Assembly (NCBI GenBank): GCA_905181635.1
Contig: CAJIYM010000003.1
Coordinates: forward strand, 186,001 to 250,000
Direction of reading: 5' to 3'
Length of the DNA stretch: 64,000 nucleotides
Origin: an uncultured Flavobacteriales bacterium
GTDB lineage: Bacteria > Bacteroidota > Bacteroidia > Flavobacteriales > BACL11
Position numbers and translations under genes: made by a program
Notes under the pieces: generated by a model
Seen by the model: the letters and a program-made list of their open reading frames with translations, nothing else
Database searches by the model: none
What the model was told of the DNA's origin: nothing
Part shown: piece by piece, positions 1 to 64,000 of the stretch
Layout of the letters: the number at the start of each line of letters is the position of its first letter
Position numbering within the stretch: position 1 is the first letter of the stretch

Positions 1-78
1 AAGAACTCGTTTTAACAATACAAAGTCAATTACATTACCCGTGTTGGATTTTGATTTATTAGTCTTAGTTTTTGACAT
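1..78 (-). CDS. ABC transporter ATP-binding/permease protein, N-terminal fragment
   Basis: The 26 codons seen start at ATG 78-76, directly after the truA stop, and run off the left edge. The peptide is a polar Lys/Ser/Thr/Asn stretch and then VIDFVLLKRVL, which resembles the start of MsbA-type ABC exporters that often follow truA in Flavobacteriia. No ATPase or membrane domain is inside the window, so the family call rests on this short match and on gene order. Confidence 0.5.
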   Translation of the reverse strand, partial: MSKTKTNKSKSNTGNVIDFVLLKRVL

Positions 79-819
79 TTACAGAAAAATATCTTTTGGA
101 TACTCAATTTTACTTAAAAAAAGTGCATTTGCAGGAACTGAAGTACCTGCCATACACCTATCATTTTGAGCAATTATTTTTCTTACTTGTTCAGCTTTAA
201 TTTTACCAATACCTACATCAAGTAAAGTACCTACTATTGCCCTAACCATATTGCGTAAAAACCTATCAGCTTTAATAGTAAAAATAAGCTCTCCATCGTA
301 CCATTGACAACTTGCCGACATTACATTACAATTATTAGTAAATGTTTGAGTATTAGCTTTAGAAAAAGAAGTAAAATCCTGTCTTCCTAAAAGAGACTGA
401 CACGCTAAGTTCATTTGAATAATATCTAAAGGCTTATGTACAAAATAAGCAGTTTTTTTAAACGGACTTTTCTTCTGAACAATATTGTAATTGTAAATTC
501 TGCTCATAGCATCAAAACGAGAAGATGCGTCATCCTTTACATTAAAAAAAGAATGAACTGCAATATCATTAGGCAAAAAGCTATTGAGCTTTATAATTGT
601 AGTGTGAAAATCAAATTCTTCATCACAATCAAAATGAGCAAACATTTGTTTAGCATGTACCCCTGCATCAGTACGACCTGCACCTACCACCTCAATTTTA
701 GTATTTAAAATAATACTTAGAGCCTTGTTTATTTCTGCTTGCACTGTATTGGCATTGGGTTGTACTTGCCAACCATGATAATTAGTGCCCACGTAAGAAA
801 GTTCAATGAAAAATCTCAT
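79..819 (-). CDS. truA: tRNA pseudouridine(38-40) synthase TruA
   Basis: TruA isomerises uridines 38-40 of the tRNA anticodon arm to pseudouridine in the cytoplasm. The 246-residue protein is full length for the family. It opens with the typical FFIELSYVGTNYHGWQ, and the catalytic aspartate is D51 in GAGRTDAGVHA. Later the conserved FTSFSKA and FLRNMVRAIVGTLLDVG segments are present. Its stop codon abuts the start of the next minus-strand gene, so the two are probably co-transcribed. Confidence 0.96.
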   Translation of the reverse strand: MRFFIELSYVGTNYHGWQVQPNANTVQAEINKALSIILNTKIEVVGAGRTDAGVHAKQMFAHFDCDEEFDFHTTIIKLNSFLPNDIAVHSFFNVKDDASSRFDAMSRIYNYNIVQKKSPFKKTAYFVHKPLDIIQMNLACQSLLGRQDFTSFSKANTQTFTNNCNVMSASCQWYDGELIFTIKADRFLRNMVRAIVGTLLDVGIGKIKAEQVRKIIAQNDRCMAGTSVPANALFLSKIEYPKDIFL

Positions 820-824
820 GTTTG

Positions 825-832
825 CAAAAGTA
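825..832 (-). promoter_or_regulatory. Possible -7 promoter box for truA
   Basis: On the minus strand this reads TACTTTTG, a full match to the Bacteroidota -7 consensus TAnnTTTG. It lies 6 nt before the truA ATG, so transcription would begin at or next to the start codon. No TTTG was found at the expected -33 position. Confidence 0.35.
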
Positions 833-989
833 ATAATTTTGCTATTTACTTTTTTAGTTTTCTCTGATTTAATGTGAAATAATATTTAAGTGTTTATAAA
901 TTTACATTACAACAAGAAAACAACTAAAAGACATATCATTATTTGAGTTTAATACTGAGTTAGATAAGCACAGGCATCATAAAAAGAAT

Positions 990-997
990 TAGTTTTG
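990..997 (+). promoter_or_regulatory. Possible -7 promoter box for the DUF983 gene
   Basis: TAGTTTTG matches TAnnTTTG and ends 20 nt before the ATG at 1018. There is no clear -33 TTTG at 19-20 nt spacing, so only half of the promoter signature is present. The 200 bases between truA and this gene hold nothing else that I recognise. Confidence 0.35.
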
Positions 998-1017
998 CTG
1001 CTACTAAAATATAAATT

Positions 1018-1413
1018 ATGAGATTACTCGCTAAAGGATCTAAGATGTATAGTATTTTATTTAACAAATGCCCAAAGTGTCATATTGGTAACTTTTGGAC
1101 CACTAATAATCCGCTTAAAAATATGCTTTTAAACACTAAGTACACATGTCAAACATGTGAAAATTGCTCTTTAGTATATGAATTAGAAATAGGATTCTGG
1201 TATGGCTCAATGTATGTTAGTTATGCCATTAGCGTGGCAGTAATGATGCTATTTTGGACCTTAACATCCGTTTTTTTTCCACTAATTAATATTTTCAGTG
1301 AGATATTAATTATAGTTATTGCAATTCTACTAGCATCACCTCTAAATTATCATATTTCTAGATTAGTTTGGATTAATTTTTTTATTAAATATACTCCAGA
1401 TGACACTTATTAA
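1018..1413 (+). CDS. DUF983 family membrane protein
   Basis: A 131-residue protein of the DUF983 family, whose function is unknown. It has an N-terminal CPKC zinc-ribbon-like pair (residues 19-22), a second Cys cluster CQTCENC (residues 44-50), the family motif GFWYGSMYVSYA, and two hydrophobic segments (about 67-90 and 94-116). The start at 1018 fits relatives, which begin with a short KGSK-MYSI stretch; ATG 1045 is the alternative. It is the first gene on the plus strand here and stands alone. Confidence 0.8.
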   Translation: MRLLAKGSKMYSILFNKCPKCHIGNFWTTNNPLKNMLLNTKYTCQTCENCSLVYELEIGFWYGSMYVSYAISVAVMMLFWTLTSVFFPLINIFSEILIIVIAILLASPLNYHISRLVWINFFIKYTPDDTY

Positions 1414-1420
1414 TTATCAC

Positions 1421-1428
1421 TATATTTG
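1421..1428 (+). promoter_or_regulatory. Possible -7 promoter box for the cyclophilin gene
   Basis: TATATTTG is an exact TAnnTTTG match ending 19 nt before the ATG at 1448. No TTTG lies at the -33 distance. Confidence 0.4.
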
Positions 1429-1447
1429 CTAAATTAAAAAAACTAAG

Positions 1448-2143
1448 ATGAAAAAACTAATACTTACATTATTATTCTTGCCAATAATTTTACTTATCAC
1501 AACATTTGATACTAATGCTCAGACGCAGGTTGATTTCCATACAAACTATGGAGATTTCAGAATACAGCTTTACGATTCGCTTGTTCCAATTACTTCTTCT
1601 AACTTTATTAATCTTGTGAGTACAGAATTTTATGATGGGGCATTATTTCATAGAGTAATAGATAATTTCATGATTCAAGGAGGTGACGTATCACCTGTAC
1701 CTTCTGTTATAGCTGATGAATTTAACAGTTCATTAAGTAATATTCAAAAGACTATATCTATGGCCAATTCAGGACCTAATACAGGAACATCTCAATTCTT
1801 TATAAATCTTACTAATAATACTTATTTAGATTTTGACAAAGCTCCATTAACATCAAAACATCCTGTTTTTGGTATTACAATCAGTGGCTTTGATGTTGTT
1901 CAAGATATTGGTAATGTTCAGACTAACTCTAATGATATGCCATATGATGATGTGATAATGGATAGTGTACGTATTGTAAATCTACTTCTATCTAATAATA
2001 ATATATCATTAGAAAAAGAAACTAACAATAGATTAATTAGAGTTATAGATTTACTTGGTCAAGAAACAACCTACAAAAGAAATTCACCACTATTTTACAT
2101 CTATGATGACGGAACTGTAGAGAAAAGAATAGTTACAGAGTAA
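1448..2143 (+). CDS. Secreted cyclophilin-type peptidyl-prolyl cis-trans isomerase
   Basis: Predicted extracytoplasmic prolyl isomerase of 231 aa. Residues 1-25 form a signal peptide ending in NAQ. The cyclophilin domain spans about 27-178 and shows FHRVIDNFMIQGGD (67-80) and TSQFFINLTNN (114-124), the usual active-site blocks. After residue 185 a short linker leads to a tail (about 194-231) with RVIDLLGQE and LFYIYDDGTVEKRIV. That tail resembles the C-terminal sorting segment of T9SS type A cargo and is not part of the cyclophilin fold. Family call is firm; the sorting role of the tail is inferred. Confidence 0.9.
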   Translation: MKKLILTLLFLPIILLITTFDTNAQTQVDFHTNYGDFRIQLYDSLVPITSSNFINLVSTEFYDGALFHRVIDNFMIQGGDVSPVPSVIADEFNSSLSNIQKTISMANSGPNTGTSQFFINLTNNTYLDFDKAPLTSKHPVFGITISGFDVVQDIGNVQTNSNDMPYDDVIMDSVRIVNLLLSNNNISLEKETNNRLIRVIDLLGQETTYKRNSPLFYIYDDGTVEKRIVTE

Positions 2144-2245
2144 ATAAAATATATAAATATCTTTTCTATTTCTGTATTTAGAATACTATAGACTTATAAA
2201 GGGACAAGCTGAAACCTCATAAAAAAATAGACTGTAAACACCACT

Positions 2246-2265
2246 AAAAAGCTCATTACAGAGCT
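2246..2265 (-). terminator. Small hairpin terminator after the CDGSH gene
   Basis: Read on the minus strand, a 5-bp stem AGCTC/GAGCT with a 6-nt loop is followed by a run of T. It begins a few bases after the stop codon at 2271. The stem is short, so the call is moderate. Confidence 0.45.
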
Positions 2266-2270
2266 ATTTC

Positions 2271-2408
2271 TTATTTATTTGCATGTGATCCATCACAATT
2301 CCCAGTAGAATCCTTTGTCTTACCACATTGACATTTATTCTTTTTACTAGACGTAAATTTTATTAAGTTTTTTAGATTTGGAGAAGTTGTGCGAGTTAAG
2401 AAATTCAT
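2271..2408 (-). CDS. Small CDGSH-type iron-sulfur protein
   Basis: A 45-residue protein ending in a CDGSH-type cluster motif with ligands C26, C28, C38 and H42. The spacing C-x-C-x9-C-x3-H is one residue longer than the mitoNEET spacing. CDGSH proteins bind a 2Fe-2S cluster through three Cys and one His and act in electron or cluster transfer. The start at 2408 is preferred. An in-frame upstream extension to 2522 would add an Ile/Leu-rich stretch atypical of these small proteins. Confidence 0.6.
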   Translation of the reverse strand: MNFLTRTTSPNLKNLIKFTSSKKNKCQCGKTKDSTGNCDGSHANK

Positions 2409-2582
2409 AGTATTAATTTTTGTCAAAAATAAGAAAATTAAAATTAAAAAATAACCATAAGTATATGATTTTAAGTAATTTATATTTAGAATAAATAAAA
2501 ATAAATCCTGATTATCATTCATTAATAAATAATTCTTAAATTAGCAGAAATAAATTAATAGATCAACAAATAACTAAAGATT

Positions 2583-2693
2583 ATGAAAAATATGTGGAAT
2601 AAAATCCCTGAAGAGCAACAAGGTCAGCTAATGTTTTTATCATTTTTTTTATTAGCTATTTGGTGTATATGGTCTATTTCGAGTAAAATGTAA
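2583..2693 (+). CDS. Possible 36-aa single-pass membrane peptide
   Basis: Short frame of 36 codons. A polar N-terminus (NKIPEEQQG) is followed by one hydrophobic segment at about residues 17-33. No family is recognised. It is preceded by an A-rich leader (aactaaagatt) like that before the neighbouring plus-strand starts, and it is followed 32 nt later by another small membrane-like frame. Coding status is uncertain. Confidence 0.35.
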   Translation: MKNMWNKIPEEQQGQLMFLSFFLLAIWCIWSISSKM

Positions 2694-2725
2694 AATAAAA
2701 CAAAGGATTAAGAAAAACTAAGATC

Positions 2726-2833
2726 ATGGATATTACGCTAGAATGGGAAGGCATATCAGGAATTATTAAAATACTCCTGAGTTTTAGTATTCCTTTGATT
2801 ATTGGATTTATTATTGGAAGAAAAAAGAAAAAA
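2726..2833 (+). other. Possible small membrane peptide frame, in frame with the next gene
   Basis: ATG 2726 opens 36 codons that encode a polar start (MDITLEWEG), one hydrophobic segment (about 10-31) and a basic end RKKKK. They continue in frame into the signal peptide of the next gene. A membrane segment plus a second signal peptide is an unlikely single protein, so this may be a separate small gene or an untranslated stretch. See the finding on the A7 tract. Confidence 0.3.
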
Positions 2834-3256
2834 ATGATAAAAAAACTACTACTCATATTATTTTGCTTACCTATGATTGGGTTTGGACAAAATAAAGTAG
2901 ACTTAAAATCTGAATCAGAAATAGAAAATTATTTAAATTCATCTAACATTGATTTTTTAGAAGGCATATGGTATTTTACGTTAGGTGATATTGGTAAAAA
3001 ACTGGCTATAATTAAACATAAATATCAATATAGAGGAACAGTTATGGATGATAATAATGATATAAATGGATTTAAGATGCTGAATATTACAACTACACAT
3101 ATAGACAATATATTTATTATTGAAATTTTTGACAAGATAGGTGATATAATTAAGAAGATAGGAACTACTGAAGGTATAATGAAAGAGCCTGGATTAATTG
3201 AACTAAATTTTAAATCTAAAGAAATAAAGATTCATAAAGTATTTCCTGAAAAATAA
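2834..3256 (+). CDS. Secreted protein of unknown function
   Basis: A 140-residue protein starting at ATG 2834, chosen because a textbook signal peptide begins there (KKLLLILFCLPMIGFGQ). The mature part is polar and Ile/Lys-rich, with EGIWYFTLGDIGKKLAI and a probable beta-strand pattern; it may be lipocalin-like, but I do not recognise a family. The open frame extends upstream to ATG 2726, giving 176 aa if that start is used. It lies alone ahead of the moxR-bat operon. Confidence 0.55.
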   Translation: MIKKLLLILFCLPMIGFGQNKVDLKSESEIENYLNSSNIDFLEGIWYFTLGDIGKKLAIIKHKYQYRGTVMDDNNDINGFKMLNITTTHIDNIFIIEIFDKIGDIIKKIGTTEGIMKEPGLIELNFKSKEIKIHKVFPEK

Positions 3257-3359
3257 ATAATCACGGCTTAATTAACTAAAGCTAAACAACCAAAAAGCTA
3301 AAGTATTTTTAAGAGAGTTTTTTATTTTACATACTATTCCAAAAAAAGTAACGTTCACA

Positions 3360-3390
3360 TTTGCAAATTAATTTACAAAACTTAAATTTG
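3360..3390 (+). promoter_or_regulatory. Bacteroidota-type promoter of the moxR-bat operon
   Basis: TTTG at 3360-3363, a 19-nt spacer and TAAATTTG at 3383-3390 match the -33 and -7 elements of the Bacteroidota primary sigma factor exactly. Transcription should begin near 3395-3397, leaving a short leader of about 15 nt before the moxR ATG at 3411. It is the best promoter match I saw in the window. Confidence 0.75.
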
Positions 3391-3410
3391 CATTCGCTAA
3401 AAATTATAAG

Positions 3411-4412
3411 ATGACTGAAACAGTACAGACCGATTTAAAAGAATTAAACGAAAAAATAAACAAGGAAAGCGCAATAATTGACATGCTTATGCTAGAACTC
3501 AACAAAGTAATAGTTGGGCAGAAACACATGAGCGAACGACTTTTGGTTGCACTGCTCTCTAATGGACACATACTATTAGAAGGAGTTCCTGGACTAGCAA
3601 AAACGCTAGCTATAAGTACACTTGCCAAAACAATTGATGCAAAATTTAGTCGATTACAATTTACACCAGATTTACTACCTGCAGATATTATTGGAACACA
3701 AATATACAGTCCTAAAAATGAAACTTTCTCAGTAAAAAAAGGACCTATATTCGCCAACTTTGTTCTTGCGGATGAGATAAACCGTGCTCCTGCCAAGGTA
3801 CAATCAGCACTACTTGAAGCTATGCAGGAAAGACAAGTAACTATTGGTGGAGAATCCTACCTACTAGACAAACCTTTTCTAGTAATGGCAACACAAAATC
3901 CTGTTGAGCAGGAAGGAACCTACCCATTACCTGAAGCGCAAGTGGACAGATTTATGCTAAAAGTAGTAATTGACTACCCTAAGAAGGAAGAAGAAAAAAT
4001 AATTATTCGCCATAATTTGGCAAAAACTTTCCCTACTGCTAATACAGTACTTAAAACAGATGCTATAATTCGTGCTCGAGATTTAGTAAAGGAAGTATAT
4101 ATGGACGAAAAGATTGAGCAATACATTATTGATATTGTATTTGCTACAAGATTCCCTGAACAATACGGATTAGCAAAATTCAAGGACATGATTTCTTTTG
4201 GAGGCTCTCCAAGAGCAAGTATTAACTTAGCAGCTGCAAGTAAGGCTTATGCTTTTATAAAACGCAGAGGGTATGTAATTCCTGAGGATGTGCGTGCACT
4301 TTGTCATGATGTGTTACGCCATAGAATTGGACTTACCTATGAAGCTGAAGCTGAAAATATTACTTCAGAAGATATTATTACTGAAATTTTAAATGCTGTA
4401 GAGATTCCCTAA
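3411..4412 (+). CDS. moxR: MoxR family AAA+ ATPase
   Basis: A 333-residue MoxR-type AAA+ ATPase, a class thought to act as chaperones working with VWA-domain partners. Walker A is GVPGLAKT (58-65), Walker B VLADE (118-122), and the sensor-1 region reads MATQNPVEQEGTYPLPEAQ. It is the first gene of the bat cluster, 81 nt ahead of the DUF58 gene, and directly follows a strong promoter. The VWA proteins BatA and BatB downstream are its likely partners, based on conserved gene order. Confidence 0.93.
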   Translation: MTETVQTDLKELNEKINKESAIIDMLMLELNKVIVGQKHMSERLLVALLSNGHILLEGVPGLAKTLAISTLAKTIDAKFSRLQFTPDLLPADIIGTQIYSPKNETFSVKKGPIFANFVLADEINRAPAKVQSALLEAMQERQVTIGGESYLLDKPFLVMATQNPVEQEGTYPLPEAQVDRFMLKVVIDYPKKEEEKIIIRHNLAKTFPTANTVLKTDAIIRARDLVKEVYMDEKIEQYIIDIVFATRFPEQYGLAKFKDMISFGGSPRASINLAAASKAYAFIKRRGYVIPEDVRALCHDVLRHRIGLTYEAEAENITSEDIITEILNAVEIP

Positions 4413-4493
4413 GATAAACAAAAAACTAATTTATTCTTAGCTAATAATCAGCGAATATTAAGAAGTAATCAATAATTAAAAAAAGTAAACAGA

Positions 4494-5369
4494 TTGAGCA
4501 CCTCAGCACTTCTAAAAAAAGTCCGTAAGATTGAGATAAAAACCAAGGGACTCTCCAACCATATTTTTGCAGGAGAATACCATACGGCTTTTAAAGGGAA
4601 AGGTATGGCCTTTTCAGAAGTACGTGAATACCAACCAGGAGATGACATACGATCCATTGACTGGAATGTAACTGCTCGTTATAACTCTCCATTTGTAAAA
4701 GTATTTGAAGAAGAGCGAGAGATGACAGTCATGCTACTAATTGATGTATCTGCATCAGGTAATTTCGGAACTCAGGAACAATTTAAAAGAGAACTAGCTA
4801 CTGAATTAGCTGCTATCCTAGCCTTTTCAGCTATTAAAAATAATGACAAAGTAGGAGTTATTTTCTTTACAGACAAGATAGAACAATTTATCCCTCCTAA
4901 AAAAGGAAAAAGTCATATTTTAAGAATTATTCGAGAAGTATTGGCTTTTGAACCTACAGGAAAAGGTACTGATATTGCAGGTGCTTTAGAATATTTTTCA
5001 GCTGTAATTAAAAAACGAAGTATTTGCTTTATTCTGTCTGATTTTATGAGTAAAGAATTTGAAAGACCCTTAAAAATAGCAAGCAAAAAACACGATTTAG
5101 TAGCGCTAAGGATATACGATACAAGAGAAGAAACTTTACCTAATATTGGTCTTGTCCCTATGCAAGATTCTGAAACAGAAAAAATACAATTTGTAGATAC
5201 TTCAAGCAAAAAAGTTCGTGATAATTTTGCAAAAAATAGAGCCCTAAAAACTGAGAAATTACGCAAACTATTGCCCGCTAGTGGTGTGGACTTAATTGAC
5301 ATAACCACAGGAACAGATTATGTAAAACCTCTGATTAATTTTTTTAAAACTAGAGGAAAAAGAAGATGA
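4494..5369 (+). CDS. DUF58 domain protein of the bat operon
   Basis: A 291-residue cytoplasmic DUF58 protein, usually encoded beside MoxR. The family block GEYHTAFKGKGMAFSEVREY (28-47) is followed by GDDIRSIDWNVTARY. A VWA-like MIDAS motif is D84-V-S-A-S88. The start codon is TTG at 4494: relatives begin a few residues before LLKKVRKIEIKT, and no ATG or GTG sits there. Its end overlaps the next start by ATGA. It probably bridges the ATPase and the membrane VWA proteins; this is inferred. Confidence 0.9.
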   Translation: MSTSALLKKVRKIEIKTKGLSNHIFAGEYHTAFKGKGMAFSEVREYQPGDDIRSIDWNVTARYNSPFVKVFEEEREMTVMLLIDVSASGNFGTQEQFKRELATELAAILAFSAIKNNDKVGVIFFTDKIEQFIPPKKGKSHILRIIREVLAFEPTGKGTDIAGALEYFSAVIKKRSICFILSDFMSKEFERPLKIASKKHDLVALRIYDTREETLPNIGLVPMQDSETEKIQFVDTSSKKVRDNFAKNRALKTEKLRKLLPASGVDLIDITTGTDYVKPLINFFKTRGKRR

Positions 5370-6211
5370 AAAAATTAACCCTATTTTTATTTATTAGCAA
5401 TTTCGCTTTCGCACAGACGTCTCTATTAGACACCAACTCTATTCTAATTGGAGAGCAAATAAATTTTACAATTAGCAATACTATTAGTAAAACAGAAGTT
5501 TGGCCTACTTTTGAAGAGTTTTTAGTGAAAGGAGTTGAGATTATTGAGGAGGGGAAACTAGATACAAGCGAAAATTTAATTTCACAAAACTTCATCATCA
5601 CCGCTTGGGATAGCGGAAGTTACTACATCCCTCCTATTTCCTTTTCAGCAAACAGCAAAACTGAAGGATTACTCTTAAATGTGCAAACTGTAATTTTAGA
5701 AGAAGGTGCAGAACTAAAAGACATAAAACAACCGATGCTAGCACCTATTGGTTGGAGCGATATTTGGCCTTGGTTACTAGCTTTTATTGTATTGGCCCTA
5801 GCTATCTTCTTGCTTAAAAAATATGTGTTCAATAAAAAAGAGAAAGAGAGGATTGAAAAGCCAAAAGTGATTACCCCTGCTGACATTACTGCCCTACAAC
5901 AGTTAACAAAATTGGATAAAGCACAGCTTTGGCAAGGGGGAGGTGTAAAAGAATATCATTCTGAACTTTCAGAAATTATTAGGAGATATACTGAAAATAG
6001 ATTCAACTTTATTGCCCTTGAATTAGCTACAGATGAGATAATAAGCGAACTAAAAAGCAAAGTAAACAACGAGCAGTTAGCGAGTATAACCATCCTATTA
6101 CAAAGAGCCGATTTAGCAAAATTTGCCAAAAGCAAACCTAATGAGGATGATAATAAAGAAAGTATGCAATTGGCTAAACATTTTGTTGAACAAACAAAAG
6201 AAAAGAAATAA
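5366..6211 (+). CDS. BatD-like/DUF4381-like membrane protein
   Basis: 281 residues: signal peptide 1-17 (ends FAFAQ), a periplasmic beta-rich region (about 18-125), one transmembrane helix (about 133-151), and a cytoplasmic tail with HSELSEIIRRYTENRF. This layout is that of DUF4381 and of the C-terminal half of BatD, which often sits between the DUF58 and VWA genes in Flavobacteriia. It overlaps both neighbours by a few bases, so translation is coupled. Biochemical role unknown. Confidence 0.75.
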   Translation: MKKLTLFLFISNFAFAQTSLLDTNSILIGEQINFTISNTISKTEVWPTFEEFLVKGVEIIEEGKLDTSENLISQNFIITAWDSGSYYIPPISFSANSKTEGLLLNVQTVILEEGAELKDIKQPMLAPIGWSDIWPWLLAFIVLALAIFLLKKYVFNKKEKERIEKPKVITPADITALQQLTKLDKAQLWQGGGVKEYHSELSEIIRRYTENRFNFIALELATDEIISELKSKVNNEQLASITILLQRADLAKFAKSKPNEDDNKESMQLAKHFVEQTKEKK

Positions 6212-7201
6212 TGGCTAATTATACTTTTGTAAATAGTGAATTTTTCTTCCTTTTGGTTCTTCCTTTAGTATTACTAGTATGGTATATATTAAAACATAAA
6301 AGTATTAGCAGTGCTATTTTATTTTCAGGGACAGAGGGAATAGATACTAGGCCTACAATAAAACAACAATTACGCCATCTTCCTACTCTTTTCAAAATTG
6401 GAGCAGCTACGCTCATGATTATTGCTTTAGCTCGCCCACAATCGTCTACCAATTGGGAAGAAAGTACCACTGAAGGAATTGATATCGTTTTAACTATGGA
6501 TATTTCAGGAAGTATGTTAGCTCAAGACTTAAAACCTGATAGATTGGAAGCTTCAAAAAATGTAGCTATGGACTTTATTAGTAGAAGAAAAAATGATAGA
6601 GTTGGCTTAGTTATTTTTGCAGGAGAAAGCTTTACTCAATGCCCACTAACAACCGATCATAATGTACTTATTAATTTATTTAAGGACGTAAAAAGCGGTA
6701 TGGTAGATGATGGAACAGCTATTGGAATGGGGTTAGCTACTGCCGTTAATCGACTCAAAGATTCCGAATCAATTTCAAAAGTAATTATTTTACTTACTGA
6801 TGGAGTAAATAATAGTGGAATGGTGCCACCTCTTACTGCTGCCGAAATTGCTCAAAAATTTGGCATTAGAGTATATACTATTGGCGTGGGGACTGAGGGG
6901 TTTGCTCCCTACCCTTTTCAAACTCCATTTGGGATACAATACCAAGAAGTTGAAGTAAAAATTGATGAGAAAACTTTGCAAGATATCGCAACACTAACAG
7001 ATGGAAAATACTTTAGAGCTACCAATAATAATTCTTTAAAAGAAATTTACAAAGACATTGACGCTTTAGAGAAATCAAAAATTGAAGTTACTGAATTTCA
7101 TAAGCGCTCAGAGGAGTTTTTACCTTTTGCTATTATGGGCTTTAGGTTTATTATTTCTTGGATTTATTTTACAAATTACTTATTTAAAACAGATTCCTTA
7201 A
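6211..7201 (+). CDS. batA: BatA-type VWA domain membrane protein, reading frame disrupted near the 3' end
   Basis: Membrane-anchored von Willebrand factor A protein. It has N-terminal helices at about 9-27 and 58-75, then a VWA domain (about 88-290) with the MIDAS motif D97-I-S-G-S101. The frame as read continues to 7281, deep into batB. A +1 shift at 7141-7143 instead gives LLFLGFILQITYLKQIP, a normal BatA C-terminal helix. It then reaches a stop at 7199-7201, exactly abutting the batB ATG at 7202. The end given here assumes that shift. The VWA core is intact in either case. Confidence 0.85.
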
Positions 7202-8236
7202 ATGTTAAGATACGAACATATCGAATATTTGAATTTTCTATTTGGAATTCCTGTTTTAATACTTGCTATGCTACTTTATAACAGATGGAAGAAAAATGCC
7301 TTAACTCTTTTTGGAGAAAGCAAACTAGTAAAAGAACTCATGCATTCGTTTTCCAAACGAAGAATACAAATAAAAAATATTATTACACTTATTATTTTTA
7401 TAGCACTTATTATTGGAATTGCCAACCCGCAAGTGGGTACAAAAATGGAAGAAGTAAAAAGAGAGGGTGTGGATTTAATGATAGCTATTGACCTTTCCAA
7501 CTCTATGATGGCAGAAGATATCAAACCAAATAGACTGGAAAGAGCTAAGCTTGCTATTTCTCAATTAATTAATAAACTTAAAGGGGATAGAATTGGATTA
7601 ATTGTTTTTGCAGGGGATGCTTACGTGCAATTACCTATCACTACCGACTATTCAGCCGCCAAATTATTTTTATCCACTGTAAATACAAATATAGTACCTA
7701 CTCAAGGAACTGAAATTGCAAAGGCTATCGATTTGAGTGCACAATCCTTTGATATGGAAAATGCACAAAATAAAGCTATTATCATTATTACAGATGGTGA
7801 AAGCCATGATGAAAAAGCGATTGAAAGTGCTGAAAAGAGCAATGAGCTAGGTATTTTTGTACATACCTTAGGAATGGGGCTCAGTAAAGGAGGACCTATC
7901 CCTATTTATAACAAATACGGAAACCGAACGGGATACAGAAAAGATAGAGATGGGAATACGGTAGTCAGTAAGCTAAACGAAAATTTATTACAGCAAATTG
8001 CCAATGCTGGAAAAGGAACTTATGTACGTGCCAACAACTCCAAAGCAGGACTATCCACACTATTTGCTGAAATCAATAAAATGGAGAAAAAAGAAATTGG
8101 TACTATGGTATTTACTGAGTACAAAGACAGATTTCAATTGTTTATTGGCCTAGCATTACTGCTATTAATAATTGACTTAATGCTTTTAGGAAGAAAAAAT
8201 AAATGGAGTAACCGTATAAATTTTTATAAAGACTAA
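7202..8236 (+). CDS. batB: BatB-type VWA domain membrane protein
   Basis: 344 residues. Two N-terminal helices (about 12-26 and 58-74), a VWA domain with MIDAS D97-L-S-N-S101 and ITDGESHDEKAI, and a C-terminal helix (LFIGLALLLLIIDLMLLG). It is the usual partner of BatA in a membrane complex linked to stress or oxygen tolerance in Bacteroides; that role is from the family, not shown here. Its TAA overlaps the batC ATG by one base. Confidence 0.92.
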   Translation: MLRYEHIEYLNFLFGIPVLILAMLLYNRWKKNALTLFGESKLVKELMHSFSKRRIQIKNIITLIIFIALIIGIANPQVGTKMEEVKREGVDLMIAIDLSNSMMAEDIKPNRLERAKLAISQLINKLKGDRIGLIVFAGDAYVQLPITTDYSAAKLFLSTVNTNIVPTQGTEIAKAIDLSAQSFDMENAQNKAIIIITDGESHDEKAIESAEKSNELGIFVHTLGMGLSKGGPIPIYNKYGNRTGYRKDRDGNTVVSKLNENLLQQIANAGKGTYVRANNSKAGLSTLFAEINKMEKKEIGTMVFTEYKDRFQLFIGLALLLLIIDLMLLGRKNKWSNRINFYKD

Positions 8237-8952
8237 TGAAAAACACACTCTTCATATTATCTTTTTTAATGAGTTTTAACGCCTTTGCTCAGAATAAAAA
8301 ATCATTCCTAAGAGATGGAAATGAACTGTATGCTGACAGCAGTTATAATGAGGCAGAAATGCAATATCGAAAATCATTAGAAAAAGACCAAGATTATTTT
8401 AATGCTTCTTTTAATTTAGCGGATGCAGTTTACAAACAAGAACGCTATGAAGAATCTTCTGCACTTTTTGATGCATTAAAGGATAATGCTCCTACTGAAA
8501 ATGATTTAGCAAAAGTGTATCATAACTTAGGTAATTCACTAGTTAAAGAACAAAAAATAGAGGAGGCTATTGATGCTTATAAAAGTGCTTTACGGATTAA
8601 TCCTAAGGATAAAGACACAAGACATAACTTAGCAATTACATATAAGGAGCAGCAAAAAGAACAAGAAAACAAAGAGGAAGATAACAAAGAACAAGAAAAC
8701 AAAGAGGAAGAAAACAAAGAGGAAGAAAATAAAGAGGAAGAAAACAAAGAGGAAGAAAAAGAGAATAAGGAGCAAGAAAATAAAGAACAACAAGAAAACG
8801 AAAGTAAGCCACAGGAAAAGAATGAAGAAATGAGCAAAGAAGCGGCCGAAAAAATGTTAGAAGCAATACAACAAAAAGAAAAAGAGTTACAAGAAGAATT
8901 ACAGAAGAAAAAAGTAAAGGGAAAAAGAGTAAAAGTATTAAAGGATTGGTAA
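8236..8952 (+). CDS. batC: BatC-type TPR protein with charged repeat region
   Basis: 238 residues. A signal peptide (1-19, ending FAQ) is followed by about three tetratricopeptide repeats (residues 25-135; YHNLGNSLVKEQKIEEAIDAY is typical). Next comes a highly charged E/K/N/Q region (about 138-195) made of ENKEE units, then a short basic end ending KDW. TPRs bind proteins, so it probably scaffolds BatA/B. The low-complexity stretch is encoded by a 15-bp DNA repeat listed separately. Confidence 0.9.
   Translation: MKNTLFILSFLMSFNAFAQNKKSFLRDGNELYADSSYNEAEMQYRKSLEKDQDYFNASFNLADAVYKQERYEESSALFDALKDNAPTENDLAKVYHNLGNSLVKEQKIEEAIDAYKSALRINPKDKDTRHNLAITYKEQQKEQENKEEDNKEQENKEEENKEEENKEEENKEEEKENKEQENKEQQENESKPQEKNEEMSKEAAEKMLEAIQQKEKELQEELQKKKVKGKRVKVLKDW
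8661..8760 (+). repeat. In-frame 15-bp tandem repeat inside batC
   Basis: Degenerate copies of a 15-base unit (gaggaagaaaacaaa) run in tandem and encode EENKE. Because the unit is a multiple of three, gain or loss of copies would change protein length without breaking the frame. Confidence 0.7.
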
Positions 8953-8953
8953 A

Positions 8954-10710
8954 TTGAAAAAATTAAGCATTATATTATTCTTTTTTTGCAGTGCTTTATT
9001 ACAAGCACAGCAACTAAAGGTATCAGCTGACAAAAACCCAGCTATAGTCGGAGAGCAAATTGTTATTCAATATAAAATTAACGAAGAAGCGGATAACTTT
9101 ATATCTCCAAATTTTAAAGGATTAAAAGTATTGAGTGGACCTAACCCTTCCACGCAAAGTAGTTATAGTTTTGTTAACGGAAAAAGTCAAAACAGTAGTT
9201 CTACTACTTATTCCTTTTATATAAAAGCAGTAAAAGAAGGCATATACAGTATAAGTCCAGCTAGCATTACCATTAAAGGTAAAAAGATACAAAGTAAGGC
9301 ATACTCACTAAAAGTAGTAAAAGGAAGTGAAAAAAATAAAGCCCAACAAAAAGAGCTAGGAGATAACTTATTTATTAAAGTTGAAGTAAGTAAAAGAAAT
9401 ATTATAGTTGGAGAACAAATTCTTGTCACATACAAATTATTTACTAGAATTGATTTGCAGAATACTGAACTATCTTCATTGCCAGCTTTAAACGGATTTT
9501 GGGCAAAGGATCTGGAGACTTCAAGTCGATTTAAACGAGATGTGATTGATGGTATTGCTTATAATGTAGCAACTATAAAAAAATCAGTACTAACTGCACA
9601 AAAATCAGGTGAACTAGTTATTGATCCTATGGAAATCAAGTGCAGTATACGTATTCAAAAGCAAAGAAATAATCGTGATCCTTTTGCTAACTTTTTTGGA
9701 GGAAGCTACAATGTTCAAGAAGAATTTATCAGTTCCAAACCAATTATTGTTAAAGTAAATGAATTATCCACTCCACCCAATAATTTTAAAGGTGCAGTTG
9801 GCGACATGAAAATCGAATCTTCAGTTGACAAGACAAGCATAAATGCCAATGATGCCATTGTACCTACAAATTAACAATTACAGGTACAGGAAATATAGAA
9901 TTAATAGAACCCTTAAAGATTAAATTTCCTGAAGACTTTGAAGTCTATGACCCAAAAATCATAGACAGAATATTTGAAGGAGGAAGAAAAAGAAGCATCA
10001 AAACCTTTGAGTATCTGTTAATTCCAAGGTATAAAGGGAATTACAGCATTCCTTCTGCAAGACTTATAATTTACAATACAAAAAAGAAACAATACGAAAC
10101 TAAAAAATCGAGTAAGCACGATTTAACAATATTAGCAAGCAAAAACAATGAACAAGAATCAGGAATAGTAAACAAGCAAAACGTTAGAAGGGAGCAGAAA
10201 GACATTCACTATATTTTTACTAAAAGTAACCTAAAAGTAATAAAAGAAAAAATAATACATCCCAAAGTCTTTTACTCTATTTTCTTATTGCCAATACTTT
10301 TACTTATCTTTTTATGGATTTACAATAAAATAGTTGGCAAAACTGACACGTCAGGCATTGAATGGAAAAACAGAAAAGCAAACAAAATAGCATTAAAAAG
10401 ACTAAAAACTGCACAAATATGCATAAATTCTAATGATTTTGATTCATTTTTTGAAGAAATAGAAAAATCACTTTGGGGTTATTTTGCTGATAAATTCAAA
10501 GTTGAAAGTGCTGACTTATCCAAAGAAACAGTAAGTACTTTTTTCAAATCTACTAATATTGATAACAATATTGAAATCAAGTTTATTAATTTGTTAGATG
10601 AATGTGAATTTGCACGTTATGCTCCTGAAAGCAATAAAAATGCACAAATGGATACAGTACTTACAAAAGCAAAAAATATAATTATTGAAGTTGAAACTGC
10701 CTTAAAATGA
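8954..10710 (+). pseudogene. batD: BatD-type protein, apparent frameshift at about 9860
   Basis: BatD is a large periplasmic beta-rich protein with a C-terminal membrane helix. The first frame, from TTG 8954, gives signal peptide MKKLSIILFFFCSALLQAQ and oxygen-tolerance (BatD) domains. It then stops at 9872-9874. Homologous sequence resumes one frame over at 9862 (TYKLTITGTGNIELIEP) and runs to 10710 with a helix at about 10270-10325 and a cytoplasmic tail. One missing base near 9857-9861 (or two extra) explains the break. The TTG start lies one base after the batC stop. The end overlaps batE by ATGA. It is either a sequencing error or a real loss of BatD. Confidence 0.85.
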
Positions 10711-11435
10711 AAAGATTAATTTTTATCCTAAGCTTATTTATTTACTCACAAAATTTTGCTAGTGAGCAGGTGTTTGAGCTAGGAAATAAACAATATGTAA
10801 ATGAAAATTATTCAGCAGCCATTTCACTTTACGACAGCATATTAATATCAGGGATGGAAAGCAGTGAACTATACTACAACTTAGGCAATTGTCATTACAA
10901 AACAAATGATTGGGCTAATGCAATTTGGCATTATGAAAAAAGCTTGCAACTTAACAATAATGAAAAAACAAAACATAACTTGGAGTTAGTAAAGCTTAAG
11001 ATTATTGATCGTATTGAACCTCTACCTCAACTTTTTTACAAAAAATGGTGGATTGATTTAACACAGACTTTAAGCACTCAAGTTTGGCAAATTCTAACAC
11101 TCTTTGGTATAGGGTTGATTTTTATATTGCAATTAATTAGTCAATTCACATCACTAAAAACCAAGCGAATTAAAAAAATATTTTCTGTCATAACATTAAT
11201 TATTTTGTTTGTTACTCAAACTTCTTATTATAATCATTTTACTAAAAAGGAAGCCATTATTTTTTATGAAACAATCACAGTAAATAGTGCTCCAACTAGA
11301 AATAGTACTAATTTATTTACATTACATAAAGGAAGTAAGGTTGAAATTGTAGATACTATTGATAATTGGATTAACATTAAAATTGCTAATGGAAATAGGG
11401 GTTGGATTACACGAAATTCTATCAAGGAATTATAG
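10707..11435 (+). CDS. batE: BatE-type TPR/SH3 membrane protein
   Basis: 242 residues. Signal peptide 1-18; TPR region (about 20-95; SELYYNLGNCHYKTNDWANA); two membrane helices (about 124-146 and 155-173); and a C-terminal SH3-like domain (about 185-242; ending GNRGWITRNSIKEL). This TPR-TM-TM-SH3 order is the normal BatE layout. It is the last gene of the operon; no strong terminator follows in the 153 bases before the next gene. Confidence 0.88.
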   Translation: MKRLIFILSLFIYSQNFASEQVFELGNKQYVNENYSAAISLYDSILISGMESSELYYNLGNCHYKTNDWANAIWHYEKSLQLNNNEKTKHNLELVKLKIIDRIEPLPQLFYKKWWIDLTQTLSTQVWQILTLFGIGLIFILQLISQFTSLKTKRIKKIFSVITLIILFVTQTSYYNHFTKKEAIIFYETITVNSAPTRNSTNLFTLHKGSKVEIVDTIDNWINIKIANGNRGWITRNSIKEL

Positions 11436-11484
11436 ATATTTAATTCATGCATTTTGAACACATAAGATCATACTTTATCAAAAT

Positions 11485-11515
11485 TATGCAAGCATAGTAA
11501 TTTTTCATATATTTG
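11485..11515 (+). promoter_or_regulatory. Probable promoter of the adhesin cluster
   Basis: TATATTTG at 11508-11515 matches the -7 consensus. At exactly 19 nt upstream is TATG (11485-11488), three of four bases of the -33 TTTG. The implied leader is about 65-70 nt. It contains a perfect inverted repeat ACTATC-T-GATAGT at 11524-11536, which could be an operator or an RNA hairpin. Confidence 0.5.
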
Positions 11516-11588
11516 TTGTCTAAACTATCTGATAGTCATCTATTTAGAATGGTTATAGATAAATTGCTAATCAATTAATAATCAAGGA

Positions 11589-14500
11589 ATGAAAGGGAAA
11601 TCAACAATATTTTTTATACTAATATTTACGTACACATTTTCATTTGCCCAAAGTGACACTTGTGATATAAGTATTCCTGAAATTTGCGCTAGCGCTCCTT
11701 TACAAACTTATGCTGCCAGCACAAGTGGAACAGCATGGGCTCCATTCGGAACCTACTTTACTTGCCCATCTGTAGGACAACTCACTATGAACCCTTCTTT
11801 TTTCTTTTTTGAAATTGGAGCTACTGGTGATTTCTCCATGACTATTGATCCTATTGATCCTTTTACTGGAGCGTTACTGATTGCGCCTAGTGACTTAGAC
11901 TATATCTGCTGGGGACCTTTTAGCTCAGCAAATGCTTGTGCGCAATTACAAGGTCCAAATCAATTTTCTTGTAGTGGTTCAAATGCTGCTTCAGAAACTG
12001 TTACAATTCCAGGAGCAATAGCTGGAGAATTCTATATTTTATTAGTTTCTAATTATGCACAAGTAGGCAATACTCCTCCTGATGCTAATATTCAATTTAC
12101 AGCTAGCACCTCTGTTTCAGGAACAAACCCTCTTGGGGGCGGAGGCTTTGCAGGGGCAGATGCACAAATTACAGCATGTAGCTCTGATTTACCATTTAAT
12201 CTTACTGATCAGTTAAATGGTTTTCCTGATGACTGGGGATATTGGGTTGAATCAATTTCCGGAAATATAGTTGATACCATTTTTGATCCGGCTAATGACA
12301 TAGGAGGAACCTATATGTACATTATTCCTCAAGGAAATTCTTGCGGAGGAGATACCGCTCTACTAGAAGTGAATATTTTTAACGCATCAAGTATTTCAAT
12401 AACATCAACTCCAAATTCATGTTCTAATGACGCAAGTATCAATCTTACAGCTTCTCCACCTGGAGGTATTTTTAGTGGTACTGATGTTTTAGGCAATATT
12501 TTTACTCCATCATCTAGTAATGTTGGTGTAAATATTATTTCGTATGAATATACCGCTGTTGGCTGTACACCAATTATTGTTACTCAAAATTTAACAATAA
12601 ATGAATCACCTTTAGTACTTGCAAACGATATATCCACTACAAATCCATTGTGTTTTGGAGATTGTGATGGAACCTCTACAATTACAGCATCTTCAGGTAT
12701 TGGTCCTTATACTTATAATTGGTTTGGACAAAATCCTACAGCTCTTTGTGCTGGAGTTTTTAATTATACTGTCACTGACGATAATAATTGCACCTATTCA
12801 GATAACATAACTATATTTGACCCTGCAAATGATTTAGGAGTTCTCACTAATTATGATATTAGTTGTTATGGAGAAGATGATGGTGAGATTTCAATAACAA
12901 TGTTCGGAGGAACTACTCCTCCTGGAACAGTATCAGATCCTGATCCTGATGGGGACGGGATTCCATATTGCCTCTCATCAACAGCTGTTGGTATGATTAA
13001 TTCTGGAGGAGGAATTAATCAAGATGCAACCATTGAAGAGGTAATTTTAATTGGAGATGTGGTTACAATTAATAATAATACTGCTGGAGTTATTGATTAT
13101 TATGAAGATTACACAACAACTATGTATGCAGATATCACTGTTGGACAATCTTATACAATTAATCTTATTTTAGGTGACTTTTCATTACCAGCTCAAGACT
13201 ATCCTTCTGGTGCAAAAGTTTTTATTGACTACAATATTGATGGTGACTTTAATGATGCAGGAGAAGAAATTGGTATGCTTAATGCAACTGGTTTTTCACC
13301 TAATGTTGGATCAATTAATTTTACAGTTCCGGCAACTGGAGCTTTTGGAGCAACAAGAATGAGGGTTGTATCTCAGGATGTAATCCTAACCTCAACTAAT
13401 TCAATCGGTCCTTGTGATTATTCCGATCCATCTATTTCAAATGGACAAGATGCCCCTTGGTTTGGAGCAACAGAAGACTATTCAATCGTCCTAAACTCAC
13501 CAGTAGTTAATGCTACTTTTTTATGGAACAATGGACAAACTACTAGCTCTGTAGACAATTTAAGTCCAGGAACATACACCGTAACAATCACTCCTAATAG
13601 TAGTAGTTGTGCTGTACAAGATTCAGCGACTATTTCAGAACCAGATGAAATTACTTTCTCACCAACAATTACTCCAATTAGTTGTAACAGCTTTACAGAT
13701 GGACAAATATCACTAAATCCTTCAGGTGGGAATGGAGGGATATACTCTACTGACTGGGGGATCAATAATCCTTCAGCTCTTGGAGCTGGTAGTTATTTGG
13801 TTACGGTATCAGATCCTTCAACAATTACTACAACAAACCTAATTGCTTGCGAAAGTGACACGTTAATTACATTAATTGAGCCTGAATACTTCAGCGTTGA
13901 CTTTACAATATCGTCTAATGAAATATGCTTAAATGACCCATTAACTTTAGATTTTAACTTTAACCAAGGAGGGGTTTCTAACTTCATGATTAATTACACT
14001 GAAAATTCGATCCCTATGTCGGCAGGACCTTTCACTTCGGGAACACAACAAATAAGTGTTACTCCAAATATAGGAAATAACACATACATAGTTACAAGTA
14101 TATCTGACGCTTCAGGTTGCATAAATCAAAATATAATTAATTCGCAAAGTGTTTATGTTAACCCTCTACCTGATATTAATGTTACTGTTGCTCCTAACCC
14201 AATTTGCGTTGGTGATAATGCAACTTTACAGTTTTCTTCTACAAATGGCACACCACCTTACGTAGTTGATTATTTTAATGGAGGTATAGCTGCATCAGAA
14301 AATGTTCCTGCTGCTGGCTCAAGTGTTTTAGTAAGCCCAACAACAACAACAGTTTATAAATTAAGCCTTGCAACTGACAGCAAAGGATGTAATTCAACCT
14401 TATCAGACAGTACGACTTTAGTAGTCTATGAAATTCCTGAATTAAATACTTCTTATCCAACTGAATTTTGTGAAGGGAAAGCAATAGAAATCGATCTTGA

Positions 14501-15512
14501 TTTTAATGTAGGTTATCCTCCTTTTATCATTGATTATATGTTTAACGGTACACCAACTTCCACAACCGTAAATAATCAGCAAGGCACCCTGTCATTTGTC
14601 TCTACAAATCCAACTAATATAATCATTAATACAATTACATCAAATAATTGCACAAATTTAATCAATGAATCTATTGCAATCACTACCAACCCCTTACCTA
14701 TTGCTGATATTAGTGGGGATTATGAGCTATGTGATAATGGTGAGGAAGCTGATATATTAATAGTTACAACTGAAGGCACTCCTTTTTACAACATAGTTTA
14801 CACTAATGGAATAAACATTGATAGCATTACATATGCTAGTGGTAATCAAACATTCAAAACCAATACATCAGGAGTGTATTCTTTAATTAGCGTGACAGAT
14901 TCTAAAGGATGTGAATCTATAGATATGAATGGATTTGCAACCGTAATTATTAATCCCTTGCCAGATGTATCTATTTCTGTATACCCAACTAATACAGAAA
15001 TTACTGACCCTCTAATTTATTTTGAAGACAGAAGTAGTAATTACACATCAGCAATATGGAATTTTGATGATGGGCAAACACAAGCCTCAAACTTTAATAC
15101 AATTAATCATATTTATAGTGATACAGGAACTTATCAAGTGTCTTTAACAAGCATCTCGATAGATGGCTGTGAAAACACAGCTTATCAAACAATTATTATT
15201 TCACCAACATTAACTATTTATATTCCGAATTCTTTTTCCCCAAACAATGACTTAGATAATGATTATTTCATGCCTATAACAGACGGTGTTCAAGACTTTG
15301 AAATGAGTATCTATGAAAGGTCGGGTCAAAGAATATTTAGAACAACTGAATACTCCAATGAATACTGCACAACAGGCTGTGATGCAGCTTGGGACGGAAC
15401 AGTAAATAATGGTAAATATGGAGCAATGGGCGTTTATATTTATAGTATAATAATTACTGATATTAATGGTAAAATAAGAAATTTTGAAGGTTCAATTACT
15501 TTAATAAATTAA
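11589..15512 (+). CDS. Giant T9SS-secreted multidomain surface protein (CHU_C end)
   Basis: 1307 residues, predicted to be exported by Sec (signal peptide 1-21, ending FAQ) and then by T9SS. In order: a Cys-containing N-terminal beta domain (about 24-170); Ig-like segments; SprB-like repeats (NPLCFGDCDGTSTITASSG and ISCYGEDDGEISITMFGG); a GEVED domain (about 443-636, with FIDYNIDGDFNDAGEEIG) lying inside the second SprB-like repeat; several more Ig-like units; a PKD domain near 1140-1195 (WNFDDGQTQ, YSDTGTYQVSL); and a C-terminal gliding-motility-type sorting domain (IPNSFSPNNDLDNDYF). Probable adhesin or surface-mat protein; ligand unknown. First of three such genes in a row. Confidence 0.85.
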   Translation: MKGKSTIFFILIFTYTFSFAQSDTCDISIPEICASAPLQTYAASTSGTAWAPFGTYFTCPSVGQLTMNPSFFFFEIGATGDFSMTIDPIDPFTGALLIAPSDLDYICWGPFSSANACAQLQGPNQFSCSGSNAASETVTIPGAIAGEFYILLVSNYAQVGNTPPDANIQFTASTSVSGTNPLGGGGFAGADAQITACSSDLPFNLTDQLNGFPDDWGYWVESISGNIVDTIFDPANDIGGTYMYIIPQGNSCGGDTALLEVNIFNASSISITSTPNSCSNDASINLTASPPGGIFSGTDVLGNIFTPSSSNVGVNIISYEYTAVGCTPIIVTQNLTINESPLVLANDISTTNPLCFGDCDGTSTITASSGIGPYTYNWFGQNPTALCAGVFNYTVTDDNNCTYSDNITIFDPANDLGVLTNYDISCYGEDDGEISITMFGGTTPPGTVSDPDPDGDGIPYCLSSTAVGMINSGGGINQDATIEEVILIGDVVTINNNTAGVIDYYEDYTTTMYADITVGQSYTINLILGDFSLPAQDYPSGAKVFIDYNIDGDFNDAGEEIGMLNATGFSPNVGSINFTVPATGAFGATRMRVVSQDVILTSTNSIGPCDYSDPSISNGQDAPWFGATEDYSIVLNSPVVNATFLWNNGQTTSSVDNLSPGTYTVTITPNSSSCAVQDSATISEPDEITFSPTITPISCNSFTDGQISLNPSGGNGGIYSTDWGINNPSALGAGSYLVTVSDPSTITTTNLIACESDTLITLIEPEYFSVDFTISSNEICLNDPLTLDFNFNQGGVSNFMINYTENSIPMSAGPFTSGTQQISVTPNIGNNTYIVTSISDASGCINQNIINSQSVYVNPLPDINVTVAPNPICVGDNATLQFSSTNGTPPYVVDYFNGGIAASENVPAAGSSVLVSPTTTTVYKLSLATDSKGCNSTLSDSTTLVVYEIPELNTSYPTEFCEGKAIEIDLDFNVGYPPFIIDYMFNGTPTSTTVNNQQGTLSFVSTNPTNIIINTITSNNCTNLINESIAITTNPLPIADISGDYELCDNGEEADILIVTTEGTPFYNIVYTNGINIDSITYASGNQTFKTNTSGVYSLISVTDSKGCESIDMNGFATVIINPLPDVSISVYPTNTEITDPLIYFEDRSSNYTSAIWNFDDGQTQASNFNTINHIYSDTGTYQVSLTSISIDGCENTAYQTIIISPTLTIYIPNSFSPNNDLDNDYFMPITDGVQDFEMSIYERSGQRIFRTTEYSNEYCTTGCDAAWDGTVNNGKYGAMGVYIYSIIITDINGKIRNFEGSITLIN

Positions 15513-15531
15513 TTTTATATTTTAAAATAGT

Positions 15532-18500
15532 ATGAATAAATTAGTATTTATATTACTTTTTTTTCCATTCGTTGGATTTGGACAAATTCTTGACACTATT
15601 ACCATCTGTAATGGAGATAGTTCTTATATTTTCAATAATTGGGAAGAACAAACAGGAAATTATATTAATGGTGTTGATATTACTACATTAATAGTTAATC
15701 CAACACCTACTATTACAGGTAGTTTCATCCTAAATGGTAACGCCACACAACCAATAACTAACACCTATCAGTTAACTCAAGCTACAGGTAATCAATCTGG
15801 ATCTGCATGGAATTCAGTTACATTAAATCTAACACAACCATTTAGTTTTGATGTTGATGTATTTCTTGGATATAATAATAGTGGCGCAGATGGTATGGCT
15901 TTTTTGTTACAACAAGTAAGCACAATTGTAGGTACATCTGGAGGTGGTCTTGGCTATCAAGGAATTTCTCCATCATTGGCTGTTGAGTTTGATACATGGC
16001 AAAATAGTTCAGATCCATCTTATGATCATTTAGCAGTACAAAAGAATGGTGATTTAAATCACAATGGAGCAAATAATTTAGTTCCATTTATAGGTTTCCC
16101 TCCAGGAAACAGTAATATTGAAGATGGATTATGGCATAATGTTGTTTTCTCATGGAACCCTAACACATATAATTTTAAAGTTGTCTATGATGGCGTTACA
16201 CTTGTTAACTATACTAATAATATTGTGGCTAGTATTTTTAGCAATAATCCTAATGTTTATTGGGGATTTACAGCTGCAACAGGTGGAGCAAATAACATAC
16301 AGAAGTTTAGAGTAAATTCACTTGGAGTACAATTATCCGATGAAACTATCTGTTATTCAGACACTATTCAAATTGACCCTCAAGTTAATACTTCTCTCTA
16401 CTCATACCTTTGGACCCCTAACTACGAGATTAGTAATGACACTATCCCTTCTCCTTTATTTTATCCTGATACTACTACTACATATTATTTAGAGATTACA
16501 AATACGTATGGATGTTCACAAACTGATTCACTGACAATTTATGTAGATAACTCTGCTTCTAATATTACATTTCCATTCCCCTCACAATTCTGCCTTGGAC
16601 TAAGTCCAATAAATTTAAATTCTGCAACACCAATTGGCGGAAATTATTTAGTTAACAATAGCGCATCAACTATTTTTAATCCTAATGCAAACGATATTGG
16701 GGTCAATACAGTAACATATTCTTATACAAATTCAAATGGATGCTCTAATTCTTTTACAAATAATATAAGTGTTTATGATTCTCCAATTGCTTTATGCATA
16801 CCTACAAATGTTTCTTGCAATGGTTTTACTGATGGAAGCGCAACACTTTCAATATCAGGAGGAACACCTAACTACACATCTAATTGGGGAGGAAATGATC
16901 CTACTGCGTTAAGTGCAGGAACTTATGGGTATACTGTAACAGATGTAAACTCATGTATCTTTTCTGATAGTGTAATTATTTATGAACCTGAAATTTTTAC
17001 AGCCTCTATCAATACAACAACCGTAAGTTGTAATGGAGGTAACAATGGAACTGCAAATATCCAATTACAAGGATCTTCCACTCCTCCTGGAACTGTTTCT
17101 AATTTAAACTACTGTATATCTACACCAGGATCAAATATCAATTCTACAATTGATAATATTCAATTAACAGGAGATAATGTAAGTATAAATAATAATACTT
17201 CAGGAATATGTGACCAATATGAAGATTACACTAATTTGTACGCTGATGTTACAGAAGGTCAGTCCTACACTATTGATGTTAACTTAGGAGATTGCTCAAA
17301 TACTAATTCTACTTCTGGCGGAAAAGTATATATTGATTGGAATATAGATGGGGATTTTAATGATCCAGGAGAAGAGGTCGGTGTTATTGCATATGGAATT
17401 GCTAGCTCAACATCTATTCTTATAACAGTTCCTTTCTCTGGTGCTTATGGAGCTACACGAATGAGGGTTGTTTCTCAATATCAAGCATCTAGTAATACAA
17501 ATTCTATTTCTTCATGTGATGCTGGTATATGGGCTCCATCTTACATTGAACCTTGGTTTGGTGCTACAGAAGATTATTCAATTGTAATATCAGCTGCTAA
17601 TATAACAGCAACATATAATTGGTCAAACGGATTAACCTCAGATAGTATTAGTGGACTCTCTGCGGGAAATTACTCAGTAGATATTACTAATGGAAATGGA
17701 TGCACTCTAACGAACTCAATTACTATTAATGAGCCAGCTATCATTTCAGGAACAGACAATGTAGGGTCGTACTGCGACTCATATATCTGGCCGATAAATG
17801 GAATCATTTATAATACTAGTAATAATACTGCAACAACTTCTTTAACTGCTAATAATGGCTGTGATAGTATAGTTACTCTAAACTTAATAATTACTAATAG
17901 TACAACAACAATAGATCCTCAAACAGCATGTAATTCTTACACTTGGATTGATGGGAATACTTATACTGCATCTAATAACTCAGCAACATTTACAAGCACC
18001 AATTCAGCTGGTTGTGATAATGTAGCAACCTTAAATCTTACAATTAATAATACCACTAATTCTATAGACCCTCAAACAGCTTGTGATTCTTATACTTGGA
18101 TTGATGGAAATACATATACGACATCTAATAACTCAGCAATATTTATAAGCACCAATTCAGCTGGTTGTGATAATGTAGCAACCTTAAATCTTACAATTAA
18201 TAATACCACTAATTCTATAGACCCTCAAACAGCTTGTGATTCTTATACTTGGATTGATGGAAATACATATACGTCATCTAATAACTCAGCAATATTTACA
18301 AGCACCAATTCAGCTGGTTGTGATAATGTAGCAACCTTAAATCTTACAATTCTTAACTCAACAGCAAATACAACTAATGATGTTGCTTGTGATTCTTATA
18401 CTTGGTTAGTAGATGGCAATACATATACAACAAGTGGTATTTACACAGATACAAATACTAATTCTGCAGGATGTACGAATATTGAAACCCTTAATTTAGT

Positions 18501-19767
18501 GGTTGGCTATACAGATGAAATTGATGTAATAATAGCTGAAAATAATATTAGTTGTTTTGGTTATAATGATGGATCAATAAATTTAATTCCTAATGGAGGA
18601 ACACCTCCTTTTCAATATTCATGGGATAATGGGTCTGTTAACCAAAATATAAATGCATTATCTCCAGGAAATTATAGCTTTACACTAACTGACTCTAATG
18701 GATGTAAATTAGATAGTATTGTCACTATAAACGAAGCTAATCAAATATTCTTAGATTTTATTGCTACTAGTCCAATTTGTAGATATGATGAATCGACGCT
18801 TTCAATAAATATTTCAAACTCATCATCTAATGTTTATACAATGTTATTGCAAGACTCTATTCTAAAATCATTCGTAATAGATACAAACGGATTGCTAATA
18901 CCAGAAGGAATTCCAATTACACTTAGCCCAAACTTCAGCGAAGAAGTTTATATAGTTTCTCTTACTGATACTGAAGGGTGCACGGGAACCTATAATGATG
19001 ATGTTCATATTGAAGTAAAACAACCGCCTCAACTAGAACTTAATGAAGAAGATATATGCATAGGAAGCCAATCATTTACACTTAATAATGCAACACCAAA
19101 TGGAGGATCTTACTCAATTAATGATGAGCTGACCAACTATTTTGATGTTGAAAATTTAGGTTCCGGAGAATATAATATTGGATATAATTATACAGACCCA
19201 ATATCTTCCTGTTCTAACCAAATAAATGAGATAATTACTATCCTTGAATCCCCTAAAGCAGAAATGCTTTTTAGCCCTCAACCAACAGATATAGACAATC
19301 CTAATATCTACTTCAGAGATAATAGTAATGAAACGGTTCTTTACTCAGAGTGGAATTTAGGCGATGGTACAATTGTAAATGATGAGACAAATTTCTGGCA
19401 TACATATCAAGATACAGGAACTTACACTATTAAATATTATATTACAAATATATATGAATGCACGGATTCCGTTATTAAAGACCTTATTATAAACCCTATT
19501 TATATAACTTTTATCCCAGATGCCTTCACACCAAATGGTGATGGAGATAATGATTATTTCTACCCATCAATTATTGGAGGGAATGAATATAATATGAAGA
19601 TATATAATAGGTGGGGGCAAATTATTTATAATACAGATAATGGAAGATGGGATGGCACTATAGACGACAAAGCAGCACCAGATGGTCTATATTCCTATTC
19701 TATTTTAGTTAATGACTTTAAAGATAAACCCTTCATCTATACAGGAATTGTCACTCTTATAAAATAG
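15532..19767 (+). CDS. Giant T9SS-secreted lectin-domain surface protein (CHU_C end)
   Basis: 1411 residues with signal peptide 1-18 (FVGFGQ). Residues about 60-265 resemble an L-type (legume-like) lectin: VDVFLGYNNSGADGMAFLLQ, AVEFDTWQN, WHNVVFSWNP and a closing YWGFTAATGG. Ig-like and SprB-like units follow. A GEVED domain (about 515-690, YIDWNIDGDFNDPGEEVG) is again nested in a SprB-like repeat. Then come five CDSYTW-type repeats (about 740-985), an SprB-like repeat, a PKD-like unit, and a sorting domain (IPDAFTPNGDGDNDYF). Likely a carbohydrate-binding adhesin. The last 428 codons are shared with the next gene. Confidence 0.86.
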   Translation: MNKLVFILLFFPFVGFGQILDTITICNGDSSYIFNNWEEQTGNYINGVDITTLIVNPTPTITGSFILNGNATQPITNTYQLTQATGNQSGSAWNSVTLNLTQPFSFDVDVFLGYNNSGADGMAFLLQQVSTIVGTSGGGLGYQGISPSLAVEFDTWQNSSDPSYDHLAVQKNGDLNHNGANNLVPFIGFPPGNSNIEDGLWHNVVFSWNPNTYNFKVVYDGVTLVNYTNNIVASIFSNNPNVYWGFTAATGGANNIQKFRVNSLGVQLSDETICYSDTIQIDPQVNTSLYSYLWTPNYEISNDTIPSPLFYPDTTTTYYLEITNTYGCSQTDSLTIYVDNSASNITFPFPSQFCLGLSPINLNSATPIGGNYLVNNSASTIFNPNANDIGVNTVTYSYTNSNGCSNSFTNNISVYDSPIALCIPTNVSCNGFTDGSATLSISGGTPNYTSNWGGNDPTALSAGTYGYTVTDVNSCIFSDSVIIYEPEIFTASINTTTVSCNGGNNGTANIQLQGSSTPPGTVSNLNYCISTPGSNINSTIDNIQLTGDNVSINNNTSGICDQYEDYTNLYADVTEGQSYTIDVNLGDCSNTNSTSGGKVYIDWNIDGDFNDPGEEVGVIAYGIASSTSILITVPFSGAYGATRMRVVSQYQASSNTNSISSCDAGIWAPSYIEPWFGATEDYSIVISAANITATYNWSNGLTSDSISGLSAGNYSVDITNGNGCTLTNSITINEPAIISGTDNVGSYCDSYIWPINGIIYNTSNNTATTSLTANNGCDSIVTLNLIITNSTTTIDPQTACNSYTWIDGNTYTASNNSATFTSTNSAGCDNVATLNLTINNTTNSIDPQTACDSYTWIDGNTYTTSNNSAIFISTNSAGCDNVATLNLTINNTTNSIDPQTACDSYTWIDGNTYTSSNNSAIFTSTNSAGCDNVATLNLTILNSTANTTNDVACDSYTWLVDGNTYTTSGIYTDTNTNSAGCTNIETLNLVVGYTDEIDVIIAENNISCFGYNDGSINLIPNGGTPPFQYSWDNGSVNQNINALSPGNYSFTLTDSNGCKLDSIVTINEANQIFLDFIATSPICRYDESTLSINISNSSSNVYTMLLQDSILKSFVIDTNGLLIPEGIPITLSPNFSEEVYIVSLTDTEGCTGTYNDDVHIEVKQPPQLELNEEDICIGSQSFTLNNATPNGGSYSINDELTNYFDVENLGSGEYNIGYNYTDPISSCSNQINEIITILESPKAEMLFSPQPTDIDNPNIYFRDNSNETVLYSEWNLGDGTIVNDETNFWHTYQDTGTYTIKYYITNIYECTDSVIKDLIINPIYITFIPDAFTPNGDGDNDYFYPSIIGGNEYNMKIYNRWGQIIYNTDNGRWDGTIDDKAAPDGLYSYSILVNDFKDKPFIYTGIVTLIK
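18061..18366 (+). repeat. Two near-identical 153-bp tandem repeats (51 codons each)
   Basis: Units 18061-18213 and 18214-18366 encode successive CDSYTW modules. Over most of their length they differ by very few bases (for example acgaca/acgtca and atttata/atttaca); only the last bases of the second unit diverge. More divergent copies flank them. The near identity implies recent unit duplication. Confidence 0.85.
18484..19767 (+). repeat. Upstream copy of a 1284-bp duplicated 3' gene segment
   Basis: Aligns without gaps to 22501-23784 at a constant offset of 4017 bp. I read the first 521 bases (18484-19004) as identical. Scattered differences follow, then a more divergent block at about 19420-19700, then identity again over the last roughly 58 bases to the stop codon. 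Confidence 0.92.
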
Positions 19768-19770
19768 ATA

Positions 19771-22700
19771 ATGAAATTATTAAAAATATTTTTAATATTA
19801 GCTAATTCAATTTTATTCTCTGTTGAAGCATTTTCTTCTCATGCAGCAGGAATGGATATTACTTATAAGTTTATTGGGGTTCCAGGTGGTATTTCTGGTA
19901 GTCAGATTACAATTAACGTTGGTGGTGGAAATACAAATTGGCATTCTGAAATTTCTTGGGATATTTTAGATCCCTCATCTGGAACAATAATTGCCTCTGG
20001 AGGAGCTCCTTTCTCAGGCACAATATGTATTCCTAATGTTAATTTAGGGGATTTAGAGTTTAGAACCTATGACAGCTGGGGTGACGGATGGAATGGTAGC
20101 ACTTATTCTATTAGTGGGAATAGCACATTAAGTGGCGTAATATCAGGAACATTAAATACAGGCTATGGCCCTGGAATTAATACTTTTAACATCATAGGTG
20201 GTTCTGCTTGCACAACAACTGAAATACTTCAATATGAGATAACTTTAAACTTTTATTACGATTGTGAAAATGCAAATCCTCCCCCTCCAAATGATTTTGA
20301 GCTTAGATGGTATAATTGGTCAACATCCAGCAACTTCTTATACAACACTATAAATCTCAGCCAAATAGGAAATTCTACAAGCGTAACACCTGTTTGTAAT
20401 AGTATAACTGATCCATGTTCTTACGGCTTAGATTATGCTTATGAAAAATATACTTACACAGGTATTATTACATTCCCCAATAGAGGATCATGGAAAATAT
20501 GGAACCAACCTCTAAATGCTAGAAACAATACCACATATGGCCCTACAATTAATAGTGACGCTTTGTGCGTTATAGCAAACATAAATAATACAACATACCT
20601 TAGCAGTTCTCCTGTCTTTTCTTCAGATCCCGTTAGTTTTTTATGCTCTGGAGGGGATTGTTTTTATAATGGTGCAACAGATCCAGATCTTGACGATTTA
20701 AGTTACAGCCTAACTCAGCCAAAAGTTAATCAAGGAGCATCAGATAATATGAATTACCAAAATGGTACTTATTTGCAACCTTTTCCTTCAGGAACATCTA
20801 CTTGCGATCCATTAACAGGAGACTTATGTATCAATACAACTAGCACAGGAACATCTGTAGCTGCCATTAAAGTAAATGAATCCAGAAATGGATTTAATAC
20901 AGGATTTGTAACAAGAGATATACAAGTTTGGGCAAGAAATTGCAATGGTGCAGCTAATTCTATAATTACTACACTTTCTAATGCAGGAACTATTATAGAT
21001 AATACTAACAATAGTTTTTCTTTTTGTGTTGACGGAAGCTCTCAATTAAACTTTTCTTTACAAGCTGCTTCTAGTGTTAATATAGAAATGCTTAGTTCGT
21101 TATTACCCAATGGCGCAACATTTTCTGTTAATCCATCAAATCCTCTAAGTTCAACTAATGTTACAGGAACTTTTAATTGGATACCTACAGCTGCTGATAT
21201 AACAGGATCACCTTATACATTTAATATAAATATAAATGATGATGAATGCCCTATACCTAATTCTCAAAGTGAAACTTATCTAATTTACCTAAACGATTTT
21301 AGCATTAGTGACAACTCAACTCCCTTAACCTCATGTTTGAATCCAGATGGTACTTGCACTATCATTCCAAATACCTCTTCTAACTTAGGCTATACTTACG
21401 AATGGAATACTATACCAATTCAAACTTCGGCAACAGCTATAGGTTTAAATGCAGGTTCATATATCTGTATAGTAACTGATACAGCTACAGGATGTATTAC
21501 GAATAGCTCTCCAATAATTGTTACTTCGTCAATCATTCTTCCTAATGTAACAGCCACGGCAACATCTAATACCATTTGTGAAAATGACCCCACTACTCTA
21601 TCTGGAGGCGGCACAGCTGGAGTAACGTATATTTGGGATAATGGAATCACTAACGGAATTAGTTTTAACCCAAATTTAACTACAACTTATACTGTGACTG
21701 GAATTGACTCTAATGGATGTACTAGTAGTGATCTGACAACCATTACAGTAATTCCTAACACTACATCTAGTGATGTTCTGACAGTTTGTGATTCATACAC
21801 ATGGCTTGATGGAGTAAATTATATGAATTCAAATAATTCAGCAACATGGATTACTACAAATACTGCAACGGGATGTGATAACATAGCAACATTAGATCTT
21901 ACAATAAATAATTCTACATCAAATACAACTAACCAAATAACATGTGACTCATACACCTGGGTAGCTAATAATCAAACTTTCACAGTAAGCGGAACTTATA
22001 TAGATCTAAGCACAAATGCATCAGGCTGCTCTCATACTGAAACACTGAATCTTACAATAAATAACTTCACAACAAATACATCAAATTTAATTGAATGTGA
22101 CACATATACTTGGGCTATAAATGGAATCACTTATACTGCAGATGGCACGTACATAGATGTAAGTGTAGATTCTGTAACTGGATGCCCACATACTGAAACA
22201 CTAAATCTTTCAATAAATAACTCCACATCAAATACAATAACTTTAATTGAATGTGATTCATATACTTGGGCTGTAAATGGAATCACTTATACTGCAAGTG
22301 GCACTTATACCGATGTAAGTTCAAATATATCAGGCTGTCCTCATACTGAAACACTAAATCTTACCATTCTTAACTCAACAGAAAATACAACTAACCAAAC
22401 GTCATGTGACACATACACTTGGGCAGTTAATAATCAAACTTATACCATAACTGGAAGCTATACAGAAATAAGTACTAATACAGTAGGATGTACACATACT
22501 GAAACCCTTAATTTAGTGGTTGGCTATACAGATGAAATTGATGTAATAATAGCTGAAAATAATATTAGTTGTTTTGGTTATAATGATGGATCAATAAATT
22601 TAATTCCTAATGGAGGAACACCTCCTTTTCAATATTCATGGGATAATGGGTCTGTTAACCAAAATATAAATGCATTATCTCCAGGAAATTATAGCTTTAC

Positions 22701-23784
22701 ACTAACTGACTCTAATGGATGTAAATTAGATAGTATTGTCACTATAAACGAAGCTAATCAAATATTCTTAGATTTTATTGCTACTAGTCCAATTTGTAGA
22801 TATGATGAATCGACGCTTTCAATAAATATTTCAAACTCATCATCTAATGTTTATACAATGTTATTGCAAGACTCTATTCTAAAATCATTCGTAATAGATA
22901 CAAACGGATTGCTAATACCAGAAGGAATTCCAATTACACTTAGCCCAAACTTCAGCGAAGAAGTTTATATAGTTTCTCTTACTGATACTGAAGGGTGCAC
23001 GGGAACCTATAATGATGATGTCTATATTGAAGTAAAACAACTACCTCAACTAGAACTTAATGAAGAAGATATATGCATAGGAAACCAATCATTTACACTT
23101 AATAATGCAACACCAAATGGAGGATTTTACTCAATTAATGATGAGCTGACCAACTATTTTGATGTTGAAAATTTAGGTCCCGGAGAATATAATATTGGAT
23201 ATAATTATACAGACCCAATATCTTCCTGTTCTAACCAAATAAATGATGTAATAACTATAAGTGAATTCCCTAAAGCAGGAATGCTTTTCAGCCCTCAACC
23301 AACAGATATAGACAATCCTAATATCTACTTCAGAGATAATAGTAATGAAACGGTTCTTTACTCAGAGTGGAATTTAGGCGATGGTACAATTGTAAATGAT
23401 GAGACAAATTTCTGGCATACATATCAAGATACAGGAACTCATAACATTAAATATCATATCACAAATAATTTTGGATGTACAGATTCTATTACTGGGAAAA
23501 TAATTATAAATCCTATTTATTCAGCATTTATACCGAACTCCTTTACACCAAACAATGATGGAGATAATGATTATTTCTATCCATTAATTATTGGAGGATA
23601 CATTTATACAATGAAAATATATAACAGGTGGGGAGAAATTATTTATAATGAAGATAATGGGCAATGGGATGGTAAAGTCAATAATAATTTAGTGCCAAAT
23701 GAAATATATTCCTATTCTATTTTAATTAATGACTTTAAAGATAAACCCTTCATCTATACAGGAATTGTCACTCTTATAAAATAG
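19771..23784 (+). CDS. Giant T9SS-secreted multidomain surface protein (CHU_C end)
   Basis: 1337 residues with a signal peptide ending near residue 22. The N-terminal family signature SSHAAGMDITY (22-32) and its usual continuation YEITLNFYYDC (155-165) are separated by an extra domain (about 36-152) containing TYDSWGDGWNGSTY. Further on are cadherin/Ig-like units, five CDSYTW repeats (about 670-910), an SprB-like repeat (ISCFGYNDGSINLIPNGG), a PKD-like unit and a sorting domain (IPNSFTPNNDGDNDYF). The C-terminal 428 codons duplicate those of the preceding gene. It begins 3 bases after that gene, so they form one transcript. Confidence 0.85.
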   Translation: MKLLKIFLILANSILFSVEAFSSHAAGMDITYKFIGVPGGISGSQITINVGGGNTNWHSEISWDILDPSSGTIIASGGAPFSGTICIPNVNLGDLEFRTYDSWGDGWNGSTYSISGNSTLSGVISGTLNTGYGPGINTFNIIGGSACTTTEILQYEITLNFYYDCENANPPPPNDFELRWYNWSTSSNFLYNTINLSQIGNSTSVTPVCNSITDPCSYGLDYAYEKYTYTGIITFPNRGSWKIWNQPLNARNNTTYGPTINSDALCVIANINNTTYLSSSPVFSSDPVSFLCSGGDCFYNGATDPDLDDLSYSLTQPKVNQGASDNMNYQNGTYLQPFPSGTSTCDPLTGDLCINTTSTGTSVAAIKVNESRNGFNTGFVTRDIQVWARNCNGAANSIITTLSNAGTIIDNTNNSFSFCVDGSSQLNFSLQAASSVNIEMLSSLLPNGATFSVNPSNPLSSTNVTGTFNWIPTAADITGSPYTFNININDDECPIPNSQSETYLIYLNDFSISDNSTPLTSCLNPDGTCTIIPNTSSNLGYTYEWNTIPIQTSATAIGLNAGSYICIVTDTATGCITNSSPIIVTSSIILPNVTATATSNTICENDPTTLSGGGTAGVTYIWDNGITNGISFNPNLTTTYTVTGIDSNGCTSSDLTTITVIPNTTSSDVLTVCDSYTWLDGVNYMNSNNSATWITTNTATGCDNIATLDLTINNSTSNTTNQITCDSYTWVANNQTFTVSGTYIDLSTNASGCSHTETLNLTINNFTTNTSNLIECDTYTWAINGITYTADGTYIDVSVDSVTGCPHTETLNLSINNSTSNTITLIECDSYTWAVNGITYTASGTYTDVSSNISGCPHTETLNLTILNSTENTTNQTSCDTYTWAVNNQTYTITGSYTEISTNTVGCTHTETLNLVVGYTDEIDVIIAENNISCFGYNDGSINLIPNGGTPPFQYSWDNGSVNQNINALSPGNYSFTLTDSNGCKLDSIVTINEANQIFLDFIATSPICRYDESTLSINISNSSSNVYTMLLQDSILKSFVIDTNGLLIPEGIPITLSPNFSEEVYIVSLTDTEGCTGTYNDDVYIEVKQLPQLELNEEDICIGNQSFTLNNATPNGGFYSINDELTNYFDVENLGPGEYNIGYNYTDPISSCSNQINDVITISEFPKAGMLFSPQPTDIDNPNIYFRDNSNETVLYSEWNLGDGTIVNDETNFWHTYQDTGTHNIKYHITNNFGCTDSITGKIIINPIYSAFIPNSFTPNNDGDNDYFYPLIIGGYIYTMKIYNRWGEIIYNEDNGQWDGKVNNNLVPNEIYSYSILINDFKDKPFIYTGIVTLIK
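22501..23784 (+). repeat. Downstream copy of the 1284-bp duplicated 3' gene segment
   Basis: Gap-free match to 18484-19767. It starts inside the last CDSYTW module (ETLNLVVGYT) and ends exactly at the stop codon, covering one SprB-like repeat, the PKD-like unit and the sorting domain. Outside the segment the two genes share only module families, not close sequence. Confidence 0.92.
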
Positions 23785-24291
23785 ATGAAAAATATAGTTC
23801 TGATTTCTGATACTCACCATACTTTAGATGAGCGTTTTTTTCCGCATTTTAAAAAAGCTGATGAGATATGGCATGCTGGAGATATTGGCTCACTTTCTGT
23901 TACTGACACATTAAAATCCTTTGCTCCAATTCGTGTTGTTTATGGAAATATTGATGATAACAATATACGATCTGAATTCAAGGCAAACCTCTATTTTAAA
24001 TGTGAAAAGGTAAATGTTATGATGACTCATATTGGTGGATATCCAAATAGATATGATAAAAAAATATTACCTATAATTAAACAAGCTAATCCTGATTTAT
24101 TTATTTGTGGACATTCACACATCTTAAAGGTGATGTACGATAAAAAACACCAACTACTACATATGAACCCTGGAGCAATAGGTGATTATGGGATACATAC
24201 TGTTAAAACAATACTTTGCTTTAGTGTTGATGAAAGCGAAATAAAAAATTTAAGAGTAATAGAGTTTCCTAGAAGCAAAATACAACTCTAG
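23785..24291 (+). CDS. YfcE/MJ0936-type metallophosphoesterase
   Basis: 168-residue calcineurin-like phosphodiesterase. Metal and phosphate ligands are D9 and H11 (SDTHH), D33 (GDIG), N55 (GNID), H82 (THIGG), and H110 and H112 (GHSH). Small proteins of this class hydrolyse phosphodiesters in the cytoplasm; the substrate is not predictable from sequence. The start codon directly follows the stop of the preceding adhesin gene with no gap, so it is likely on the same transcript. It converges on the DUF4293 gene with only 3 bases between. Confidence 0.9.
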   Translation: MKNIVLISDTHHTLDERFFPHFKKADEIWHAGDIGSLSVTDTLKSFAPIRVVYGNIDDNNIRSEFKANLYFKCEKVNVMMTHIGGYPNRYDKKILPIIKQANPDLFICGHSHILKVMYDKKHQLLHMNPGAIGDYGIHTVKTILCFSVDESEIKNLRVIEFPRSKIQL

Positions 24292-24294
24292 AAA

Positions 24295-24687
24295 TTAACG
24301 AATTCTATCAGCAGACCTTACCAGTTTTTCATCTTTCTTAATAAAAAAATTAGCAGCAATTAAAGCAATAAATGGTATAATTAAAAGTATCATTCCAATA
24401 CCAATTAATTCTTCATTCCTGTGTAAAAATATGATTAAGAAAAAAGCAATAGTAATCATTAATCGTGCAATAGAAGCAATTAGTTGTTGTACTTTCCTAT
24501 TCTTGAATTGAAATATAGCAACTAAAGACAACCCAGCTGACAAGAATACAAATAAGCGTGCATCAGCAAAATGCTCCTTTAACAAATAATTTGTAGTTTC
24601 ATTTTGTAATACAGGAAATGTATACACAATAGTAACAGAACAAATAGCTGAGAAAAAAAAGAAAAGGGATTGAACTCTTTGAATCAT
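24295..24687 (-). CDS. DUF4293 family membrane protein
   Basis: 130 residues from ATG 24687, starting MIQRVQSLFFFFSA, the typical DUF4293 start. Four hydrophobic segments suggest an integral membrane protein; function unknown. An in-frame ATG at 24708 is rejected because it would lie within the promoter region and lacks family support. It is divergent from rho, as in many Flavobacteriia. Confidence 0.85.
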   Translation of the reverse strand: MIQRVQSLFFFFSAICSVTIVYTFPVLQNETTNYLLKEHFADARLFVFLSAGLSLVAIFQFKNRKVQQLIASIARLMITIAFFLIIFLHRNEELIGIGMILLIIPFIALIAANFFIKKDEKLVRSADRIR

Positions 24688-24705
24688 AGTTGTAAATTTA
24701 AAGTA

Positions 24706-24713
24706 CAAAACTA
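24706..24713 (-). promoter_or_regulatory. Possible -7 promoter box for the DUF4293 gene
   Basis: On the minus strand this reads TAGTTTTG, a full TAnnTTTG match 18 nt ahead of the chosen start at 24687. It supports that start over 24708. No clear -33 TTTG. Confidence 0.4.
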
Positions 24714-24728
24714 ATTAAAATTGTAGAA

Positions 24729-24760
24729 TTTGTACATTTATTAAAAAATTTGTATCATTG
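24729..24760 (+). promoter_or_regulatory. Probable rho promoter
   Basis: TTTG at 24729-24732, then a 20-nt spacer and TATCATTG at 24753-24760 (one mismatch to TAnnTTTG). The transcript would have a leader of about 85 nt before the rho ATG at 24850, long enough for autoregulation. Confidence 0.4.
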
Positions 24761-24849
24761 CATAACTTATCTAAGTAAGACCCCCTTAAAACACATCTTT
24801 AAATTCACATCTATAACCGAATTAAAGATTATTATACTAAAAAATATTT

Positions 24850-26571
24850 ATGTACAAATTAGAAGAATTAAATGCAAAAAAAGTTGCTGATTTAAAAGTA
24901 ATTGCAACAGAATTAGACCTCAAAAAATTTGAGAAATTAAAGAAAGAAGATTTGGCTTATGCCATTTTAGATCATCAGGCAGAAAATAAACAACCTCAAT
25001 CTATACCAGTAATTAAGAAAAACCAAAGAACAAGAACAAATAGTGCAGAAAAAAAAGAACCAAAAAAGCCTGTACATACTGAACTAAAAACTAAAGTTCC
25101 ACAGCCAAATCAAAAGCAAAATATTAAAACAGAAAAATCCCAACCTATTCCAAATGGAAATGACCAAAAAATTGCGCCTAAAAAGCCAGTTCATATCCAT
25201 CAGAAAAATAATGAGGAACGAAATGCACTAAATAAACCTGTGCATAATCATCCAAAAAATAATGATCAAAAAGCACCTAAAAAGCCGATTCATAACCATC
25301 AAAAAAATAATGAGGAACGAAATGTACCAAAGAAGCCTGTGCATAATCATCCAAAAAAAGAAAATGAGCAAGGCAATTCTCATCCAAAACATAACAACAA
25401 TAAAAACCAAGCAAACAGCAGCAACACCCCCCCATCTAAATATGACTATAACTTTGATGGCATAATTAATACAGAAGGAGTAATTGAAATTATGCCTGAT
25501 GGATATGGTTTTATGCGTTCAAGTGATTACCACTATTTATCATCTCCAGACGATGTTTATGTTTCACATTCACAAATTAAGTTATTTGGTTTAAAAACAG
25601 GTGACACTATCAAAGGAACAGTTCGTCCACCAAAAACGGGTGAAAAATACTTTCCTTTAATACAAGTTGAAAGCATCAATGGTCGTGACCCAGGAATTGT
25701 TAGAGATAGAATTCCTTTCCATCATTTAACTCCACTCTTCCCTTATGAAAAGTTTAATCTTTTAGGAAAAGGACATAACAATGTGTCTATTAGAATGTTA
25801 GACATCTTCACTCCAATAGGAAAAGGACAAAGAGGTTTAATTGTAGCACAACCCAAAACAGGTAAAACAGTATTATTAAAAGATATTGCTAATGCAATTG
25901 CTGATAATCATCCTGAGGTTTATATGATTATATTACTGATTGATGAGCGCCCTGAAGAAGTTACAGATATGGAAAGAAGTGTAAATGCTGAAGTAATTGC
26001 TTCTACATTTGATGAACCAGCAAGTAGACATGTCAAAGTAGCTGATATTGTACTAGAGAAAGCCAAAAGGATGGTAGAGTGTGGACATGATGTAGTTATT
26101 CTGTTAGATTCAATTACTCGACTGGCAAGAGCATACAATACAGTACAACCTGCTTCAGGTAAGATATTAAGTGGAGGAGTTGACGCAAATGCACTTCACA
26201 AACCAAAGCGTTTCTTTGGTGCAGCTCGTAAGATTGAAAAAGGTGGATCGTTAACTATTTTAGCAACTGCTCTTACGGAAACTGGAAGCAAAATGGATGA
26301 AGTGATCTTTGAAGAATTTAAAGGAACTGGTAACATGGAATTGCAATTAGATAGAAAAATTGCTAATAGAAGAATTTATCCTGCAGTTGATTTAGTATCT
26401 TCTTCTACTAGGCGCGAGGATTTACTGCTAGACAAAGAGCATATACAAAGAATTTGGGTACTCAGAAATTACTTAGCTGATATGAATCCTATTGAAGCAA
26501 TTGAATTTATGAAAGATAGATTACAAAAAACAAAAGACAATACAGAGTTCTTGGTAACAATGAATGGGTAA
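24850..26571 (+). CDS. rho: Transcription termination factor Rho with long disordered insertion
   Basis: 573-residue Rho, an RNA-dependent hexameric helicase that ends transcription. Residues 1-43 are the Rho-N (SAP-like) helical domain. Residues 44-200 are a low-complexity insertion rich in Lys, Asn, Pro and His with KKPVHNHPK units. Residues about 201-280 are the RNA-binding cold-shock-like domain ([11 protein letters not shown]). The ATPase has Walker A AQPKTGKT (333-340) and [15 protein letters not shown]. coli Rho has 419 residues, so the insertion accounts for the extra length. A strong hairpin terminator follows the gene. Confidence 0.96.
25181..25378 (+). repeat. Two 99-bp tandem repeats in the rho insertion
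   Basis: Units starting at 25181 and 25280 each encode 33 codons of the form KKP(V/I)H[10 protein letters not shown] followed by KPVHNHPK. They are clearly similar but diverged at several positions. Confidence 0.75.
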
Positions 26572-26603
26572 CTTCCCACTAAAAAGTAAAAAAATTATAA
26601 TAT

Positions 26604-26632
26604 ATCCCTACCAAATTGGTGGGGATTTTTTC
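26604..26632 (+). terminator. Intrinsic terminator after rho
   Basis: ATCCCTACC pairs with GGTGGGGAT (one G-T pair) around a short AAATT-type loop, followed by a run of six T. It lies 33 nt after the rho stop codon. It is among the clearest hairpin terminators in the window. Confidence 0.85.
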
Positions 26633-26680
26633 TTCGACTAAATAAAATTAATTACTATTAAACTAAAAATCAACTAAAAA

Positions 26681-27430
26681 TCAACTAAAAAATACACCAT
26701 AAATAACACTCCCACTTCCAGTCATACTAGCATAGATAGCATTTTCAGCATACAACTTTTCTTTAATTTTATTAAGTTGTGGATACTTTACAAAAGCAGC
26801 AACTTCAAAGTCATTTTTTACTATTTCTTTCCAATTTTCAATAGGTTGATTTATTAAATCTAACAGAGAATTTGTAGTTTGATTTGGAATAACACCTTCA
26901 TAAGCCTCAGCAGTAGAAATATGTAATTCAGGGAAAATAAACTTCAATCTATAAGGTGATAAGTCAAAATTAATTCTCATCATTTCCTCTCCTATTCCTG
27001 TTATATATTTTGGTAAATTTTCAATAAAAAAAGGACAATCAGCTCCTAATTGCAAAGCGTATTCTTCTAATTCTATAATACTTAATTCCAGATCAAAAAG
27101 TTCATTCAGAGCTTTTAATGCAAAAGCACCATCAGCCGAACCTCCTCCTAAACCAGCCCCAATAGGAATTTGCTTGTACAAATGCATAGTTACATTACCA
27201 ATTTCAAAATCTGAACGCAAGAGTTCAAAAGCTTTAACACAAAGATTACTATTTCCCGGAATTTCAATTCCTGAACTAGAGAAAAAAAAATCCTCAGAAG
27301 GAAGAATTTCTAACATATCAAACAATTCATGTACGGGGTAAAAAACAGAAGATATTTTATGATAACCATCAGCTTGTTTTTCAAGCACGTTTAGGCCAAT
27401 ATTTATTTTAGCGTTTGGGTATACTATCAT
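26681..27430 (-). CDS. ispE: 4-diphosphocytidyl-2-C-methyl-D-erythritol kinase
   Basis: IspE phosphorylates CDP-methylerythritol in the non-mevalonate isoprenoid pathway (cytoplasm, ATP-dependent, GHMP kinase fold). The 249-residue protein has the N-terminal NAKINIGLNVLEKQADGYH with K8. The ATP-binding loop is PIGAGLGGGSADGA (89-102), the catalytic aspartate region is GADCPFF with D131, and the C-terminal motif is SMTGSGSVIYGVF. It is slightly shorter than the E. coli enzyme but complete. It is divergent from accA. Confidence 0.94.
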   Translation of the reverse strand: MIVYPNAKINIGLNVLEKQADGYHKISSVFYPVHELFDMLEILPSEDFFFSSSGIEIPGNSNLCVKAFELLRSDFEIGNVTMHLYKQIPIGAGLGGGSADGAFALKALNELFDLELSIIELEEYALQLGADCPFFIENLPKYITGIGEEMMRINFDLSPYRLKFIFPELHISTAEAYEGVIPNQTTNSLLDLINQPIENWKEIVKNDFEVAAFVKYPQLNKIKEKLYAENAIYASMTGSGSVIYGVFFS

Positions 27431-27452
27431 GATAACTCTTAGTTTTCAACAA

Positions 27453-27460
27453 CAAAAATA
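27453..27460 (-). promoter_or_regulatory. Possible -7 promoter box for ispE
   Basis: Minus-strand TATTTTTG fits TAnnTTTG and lies 22 nt ahead of the ispE ATG. No -33 TTTG at the standard spacing. Confidence 0.35.
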
Positions 27461-27500
27461 ATCAACTCAAATTTTATAGGCCTCCACAAATCATTTTATT

Positions 27501-27508
27501 TAACTTTG
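27501..27508 (+). promoter_or_regulatory. Possible -7 promoter box for accA
   Basis: TAACTTTG fits TAnnTTTG and ends 24 nt before the accA ATG at 27533. An in-frame TTG at 27506 falls inside this box, which argues against it as the start codon. Confidence 0.45.
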
Positions 27509-27532
27509 TTCTCCTTTATAAATAAAACTACA

Positions 27533-28486
27533 ATGGATTATTTAGCATTTGAAAAACCAATTGAAGAACTGATTATTAAGCTTGAAAAAGCCAAAGAACT
27601 AGGAAAAGATGACTCTATTGATGTTAGCAAAACCGTTTCTGATATTGAGTCACAAATTGAAAGTACACGGAAAGAAATCTATGGAAGTTTAACTTCATGG
27701 GAAAAAGTGCAATTATCACGACACCCTCAAAGACCTTATACTTTGGATTATATTGAAGCTCTATCGGATGGTGATTTCATAGAATTACATGGAGACAGAG
27801 GAGTGAAAGATGACAAAGCTATGGTTGGTGGTTGGGGTACAATTGGCAAGCAATCTGTTATGTTTATTGGGCAACAAAAAGGAAGAAATACTAAACAAAG
27901 ACAGTTCCGTAATTTTGGAATGGCAAATCCTGAAGGATACCGAAAAGCATTAAGGCTTATGAAAATGGCTGAAAAATTTAGTAAACCTGTTGTTTGTTTA
28001 ATAGACACTCCTGGTGCTTTCCCTGGACTAGAAGCAGAAGAAAGAGGACAAGGAGAAGCTATTGCACGTAACATTTTTGAAATGACAAAATTAGAAGTTC
28101 CAATTATTGTAGTAATAATTGGTGAAGGAGCATCAGGTGGTGCTTTAGGAATAGGAGTTGGCGACAAAATACTAATGCTAAATAATGCTTGGTATTCAGT
28201 TATCTCTCCTGAAAACTGTTCTACTATCCTATGGGGAAATTGGGATCACAAGGAAACTGCAGCTGATGCCTTAAAACTAACTGCAACTAACATGAAGGGA
28301 ATTGGTTTGGTTGACGAAATTATTAAAGAACCATTAGGAGGAGCTCATACTTTTCCAGAAGAAACCTTTAAAATAGTTAAAAAATCAATTGTCAAAGCAA
28401 TTAAGGAATTTATTGATATTGAAAAAAATACTCTAGTAAATAACCGAATGGAAAAATTCTCCAACATGGGAGTAGTAAACGAATAA
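27533..28486 (+). CDS. accA: Acetyl-CoA carboxylase carboxyltransferase subunit alpha
   Basis: AccA with AccD transfers CO2 from carboxybiotin to acetyl-CoA to make malonyl-CoA, the committed step of fatty-acid synthesis. It is 317 residues from ATG 27533 ([13 protein letters not shown]), the normal family start and length. Conserved blocks include [46 protein letters not shown] and [15 protein letters not shown]. It lies 4 nt before dnaB. The in-frame TTG at 27506 was not used. Confidence 0.96.
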
Positions 28487-28490
28487 TTAG

Positions 28491-29975
28491 ATGGCGAAAA
28501 AAATAGGACAAAGAACATTAAAAGCAACCACAACTGCAAAGATTGATGGGAAACTGCAACCTCAAGCAATTGAATTAGAACAAGCTGTCTTAGGAGCTTT
28601 AATGATTGATAACGAATCCTTATCAGATGCAATTGACTCACTTCAAGCGGAGTATTTTTATAAAGCTGAACATCAAAGAATATTTGAAGCTATTGTAAAC
28701 CTATTTAATCATACACAACCGGTTGACATACTTACTGTTTCAGAAGAGTTGAAACGAATGGAAGAATTAGAATTTATAGGAGGTCTTTCCTATATTTCAG
28801 AGTTGACAAATAATGTCGCCTCTTCATCTAACACAGAGTTTCATGCACGTATCATTGCCGAAAAGTTTATTAAGCGTTCGCTAATCAGTATTTCTAATAA
28901 TATTATTGGTGATGCTTTTAACGATTCTGTAGATATCTTTGATTTATTAAATACTGCAGAAGAAAAACTGTTTACAGTTACTGAAGGTACACTTAGAAAA
29001 AGTTATGATAAAATGAGTACCTTGATTAAGGGTGCACTTGAAAGTATTGAAATACTTAGAAACAAAGAAGATGGATTAAGTGGAGTACCTTCTGGTTTCT
29101 CAAACTTAGATAGAATTACATCAGGTTGGCAAAAATCTGATTTAATAATTGTTGCTGCAAGGCCAGGTATGGGTAAAACAGCCTTTGCCTTGACTATGGC
29201 AAGAAATGTTGCAGTTGACCACAATACTCCTATTGGATTCTTTTCTTTGGAGATGTCAGCAGAGCAATTAGTAAATCGTTTGATTGCTAGTGAAGCAGAA
29301 TTAGGGGCTAGCAAATTACGTAGAGGTGACTTGGCTGACCATGAAATGGTTCAGTTACACGAAAAAATAAAACATTTATCAGAAGCACCTATATATATTG
29401 ATGACACACCAGGACTTACTGTTTTTGAACTAAGGGCAAAAGCAAGAAGGTTAGTTAAAAATAATGGAGTAGGAATCATCATGATTGACTATCTACAGTT
29501 AATGAGTGCTGGAGGTAATGCGGGGAATAGAGAACAAGAAATCTCCACAATTTCCCGTTCACTTAAAGGTATTGCAAAGGAGTTGAAAATTCCTGTTATT
29601 GCCCTATCGCAAGTAAATAGAGGGGTTGAAAGCCGGACTGGAATTGGGAGTAAACGACCTATGCTATCTGACCTTAGAGAATCAGGAGCAATTGAGCAGG
29701 ATGCCGATATTGTAACTTTCATTTACCGTCCTGAATACTATAAAATTTATGAATGGGATAATGGTGATGATTCAAGAGGACAAGGAGAAATAATCATTGC
29801 AAAACATAGAAATGGCTCTTTAGCTAATGTGCGTTTGAAATTTACTGGTGATTTTGCAAAATTTTCTGATCTTGATTATTTTGATGGCAGTGAATTTGAT
29901 GATGAAGGAGATAACTCTTCAATGATATCAATGTCATCAAGTATGAATAAAGATAATAAAGATGCCCCATTTTAA
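28491..29975 (+). CDS. dnaB: Replicative DNA helicase DnaB
   Basis: Ring helicase that unwinds DNA at the replication fork. 494 residues: N-terminal primase-interacting domain (about 25-130; LEQAVLGALMIDNESL), a linker, and a RecA-like C-terminal domain with Walker A AARPGMGKT (222-230), Walker B IIMIDYLQLM and ALSQVNRGVESR. No intein is present. The final 14 bases overlap the start of the next gene, so the two are translated together. Confidence 0.96.
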   Translation: MAKKIGQRTLKATTTAKIDGKLQPQAIELEQAVLGALMIDNESLSDAIDSLQAEYFYKAEHQRIFEAIVNLFNHTQPVDILTVSEELKRMEELEFIGGLSYISELTNNVASSSNTEFHARIIAEKFIKRSLISISNNIIGDAFNDSVDIFDLLNTAEEKLFTVTEGTLRKSYDKMSTLIKGALESIEILRNKEDGLSGVPSGFSNLDRITSGWQKSDLIIVAARPGMGKTAFALTMARNVAVDHNTPIGFFSLEMSAEQLVNRLIASEAELGASKLRRGDLADHEMVQLHEKIKHLSEAPIYIDDTPGLTVFELRAKARRLVKNNGVGIIMIDYLQLMSAGGNAGNREQEISTISRSLKGIAKELKIPVIALSQVNRGVESRTGIGSKRPMLSDLRESGAIEQDADIVTFIYRPEYYKIYEWDNGDDSRGQGEIIIAKHRNGSLANVRLKFTGDFAKFSDLDYFDGSEFDDEGDNSSMISMSSSMNKDNKDAPF

Positions 29976-31236
29976 AACCCTTAAAAAACTAAGTTTATTT
30001 CTACTTTTCTGTAGTATTATTTTTTCTTCAAAAGCTGCTTATATTTTAATTCCTATGGATGAAAGTCAAAGTAATCATCTAAAAGCTTATGGAATTGCTT
30101 TTTATGCTATTGAAAGAGAAGTAAAGGTAGATTGGTTACTTAATTACAAAGGGGGTAGCTTTATGATAAAACAAGATGCTTCTATTGAAGACGAATGTAA
30201 TATAAGAGGAGTTTCTTATCAATTAATTGCAGATATACAATCCACACAAATATTACAATCTATTTCAAGCCCAGAGATAAACCAGGATGTTGTCCGTTTA
30301 GAGAAATCTCCTAAAATAGCTATATATTCTCCTAATAATAAACAACCATGGGACGATGCAGTAACCATGGCACTTACTTATGCTGAAATTCCTTATGAAG
30401 TAGTTTATGATGAAGAAGTTTTAGCAAATTTATTGCCACTTTACGACTGGCTACACCTACATCATGAAGATTTTACAGGGCAATACGGAAAGTTTTATGC
30501 CAGTTTTAAAAATGCTACATGGTATAAAGATCAGAAAATTTCTTATGAAAAACTAGCAAAGAAACTAGGATACAATAAAGTTTCTGATGAGAAGTTAGCA
30601 GTTGCAAAAAAAATAAAAGAATTTGTAATGGCTGGCGGATTTCTATTCGCCATGTGTAGTGCAACGGACAGTTACGATATTGCCTTAGCCAGTGAAGGAA
30701 ATGACATATGTCAACATATGTTTGATGGGGATCCTGCTGACCCTTCTGCTGAAGAAAAACTAGATTTTAGTAAAACATTAGCTTTTAAAGACTTTACTTT
30801 AGTAAAAAACCCTAATCAATATGAATTTTCTTCTATTGATGCAACACAAACTAGAAGATTAAACCCAAAAATTGATTTTTTTACTCTTTTTGATTTTTCT
30901 GCAAAATGGGACCCTATACCAACTATGTTATGTCAAAACCACATTCAAGTTATTAAAGGTTTTATGGGACAAACTACAGCCTTTAAAAATCAATATATAA
31001 AATCGGATGTACTAATAATGGGGGAGACAAAATCAAGTAATGAGGCGCGTTATATTCATGGGAAATTAGGAAATGGTACTTGGACTTTTTACGGAGGGCA
31101 TGATCCTGAAGATTATCAACATAAAGTAGGTGATCCGAAGACGGATCTTTCCTTGCACCCTAATTCACCAGGATATCGTCTTATTTTAAATAATATTCTT
31201 TTTCCTGCTGCCAAAAAGAAAAAATTGAAAACATAA
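29962..31236 (+). CDS. Conserved periplasmic protein, function unclear (often named asparagine synthetase B in relatives)
   Basis: 424 residues with a signal peptide (about 1-26: LSLFLLFCSIIFSSKAA). The mature start AYILIPMDESQSNHLKAYG is shared with a Bacteroidota family that I recall being auto-named asparagine synthetase B. I see no N-terminal catalytic Cys, no ATP-pyrophosphatase SGGxDS loop and no synthetase core, so that name is not supported. AGGFLFAMCSATDSYD (about 225-240) resembles a class I amidotransferase/ThuA-like nucleophile elbow, and HHEDFTGQYGKF is another conserved-looking block. It overlaps dnaB by 14 nt. Confidence 0.6.
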   Translation: MPHFKTLKKLSLFLLFCSIIFSSKAAYILIPMDESQSNHLKAYGIAFYAIEREVKVDWLLNYKGGSFMIKQDASIEDECNIRGVSYQLIADIQSTQILQSISSPEINQDVVRLEKSPKIAIYSPNNKQPWDDAVTMALTYAEIPYEVVYDEEVLANLLPLYDWLHLHHEDFTGQYGKFYASFKNATWYKDQKISYEKLAKKLGYNKVSDEKLAVAKKIKEFVMAGGFLFAMCSATDSYDIALASEGNDICQHMFDGDPADPSAEEKLDFSKTLAFKDFTLVKNPNQYEFSSIDATQTRRLNPKIDFFTLFDFSAKWDPIPTMLCQNHIQVIKGFMGQTTAFKNQYIKSDVLIMGETKSSNEARYIHGKLGNGTWTFYGGHDPEDYQHKVGDPKTDLSLHPNSPGYRLILNNILFPAAKKKKLKT

Positions 31237-31251
31237 AATGAATTTCAAAAT

Positions 31252-31292
31252 ATTATTTTATCTTGATTAAGAATTAATTAAGATAAAATAAT
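31252..31292. terminator. Bidirectional hairpin between convergent genes
   Basis: A perfect 13-bp inverted repeat, ATTATTTTATCTT (31252-31264) and AAGATAAAATAAT (31280-31292), with a 15-nt loop. It sits between the convergent dnaB-linked gene and fadD. Its right arm overlaps the fadD stop and last codons. The arms are AT-rich, and it can serve both strands. Confidence 0.6.
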
Positions 31293-32909
31293 TCTATCCC
31301 CTTCATACCAAGAAACATAATTGTTTTGGTAAATCTTTTCAATAGCATTACGCTTAATCTTCATAGTTGGAGTAAGTAATTCATTTTCTACAGTCCAATC
31401 TTCCTTAACTATAATGAGATTATGTATTTTTTCATGCCCATCTAACTTTGGGTTAACTACTTTTAATGTATTTGTAAAACTTTTAATCAAACCCTCTCTA
31501 CTTTTTAATTTACCTCTTTCTGATAGCACAACTATTGCAATAGGCTGAGGAACTCCAATACCAACTACACAAACTTGCTCTATATTTTTATTAGCTGAAA
31601 GTTTCATCTCAATTGGTGATGGAGCTACATACTTTCCTTTACTAGTTTTAAATAAATCCTTAACTCTTCCAGTAATCTTAAGAAAACCTTCACTATCAAT
31701 CTCTCCTTCATCACCAGTATGTAACCATCCATCAATTATAGTTTTACTTGTCTCTTCTATATTCTTATAGTAACCGTCCATAAGAGCAACATGTTTAATC
31801 AGTATTTCTTTTCTTTCTGACAATTTAACTTCACAAAGAGGTAAGGCTTGACCAACTGAGCCAATATTTATATTGTCATTATAACTCACGTGTGAATAAC
31901 AAGTGTTTTCAGTCATAGCATATGCTTCCTGAATATTTATTCCTAAACGAGCGAACCATTTAATTAGAGAAACCGGTGTTGGAGCAGCTCCTGTAAATAC
32001 ATTAGTCGCTTTATTTAATCCTAAACCCTTTTTAATTTTACTTTTAATTAATGTAGATACAATTGGGATTGAAAGTAATATATTTAACTTATTCTGAGGT
32101 AATTTTGTTAGAATTCCCTGCTGGAATTTACTCCAAATTCTAGGAACACCTAAAAAAACAGTAGGAGAAGCTTCTGACAAATTAGCAGCAAAAGTATCTA
32201 AGCTTTCAGCAAAATACACTTTACCTCCTGAATACAAACTTCCCATTTGCACTAATAAACGTTCTGCGATATGGCAAAGTGGCAAGTAAGAAAAGAATGA
32301 TTCGTTGGTCAAATGCAAAGCCTCTGAAGCATGCGTAGTTGCAAAACTGAAATTAAAAAATTTATGCATAACTCCTTTAGGGTCTCCTGTTGTTCCCGAA
32401 GTGTAAATTATTGTTGCTAAATCTTGTGCTTCACGGACAATATTTTCCTTTATAGGAGGAATATCTTTTGTCACTTCATTCCACTTAGGATAATCTTCAC
32501 TATAGAACGGAAAAGTAATACAAGGTAAATCAGAAGGGACTCCAGGCTTCATAATAGCATAATCATCTAATTTACCAACAAATAATAATTTTGCTTCACT
32601 ATGTTTTAAAATTTTCCCTAATGATGCAGCATTTAAATTAGGGTATAAAGGAACAGATACATATCCACTCATCATAATTGCCAAATCAGTAATCATCCAA
32701 TGTGCACAATTCTTTGAGAGTAAAGCAATTTTACTGCCCTGAGGCATATTTAGTGTTTTAATATATGCAGCCATTTCTCGAACTTCTTTACCCACCTGTT
32801 TCCAAGTCCAATTATGCCAAACTCCTTCTATTGGTTGACTTAAATATATTTCATTTGGTTTTTCTTGCTCCCATTTATAGAGCATTTCTAAAGGTGATAA
32901 ATAGTTCAT
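31278..32909 (-). CDS. fadD: Long-chain-fatty-acid-CoA ligase (AMP-forming)
   Basis: 543-residue adenylate-forming enzyme. It activates fatty acids to acyl-CoA with ATP, the entry step for the beta-oxidation genes next to it. The P-loop-like motif is TIIYTSGTTGDPKGVMH (167-183). FTGAAPTPVSLIKWF, AYAMTENTCYSHVS and DGWLHTGDEGEIDSEGFLKITGR are the other signature motifs. It reads away from the MarR-fadN-fadA-fadE operon across a 192-bp shared control region. The exact chain length preference cannot be read. Confidence 0.9.
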   Translation of the reverse strand: MNYLSPLEMLYKWEQEKPNEIYLSQPIEGVWHNWTWKQVGKEVREMAAYIKTLNMPQGSKIALLSKNCAHWMITDLAIMMSGYVSVPLYPNLNAASLGKILKHSEAKLLFVGKLDDYAIMKPGVPSDLPCITFPFYSEDYPKWNEVTKDIPPIKENIVREAQDLATIIYTSGTTGDPKGVMHKFFNFSFATTHASEALHLTNESFFSYLPLCHIAERLLVQMGSLYSGGKVYFAESLDTFAANLSEASPTVFLGVPRIWSKFQQGILTKLPQNKLNILLSIPIVSTLIKSKIKKGLGLNKATNVFTGAAPTPVSLIKWFARLGINIQEAYAMTENTCYSHVSYNDNINIGSVGQALPLCEVKLSERKEILIKHVALMDGYYKNIEETSKTIIDGWLHTGDEGEIDSEGFLKITGRVKDLFKTSKGKYVAPSPIEMKLSANKNIEQVCVVGIGVPQPIAIVVLSERGKLKSREGLIKSFTNTLKVVNPKLDGHEKIHNLIIVKEDWTVENELLTPTMKIKRNAIEKIYQNNYVSWYEGDRIILS

Positions 32910-32987
32910 TGTTTTCTTAATTCGTTTTGTTAAAAGTACACTTTTTTTTAATTATTTAATACGAACAAATAATACTTATGCTTTTAC

Positions 32988-33050
32988 TGTGCACGCATAG
33001 CAATATTTTATAAATTTGTACTCTAAAAGTATATGCTATGCCTAACATAG
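32988..33050 (+). promoter_or_regulatory. Promoter and possible MarR operator for the fad operon
   Basis: TGTG (32988-32991), a 19-nt spacer and TAAATTTG (33011-33018) form a good Bacteroidota promoter. GCATAGC (32995-33001) recurs inverted as GCTATGC (33035-33041). The latter overlaps a CTATG-N5-CATAG inverted repeat (33036-33050) just downstream of the expected transcription start. Such a site would suit a repressor, and the first gene encodes a MarR protein. Operator function is inferred. Confidence 0.4.
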
Positions 33051-33101
33051 TACTTTAATTTTGATACTTTAAGTTTGTCTCAATTAATTTAAAAAATTTA
33101 T

Positions 33102-33530
33102 ATGGAACAAGAAGATACTATAGACTACAACATAAGAAAGACTTGGTATAACATTACTAAAATGTATAACAGAACTGCCACAGAGTATATGGCAAGTATG
33201 GCATTGGGGATGATTATATTAAATATTGATATTTCCGAAGGCACACCTTCCACTCAACTAGGCCCAAATATGGGTATGGAGGCCACCTCACTATCACGCT
33301 CAATAAACAAACTAGAAGATGCCGGAGTTATTGAGAGAAAAGATGACCCAAACGATAAACGAAAATCTGTTATCCACTTAACACAATTAGGAATGGATTG
33401 GCGTGAAGTAGCAAAAGGAGTAGTAATAGATTTTAACGAATCTATTCAATCACACTTTGAAGAAAAAGAAATGAAAACGTTCTTTGCAGTACTAAAAAAG
33501 ATAAACAAAATTATAGATGAAAAAAAATAG
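33102..33530 (+). CDS. MarR family transcriptional regulator
   Basis: 142-residue winged-helix regulator. The DNA-binding part includes GPNMGMEATSLSRSINKLEDAGVIERKDDPNDKRK-type residues (about 53-87), with the beta-hairpin wing at the end. MarR proteins bind small ligands and usually repress their own operon. It overlaps fadN by 14 nt, so acyl-CoA or fatty-acid sensing is a reasonable inference from context only. Confidence 0.9.
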   Translation: MEQEDTIDYNIRKTWYNITKMYNRTATEYMASMALGMIILNIDISEGTPSTQLGPNMGMEATSLSRSINKLEDAGVIERKDDPNDKRKSVIHLTQLGMDWREVAKGVVIDFNESIQSHFEEKEMKTFFAVLKKINKIIDEKK

Positions 33531-35907
33531 ACATATAAGTAAAGTAGCTATTGTAGGCTCAGGTATTATGGGATCAAGAATTGCGTGTCATTTTGCTAAT
33601 ATTGGAGTTGAAGTGCTACTCTTAGATATTATTCCCTTTGACTTAACTAAGGAACAATTAAATGATAAGAAGCTAAGGAACTCTATTGTAAATAATGCTT
33701 TAACAAGCACTTTAAAAAGCAACCCCTCTCCTATTTATAGCAAAGAGTTTATAAGTAGAATTACAACAGGGAACATAGATGATGATTTGCAAAAAATTGC
33801 AGAGGTTGATTGGATTATTGAGGTAGTAATAGAAAGACTTAATATTAAAAAACAAGTTTTTGAAAAAATAGAAAAATTCAGAACAAAAGGAACTCTAATT
33901 TCTTCTAATACTTCGGGAATTCCTATTGAAAGTATGATTGATGATAGAAGTGAGGACTTTAAAGCGCATTTTTGTGGAACACACTTTTTTAATCCTCCTA
34001 GATATTTGAAATTACTGGAAATTATTCCAAGTACAAAAACAGACACTAAAGTTATTGACTTCTTAATGAATTATGGAGATAAGTTTCTTGGAAAAGATAT
34101 GGTGCTTTGTAAAGATACTCCAGCATTTATTGCAAATAGAATTGGAGTAGCCAATATTTTATCACTATTTCATCTGATAAAAGAATTGGATTTAACCGTG
34201 GAGGAGGTGGACTCTTTAAGTGGACCAATTATTGGTCGTCCTAAATCAGCTACATTTCGCACCTGTGACCTAGTAGGACTAGACACCTTAGTTCATGTAG
34301 CAAATGGGGTTTACGAAAACTGTCCTGATGATGAAATGAGAAGTAATTTTGAATTACCTGATTTTATTAATAAGATGAGTGAAAAAAAATGGTTAGGAGA
34401 TAAAACTAAGCAAGGGTTCTATAAAAAATCAAAAGATAAAAAAGGGAAGAGAATTATTGAGGCTCTTAATCTTAAGACTATGGAATACGCCCCTAAGAAA
34501 AGAACTAAATTTGAAACTATAGTAGCAGCAAAACAAGAAGATAATTTATTAAAAAGATTAAAAATTCTTGTAAAAGGAAAAGATAAAGCAGGAGAATTTT
34601 ACAGAAAATCTTTTTATTCAGCGTTTGCATATGTTTCTTACAGAATACCTGAAATAACAGACGATCTTTACAAAATTGACAGAGCACTTTGTGCTGGATT
34701 TGGATGGGAAATTGGACCGTTCCAAATGTGGGACGCTTTAGATGTTGAAAAAACATTATCCAAAATGGTAGAATCAGGATATAAAGCAGCTCCTTGGGTA
34801 TATGAAATGGTGAATTCAGGAAACACTTCATTCTACACAACCGAAAACGGCACTTTAAACTATTATAATATTCCAGCAAAATCAAAAGAGAAAGTAGCAG
34901 GAATGGAGAATTTTATTGTGTTAGATCACATTCGTGAGAATAATACCATTTGGAGTAATTCAGGGTGTAACCTTACCGAAATTGGAGATGGAATAGTTAA
35001 TTTGGAATGGAAAACAAAAATGAATTCTATTGGAGGAGAAGTATTAGAAGGGATTCAAAAATCTATTGATATTGCAGAAGAAAATCACAAAGGATTAGTT
35101 ATCGCCAACCAAGGAAATAACTTTTCAGTTGGAGCAAATATTGCTATGATATTTATGATGGCAATTGAGCAAGAATATGAAGAAATTGACTTTGCCGTTC
35201 GTACTTTTCAAAATACAACTGGAAGAATCAGAAACTCTTCAATACCTATTGTAGTAGCTACACACGGAATGACTTTAGGTGGAGGGTGTGAAATTGCTTT
35301 ACATGCCGATCATGTACAAGCTTCAGCAGAAACTTATATTGGTTTAGTTGAAATGGGAGTTGGTGTTATTCCTGGAGGTGGTGGAACAAAAGAAATGGCC
35401 AGAAGAGCATCAAAAGCTTACTTCTCAGGAGATATAGAATTACCTACTTTAAAAGAGAGATACTTAAATATAGGCATGGCAAAAGTAGCTACATCAGCAC
35501 AGGAAGCCATAGAGTTAGATTTATTATTAAAAAATAGAGATAAAGTAACAGTAGGATTTAATAATCTTATTACGGATGCAAAAGCAGCAGCCTTAAACTT
35601 GGCAAACCAAGGATATACTCAACCTGTACCTGAAAAGATTAAAGTTTTAGGAAAAGCAGGCTTAGGTATGTTTATGGTTGGAGCACACTCCATGCGTGCA
35701 GCAGGATACATTACAGAACATGAAAAATTAATGTCAGAAAAATTAGCTTACGCAATTTGTGGAGGAGATTTATCAGCTCCTGCCTTAGTTTCTGAACAAT
35801 ATTTATTAGACCTTGAAAGAGAAGCCTTTTTATCATTATGCGGTGAGAGAAAAACTTTGGAAAGAATAGAACACATGCTAAAGAAAGGTAAACCATTAAG
35901 AAATTAA
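33517..35907 (+). CDS. fadN: Bifunctional 3-hydroxyacyl-CoA dehydrogenase/enoyl-CoA hydratase (FadN type)
   Basis: 796 residues catalysing the hydration and NAD-dependent oxidation steps of beta-oxidation. The dehydrogenase half comes first: NAD loop GSGIMG (14-19) and catalytic block GTHFFNPPRYLKLLEI (from about 154). The crotonase half is C-terminal: HGMTLGGGCEIALHADH (from about 584) and VGVIPGGGGTKE. This order is the reverse of E. coli FadB and matches B. subtilis FadN (YusL, about 789 aa). It lies 4 nt upstream of the thiolase. Confidence 0.92.
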   Translation: MKKNRHISKVAIVGSGIMGSRIACHFANIGVEVLLLDIIPFDLTKEQLNDKKLRNSIVNNALTSTLKSNPSPIYSKEFISRITTGNIDDDLQKIAEVDWIIEVVIERLNIKKQVFEKIEKFRTKGTLISSNTSGIPIESMIDDRSEDFKAHFCGTHFFNPPRYLKLLEIIPSTKTDTKVIDFLMNYGDKFLGKDMVLCKDTPAFIANRIGVANILSLFHLIKELDLTVEEVDSLSGPIIGRPKSATFRTCDLVGLDTLVHVANGVYENCPDDEMRSNFELPDFINKMSEKKWLGDKTKQGFYKKSKDKKGKRIIEALNLKTMEYAPKKRTKFETIVAAKQEDNLLKRLKILVKGKDKAGEFYRKSFYSAFAYVSYRIPEITDDLYKIDRALCAGFGWEIGPFQMWDALDVEKTLSKMVESGYKAAPWVYEMVNSGNTSFYTTENGTLNYYNIPAKSKEKVAGMENFIVLDHIRENNTIWSNSGCNLTEIGDGIVNLEWKTKMNSIGGEVLEGIQKSIDIAEENHKGLVIANQGNNFSVGANIAMIFMMAIEQEYEEIDFAVRTFQNTTGRIRNSSIPIVVATHGMTLGGGCEIALHADHVQASAETYIGLVEMGVGVIPGGGGTKEMARRASKAYFSGDIELPTLKERYLNIGMAKVATSAQEAIELDLLLKNRDKVTVGFNNLITDAKAAALNLANQGYTQPVPEKIKVLGKAGLGMFMVGAHSMRAAGYITEHEKLMSEKLAYAICGGDLSAPALVSEQYLLDLEREAFLSLCGERKTLERIEHMLKKGKPLRN

Positions 35908-35911
35908 AATT

Positions 35912-37090
35912 ATGAATACAGCATATATAGTAGCAGGATATAGGTCGGCAGTAGGAAAATCTGGGAAAGGAGTTTTTAAATTTACTCGGCCTGATGACTT
36001 GGCAGCAGATGTAATTAAGCATTTAGTAGCCTCCGTTCCTGAATTAGACAAAGATAAAATTGATGATGTAATTTGTGGAAACGCAACACCTGAAGCAGAA
36101 CAGGGATTAAATATCGGAAGAATGATTTCCTTAATGGGATTAGACACCATAAAAGTTCCAGGAATGACCGTGAACAGGTATTGTTCATCAGGACTGGAAA
36201 CTATTGCAATTGCCAATGCAAAAATACAAAGTGGAATGGCCGATTGCATTATTGCAGGTGGAGTAGAATGCATGTCCCCTATACCATTTGGAGGCTGGAA
36301 AATTACACCAAATTATGAAGTAGCAAAAAAAAATTCTGATTGGTATTGGAATATGGGACTTACAGCTGAGGCAGTTGCCGATAAATGGAATATTAGCAGA
36401 AAAGATCAAGATGAATTTGCTTTTAAGTCTCATCAAAAAGCATTAAACGCAATTAAGAAAGGATATTTTAAAAGTGGCATAGTACCTATTACAGTAAAAG
36501 AAACTTACTTAGATAAAAAGGAAAAAAGACAAGAAAGAGAATATATTGTTGATACAGATGAAGGACCGAGAAAAGGAGGATCAGCTGAAGCATTAGCAAG
36601 ACTAAGAACTGTATTTGCACAAGAAGGAACAGTAACTGCAGGAAATGCATCCCAAACCTCTGACGGCGCAGCCTTTGTTTTATTAATGTCAGAAAAAATG
36701 GTGAATGAATTAAGAGTAAAACCGATTGCAAAACTATTGAGTTACTCAGTAGCAGCTGTTGAACCAAAACATATGGGGATAGGACCTATTAAGGCAATAC
36801 CAATGGCCCTTAAAAAAGCAGGATTAAAACTAGAAGATATTGAACAATTTGAATTAAATGAAGCCTTTGCATCCCAATCTTTAGCAGTTATTCGTGAATT
36901 AGGATTAAACCCAAATATTGTAAATGTAAATGGAGGAGCAATTGCCTTAGGACATCCACTTGGGTGTACTGGCGGGAAACTTACTGTACAATTAATAAAC
37001 GAAATGAGGAGAAGAGAACAAAAATACGGAATGGTTACAATGTGTGTAGGTGCAGGACAAGGTGCAGCCGGAGTATTTGAAATACTTTAA
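35912..37090 (+). CDS. fadA: Acetyl-CoA C-acyltransferase (3-ketoacyl-CoA thiolase)
   Basis: 392-residue thiolase that cleaves 3-ketoacyl-CoA, the last step of each beta-oxidation round. Acylation cysteine is C91 in VNRYCSSGLET. GGAIALGHPLGCTGG holds the catalytic His, and CVGAGQGAAGVFE the second catalytic Cys. Length matches B. subtilis FadA (YusK). Second enzyme gene of the operon. Confidence 0.94.
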   Translation: MNTAYIVAGYRSAVGKSGKGVFKFTRPDDLAADVIKHLVASVPELDKDKIDDVICGNATPEAEQGLNIGRMISLMGLDTIKVPGMTVNRYCSSGLETIAIANAKIQSGMADCIIAGGVECMSPIPFGGWKITPNYEVAKKNSDWYWNMGLTAEAVADKWNISRKDQDEFAFKSHQKALNAIKKGYFKSGIVPITVKETYLDKKEKRQEREYIVDTDEGPRKGGSAEALARLRTVFAQEGTVTAGNASQTSDGAAFVLLMSEKMVNELRVKPIAKLLSYSVAAVEPKHMGIGPIKAIPMALKKAGLKLEDIEQFELNEAFASQSLAVIRELGLNPNIVNVNGGAIALGHPLGCTGGKLTVQLINEMRRREQKYGMVTMCVGAGQGAAGVFEIL

Positions 37091-37134
37091 ATTACAATAC
37101 TTTCATACTAACCAAATACTACAAAAATAATATC

Positions 37135-38910
37135 ATGATAAAAGGAGGAGAATTTTTAATTAAAGACCAAGAAGCAAAAGATATTTTTACTCCAGAAGAA
37201 TTTGGAGAAGATCAATTGATGATGGCTTCAGCAACGAAAGAATTTGTAGAAAAAGAATTAGACCCGTACAGAGAACAATTTGAAAAGAAAGACTACAAAC
37301 TAACAGAAGATTGCATGAAAAAAGCTGGAGAACTAGGCCTTTTAGGAATCAGTGTCCCAGCAGAATACGGAGGAATGGGGATGCCATTCAATACTTCTGT
37401 ATTAATTTGCGATAAAATTTCAGGTGCTAACGGATCATTTTCTACTGCATTTGGCGCTCATACAGGAATTGGAACCTTACCAATTTTATTATATGGTAAT
37501 AATACACAAAGAACAAAATACTTACCTAAATTATCTTCTGGGAAGTGGATGGGTTGTTATTGTTTAACTGAACCAGGGGCGGGTTCAGATGCTAATTCAG
37601 GAAAAACAAAAGCCGTACTGACTAAAGACGGAAAACACTACCTCATCACTGGTCAAAAAATGTGGATTTCAAATGCTGGTTTTGCAGATATATTTATTGT
37701 ATTCGCAAGAATCGAAGACGATAAAAATATTACTGGATTTATCTTAGAAAAAGGAACGGAAGGAATTACCTTAGGTAATGAAGAATCAAAATTAGGTTTA
37801 AACTCCTCTTCTACTCGCCAAGTATTTTTTACGCAAGCTAAAGTACCTGCTGAAAATTTATTAGGAGGTAGAGGGAACGGGTTTAAGATTGCAATGAATG
37901 CACTTAATGTGGGTAGAATTAAACTCTCTGCAGGGGTATTAGACGCATGCAGAAGAGTAATTTCTCTTTCTACTAAATACGCTAATGAGCGTATACAGTT
38001 TGGGATTCCTATTTCTAAATTTGGAGCTATAAAGCATAAACTAGCAGATATGTCAGTAAGAACTTTTGCTGTGGAATCAGCAACTTATCGTTCTGGAAGT
38101 GATATTGAAAAAAATATTTTAAGACTAGAAGCAGAAGGACTAGATCATCAACAAGCACACTTAAAAGGAATTGAAGAATATGCTATTGAATGTTCAATCG
38201 TAAAAGTGTTAGGTTCGGAAACAGTACAATTCTGTTCGGATGAAGGAATCCAGATTTATGGGGGAATGGGGTATTCGGCAGATGCACCAATGGAAGCCGC
38301 GTATCGTGATGCAAGAATTGCAAGCATATATGAAGGAACAAACGAAATCAATAGAATGTTACTAGTAGGTATGATACTTAAAAAAGCTATGAAAGGCGAA
38401 TTAGACATTATGACTCCTGCAATGAAAGTTGCTGATGAATTAATGAGTATCCCCTCTTTTGATAAACCTAATTACACTATCCTTTTTGCATTAGAGAAAG
38501 AATATATTAAAAAGCTTAAAAAAGTAATTTTGATGTGTGCAGGAAAAGCAGCACAACATTTTGCAATGACCATAGAAAGAGAACAAGAAGTGATGATGAA
38601 ATTGGCAGATATGGTTATTGAAGTATATACTGCAGAATCTACAATTTTAAGAGCTGAAAAACTAGCTACTAAAAATGGAGAACAAATAGCAGAACATCAA
38701 ATTACTATGAGTAAATTATTTTTATATCAAGCTATTAAAAACTGTAACCAATCAGGTGAAGAAGTAATATTATCATTTGCAAAAGGAGATGAACAAAGAA
38801 TGTTGTTGATGGGGTTAAAGCGATTCACAAAGGGATACACGATTAACCCAAAAGAGATGAGAAGAAAAATAGCATCAAAAATAATTGAAGAAAATAAATA
38901 TTGTTTTTAA
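37135..38910 (+). CDS. fadE: Acyl-CoA dehydrogenase (FadE type)
   Basis: 591-residue flavoprotein catalysing the first oxidation of acyl-CoA. Conserved segments are CYCLTEPGAGSDANSGKT (FAD/substrate binding), KMWISNAGFADIFIVFARI and QIYGGMGYSADAPMEAAYRDARI, with EGTNEINRMLL after it. A C-terminal helical extension beyond about residue 420 matches B. subtilis FadE (YusJ, about 594 aa). It begins 44 nt after fadA and ends the operon. Confidence 0.93.
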   Translation: MIKGGEFLIKDQEAKDIFTPEEFGEDQLMMASATKEFVEKELDPYREQFEKKDYKLTEDCMKKAGELGLLGISVPAEYGGMGMPFNTSVLICDKISGANGSFSTAFGAHTGIGTLPILLYGNNTQRTKYLPKLSSGKWMGCYCLTEPGAGSDANSGKTKAVLTKDGKHYLITGQKMWISNAGFADIFIVFARIEDDKNITGFILEKGTEGITLGNEESKLGLNSSSTRQVFFTQAKVPAENLLGGRGNGFKIAMNALNVGRIKLSAGVLDACRRVISLSTKYANERIQFGIPISKFGAIKHKLADMSVRTFAVESATYRSGSDIEKNILRLEAEGLDHQQAHLKGIEEYAIECSIVKVLGSETVQFCSDEGIQIYGGMGYSADAPMEAAYRDARIASIYEGTNEINRMLLVGMILKKAMKGELDIMTPAMKVADELMSIPSFDKPNYTILFALEKEYIKKLKKVILMCAGKAAQHFAMTIEREQEVMMKLADMVIEVYTAESTILRAEKLATKNGEQIAEHQITMSKLFLYQAIKNCNQSGEEVILSFAKGDEQRMLLMGLKRFTKGYTINPKEMRRKIASKIIEENKYCF

Positions 38911-38940
38911 TTAATAATCAGTAACTAAATTGACAGCGTC

Positions 38941-38965
38941 ATACTTTTATGATATAAAAAAGTAT
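38941..38965 (+). terminator. Weak AT-rich hairpin after fadE
   Basis: ATACTTTT (38941-38948) and AAAAGTAT (38958-38965) form an 8-bp stem, followed by TTT. It has few G-C pairs, so it may be a weak terminator or just AT-rich sequence. Confidence 0.3.
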
Positions 38966-39021
38966 TTTACACCAACTTCTTAGCTAGAACCTAATCTAAA
39001 AAAGACTCCTTTTGCAGAATT

Positions 39022-39049
39022 TAAAATGAGAATTCTGAAATTCATTTTA
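39022..39049 (+). promoter_or_regulatory. Inverted repeat ahead of the DEAD-box gene
   Basis: TAAAATGA (39022-39029) and TCATTTTA (39042-39049) form an 8-bp inverted repeat with a 12-nt centre, 27 nt before the helicase ATG. A near -7 box, TATCTTTA (39065-39072), lies between it and the gene. It could be an operator. No regulator is suggested by the sequence. Confidence 0.35.
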
Positions 39050-39076
39050 GAGTAATGCTTTTACTATCTTTACAAC

Positions 39077-40315
39077 ATGAATTTTACGACATTTAAGTTT
39101 GGAATCGAACTTCAAGAAGGGCTTGATATGATGGGATTTGAAAAAGCAACTCCTGTACAAGAACAAGCAATACCAATTATACAAAACGGAAAAGATTTAA
39201 TTGCCTGCGCACAAACAGGAACAGGAAAAACAGCTGCTTTCGTTTTACCTATTCTAGATAAACTCACAAAAGTAAAGCAAACAAATAAAGTAAAAGCAAT
39301 TATTGTTGCACCTACTCGAGAGTTGGCAAAACAAATTGATATGCAGATTGAAGGATTTTCCTACTTTACAAACTCATCCTCCTACCCAATTTATGGAGGA
39401 GGAACAGGAACAGAATTTGAAAACCAGAAACAAGCCTTAGTGAATGGAACTGATATTATAATTTGTACTCCAGGAAGGTTAATGGCACACTTAAAATTTA
39501 ATTACTTTGATACTTCAGGAGTAGAACACTTCATACTTGATGAAGCTGACAGAATGTTAGATATGGGTTTTTATGATGACATAATGACCATTGCAAAAAG
39601 ATTACCTGAAAAAAGACAGAACTTATTGTTTTCAGCAACTATGCCTCCAAAAATCAGGACTTTAGCAAATACTTTACTTAATGATCCTGAAAGTATAAGT
39701 TTAGCAATATCAAAACCAGCGGCAGGAATTATGCAATCTGCATACTTGGTTAATGATAATCAAAAAGTAAAATTGGTAAGAGAGATACTTAGAGAAAAAG
39801 GAAAAGATTTAAGTCATGTTCTAATTTTCGCTTCTAGTATAAAAAGTGTAAAAGAAATAAAACAAACTCTTAACAAAGCAGGAATGCGTGCAAGTGATAT
39901 GCATTCAGGATTGGATCAGCACCAAAGAGAAGATACTATCCGTGACTTTAAGAATAGAAGAATTAGAATCTTAGTAGCTACTGATATTTTGTCTAGAGGG
40001 ATTGACATTAAGGAAATTGGGCTTGTAATTAATTATGAGGTCCCTCATGATGCTGAAGATTATGTACATAGAATTGGGCGAACTGCTAGAGCAGATAGAA
40101 CCGGAGAAGCCATTACTTTCATTAACCAAAGACAAATCAGAAACTTTTTAGATATTGAAAAACTAATTGAAAAAGAAGTACCTAAATTGAATTTACCAAA
40201 AGGATTTGAAACTGGACCAGAATATAAAATAGCAGCTAGAAAAAAAAATAAAAAACAGTGGCCTAAAAAAAAGAATTTTAAGAAGCCTGACAATAAAACT
40301 AACGCTCTAAAATAG
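39077..40315 (+). CDS. DEAD-box ATP-dependent RNA helicase
   Basis: 412-residue helicase of the RhlE/CshA-like class. Motifs: Q motif near 24-29; Walker A AQTGTGKTA (about 45-53); PTRELAKQI; LDEADRMLD (about 154); SAT; and HRIGRTARADRTGEA (about 331). The tail after about 385 is Lys-rich and basic, likely for RNA binding. Such proteins remodel RNA in ribosome assembly or cold response. The 3' end overlaps ubiD on the opposite strand by 17 bases. Confidence 0.93.
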   Translation: MNFTTFKFGIELQEGLDMMGFEKATPVQEQAIPIIQNGKDLIACAQTGTGKTAAFVLPILDKLTKVKQTNKVKAIIVAPTRELAKQIDMQIEGFSYFTNSSSYPIYGGGTGTEFENQKQALVNGTDIIICTPGRLMAHLKFNYFDTSGVEHFILDEADRMLDMGFYDDIMTIAKRLPEKRQNLLFSATMPPKIRTLANTLLNDPESISLAISKPAAGIMQSAYLVNDNQKVKLVREILREKGKDLSHVLIFASSIKSVKEIKQTLNKAGMRASDMHSGLDQHQREDTIRDFKNRRIRILVATDILSRGIDIKEIGLVINYEVPHDAEDYVHRIGRTARADRTGEAITFINQRQIRNFLDIEKLIEKEVPKLNLPKGFETGPEYKIAARKKNKKQWPKKKNFKKPDNKTNALK

Positions 40316-42023
40316 GAGAATGATGTCCTTTTATTCTGGCATCAATAATTGGAACAGAGCAAGAAAAGTGTTTGTTTATATATTCGGTATTTAAACCATA
40401 AATATCATTTGCTGGGTTAGAACGCGTAAAGGTAACCCATAACCAATTAGAAAAATTTTCAGACACAAAAGTAGAATCATCCACTAAAGTAATCAGTGCT
40501 ATTCCTTCTAAATTCTGTTTTTCTAAACTAGATATTAAATCTTTAATTCCCCCCCCCCCTTCTAACACAAGGTTACCATCACTCACTAATCTTATATTAG
40601 AAAATTCAGTTGGCAAATTAAGATGAGGTAAAATAATAACTAAATCTCTTTTAATTTCTCCTGCGGCTGCAATTACAACCTTTGATCCTTGATTTAGCCC
40701 ATCCCCACTATAATCCAAAGTATCAATAGTAGTTTTAGTATAAAAATGCAAATCTCTTTTCCAATTTACTCTTTCTAGGAAATGTGTAAAATACACCTTT
40801 TCATCATTTATATCCGGTGCATTTTCCTCATCACAAATAAATAAATATTTCGCTAAGGACATTTGCCCTGTTCCTAATATATGATTGGCAATAGTTAATA
40901 ATTCCTGGGGAGTTTTAGTAGGATTGTAGGGTGTATATCGTTCACTACCCACAGCTAATAACAGGGGATGAACACCAGCATCATCAACTGCGTTAACAGC
41001 TTTCAGTCCCGGAATTTCTTTTTCAATTGCTTTTCCAGTAATTGCATGTATCAAAGCCCCAAACTGAGAATCTTCTTGAGGAGGTCGACCTACAACTGTA
41101 AAAGGCCAAATGGCATTTTCTTTAGCATACACCTTTTTCACTTTCAAAACTGGAAAATCATGAGTTAAACTATAATACCCCAAATGATCACCAAAAGGCC
41201 CCTCGGGTTTAACATCATTAGGATGTAATTCACCACAAATAACAAAATCAGCATCTACTGAAATGGTATAACCATCTTTTTTTGCATACCTAAAATTTCT
41301 ACCTCCTAATATTCCTGCAAATGCAATTTCTGACATTCCCTCTGGTAAAGGCATAACAGCTGCAAAGGTATGTGCAGGTGGTCCACCTACAAAAATTGAG
41401 ACCTTTAAAGGTTCATCATTTTGATTTGCATTTTTCTGATGTACACCAATACCTCTATGTATTTGGTAATGCATACCTATCTCTTTATTGGAAATATAAT
41501 CATTACCAGAAAGTTGAACTCTATACATTCCTAAATTAGAATTCATAATTCCAGGATTTTCAATATCTTCAGAATAGACTTGAGGCAAAGTAATAAAAGC
41601 GCCTCCATCATCTTTCCAACATTTTACTTGAGGAATGTCTTCTATTTGTATTTCATGAAAATTTCTGGGAAATCTAACCTTTAGAGGAATAGCATAAATA
41701 GCATGAAAAGCAGCAAAAATAGCTTTAATAGGACTCTTCAAGGCTGAAGAAGGATTAGTTTTAAGATCAATCAATTGCTTTACCTTTTCTAAGGTATCAC
41801 GGAACATAAACTTACTTCTATCTAAGGTTCCAAATAAATTAGAAACTGCGCGAAACCTACTTCCCTTTATATTTTCAAAAAGAATTGCCTTGCCTGCTTC
41901 TGCAAATTCTTTTAAATGCAAGGAAGCCATTTCCAGATTAGGATCAGTTTCTTTAGTAATTGTAAGAAGTTCTCCTCTCTTATCTAGTTTTGAAATACAT
42001 TGCTGTAAGGATTTGTAAGCCAT
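40299..42023 (-). CDS. UbiD family decarboxylase
   Basis: 574-residue member of the UbiD family, enzymes that (de)carboxylate aromatic or unsaturated acids with prenylated FMN. Family blocks include GNDYISNKEIGMHYQIHRG, FVGGPPAHTFAAVMPLPEGM and GPFGDHLGYYSLTHDFPV. The substrate is not evident: quinone precursor decarboxylation is one possibility. An 11-base G run (coding strand) encodes GGGG near the C-terminus (40549-40559). It converges with and overlaps the DEAD-box gene. A hairpin lies just upstream. Confidence 0.88.
   Translation of the reverse strand: MAYKSLQQCISKLDKRGELLTITKETDPNLEMASLHLKEFAEAGKAILFENIKGSRFRAVSNLFGTLDRSKFMFRDTLEKVKQLIDLKTNPSSALKSPIKAIFAAFHAIYAIPLKVRFPRNFHEIQIEDIPQVKCWKDDGGAFITLPQVYSEDIENPGIMNSNLGMYRVQLSGNDYISNKEIGMHYQIHRGIGVHQKNANQNDEPLKVSIFVGGPPAHTFAAVMPLPEGMSEIAFAGILGGRNFRYAKKDGYTISVDADFVICGELHPNDVKPEGPFGDHLGYYSLTHDFPVLKVKKVYAKENAIWPFTVVGRPPQEDSQFGALIHAITGKAIEKEIPGLKAVNAVDDAGVHPLLLAVGSERYTPYNPTKTPQELLTIANHILGTGQMSLAKYLFICDEENAPDINDEKVYFTHFLERVNWKRDLHFYTKTTIDTLDYSGDGLNQGSKVVIAAAGEIKRDLVIILPHLNLPTEFSNIRLVSDGNLVLEGGGGIKDLISSLEKQNLEGIALITLVDDSTFVSENFSNWLWVTFTRSNPANDIYGLNTEYINKHFSCSVPIIDARIKGHHSPILER
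40549..40559 (-). repeat. Homopolymer of 11 G inside the ubiD-family gene
   Basis: Eleven consecutive C on the plus strand (G on the coding strand) in an otherwise AT-rich gene. It encodes the four glycines of VLEGGGGIKDL. Runs of this length are prone to slippage, and a gain or loss of one base would truncate the last 90 or so codons. Confidence 0.85.
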
Positions 42024-42039
42024 AGTTCAAAAATAAAGA

Positions 42040-42064
42040 AACTCAGCGAATAGCTGAGTTTTTT
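42040..42064. terminator. Hairpin terminator between gltA and ubiD
   Basis: AACTCAGC (42040-42047) and GCTGAGTT (42053-42060) form a perfect 8-bp stem with a 5-nt loop. It has four T after it on the plus strand and a T-rich tail on the minus strand. It sits 23 nt after the gltA stop and should end the carA-eno-gltA transcript before ubiD. Confidence 0.75.
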
Positions 42065-42086
42065 AGTCTAATATATAACCATTAAA

Positions 42087-43373
42087 TTATCTGTTTTTCA
42101 TACTAACATAGTCTCTTGCAGTAGCACCAATATAAACCTGTCTTGGCCTTCCAATAGGTTCATTATTCTCTCTCATTTCTTTCCACTGCGCTATCCAACC
42201 TGGCAACCTACCAATAGCAAACATCACAGTAAACATGTCAGTAGGAATTCCTAAGGCTCTGTAAATAATCCCTGAATAGAAATCAACATTAGGATATAAT
42301 CCTCTTGATTTAAAGTATTCATCCTCCAATGCAACCTTCTCCAATTTCATAGCAATATCCAATACAGGGTCTTCAATTCCTAATTCATTTAACACATCAT
42401 CAGCAGCCTTTTTAATTATCGTTGCTCTTGGGTCAAAGTTTTTATATACTCTATGTCCAAAGCCCATTAAACGGAATGGATCTGATTTGTCTTTTGCTTT
42501 AGCAACATACTTATCTACATCACAACCATCTGCTTTAATTTCTTCAAGCATCTCAATAACTGCCTGATTAGCACCACCATGCAATGGACCCCAAAGTGCT
42601 GCAATACCTGCTGAAACTGAAGCATATAAACTTGCGTGAGAAGAACCTACAATTCTTACAGTTGAAGCTGAACAATTTTGTTCATGATCTGCATGTAAGA
42701 TTAGTAATTTATCAAGTGCTTTGGAAACAATAGGATTTATCTCAGTATCCTGAGTAGGTAGTCCAAACATCATATGTAAGAAGTTGGAAGTATAATTTAA
42801 CTTATTTTTAGGATACATAATCGGCTGACGCATTCTATTCTTAAAACTCCAAGCAGCTAAAGTTGGAAGTTTAGCTATAAAACGAATAATAGTACCATTA
42901 ATTTGTTCTTTCGATCGGTTAGGATCTAATGATTTTGGATAGAAAGCAGTTAAAGCTGAAACTAATGAAGAGAGTACTCCCATTGGATGGGCTTTAGAGG
43001 GATATCCATCTAATATAGATTTTACATCTTCATGAACTAATGAATGCTCAGTGATATCTTTAGTAAACTTATCTAACTCATTTTTAGTTGGTAATTCACC
43101 ATAAATCAGCAAAAATGATACTTCTAAGAAAGTTGATTTTTCAGCTAGCTCTTCAATAGAGTACCCTCTATATCTTAAAGTTCCTTCTTCTCCATTTAGA
43201 AAAGTAATTGCGCTAGCAGTAGAGCCTGTATTTTTAAATCCTCTATCTAAAGTAATTAATCCCGACTGCCCTCTTAATTTACTTATATCAAGTGCATTTT
43301 CATTCTCTGAACCAGTAACAACTGGGATTTCATATACTTTCCCCTCGTAATGTAATTCTGCTTTCTTTCCCAT
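42087..43373 (-). CDS. gltA: Citrate synthase
   Basis: 428-residue type II citrate synthase that condenses acetyl-CoA and oxaloacetate to start the TCA cycle. Catalytic motifs are LHADHEQNCSASTVR, GPLHGGANQAV, GFGHRVYKNFDPRA and VDFYSGI (the catalytic aspartate). It is the last gene of carA-eno-gltA, 36 nt after eno, and ends at a hairpin terminator. Confidence 0.96.
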   Translation of the reverse strand: MGKKAELHYEGKVYEIPVVTGSENENALDISKLRGQSGLITLDRGFKNTGSTASAITFLNGEEGTLRYRGYSIEELAEKSTFLEVSFLLIYGELPTKNELDKFTKDITEHSLVHEDVKSILDGYPSKAHPMGVLSSLVSALTAFYPKSLDPNRSKEQINGTIIRFIAKLPTLAAWSFKNRMRQPIMYPKNKLNYTSNFLHMMFGLPTQDTEINPIVSKALDKLLILHADHEQNCSASTVRIVGSSHASLYASVSAGIAALWGPLHGGANQAVIEMLEEIKADGCDVDKYVAKAKDKSDPFRLMGFGHRVYKNFDPRATIIKKAADDVLNELGIEDPVLDIAMKLEKVALEDEYFKSRGLYPNVDFYSGIIYRALGIPTDMFTVMFAIGRLPGWIAQWKEMRENNEPIGRPRQVYIGATARDYVSMKNR

Positions 43374-43409
43374 TTTCTTTCTTTTGTTTAATCCTGCTAA
43401 TATAATTGT

Positions 43410-45816
<2,407 letters not shown>

Positions 45817-45832
45817 CTTTAAATTTATTTAT

Positions 45833-45864
45833 AAAAAAAGGATAAAACCTAAGCTTTACCCTTT
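45833..45864 (-). terminator. Terminator of the ribosomal protein operon after rplQ
   Basis: On the minus strand AAGGGTAAA pairs with TTTTATCCTT (one G-T pair) around a 7-nt loop and is followed by a T run. It lies 28 nt after rplQ. The T run ends only 17 nt before the carA ATG, leaving almost no room for a separate carA promoter downstream of it. Confidence 0.7.
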
Positions 45865-45891
45865 CTTAAAATATTAAAAAGAAGTTATTTA

Positions 45892-46497
45892 CTACTCTCC
45901 TTTTTCTTCTTTTTCTTCAGAGTTATTAGTCGTTTCATTTATTTCAGTTACTACAGGGCTTTCATCAACTAACTTAGTACCTTCATTTCCCTTAGTATCT
46001 TCAACTACTTCATTACCTTCCAATTCTTTAGCATCATCAACAATCACTGCTTCTTCAACAGATGAAACAACAACATCAACTTTCTTAGATTTAGCTCTTC
46101 TAGCTTTTTTACGCTTAGGCTTATCAGTTGTATATTCTTCATTGTAGTCAACCAACTCGATAAATGCCATTTGGGCATTATCACCTAGACGATTGCTTAA
46201 TTTCAAAATTCTAGTGTATCCTCCTGGTCTGTCGGCAACTTTAGTAGCAACATCACTGAATAACTCAGTAATTGCCTGCTTTTGCTTTAGGTATGAAAAT
46301 ACGGTTCTTCTTGAATGCGTAGTATCGTCTTTAGATTTAGTAATCAAAGGTTCAACATATACTCTTAATGCTTTTGCTTTCGCTAAAGTAGTTTTTATTC
46401 TTTTGTGCTCAATTAATGAACATGCCATATTAGCAAGCATTGCCTTTCTATGAGCAGCTTTTCTACTTAAATGGTTAAATTTCTTTCCGTGTCTCAT
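45892..46497 (-). CDS. rplQ: Large ribosomal subunit protein bL17 with acidic C-terminal extension
   Basis: The first roughly 120 residues are standard L17 ([39 protein letters not shown]). The protein continues to 201 residues, through a basic [12 protein letters not shown] stretch and then a strongly acidic Glu/Asp/Val-rich tail of about 65 residues with no recognisable domain. Bacteroidota L17 proteins are often longer than the E. coli one (127 aa). It closes the alpha operon. Confidence 0.95.
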
Positions 46498-46502
46498 TTT
46501 TC

Positions 46503-47486
46503 TTATTCGTTATCTAAATTATACTTCTCAGTGTCAAAACCGAAAGTCAATCCTTTTTCCTCTATTAAATCTTCTAATTCTGAAAGTGATTTCTTACCAA
46601 AATTTCTAAATTTTAACATATCAGATTTTTTGAAAGAAACTAATTCACCTAATGTGAATACTTCAGCTGTTTTTAAACAGTTTAGTGCTCTAACTGATAA
46701 GCCAAACTCAGTAAGCTCAGTTTTTAATAACTGACGCATGTGTAAAGTATCTTCATCAAATTCTTCTACTATATCTTCTTCTAAACTAATTTTTTCATCT
46801 GAAAATAGCATAAAATGCTGAATTAAAATTTTAGACGCCTCAGTTAAAGCTTGCTTAGGCTCAATTGAACCGTCAGTTGTAATATTTAAGTTTAATTTTT
46901 CGTAATCAGTTTTTTGGCCAACTCTGTAATCCTCAATATTGTAATTTACATTTTTAATTGGAGTAAAAATAGAATCAATAGCAATTGTTCCAATTGGAGC
47001 ATCCTCTATTTCATTATCTTCAGCAGGAACGTAACCTCTACCTTTGGCAATAGTGAATTGCATTTCAAATGTTACTTTCTTATCCAATTCACAAATAACT
47101 TGTTCTGGATTCAATACTTGGAAGTTAGATAAACTACTTGCAAGATTAGCAGCAGTAATTACATCTGTTTTGCTAACCTTTAAAGTTGCAACTTCTGACT
47201 CAACAGTTTCAATTTGTTGCTTAAATCTTACTTGTTTAAGGTTTAAGATAATTTCAGTAATATCCTGTACGACACCTTGAATAGTAGAGAACTCATGATC
47301 AACTCCAATAATTTTGATTGATGTAATAGCATACCCTTCTAAAGAAGATAATAAAACTCTTCTTAAAGCATTACCTACAGTTAAACCATAACCAGGCTCT
47401 AAAGGACGAAACTCAAAGTCTCCTTGGTTAGCAGCCTCATTTATCATTACTACCTCATCTGGCTTTTGAAAATCTAAGATTTGCAT
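46503..47486 (-). CDS. rpoA: DNA-directed RNA polymerase subunit alpha
   Basis: 327 residues. The N-terminal domain (about 1-230) drives dimerisation and core assembly ([20 protein letters not shown]). The C-terminal domain (about 250-315; [20 protein letters not shown] and [16 protein letters not shown]) contacts DNA and regulators. Normal length. Lies between rpsD and rplQ as usual. Confidence 0.97.
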
Positions 47487-47508
47487 GTTTTTTATTTTTT
47501 AATTATTC

Positions 47509-48114
47509 TTATTTAGAGTATAATTCTACAATTAACTGTTCTTTAATGTTTTCAGGGATCTGAATTCTTTCTGGTGCAGAAACTACTTTACCTAATTGAG
47601 TTTCACTATTCCATTGTAACCATTCAGACTCATTAGAGCTAACAGCAATAGAATTTGTAATTGTTTCTAACGATTTTGATCGTGCACGGACAGAAACAAT
47701 GTCACCCACTTTTAAAGCATAAGAAGGAATGTTTACATTCGCATCATTAACCGTAATGTGTTTGTGAGTAACTAACTGACGAGCCGCTCTTCTTGAGGGT
47801 GCAATACCTAAGCGATAGACAACATTATCCAAACGTAATTCACACATTTGCAATAAGTTTTCACCAGTAACTCCTTTTCTTCTAAGTGCTTCTTTAAATA
47901 GGTTAGAGAATTGCTTCTCTAAAATACCATAAGTAAATTTAGCTTTTTGTTTTTCCATTAATTGCACACCGTATTCGGATTGTTTACCTCTCCTTCTTTG
48001 GTTGCCGTGCTGTCCTGGACCGTAAGCTTTTTTAGCTAATGCTTTATCTGGTCCAAAAATTGGTTCTCCAAATCTCCTTGCAATTCTTGATGTTGGGCCT
48101 GTATATCTTGCCAT
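47509..48114 (-). CDS. rpsD: Small ribosomal subunit protein uS4
   Basis: 201-residue primary 16S rRNA-binding protein. Start [20 protein letters not shown] is typical, and the S4 RNA-binding domain (about 90-150) shows [20 protein letters not shown]. No N-terminal zinc-binding Cys cluster, so this is the zinc-free form. Confidence 0.97.
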
Positions 48115-48137
48115 ATTTTTATCTTAATATAAATGAA

Positions 48138-48518
48138 TTAAACTCTTCTCTTTTTCGGTGGACGACATCCATTGTGTGGCAATGGAGTAACATCAACAAT
48201 CTCTGTAACAATGATACCAGAGTTATGAATTGTTCTTATTGCTGATTCTCTACCTTGACCAGGTCCTTTAACATAAACCTTTACTCTCTTTAATCCTTTG
48301 TCAAGAGCTACTTTTGAGCAATCTTCAGCAGCCATTTGAGCGGCATAAGGAGTATTCTTTTTTGAACCTCTGAATCCCATCTTACCAGCTGAAGACCAAG
48401 AAATAACTTGTCCTCCTTTGTTAGTAAGTGAAATAATAATGTTATTAAAAGTTGCCTGAATGTGTGCTTGACCTTCAGCTTCAACTCTTACTGTGTTTTT
48501 TTTGGTTGTTTTAGCCAT
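48138..48518 (-). CDS. rpsK: Small ribosomal subunit protein uS11
   Basis: 126 residues. Conserved core GHAQIHATFNNTI-like start (here [16 protein letters not shown]), [13 protein letters not shown], and the C-terminal [18 protein letters not shown]. Normal length; part of the alpha operon between rpsM and rpsD. Confidence 0.97.
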
Positions 48519-48527
48519 AATTATTTA

Positions 48528-48896
48528 CTATTTCTTTTTATTAGCAACAGTTTTTCTTTTCCCTTTTCTGGTTCTAGAATTGTTTTTTGTTCTTTGTCCT
48601 CTTAAAGGAAGACCCATTCTGTGACGAATTCCTCTGTAACAGCCAATGTCCATTAATCGCTTAATATTCATTTTAGTTTCAGCTCTTAACTCTCCCTCAA
48701 CAGTAAATCTATCGCCAATAATTGATCTGATCGCATTTGTCTGCTCATCTGTCCAATCTTGAACTTTAATATCATGAGAAATATTTGCTTCATCCAAAAT
48801 TGCCACTGAAAAAGATGGGCCAATTCCATAAATATAAGTTAATCCAATAACTCCTCTTTTGTTTTTAGGTAAATCAATACCTTTAATTCTTGCCAT
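48528..48896 (-). CDS. rpsM: Small ribosomal subunit protein uS13
   Basis: 122 residues. Starts [20 protein letters not shown] and contains [20 protein letters not shown] before a basic tail. It sits at the head of the 30S where it contacts the 50S subunit and P-site tRNA. It lies directly after rpmJ. Confidence 0.97.
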
Positions 48897-48898
48897 TA

Positions 48899-49015
48899 TT
48901 AACCTTGTCTTTGTTTATACCTTGGGTTCTTCTTATTAATTACATAAACTCGTCCTTTTCTCTTGACGATCTTGCAATCCTCACTTCTTTTTTTTACTGA
49001 TGCTCGTACTTTCAT
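48899..49015 (-). CDS. rpmJ: Large ribosomal subunit protein bL36
   Basis: 38 residues, [17 protein letters not shown] to KYKQRQG-type end (here RYKQRQG). Of the four zinc ligands in the classical form only one Cys (C14) remains; the others are Ser, Asn and Tyr, so this is a zinc-free version, as is common in Bacteroidota. It lies between infA and rpsM, 14 nt after infA. Confidence 0.95.
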
Positions 49016-49029
49016 TTCTTTTTATTTTA

Positions 49030-49245
49030 TTAGTACCTATATGTTATCCTACCTTTTGTTAAATCGTAAGGTGACATTTCCATTTTCACTTTATCGCCTG
49101 GTAATAACTTAATATAAAACTTTCTCATTTTACCAGAAATATGAGCAACAATCTCATGTCCATTTTCTAATTCCACACGAAACATAGCATTTGACAATGC
49201 TTGTGTTATCGTTCCATCTAACTCTATATTAGCTTGTTTAGCCAT
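49030..49245 (-). CDS. infA: Translation initiation factor IF-1
   Basis: 71-residue OB-fold protein that binds the ribosomal A site during initiation. Typical blocks are [37 protein letters not shown] and [10 protein letters not shown]. Overlaps the map gene by 8 bases. Confidence 0.97.
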
Positions 49246-50011
49246 TTATCTTTTTTTCTATTTCTTCAAAACTTGATAATATTTCTGCTTTTCCTTTTCG
49301 AACAACAATTGTATGTTCAAAATGTGCAGATGGTTTATTATCAATAGTTGTTATTGTCCACCCATCATTATGTTGCAAAATACGCTTAGTTCCCATATTA
49401 ATCATTGGCTCAATTGCAATAACTAATCCTTCTTTAAGCATAACCCCCTTCCCTCTTCTTCCATAATTAGGAACTTCAGGACTTTCATGTAGATTCTTAC
49501 CTAGACCATGTCCAACCAATTCTCTAACTACACCATATCCAAAACTTTCAGCATGGAACTGTACAGCATAACCGATATCACCAATTCTATTTCCGACAAC
49601 TGCTTGCTCAATTCCTTTATAAAGAGACTCTTTAGTAACTTTAAGTAATTTTTTTGTTTCAGCATCTACTTCCCCAACTTCATAGGTAAAAGCAGAATCA
49701 CCATAATAGCCATTCATTACTACTCCACAATCTACAGATAAAATTTCACTATTTTCAAGAATTCTATCGTTGGGAATACCATGTACAACCTGATCGTTAG
49801 GTGACATACATAATGTGTTTGGAAAACCACCGTAACCTTTAAAGGCTGGCACTCCTCCATTATCCCTGATGAACTCTTCAGCAATTTTATCTAATGCTAA
49901 GGTAGTTACCCCTGGTTTAATCAGCCCAGCTATTTCAGCATGGGTTTTTGCAACAAGTAAAGAACTTTTTCTTACTAACTCTATCTCTTCTTCTGTTTTA
50001 TAAAAAATCAT
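49238..50011 (-). CDS. map: Type I methionine aminopeptidase
   Basis: 257 residues. Removes the initiator Met from new proteins. The five metal ligands are D94, D105, H168, E201 and E232, with supporting H77 and H175 also present. No N-terminal extension. Its place between secY and infA is usual for Bacteroidota. Confidence 0.96.
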
Positions 50012-50023
50012 AAATCAATATGA

Positions 50024-51361
50024 TTACATCATACTACCAGAAGATTTTCCCTTTATCCTTCCTGAATCCATTAACCCATCATAATGACGCATTAACAAAT
50101 GACTTTCTATTTGTTGAAGTGTATCTAAAATAACTCCAACCAAAATTAACAATGATGTTCCACCATAAAACTGAGCAAACTGCATATTAATTCCTCCGGC
50201 CATGGCAAATGCAGGCAAAATAGCTACTAAGCCTAAAAATAAAGATCCTGGGAAAGTAATTCTCGACATCACAGTATCTAAATAATCAGCAGTAGATCTT
50301 CCTGGTTTTATCCCTGGAATAAAACCTCCATTCTTTTTCATATCATCAGCCATTTGATTAGGGTTAACCGTCATTGCTGTATAAAAATAAGTAAATATTA
50401 CAATCATTACAAAGAACATGAAATTATACCAAAATCCTCCGAAATCAGTCAATACTGCAGCAACTCCTTGTAAACTTTCGTTCTCAGAAAAGCCAACTAA
50501 GGTAATAGGAACAAACATAATTGCTTGTGCAAATATAATTGGCATTACACCAGCCGCATTTACTTTTAAAGGGATAAATTGTCTTACACCTCCGTACTGT
50601 TTATTTCCAACTACTCTTTTTGCGTACTGAACAGGAATTCTTCTGGTGCCCTGAACTAAAAGGATTGTAACTAATATTACAAATAATAATGCTAACATTT
50701 CAACTAAGAATATAACTAAACCACCACCAGCAGAACCTAAAGCGGAAACAAATTCTTGCGCTAAGGATTGAGGTAAACCAGCAATAATACCAATCATAAT
50801 TAATAATGAAATACCATTACCAATTCCTCTATCTGTAATTTTTTCACCCAACCACATTACAAACATAGTACCCGTTATCAAAATGATAATTGATGACGAC
50901 CAAAATACACCTGGATCTAATAAGAAAGCTGACTCAGGAAGTGTTGCTTTTAAGTTAGCAATGTATCCAGGGGCTTGCCCTGCTGTAATTAAGATAGTTA
51001 AGTATCTTGTAATATTATTAATTTTTCTTCTACCACTCTCTCCCTCTTTTTGCAATTTCTGGAAATAAGGAATAGCCATTCCTAATAATTGAATTACAAT
51101 AGAAGCTGAAATATATGGCATGATACCTAAGGCAAAAATAGAAGCTTGTGAGAAAGCTCCTCCAGTAAACATGTTTAATAAACCTAAAAGTCCATCTGCA
51201 GTTTGGTCCTGTAAAGCAGAAAGCTGTGCAGGATCAACACCAGGAATTACCACAAAAGAACCTAATCTATAAATAGCTAGTATTCCTAATGTAGTTAAGA
51301 TTCGATTTCTCAAATCTTCAATTCCCCAAATATTCTTTATTGTGTCTATTAATTTTTTCAT
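50024..51361 (-). CDS. secY: Protein translocase subunit SecY
   Basis: 445-residue channel protein of the Sec translocon with about ten transmembrane helices. Conserved blocks include GIMPYISASIVIQLLGMAIP, GIGNGISLLIMIGIIAGLP, RRIPVQYAKRVVG and KKNGGFIPGIKPGRSTADYL. It begins one base after the rplO stop codon, as in the spc operon of most bacteria. Confidence 0.97.
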   Translation of the reverse strand: MKKLIDTIKNIWGIEDLRNRILTTLGILAIYRLGSFVVIPGVDPAQLSALQDQTADGLLGLLNMFTGGAFSQASIFALGIMPYISASIVIQLLGMAIPYFQKLQKEGESGRRKINNITRYLTILITAGQAPGYIANLKATLPESAFLLDPGVFWSSSIIILITGTMFVMWLGEKITDRGIGNGISLLIMIGIIAGLPQSLAQEFVSALGSAGGGLVIFLVEMLALLFVILVTILLVQGTRRIPVQYAKRVVGNKQYGGVRQFIPLKVNAAGVMPIIFAQAIMFVPITLVGFSENESLQGVAAVLTDFGGFWYNFMFFVMIVIFTYFYTAMTVNPNQMADDMKKNGGFIPGIKPGRSTADYLDTVMSRITFPGSLFLGLVAILPAFAMAGGINMQFAQFYGGTSLLILVGVILDTLQQIESHLLMRHYDGLMDSGRIKGKSSGSMM

Positions 51362-51362
51362 C

Positions 51363-51818
51363 TTACTTTTCTAAAACAGTTGCAGTACCACCAGCTTTTT
51401 CAATAGCAGCTATTGCAGTTGCAGAAAATGAATTAGCAGTAATATCTAACTTTGCTGACAATTTACCTCTACCTAAAATTTTAACTAAATCAGTGTTTTG
51501 AACAAGACCATTATCCATTAAGTCTTGTTTGACTATAGTTCCTTTCAATTTCTTTGAATCAACTAAAGCTTGTATAGTGTCTAAATTCACACCATTATAC
51601 TCTACTCTGTTTGGATTTGTAAATCCAAACTTAGGAACTCTTCTTTGTAATGGCTGCTGTCCTCCCTCAAATCCAATTTTCTTAGAATATCCTGAACGAG
51701 ATTTCTGACCATTATGCCCTCTAGTTGAAGTACCGCCTTTCTTAGATCCTTCACCTCTACCTACTCTTTTAGTGCCTTTAATTGCTCCTTGTGCAGGCTT
51801 TAAATTGTGTAATTCCAT
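51363..51818 (-). CDS. rplO: Large ribosomal subunit protein uL15
   Basis: 151 residues. Gly/Arg/Lys-rich N-terminus (KRVGRGEGSKKGGTSTRGHN) that threads into 23S rRNA, followed by the globular part with GFEGGQQPLQRRVPKFGF. Normal length and position between rpmD and secY. Confidence 0.97.
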   Translation of the reverse strand: MELHNLKPAQGAIKGTKRVGRGEGSKKGGTSTRGHNGQKSRSGYSKKIGFEGGQQPLQRRVPKFGFTNPNRVEYNGVNLDTIQALVDSKKLKGTIVKQDLMDNGLVQNTDLVKILGRGKLSAKLDITANSFSATAIAAIEKAGGTATVLEK

Positions 51819-51826
51819 ATCTAATA

Positions 51827-52003
51827 TTATTCTACTAAAGTTATTAAGTGCTTAATTTTAGCAACCATTCCTAAAATTTGAGGGGTTGCATTATGCTCTA
51901 CAACAGCATTCATTTTCCTTAAACCTAAAGCATCTAAAGTTCTCTTTTGATCTTTTGGTCTTCCAATTCTACTTCTAACTTGTTTAATTTTAATCTTTTC
52001 CAT
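51827..52003 (-). CDS. rpmD: Large ribosomal subunit protein uL30
   Basis: 58-residue protein beginning MEKIKIKQVRSRIGRPKDQK, with TLDALGLRKMN and the C-terminal GMVAKIKHLITLVE. This is the full length of the short bacterial L30. It lies between rpsE and rplO, 8 nt ahead of rplO. Confidence 0.95.
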   Translation of the reverse strand: MEKIKIKQVRSRIGRPKDQKRTLDALGLRKMNAVVEHNATPQILGMVAKIKHLITLVE

Positions 52004-52014
52004 TCTTGACTATA

Positions 52015-52539
52015 TTATCCGTTAAATACTTGATCCATTGTTATACCTCTTTGCATTGCAATTGTTCTAGCATCTCTTAATTCTAATAAAGCTTTTAAAG
52101 TTGCTTTTACTAAATTATGAGGATTAGAAGAGCCTTTAGATTTTGCTAATACATCTTTTACACCAGCACTTTCTAATACAGCACGCATTGCACCTCCAGC
52201 TTTTACTCCAGTACCAGGGGATGCGGGTTTAATTAAAACTTGTGACCCACTGAACTTTGAAGCTTGTTCATGTGGAATTGTTCCTTTAAAAACAGGAATT
52301 CTTACTAGATTCTTTTTGGCAGCTTCAATTCCTTTAGCAATAGCTGTAGCAACATCTTTCGATTTTCCTAACCCAATACCAACAATACTTTTTTCATCAC
52401 CGACTACAACAATAGCAGAAAACCCGAAAGTTCTACCACCTTTAGTAACTTTTACCACTCTTTGTATTCCAACTAATCTGTCTTTCAACTCGATATCACC
52501 AGAAATTGTAACTCTTTTGTTTTGTGCTAACTTTAACAT
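52015..52539 (-). CDS. rpsE: Small ribosomal subunit protein uS5
   Basis: 174 residues. The N-terminal dsRNA-binding-like domain has [19 protein letters not shown] and FSAIVVVGD. The C-terminal domain has [22 protein letters not shown]5 acts in decoding accuracy. Confidence 0.97.
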
Positions 52540-52548
52540 ATCTAATTC

Positions 52549-52890
52549 TTAAAATTTTAATCCTGCTTCACGAGCTGAATCAGCCAATGCTTTTACTCTA
52601 CCATGGTATAAAAAACCCCCTCTATCAAAAACTACGGTTTCAACTCCAGCTTTTTTAGCTGTTTCAGCAATTAATTTTCCAACTACAGCTGCTTGTTCAG
52701 TTTTTGTACCTTTTGCATCTTTTGAAGACGCTGAGGCAAGTGTATTTGAATTTATATCATCAATAACCTGAGCATATATTTCTTTATTAGACCTGAAAAT
52801 TGCTAATCTTGGTCTTTCTGAAGTACCAGAAACTTTCTTCCTGATAGCATATCTCACTCTTTGTCTTGAATCTTTTTTTGATTGTGTCAT
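52549..52890 (-). CDS. rplR: Large ribosomal subunit protein uL18
   Basis: 113 residues. Binds 5S rRNA. Conserved [18 protein letters not shown] and the C-terminal [20 protein letters not shown]. Normal length. Confidence 0.97.
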
Positions 52891-52904
52891 CTTTTTATCT
52901 TAAT

Positions 52905-53456
52905 TTAACTTGCAGCTGTTTTACCTGCTTTTTTTCTAACGTACTCATCAACATACCTAATGCCTTTTCCTTTGTATGGCTCAGGCTTTCTTTCTGCTCT
53001 AATTCTTGCAGCAACAGCACCTACTAATTGCTTATCGCATCCTGAAACAGTTATTATTGGTGCCTTTCCTTTTTCAGTTTCAGCGACAACTTTAATCTCA
53101 GTTGGAATATCAAATACTATATTGTGAGAGTATCCTGTTGAAATATCTAAATTCTGACCTTGAGTTGTAGCCCTGTATCCAACACCTCTTAGTTCAAGCT
53201 TTTTAGCATACCCTTTAGTTACGCCTTCTATCATATTAGCAACTAAAGCTCTGTATAAACCGTGCTTTGACCTGTGATCTTTGTGATCAGAATCTCTTGT
53301 GAACGTAATAACATTATCAGCAATTTTCAAAGTAACACTTGAATCAATATCTTGAGAAAGCTCACCTAATTTTCCTTTTACAGTTAAAAGTGTACCTTCT
53401 TGAGTTACAGTAACTCCTTCAGCAATTGTTATTGGATTTTTTCCTATTCTTGACAT
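52905..53456 (-). CDS. rplF: Large ribosomal subunit protein uL6
   Basis: 183 residues of two similar domains. MSRIGKNPITIAEGVTV start, LVANMIEGVTKGYAKKLEL, and C-terminal PEPYKGKGIRYVDEYVRKKA. Contacts the factor-binding site near the sarcin-ricin loop. Confidence 0.97.
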   Translation of the reverse strand: MSRIGKNPITIAEGVTVTQEGTLLTVKGKLGELSQDIDSSVTLKIADNVITFTRDSDHKDHRSKHGLYRALVANMIEGVTKGYAKKLELRGVGYRATTQGQNLDISTGYSHNIVFDIPTEIKVVAETEKGKAPIITVSGCDKQLVGAVAARIRAERKPEPYKGKGIRYVDEYVRKKAGKTAAS

Positions 53457-53468
53457 TTCTTTATCTTA

Positions 53469-53870
53469 TTAATATACGTGACAAATAACTTCTCCACCAA
53501 CATTTAAATTTCTTGCTTCTTTATCAGTAATTATACCTTTAGAAGTAGAAAGAATAGCTATTCCTAAACCATTAATTACTCTTGGTAAAGTTTTTGAATC
53601 AGCATACTTTCTTAAACCAGGTTTACTGATTCTAATTAGTTTCTTAATTGCTGGTAATTTAGTTTGCGCACTATACTTCAACGCAACTTTTATATTACCT
53701 TGATTATTGGCAGTATCTTCAAATTTAAAGTTAAGTATATAACCTTTAGTATGAAGTATTTGCGTAATCGCTTTTTTCATATTAGATGAAGGGATTTCGA
53801 CAACTTTGTGCCCTGCCATCTGAGCATTTCTAACTCTTGTTAAATAATCTGCTATTGGATCTGTAAACAT
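53469..53870 (-). CDS. rpsH: Small ribosomal subunit protein uS8
   Basis: 133 residues. TDPIADYLTRVRNAQMAGH start and C-terminal LGIAILSTSKGIITDKEAR with GGEVICHVY. In E. coli, S8 is the translational repressor of the spc operon; a matching mRNA site here was not identified. Confidence 0.97.
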   Translation of the reverse strand: MFTDPIADYLTRVRNAQMAGHKVVEIPSSNMKKAITQILHTKGYILNFKFEDTANNQGNIKVALKYSAQTKLPAIKKLIRISKPGLRKYADSKTLPRVINGLGIAILSTSKGIITDKEARNLNVGGEVICHVY

Positions 53871-53891
53871 TTTTCTTTATTCTTTATTAAA

Positions 53892-54161
53892 TTACCAACT
53901 TGCTTTTTTCACACCTGGAATTAATCCAAAGTTTGCCATTTCTCTAAACATAACACGAGAAATTCCGAACTGTCTCATATAACCTTTTGGTCTTCCTGTA
54001 AGCTTACATCTGTTGTGCATTCTTATTGGTGAAGCATCTTTAGGTAATTTTTGTAAACCTTCATAATCACCAGCAGCTTTTAATGCAGCTCTTCTATCAG
54101 CATACTTAGCAACACATTTAGCTCTTTTTACCTCACGAGCTTTCATAGATTCTTTTGCCAT
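53892..54161 (-). CDS. rpsN: Small ribosomal subunit protein uS14 (zinc-free form)
   Basis: 89 residues, the long C-minus form lacking the CxxC zinc pairs. [20 protein letters not shown] and the C-terminal [11 protein letters not shown] are diagnostic. Lies between rplE and rpsH. Confidence 0.97.
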
Positions 54162-54164
54162 GTC

Positions 54165-54707
54165 TTATTTTTTAAATGGTAAACCTAATTCTCTAAATAA
54201 TGCTAATGCATCATCATCCAAATTAGTATCCGTAACAAAAGTCACATCCATACCCGTTATTTTATTAATTTTATCAATACTAATTTCTGGAAAAGCAATT
54301 TGCTCTTTAATACCCATAGTATAATTCCCTCTTCCATCAAAACCTTTTAAAGGAAGTCCAGCAAAATCACGGACTCTTGGTAACGTAGAAGTAACAAATC
54401 TATCCAAGAACTCATACATTTGGTCGCCTCTTAAGGTTACCCTTACACCAACAGGCATTCCTTTTCTTAACTTGAAATTAGAGATATCTTTAGTTGAATT
54501 AGTAAGCACAGCTTTCTGACCGGTAATCATAGTCATTTCGTTCTGTGCTGCTTCAATTTGTTTTTTATCTGATGCAGCACTTCCAATACCTTGGTTAAGA
54601 CAAATCTTAACTAATTTTGGTACTTGCATAACTGATTTATAGTTCCCTTTAAGGTTGTTTACAACCTCAACTTGGTACTTTTTCTTTAATCTTGGTGTGT
54701 ATTCCAT
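54165..54707 (-). CDS. rplE: Large ribosomal subunit protein uL5
   Basis: 180 residues. 5S rRNA-binding protein with [40 protein letters not shown] and [18 protein letters not shown]. One base overlaps rplX. Confidence 0.97.
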
Positions 54708-55030
54708 TATATAATTACTTCTCCTGAGTTCTTAGAATATCTAACTATTTTACCTGACTTCTCATCCATTTTTCTACCTACTTTAGTAGCTTCTCCTGAT
54801 TTAGGATCAATCAATACTAAATTAGAGATATGAATCTTAGCCTCTTGCTTTACGATTCCTCCTTGTGGATTTGCAGCATTTGGTTTTGTGTGCTTTGATG
54901 CTAAGTTAGCACCTTCAACCATAGCTCTATTTTCCGTAGGATAAACTTTAATAACTTTACCTTTTACTCCTTTAGAGTTTCCAGTAGTTACTATAACTGT
55001 ATCGTTCTTTTTTATTTTAATTTTTGCCAT
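54707..55030 (-). CDS. rplX: Large ribosomal subunit protein uL24
   Basis: 107 residues. KOW motif near the start ([20 protein letters not shown]) and [19 protein letters not shown]. An early 50S assembly protein. Confidence 0.97.
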
Positions 55031-55040
55031 ATTCCTTAAT

Positions 55041-55409
55041 TTACAACACCTCTGGTGCTAATGAAACAACTTTCATAAAATCATTGTCACGTAATTCCCT
55101 AGCAACTGGTCCAAATACACGAGTACCTTTCATTTGTCCGTTCTCATCAATAATAACGCAAGCGTTATCACCAAAACGAATGTAAGATCCATCTGGTCTT
55201 CTCACCTCTTTTCTAGTTCTTACTACAACAGCTTTTACAACCTGTCCTTTTTTAATATTTCCTGAAGGCATAGCATGTTTTACTGTGCCTACAATTTTAT
55301 CACCGACAGAAGCGTAACGCTTTTTAGTTCCTCCTAATACTCTAATACAAAGGATTTCTTTAGCACCGCTATTGTCAGCTACTTTTAGTCTTGATTCTTG
55401 TTGTATCAT
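55041..55409 (-). CDS. rplN: Large ribosomal subunit protein uL14
   Basis: 122 residues. [20 protein letters not shown] start, [20 protein letters not shown] and [19 protein letters not shown]. Forms an intersubunit bridge. Confidence 0.97.
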
Positions 55410-55410
55410 T

Positions 55411-55665
55411 TTACTTAGCTCTTTCGATTATTTCAATTAATCTCCAATTCTTATTCTTACTCAATGGTCTTGTTTCCATGATCTTTACAGTATCACCCTC
55501 ATTACAAGAATTCTCCTCATCATGAGCAACAAACTTAGAAGTCTTTTTAAGGAACTTCCCATAAAGTGCATGTTTTACCTTTCTCTCAATTGAAACAACG
55601 ATAGATTTCTCCATCTTGTTTGAGGTAACTACACCAATTCTTTCTTTTCTTAAATTTCTTTCCAT
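55411..55665 (-). CDS. rpsQ: Small ribosomal subunit protein uS17
   Basis: 84-residue OB-fold protein. [20 protein letters not shown] start and [20 protein letters not shown] end. One base before rplN and 2 after rpmC. Confidence 0.97.
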
Positions 55666-55667
55666 CT

Positions 55668-55868
55668 TTATTTTTTTGAAGTATTTCTTCTTTTTGAAAG
55701 TTCGGTCATCACTCTTGCAATTGTTTTTCTCGTGAACTTAATTTGCAAAGGATTCTCCATTGGAGAAACTGCATGACTCATTTTCATTTTAATTAACTTC
55801 TCTCTTTCAGTCGCTAAAAGATCTTGAAGTTCATTTTCGGGCATATCTGTTAATACTTGTGCTTTCAT
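55668..55868 (-). CDS. rpmC: Large ribosomal subunit protein uL29
   Basis: 66-residue two-helix protein near the nascent-chain exit. [20 protein letters not shown] and [11 protein letters not shown] are the conserved helices. Confidence 0.96.
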
Positions 55869-55874
55869 CTTTTA

Positions 55875-56294
55875 TTAGTTTTGTAAATCTCTTCTGATTA
55901 CAAATTTAGTTTTGATTGGTAATTTTTGTGCTGCTAATCGTAATGCTTCTTTTGCAGTTTCCATATCTACACCATCACATTCAAAAAGCATTCTTCCAGG
56001 GCTTACTGTTGCTGCCCAATATTCTGGAGCTCCTTTTCCCTTACCCATCCTTACCTCTGCAGGCTTTTTTGTGATTGGTTTATCAGGAAATATTCTAATC
56101 CAAACTTGACCTTGTCTCTTCATATGACGAGTAACTGCAATACGTGCTGCTTCAATCTGACGAGCAGTCATCCAACATTCCTCAAGTGCTTTAATCCCAT
56201 ATGATCCAAAAGATAATAGATTACCTCTTTGAGCATTACCCTTCATCTTGCCCTTTTGCATCTTTCTGAATTTTGTTTTCTTTGGTTGTAACAT
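55875..56294 (-). CDS. rplP: Large ribosomal subunit protein uL16
   Basis: 139 residues. [20 protein letters not shown] start, [20 protein letters not shown] and [17 protein letters not shown]. Sits near the peptidyl-transferase centre and A-site tRNA. Confidence 0.97.
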
Positions 56295-56321
56295 TTCTTA
56301 ATCTATTCTAAGTTCTAAAAA

Positions 56322-57029
56322 CTATCTTCTTCTATTATTTGGTTTTCCACCACCACCACCTGCTTTTTTCTTAGGAGCTTTGAACTGTGACATTAAATCA
56401 GGTCGACCATAAATCTCACCTCTACAAATCCACACCTTAATTCCTATAACTCCATACTGTGTATGAGCTTCAGCTAAAGCATAATCAATATCAGCTCTAA
56501 AAGTATGTAATGGAGTTCTACCATCTTTCATCATTTCTGAACGAGCCATCTCAGCTCCATTCAATCTACCAGAAATCTGAACCTTAATACCTTCAGCTCC
56601 CATTCGCATTGTAGACGCAATCGCCATTTTAGTAGCTCTCTTATAAGAAACTCTACCTTCAACTTGTTTAGCAATACTATCTGCAACTAAAGTTGCTTCA
56701 AGTTCCGGTCTTTTTACTTCAAAGATGTTAATCTGAATATCTTTATTAGTAATTTTTTTAATTTCCTCTTTTAAAGTTTCAACTTCTTGCCCTCCTTTAC
56801 CAATAATAATACCTGGACGAGCAGTGTGAATAGTAATAGTAACTAGCTTAAGAGTTCTTTCAATAGCAATTTTTGAAACACTACCTTTTGCTAATCTAAC
56901 TCTTAAGTATTTTCTGATTTTAGCATCACCTACTAATTTTTCACCAAAATCATTACCACCATACCAGTTTGATTCCCATCCTCTGATAATACCTAATCTA
57001 TTCCCAATTGGGTTTGTCTTTTGTCCCAT
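56322..57029 (-). CDS. rpsC: Small ribosomal subunit protein uS3
   Basis: 235 residues with a KH domain ([20 protein letters not shown]) and the C-terminal S3 domain ([23 protein letters not shown]). The tail is Lys, Gly and Asn-rich ([16 protein letters not shown]). Part of the mRNA entry pore. Confidence 0.97.
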
Positions 57030-57030
57030 A

Positions 57031-57441
57031 CTATTCTTTTGTGTCTATTTGTTTACTATCTACCACTAAGGTAACATGGTTAGATCTTTTTCTAATTCTG
57101 TGCGCCCTTCCTTGTGGAGCTGGCTGAACTCTTTTCAACATTCTACCGCCATCAACTGTAACTTCGGAAACATACAGATTAGCCTCATCCATCCTTTTTC
57201 CATCATTTTTAGTTTCCCAGTTAGCTAAAGCAGATAACAAAAGTTTTTCCATTCTTCCTGAAGCTTCTTTTGGGTTTAACTTTAATTCCGCTAATGCTTT
57301 ATCAGCATCCAAGCCTCTTATTAAGTCTGCAACTAACCTCATTTTCCTTGGTGAAGTCGGACAATTATTCAATTTAGCAAAAGCAATTTTCTTTCTTGCT
57401 TCCTTCATTGCATCTGCTTTTATTCTTTTTCTAGCTCCCAT
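57031..57441 (-). CDS. rplV: Large ribosomal subunit protein uL22
   Basis: 136 residues. [18 protein letters not shown] near the start and the beta-hairpin region [20 protein letters not shown], which lines the exit tunnel. An N-terminal extension of about 20 residues precedes the usual start of homology. Confidence 0.97.
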
Positions 57442-57445
57442 TTAC

Positions 57446-57715
57446 TTATCTTTTTCTATTAGTTCCATGACCTCTATAAGTCCTTGTTGGAGAAAACTCA
57501 CCTAATTTATGTCCTACCATATTCTCAGTTACAAAAACAGGAATAAATTGTTTTCCATTATGCACTCCAAAAGTTTTCCCAACAAAATCAGGAGATATCA
57601 TAGATGCTCTTGACCAAGTTTTTATTACTGAATTTTTTCCAGACTCATTCATTACATCAACTTTTTTCTGTAATTTATAATGTATAAATGGTCCCTTTTT
57701 TAACGATCTAGCCAT
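57446..57715 (-). CDS. rpsS: Small ribosomal subunit protein uS19
   Basis: 89 residues. [20 protein letters not shown] start, [20 protein letters not shown], and [20 protein letters not shown]. Binds the 30S head. Confidence 0.97.
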
Positions 57716-57718
57716 AAA

Positions 57719-58546
57719 TTATTTCTTTTTTCTTCTTTCAATTATATACTTATCAGAAAGTTTTTTCTTATTTCTTGTTTTGAATCCTTTAGCTGGAACA
57801 CCATTTTTATTTCTTGGTATACCACCTGAGTGCTTTCCTTCACCACCACCCATTGGATGATCAACTGGATTTTTTATTGTTGCTCTAACATTTGGTCTTC
57901 TTCCTTGCCATCTGCTTCTTCCTGCTTTACCTGAAACTTGTAATTGATGCTGAGGATTAGAAACTGAACCAATAGTAGCTAAACAAGTAACTAAAATTCT
58001 TCTAATTTCTCCTGATGCCAATTTAACAGTAGCATAACTACCATCTCTTGCCATAAGTTGTGCATAAGAACCTGCACTTCTAACCATAATGGCTCCTTGA
58101 CCTGGCTTTAGTTCAATATTGTGAATTACTGTACCTAATGGCAGTTCACTTAGAGGTAAAGTGTTACCAACCTTAATTGAAGCTTCTTTTGACGAAATAA
58201 CTTCCATTCCAACTTCTAATCCAGCAGGGGCAACTATATATCTTTTTTCTCCGTCAACATAATGTAATAATGCAATGTTAGCAGTTCTGTTAGGATCATA
58301 TTCAATAGTAGCAACTTTAGCAGGAATACCAAATTTATTTCTTTTGAAATCAATTATTCTGTATCGTTTTTTATGACCACCACCGATATTCTCAATAGTC
58401 ATCTTACCAGTATCATTTCTACCTCCTGATCTGTTCTTCTTTGCTAATAAACTTTTCTCTGGTCTAGATGCAGTAATCTCATCAAAAGTAATTGCTACTT
58501 TATGTCTTTGACCTGGAGTTGTTGGGTTAAATTTTCTTAATGCCAT
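57719..58546 (-). CDS. rplB: Large ribosomal subunit protein uL2
   Basis: 275 residues. Core protein of the peptidyl-transferase region. The conserved histidine lies in [34 protein letters not shown] and [20 protein letters not shown] are also typical. Confidence 0.97.
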
Positions 58547-58556
58547 TTTAATCTTA

Positions 58557-58850
58557 TTAAATGTTACTATAGAAATCTATAGAATCACCTTCAGCTAAGG
58601 TTACTATTGCCTTCTTGTAAGTAGCTGTCATACCTACAATCATACCAGACTTAGTTCCTCTTGCTCTTTTCTTTCCTATACAAACCATTGTTCTAACTGA
58701 ATCAACCGCTACATCAAACATTTCTTCAACAGCTTTTTTGATTTCAATCTTATTTGCCTTTCTATCTACAACAAAAGCAAAGCGATTATATTTTTCGCTT
58801 GCGTCTGTCATTTTTTCGGTTATTACCGGTTTTTTTATAATACTCATCAC
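58557..58850 (-). CDS. rplW: Large ribosomal subunit protein uL23
   Basis: 97 residues. [20 protein letters not shown] start and [20 protein letters not shown]. Docking site for trigger factor and SRP at the tunnel exit. Confidence 0.97.
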
Positions 58851-58857
58851 TTAAAGA

Positions 58858-59481
58858 TTAAAAGTTCTTCTCAATTTCGTTGATTGATGATTCCATAACC
58901 ATCAATTTATTAGCATTCATCACATCGTAAGTATTTAATTCTGAAGCTATTACTACTTTTGCCTTACCTAAATTACGGGATGACAAAAATATATTTTTAT
59001 TTGATTCAGCAAGCACTAATAACGTTTTATTATCTAGCTGATCAAAGTTATTTAAGAAATCCATATAAGATTTAGTCTTAGGAGCATCAAAAGAGAAGTC
59101 CTCTAATACAATGATATTCTTATCCTTAGCCATGTAAGATAAAGCAGATTTACGTGCTAAACGCTTAACTTTTTTATTTATTTTAAAGTCATATTTTCGT
59201 GGTCGAGGCCCAAATACTCTACCCCCCCCTCTAAACAATGGGTTTTTGATATCACCAACTCTGGCTGCACCACTTCCCTTTTGTTTTCTCAATTTTCTTC
59301 TACTACCCTTAACATCTGACCTTTCTTTTGCTTTATGAGTACCAGACCTTTGAGCTGCTAAATACTGCTTGACGTCCAAATAAATTGCATGATCATTTGG
59401 CTCAACACCAAATACATCTTTACTTAAATCAACTTTCTTAGAAGTTTCTTTTCCTGTTATACTATGTACTGCTAATTTCAT
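58858..59481 (-). CDS. rplD: Large ribosomal subunit protein uL4
   Basis: 207 residues. The tunnel loop shows KGSRRKLRKQKGSGAARVGD followed by NPLFRGGGRVFGPRPRKY. The three glycines are encoded by a run of 8 G on the coding strand. In E. coli, L4 represses the S10 operon; no such leader was identified here. Confidence 0.97.
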   Translation of the reverse strand: MKLAVHSITGKETSKKVDLSKDVFGVEPNDHAIYLDVKQYLAAQRSGTHKAKERSDVKGSRRKLRKQKGSGAARVGDIKNPLFRGGGRVFGPRPRKYDFKINKKVKRLARKSALSYMAKDKNIIVLEDFSFDAPKTKSYMDFLNNFDQLDNKTLLVLAESNKNIFLSSRNLGKAKVVIASELNTYDVMNANKLMVMESSINEIEKNF

Positions 59482-60095
59482 TATTTCTCTATTATTATGT
59501 ATGAATTATTAGCTCCTGGAACAGCTCCTTTCACTACTATCATATTTTTATCTGCTAAAACTCTTAATACTTGCAAGTTTTCAACTTTAACTCTTTCATT
59601 ACCCATTTGACCAGCCATACGCATTCCCTTAAATACTCTTGCGGGATAAGAAGCAGCACCAATAGAACCCGGAGCACGCAATCTGTTGTGCTGACCATGA
59701 GTTGCATCACCAACCCCTCTAAAATTATGACGCTTCACTACCCCTTGAAAACCTTTACCTTTAGAAGTACCTGTTACTGTTACAAAATCACCTTCCTCAA
59801 AAATATCAACATTTAAAACATCTCCTAATACCGCATCAGAATCTGCTGGAAATTCAATTAATTTTTTCAAAGGAGTTGAATCTGCCTTTTTAAAATGACC
59901 TAAAGCAGCTTTTGAAACTCTACTTTCTTTTTGATCAGCAAAACCCAATTGGATAGCATTATAACCATCTATTTCTTCTGTTTTAACTTGAGTAACCTTA
60001 CAGGGTCCTACCTCTAATATTGTACAGGGAATATTTTTACCTTCTTCAGAGAAGATGGATGTCATTCCTATTTTTTTACCTATTAAACCTGGCAT
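59481..60095 (-). CDS. rplC: Large ribosomal subunit protein uL3
   Basis: 204 residues. [20 protein letters not shown] start, [20 protein letters not shown] and HRAPGSIG-type block (here [20 protein letters not shown]). One base overlaps rplD. Confidence 0.97.
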
Positions 60096-60106
60096 CTTTT
60101 TCTTTT

Positions 60107-60415
60107 TTAAATTACTTTAATTTCAACATGAACTCCGCTTGGCAATTCTAACTTCATCAATGCATCAATTGTTTTTGATGATGAACTATAGATATCCATT
60201 AATCTTTTATGGTTAGCTAATTGGAACTGCTCTCTTGCCTGTTTGTTAACGTGAGGCGAGCGCAAAACTGTAAATATTTTTTTGTGCGTTGGCAATGGAA
60301 TTGGTCCACTAACGATTGCTCCTGAGCTTTTTACAGTCTTAACGATTTTCTCAGCTGATTGATCTACCAAAGTATGATCAAACGATTTTAATTTTATTCT
60401 AACTTTCTGTGCCAT
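60107..60415 (-). CDS. rpsJ: Small ribosomal subunit protein uS10
   Basis: 102 residues. [20 protein letters not shown] start, [20 protein letters not shown] and C-terminal [14 protein letters not shown]. Also the transcription antitermination protein NusE. It follows fusA by 11 nt with no tuf between. Confidence 0.97.
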
Positions 60416-60426
60416 AGTTATATTAA

Positions 60427-62526
60427 TTATTCTCCTTTAATTTTCTTAATTACGTCTTCTGAAATATTCTTTGGTGCTTCAATAAAATCAAAAAACTCCA
60501 TTGTAGATGTTGCCCTACCTGATGTAATTGTTCTTAAATCTGTAATGTATCCAAACATCTCTGACAATGGTACTTTTGCAGTAACAACTTTCGCACCTCC
60601 TTTATCATCCATACCCTCGACTTGCCCTCTTCTTCTATTTAAATCTCCAATTACATCTCCCATATTAATTTCAGGTGTAATAACTGATAGCTTCATAATT
60701 GGCTCAAGAATTTTAGGTGAGGCTTGTTTTGCAGCTGCTTTAAATGCAATCTTAGCACACAATTCAAATGATAATGCATCTGAATCCACATCATGGTAAG
60801 ATCCATCATATAATCTAACTTTCATTGTGTTCAATGGAAAGCCAGCTAACACACCATTAACCATGGCCATTTTAAATCCTTTTTCAACTGAAGGGATAAA
60901 TTCTTTTGGAATATTACCTCCTTTAATTGCATTTTCAAACTGCAAACCTTCACCTTCAAAATCAGCATCAACAGGTGATAACTCAAATTTTATGTCAGCA
61001 AATTTACCTCTACCCCCAGATTGTTTTTTAAATACTTCTCTATGATCAACTGCACTCGTAATTGCTTCTTTATATGCTACTTGAGGAGCTCCTTCATTAC
61101 ATTCAACGCCAAATTCTCTTTTCAATCTATCCATAATGATTTCCAAGTGTAACTCACCCATTCCAGAGATAATTGTTTGTCCTGAATCTTCATCAGTTTT
61201 TACTGTAAATGTAGGATCCTCTTCTGCTAATTTCCCTAAAGAAACTCCTAATTTATCTAAATCCTTTTGAGTCTTAGGCTCAATAGCAATACCAATTACT
61301 GGGTCTGGAAAATCCATAGATTCCAATACAATAGGATTTTTTAAATCACATAAAGTATCTCCAGTTTTAATATCTTTAAAACCTACTAAAGCTGCAATAT
61401 CTCCAGCCTCTAAACTATCTATTTGATTTTGTTTATTTGCATGCATTTGATAAATACGAGAAATTCTCTCTTTTTTACCAGTTCTCGTATTCAAAATAAA
61501 AGTACCTTGATTCAACACACCAGAATAAGCTCTTGTAAAACATAAACGACCAACATAGGGGTCAGTTGCAATTTTAAAAGCTAAAGCAGCAAAAGGAGCT
61601 TCAACAGAAGGCTTTCTACTTTCCTCAGCATCAGTATCAGGGTTTACCCCAACAATTGATTCAACATCAAGAGGAGAAGGTAAAATTTCCATTACCATAT
61701 CCAACATTGCTTGTACACCTTTATTTTTAAATGCAGAGCCACACATCATAGGAATTACCTTTCCAGAAATAGTAGCTTCTCTCAAAGCTGCTAAAATCTC
61801 AGCTTCAGTTAATGAGTTTTCATCTTCAAAATATTTTTCCATTAGTGATTCATCAAATTCAGCTACAGCTTCTAACAATTTACCTCTGTAATCTCTAGCT
61901 TCATCAATAATATCAGCAGGAATTTCAACTTCTTTAAAAGTCATTCCATGATCATCTTCATTCCAAACAATCCCTTTAAAATTGATTAAATCAACAACAC
62001 CCTTAAATGTCTCTTCTGATCCAATTGGAATTTGCAAAGGCAATGCGTGAGAACCTAACATCTCCTTTACTTGACGACAAACATTTAAAAAGTCAGCACC
62101 TTGACGGTCCATTTTATTTACAAAACCAATTCTTGGTACATTATAGTTATCAGCTAATCTCCAATTTGTTTCTGATTGCGGTTCAACACCATCAACAGCA
62201 GAAAATAAGAAAACCAAGCCATCTAAAACTCTTAATGACCTATTAACTTCTACTGTAAAATCTACGTGACCAGGAGTATCAATAATATTCACATGATAAT
62301 CAGTACCTCTATACCCCCAAGTTAAAGTTGTTGCTGCAGAAGTAATTGTAATTCCTCTTTCTTGTTCTTGCTCCATCCAATCCATTGTAGCAGCACCATC
62401 ATGTACTTCTCCAATTTTATGGGAAACTCCTCCGTAATAAAGAATTCTTTCTGTAGTAGTAGTTTTTCCAGCATCAATGTGAGCTGCAATACCAATATTT
62501 CTTGTGTAATTTAAATCTCTAGCCAT
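60427..62526 (-). CDS. fusA: Elongation factor G
   Basis: 699-residue GTPase that drives ribosomal translocation. G1 is [17 protein letters not shown] (14-30); [16 protein letters not shown] is the G3 region and NKMDR the G4. Later domains end with [20 protein letters not shown]. Second-to-third position in rpsL-rpsG-fusA, as in the classical str operon. Confidence 0.97.
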
Positions 62527-62532
62527 TTCTAA

Positions 62533-63003
62533 TTAAAATCTAAAGTGTGAAAACGCTTTATTTGCTTCTGCCATTCTATGTACATCTTGCTTTTTCTTGT
62601 AAGCAGTACCTTCTTCCTTAAAAGCAGCCATCAATTCTGCTGACAACTTAGCATCCATAGTTTTTTCATTTCTTTTTCTTGCAGCAGTAATCATCCACTT
62701 CATTCCTAAAGAAACTCTTCTATCCTCCCTTACAGGATGAGGAATTTGGAAAGTTGCCCCACCAATTCTTCTTGACCTTACTTCAACATGAGGCATTACA
62801 TTCTCTAGTGCTTTTTTAAACACCACTAATGCTTCTTCCTCTTCAATTTTAGCCGCAATACTATCTAAAGCGGTATAAAATACTTTAAATGCAGTATTCT
62901 TTTTACCGTCTAACATTAGATTATTTACAAACCTTGTTACAGTTACACTACCGAACTTTGGGTCTGCTAATAAAATTCTTTTCTTGGCTTTTTTCTTTCT
63001 CAT
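62533..63003 (-). CDS. rpsG: Small ribosomal subunit protein uS7
   Basis: 156 residues. RRKKAKKR-type start (MRKKKAKKRILLADPKFGS), FVNNLMLDGKKNTAFKVFY, RRIGGATFQIPHPVREDRR and the C-terminal HRMAEANKAFSHFRF. Assembles the 30S head. Confidence 0.97.
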   Translation of the reverse strand: MRKKKAKKRILLADPKFGSVTVTRFVNNLMLDGKKNTAFKVFYTALDSIAAKIEEEEALVVFKKALENVMPHVEVRSRRIGGATFQIPHPVREDRRVSLGMKWMITAARKRNEKTMDAKLSAELMAAFKEEGTAYKKKQDVHRMAEANKAFSHFRF

Positions 63004-63016
63004 TACTTATTATGTA

Positions 63017-63391
63017 TTATTTCTTAGGTTTCTTAGCCCCATATTTTGAACGCCTCTGAGTTCTCTCACTTACTCCTGAAGTATCTAAAGCACCCCTAAC
63101 AATGTGATACCTTACCCCAGGCAAATCTTTTACTCTTCCACCTCTAACTAACACTACAGAGTATTCCTGAAGATTATGTCCTTCCCCTCCAATGTAAGCG
63201 TTTACTTCATTACCATTTGTCAATCTCACCCTTGCAACTTTTCTAAGCGCAGAGTTAGGCTTTTTAGGTGTTGTCGTATAAACCCTAGTACATACTCCCC
63301 TTCTTTGAGGGCAGCTTTTTAAGGCTAACGATTTACTTTTTTTCTGTATATTAGTCCTTCCTTTTCTTACTAATTGTTGTATTGTTGGCAT
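63017..63391 (-). CDS. rpsL: Small ribosomal subunit protein uS12
   Basis: 124 residues. [20 protein letters not shown] start; [20 protein letters not shown] carries the decoding-site lysines in their normal, streptomycin-sensitive form, and [18 protein letters not shown] follows. It is the first gene of the long minus-strand ribosomal transcript. Confidence 0.97.
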
Positions 63392-63416
63392 ATTATATCT
63401 TTACTAAAATGGGCGG

Positions 63417-63424
63417 CAAATATA
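63417..63424 (-). promoter_or_regulatory. Probable -7 promoter box for the rpsL operon
   Basis: Minus-strand TATATTTG is an exact TAnnTTTG match 25 nt ahead of the rpsL ATG. The nearest upstream TTTG is only 13 nt away, shorter than the usual 19, so the -33 element is unclear. The remaining roughly 120 bases up to the terminator show nothing else recognisable. Confidence 0.5.
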
Positions 63425-63545
63425 GTAATTTATTGATCAAAACTGAAATCACATTCATTTATTTTTACCTATTTATAAATCCTGATTTTATTCTAACAAA
63501 CAGGGGTTAATATTTTTCCTTATTAAGACAAATTTTATACCCAAC

Positions 63546-63577
63546 AAAAAAGGCACTAAACAAATAGCGCCTTTTTT
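63546..63577. terminator. Bidirectional hairpin terminator
   Basis: A run of A and GGC (with a mismatch, then CT) pairs with AG and GCC plus a run of T around an 8-nt loop, so each strand sees a GC stem followed by T. It lies 21 nt past the stop codon of the minus-strand gene on the right, which it should terminate before the rpsL promoter. Confidence 0.7.
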
Positions 63578-63597
63578 CTTTTTTTGGGTTTGTATTA

Positions 63598-64000
63598 TTA
63601 TTTTATAATCAATTTAAAGATTACTTTTTCTTTCTGTTCCACTTCAATTTCTATAAAGTAAATACCACTTGCTTTATTTTCTCTTTTTAGGATATGTTTA
63701 TCTGTATCTATAACATTATACTCCTCTATTAATTTACCAAACACATCTACTAACTTAATACTTGCCTGTTTTACCTGTTTCCCAAAATCAACTGTCGTCT
63801 CTTCTCTAAATGGATTAGGATAAATACTTAAAGCTATCCCAGAAGATAATTGACCAGCACCTGTTGATATATTATCAAAAATGTTTGACTCTACAGTACA
63901 TCCGTTCCCATCAGTTACAACAACATAATAAACACCATAATTAGCAACAATATATGTTACACTAGTACCTATTGAAACAAATGGATTAGACTGTTCTCTC
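63598..64000 (-). CDS. T9SS type A cargo protein, C-terminal fragment
   Basis: 134 codons that run off the right edge and end at a stop at 63598-63600. It shows a beta-rich module end (YYVVVTDGNGCTVES) and then the type A sorting domain: LSIYPNPFREETTVDFG, VKLVDVFGK-type core (here IKLVDVFGKL) and a closing GIYFIEIEVE with KVIFKLIIK. The N-terminal function cannot be seen. Confidence 0.85.
   Translation of the reverse strand, partial: REQSNPFVSIGTSVTYIVANYGVYYVVVTDGNGCTVESNIFDNISTGAGQLSSGIALSIYPNPFREETTVDFGKQVKQASIKLVDVFGKLIEEYNVIDTDKHILKRENKASGIYFIEIEVEQKEKVIFKLIIK

Follow-up and report, generated by a model that had tools for sequence, protein, structure and literature searches.

Near-identical stalks under different heads: probable concerted evolution of type IX-secreted proteins by gene conversion in Flavobacteriales

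Genes of the kind described here are already known, namely hagA/rgpA/kgp of P. gingivalis, the KLIKK proteases of T. forsythia and the bab genes of H. pylori. In the case of P. gingivalis, the three type IX-secreted proteins have different N-terminal parts and identical repeats in the C-terminal adhesin region, for which recombination has been invoked, and these repeats defeat automated assembly (PMC5266723). The secreted KLIKK proteases differ in their catalytic heads but end in almost the same C-terminal domain, the common piece being an 86-residue sorting domain together with a 30-residue motif, and a recent common acquisition has been suggested by the authors (PMC4404884). Finally, babA, babB and babC encode paralogous surface adhesins with near-identical ends and a divergent binding part, which undergo intragenomic conversion between loci (PMC4552749).

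The locus analyzed here lies in a window of 64,000 nucleotides (the whole stretch of DNA under study, positions 186001-250000 of contig 3) from an uncultured Flavobacteriales bacterium, whose assembly (G000 in the comparisons) comprises 1.09 Mb in 8 contigs and is 70% complete. Its adjacent genes P2 and P3 are best explained, with a probability of roughly 0.9, as members of a "many heads, one stalk" group of type IX cargo, whose stalk undergoes concerted evolution by gene conversion between old paralogs. The parts of both genes and their neighbours are the following, in window coordinates:

10707-11435, + strand: TPR/SH3 protein, conserved upstream flank
11589-15512, + strand: P1, GEVED/SprB/CHU_C protein, syntenic neighbour with its own end
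15532-19767, + strand: P2, 1411 aa; L-type lectin head, GEVED, SprB repeats, DSYTW-type repeats, PKD, type B T9SS sorting domain
15712-16320, + strand: L-type lectin domain of P2, residues 61-263 (PF18483, 4.7e-48)
17911-18351, + strand: 153-bp tandem repeats of P2 (2.9 copies, 95%), encoding DSYTW modules, directly upstream of the tract
19513-19761, + strand: type B sorting domain (CHU_C/TIGR04131) of P2, residues 1328-1410
19771-23784, + strand: P3, 1337 aa; different head, DSYTW-type repeats, PKD, type B T9SS sorting domain
21888-22512, + strand: 153-bp-type repeats of P3, 73-78% alike
23530-23778, + strand: type B sorting domain of P3, residues 1254-1336
23785-24291, + strand: metallophosphatase, conserved downstream flank
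24850-26571, + strand: Rho, conserved downstream flank

The preliminary description had regarded P2 and P3 as giant T9SS proteins, which agrees with the type B sorting domain found in both (TIGR04131, 41.5 bits in P2 and 43.3 in P3, cut-off 35; CHU_C, 54.7 and 43.7 bits, cut-off 27) and with the presence in the genome of the T9SS translocon SprA (2669 bits). PorP/SprF matches number seven in the genome, none of them near 200-210 kb of contig 3, where P2 and P3 lie. The P2 head matches a solved legume-type lectin (7elv_E, 3e-30). The head of P3 gave zero Pfam matches, and its predicted structure, with a mean pLDDT of 42, is of too low a quality for use; in sequence it is 35-42% identical to the heads of same-locus genes in four related genomes. 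When compared with P2 and P3, the sorting end of P1 proved not to be homogenised.

The common 3′ ends of P2 and P3 form a mosaic, whose successive parts are:

18484-19004, + strand: fully identical conversion tract, P2 copy (zero mismatches at offset 4017; dS 0 to P3, 0.35 to G003)
22501-23021, + strand: fully identical conversion tract, P3 copy, from the offset alignment with P2
19005-19272 (P3 copy 23022-23289), + strand: mosaic stretch, 94% identical (12 sites P2=G003, 4 sites P3=G003)
19273-19422 (P3 copy 23290-23439), + strand: second identical tract, from the offset alignment
19423-19708 (P3 copy 23440-23725), + strand: conversion-escaped island, 74% identical (dS P2-P3 0.94, P2-G003 0.63, P3-G003 1.37)
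19709-19767 (P3 copy 23726-23784), + strand: identical 3′ end with the stop codon, from the offset alignment

The pattern reported earlier from inspection was recovered almost unchanged: 18484-19767 and 22501-23784 match without gaps at an offset of 4017, exactly to the base, the first 521 bases are free of mismatches, the strongly diverged block placed at about 19420-19700 covers 286 bases, and the terminal identity, estimated at about 58 bases, amounts to 59. Upstream of the segment, 18298-18483, the last of the DSYTW-type repeats, is 68% identical, and sequences farther upstream do not exceed the background. The mosaic stretch holds 16 mismatches in 268 bases and the second identical tract 150 bases without any; the island covers the end of the PKD and most of the sorting domain. 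Among the variable sites of both copies, the longest agreeing run was 58, a length that 20,000 permutations never approached, their maximum being 27 (p <= 5e-5), which indicates a clustering of identity beyond chance. Both ends of the segment are in-frame gene ends, and within the 70% complete assembly only P2 and P3 carry copies of it.

Such a repeat could also have been created in silico, with one stalk copied by the assembler onto two genes. All the genomes used here are assemblies without reads, exact repeats of 3-4 kb are where assemblers err, and many contigs of related genomes break inside stalks, which indicates that these repeats do trouble assemblers. However, the two copies in the window differ at 90 sites arranged in a patterned mosaic, paralog-specific islands are common to independent assemblies of two species, and the same arrangement is seen in many genomes assembled independently, among them the two-contig, 1.9 Mb genome G013, which makes an artefact highly improbable.

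The age of the different parts can be read from the nearest relative, G003, where the TPR/SH3 gene, P1, metallophosphatase and Rho surround a single lectin-headed gene in a matching neighbourhood, with P3 absent; this lectin-headed gene was taken as the P2 ortholog. Over six successive regions, in the 5′ to 3′ direction, the identity between P2 and P3 is 0.683, 1.000, 0.940, 1.000, 0.741 and 1.000, whereas that between P2 and G003 stays at 0.83-0.90 in all six. In the island, P2 and P3 are more distant at synonymous sites (0.94) than P2 and its ortholog (0.63), which implies that they parted before the G000/G003 species split; in the main tract, a dS of 0 between P2 and P3, versus 0.35 to G003, implies homogenisation after it. 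The duplication therefore predates the split from the nearest sister genome, and the identical tracts postdate it. P3 is 0.69 and 0.72 identical to the G003 gene in its unconverted parts and 0.889 in the main tract, the same value as P2, which shows a transfer of sequence from P2 to P3, the P3 tract having been overwritten by P2-type sequence. In G003, the stop codon of the lectin-headed gene abuts the metallophosphatase start, like the end of P3 in the window, which fits a crossover between two stalks; the P3 head was likely lost in this way, leaving a single gene.

A single recent duplication after which one of the heads was replaced, conversion playing no recurrent part, would equally yield an identical 3′ end behind unrelated 5′ parts. 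Nevertheless, the P3 head type is present in same-locus genes of other genera, and the island at 19423-19708 dates from before the divergence from G003, so that this history seems very improbable for P2 and P3. Recurrent conversion between old paralogs, the preferred reading, also accounts for what is found at other loci, where homogenised sets were sought by comparing the stretches around the type IX cargo genes of the genome. Set A consists of three contig 3 genes at 179.6, 249.6 and 258.0 kb, of 1469-1634 aa, with different heads, an SprB-repeat stalk and a type A sorting end (Por_Secre_tail), which have about 2.97 kb in common at 99-100%, except for a 34-bp block of A1 and the last dozen codons of A3. 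One of them reaches into the window:

63598-64000, - strand: 3′ end of A2, set A member; the gene runs beyond the window (249598-254007 of the contig)

In set B, one CotH-headed gene, on contig 5, is intact, whereas its two copies on contig 3 carry frameshifts; identity within the set is 96-97% over 1.1-2.5 kb.

Many relatives also have set A, its genes being conserved in length and in head type, and all three heads have orthologs in other genera, whereas the stalks are 97.8-99.97% identical over 2.5-3.2 kb within each of ten genomes; G061, with copies 74.5% identical, is an exception. Heads orthologous in many genera on stalks specific to each genome refute a single duplication for set A. The stalk tree groups nearly all copies by genome (the sole mixed group being the very close pair G021/G032), and a single clade of A2 stalks was rejected (p 2e-41). 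The 34-bp island peculiar to A1 is present in G000 and G003, and the C-terminal end peculiar to A3, of about 12 codons, in G000, G003 and G013, in both cases beside homogenised sequence. Old paralog differences next to young identity are a signature of conversion and would not be expected from a recent duplication. The three genes are separated by 70 kb and 8 kb of DNA that carries other genes, and this spacing is nearly kept in G003, which favours conversion over unequal crossing-over there.

Strong purifying selection alone, without any recombination, could be invoked to keep stalks alike, and a dN/dS of about 0.25 between the stalks of G000 and G003 does indicate constraint. Silent sites, however, follow the same pattern, with a dS of 0-0.014 within genomes and 0.35-0.94 between them in the eight genomes for which it was computed, too near to identity inside each genome for selection on the protein, and this explanation is therefore refuted and retains practically no probability. 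The amino acids of the stalk change faster than those of the heads (dN 0.09 versus 0.02-0.06, G000 against G003), yet the copies change together. Paralogs within a genome are closer at synonymous sites than orthologs between genomes, as concerted evolution by gene conversion requires, and orthologous heads across genera, together with the islands, place the duplication before the species split. The heads were already distinct genes when the species and genera diverged.

The family of P2 and P3, hereafter family C, behaves likewise in related genomes. A tandem pair in G005 has a common end of 4029 bp at 100%, the last 2.4 kb of a tandem pair in G024 are identical, two genes on contigs C1 and C2 of G008 are alike over 3290 bp with one mismatch (99.97%), and an identical run of 510 bp in G014 enters a contig end. 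Between G005 and G024 the lectin heads are 86% identical and the second heads 66%, and despite these similar heads their stalks lie far apart in the stalk tree, where G005, G008 and G024 each have their own copies joined together. A single clade was rejected for the stalks of lectin heads (p 1.6e-5) and for those of second heads (p 5e-4). The exceptions are the two copies of G026 and the two of G063, which are diverged and not homogenised. Across both families, homogenised genes include tandem neighbours, genes tens of kilobases apart and genes on different contigs. Copies within a genome are closer than copies between genomes in many of the genomes compared, the comparison that had been proposed at the outset, and the preference expressed then for conversion between tandem paralogs over a single simple duplication is strongly supported by synonymous divergence, islands and stalk trees. 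Homogenisation is ongoing in two or more families of type IX cargo within this family of Flavobacteriales, presumably of marine origin.

A further question is whether stalk identity serves the exchange of heads among loci, as in a head-switching or antigenic variation system. The lectin head is found at the metallophosphatase/Rho locus in several genomes but in G008, G015 and G063 it adjoins a gene for an edd-like dehydratase, which indicates some movement between loci over evolution; the head content of the main locus differs between genomes, and the single-gene state of G003 would fit a crossover in the stalk. However, the heads of set A are stable as orthologs across genera, and neither silent head cassettes nor invertible sites or phase-variable tracts came to light in a non-systematic inspection. 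The comparison covers one genome per species, with switching within populations outside its view, and a dedicated switching system seems rather unlikely. The preliminary description had proposed that heads are swapped onto a common anchor and sorting end, and neither half of the proposal fared well: the set A heads are orthologous across genera, the lectin head is also common to genera, and the CHU_C domains of P2 and P3 (19513-19761 in P2) fall mostly within the diverged block. What has been homogenised in these two genes is the stalk and the last 20 codons, the sorting domain being the part that escaped; in this pair, accordingly, conversion has not maintained a matching sorting domain.

Concerted evolution of the stalk by gene conversion would then proceed as follows. 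P2 and P3 are old paralogs with unrelated heads, whose stalk-coding 3′ parts have been overwritten repeatedly by one another through non-reciprocal homologous recombination. The process would run by ordinary RecA-type recombination between the long, near-identical stalks, with tract ends set where homology stops, that is, at the head/stalk junction and at the gene end. The products may be surface fibres with specialised heads on a common stalk. The process could be driven by recombination as such or by selection for a stalk that matches one common shuttle or partner. For type B ends, a candidate partner is a single orphan PorP/SprF shuttle. In F. johnsoniae three of 12 substrates are orphans without an adjacent PorP/SprF shuttle gene, adjacency being usual but not obligatory, and these three orphan substrates use one shuttle, encoded at a distance from them (PMC12618676); the candidate is proposed because of this precedent and because no such gene adjoins P2 and P3. 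As a less likely possibility, conversion may synchronise the common stalk among scattered loci for as long as genera last, rare crossovers in the stalk may move heads between loci, and a change in the stalk could reach all the fibres at once. If this were true, a stalk change that, for example, evades a phage or fits a new shuttle would spread to all the fibres together.

In any case, concerted evolution of coding sequence on the kilobase scale, with several sets in one small genome and in many relatives, provides an unusually clear case outside rRNA genes, and a natural system whose genomes record how long conversion tracts are and how islands resist conversion. A further implication is that type IX surface proteins use the stalk as a shared component and specialise in their heads. 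On the practical side, such genes will be mis-joined or cut short in assemblies from short reads, and stalk sequences are unfit for inferring orthology.

A last point is the relation to described systems. The type B sorting end of P2 and P3 and its neighbouring domain are related to Aureispira GhpA (PDB 9flp and others; profile E 5.7e-42), and the common segment resembles its Ig-chain fold, with TM-scores of about 0.2 from a model of moderate confidence (pLDDT 67), values low enough for the fold match to be kept as a lead. GhpA has 5898 aa and P2 and P3 only 1337-1411 aa, related in the C-terminal part alone, so that they do not have its full-length fibre architecture (~5,900 aa); the relation of the common end may serve as a lead on fibre nature and nothing further. 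The bab genes resemble P2 and P3 as paralogous surface proteins with a divergent binding part and intragenomic gene conversion. The bab proteins are outer membrane proteins and are not known to be type IX cargo. They also have both ends in common with a varying middle, and their conversion yields chimeras and phase-variable genes (PMC4552749). The KLIKK proteases likewise combine different heads with a near-identical C-terminal portion, but there the sorting domain is near-identical, whereas in P2 and P3 it is the diverged part. In the open-access literature on conversion or concerted evolution of type IX cargo, the sole close precedent found was the P. gingivalis work, where, as in P2 and P3, type IX cargo with distinct N-terminal parts has identical sequence on the C-terminal side. 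In hagA/rgpA/kgp, however, the common parts are cleaved adhesin domains that follow proteases, and the work concerned P. gulae and strains of a single species, whereas here a stalk lies under lectin and other heads, in proteins of both type A and type B sorting classes, and was followed across genera through synonymous sites, trees and conversion-resistant islands. What appears to be new is the occurrence of several sets per genome, with tracts of 3-4 kb, in many genera, with stable orthologous heads and with islands.

Besides P2 and P3, the two adjacent family C genes, contig 3 carries a second set, a trio of type IX cargo genes (set A), whose heads differ and whose stalk and sorting end are nearly identical over 2.97 kb. 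Its members, and the features below, are placed on the window or on numbered DNA stretches (L) with their own coordinates:

L185, 13605-18233: set A member
window, 63598-64000, minus strand: 3′ end of a set A member (same gene as L186, 3598-8007)
L186, 11960-16864: set A member

In set B, the final 1.1 kb of two neighbouring frameshifted genes shows 96-97% identity with a cargo gene that is intact, has a CotH head and lies on a different contig. Most indels in these two genes lie outside homopolymers; the genes may be copies in decay or possibly silent donors.

L185, 3240-8740 (contig 3, 169.2-174.7 kb): frameshifted pair
L187, 3161-6748: other stretch of the set B comparison

A scattered repeat of ~150-180 bp, with copies 82-94% alike, also occurs close to cargo genes on contigs 1 and 3:

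L196, 2-182; 5750-5927: repeat copies
L197, 9697-9885; 11523-11709; 16217-16411: repeat copies

In many related assemblies, contigs start or end within or exactly at the homogenised stalks (L068, L069, L077, L084, L093, L094, L211, L212, L217, L219), as expected for multi-copy repeats. In the related genome G014, the main-locus family C genes are broken into several frames on contig 4 (L213, L083), and intact relatives of them are found on a second contig (L084). In some genomes, a lectin-headed family C gene adjoins an edd-like phosphogluconate dehydratase gene, which searches of the source genome and six further genomes did not find.

L074, 6211-8013: lectin-headed/edd-like neighbourhood
L070, 331-2139: same neighbourhood
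L220, 1235-3037: same neighbourhood

Finally, a profile comparison (E 5.7e-42) relates the translated common end of P2 and P3 (window 18484-19764) to GhpA, the grappling hook protein of Aureispira, in its C-terminal part.
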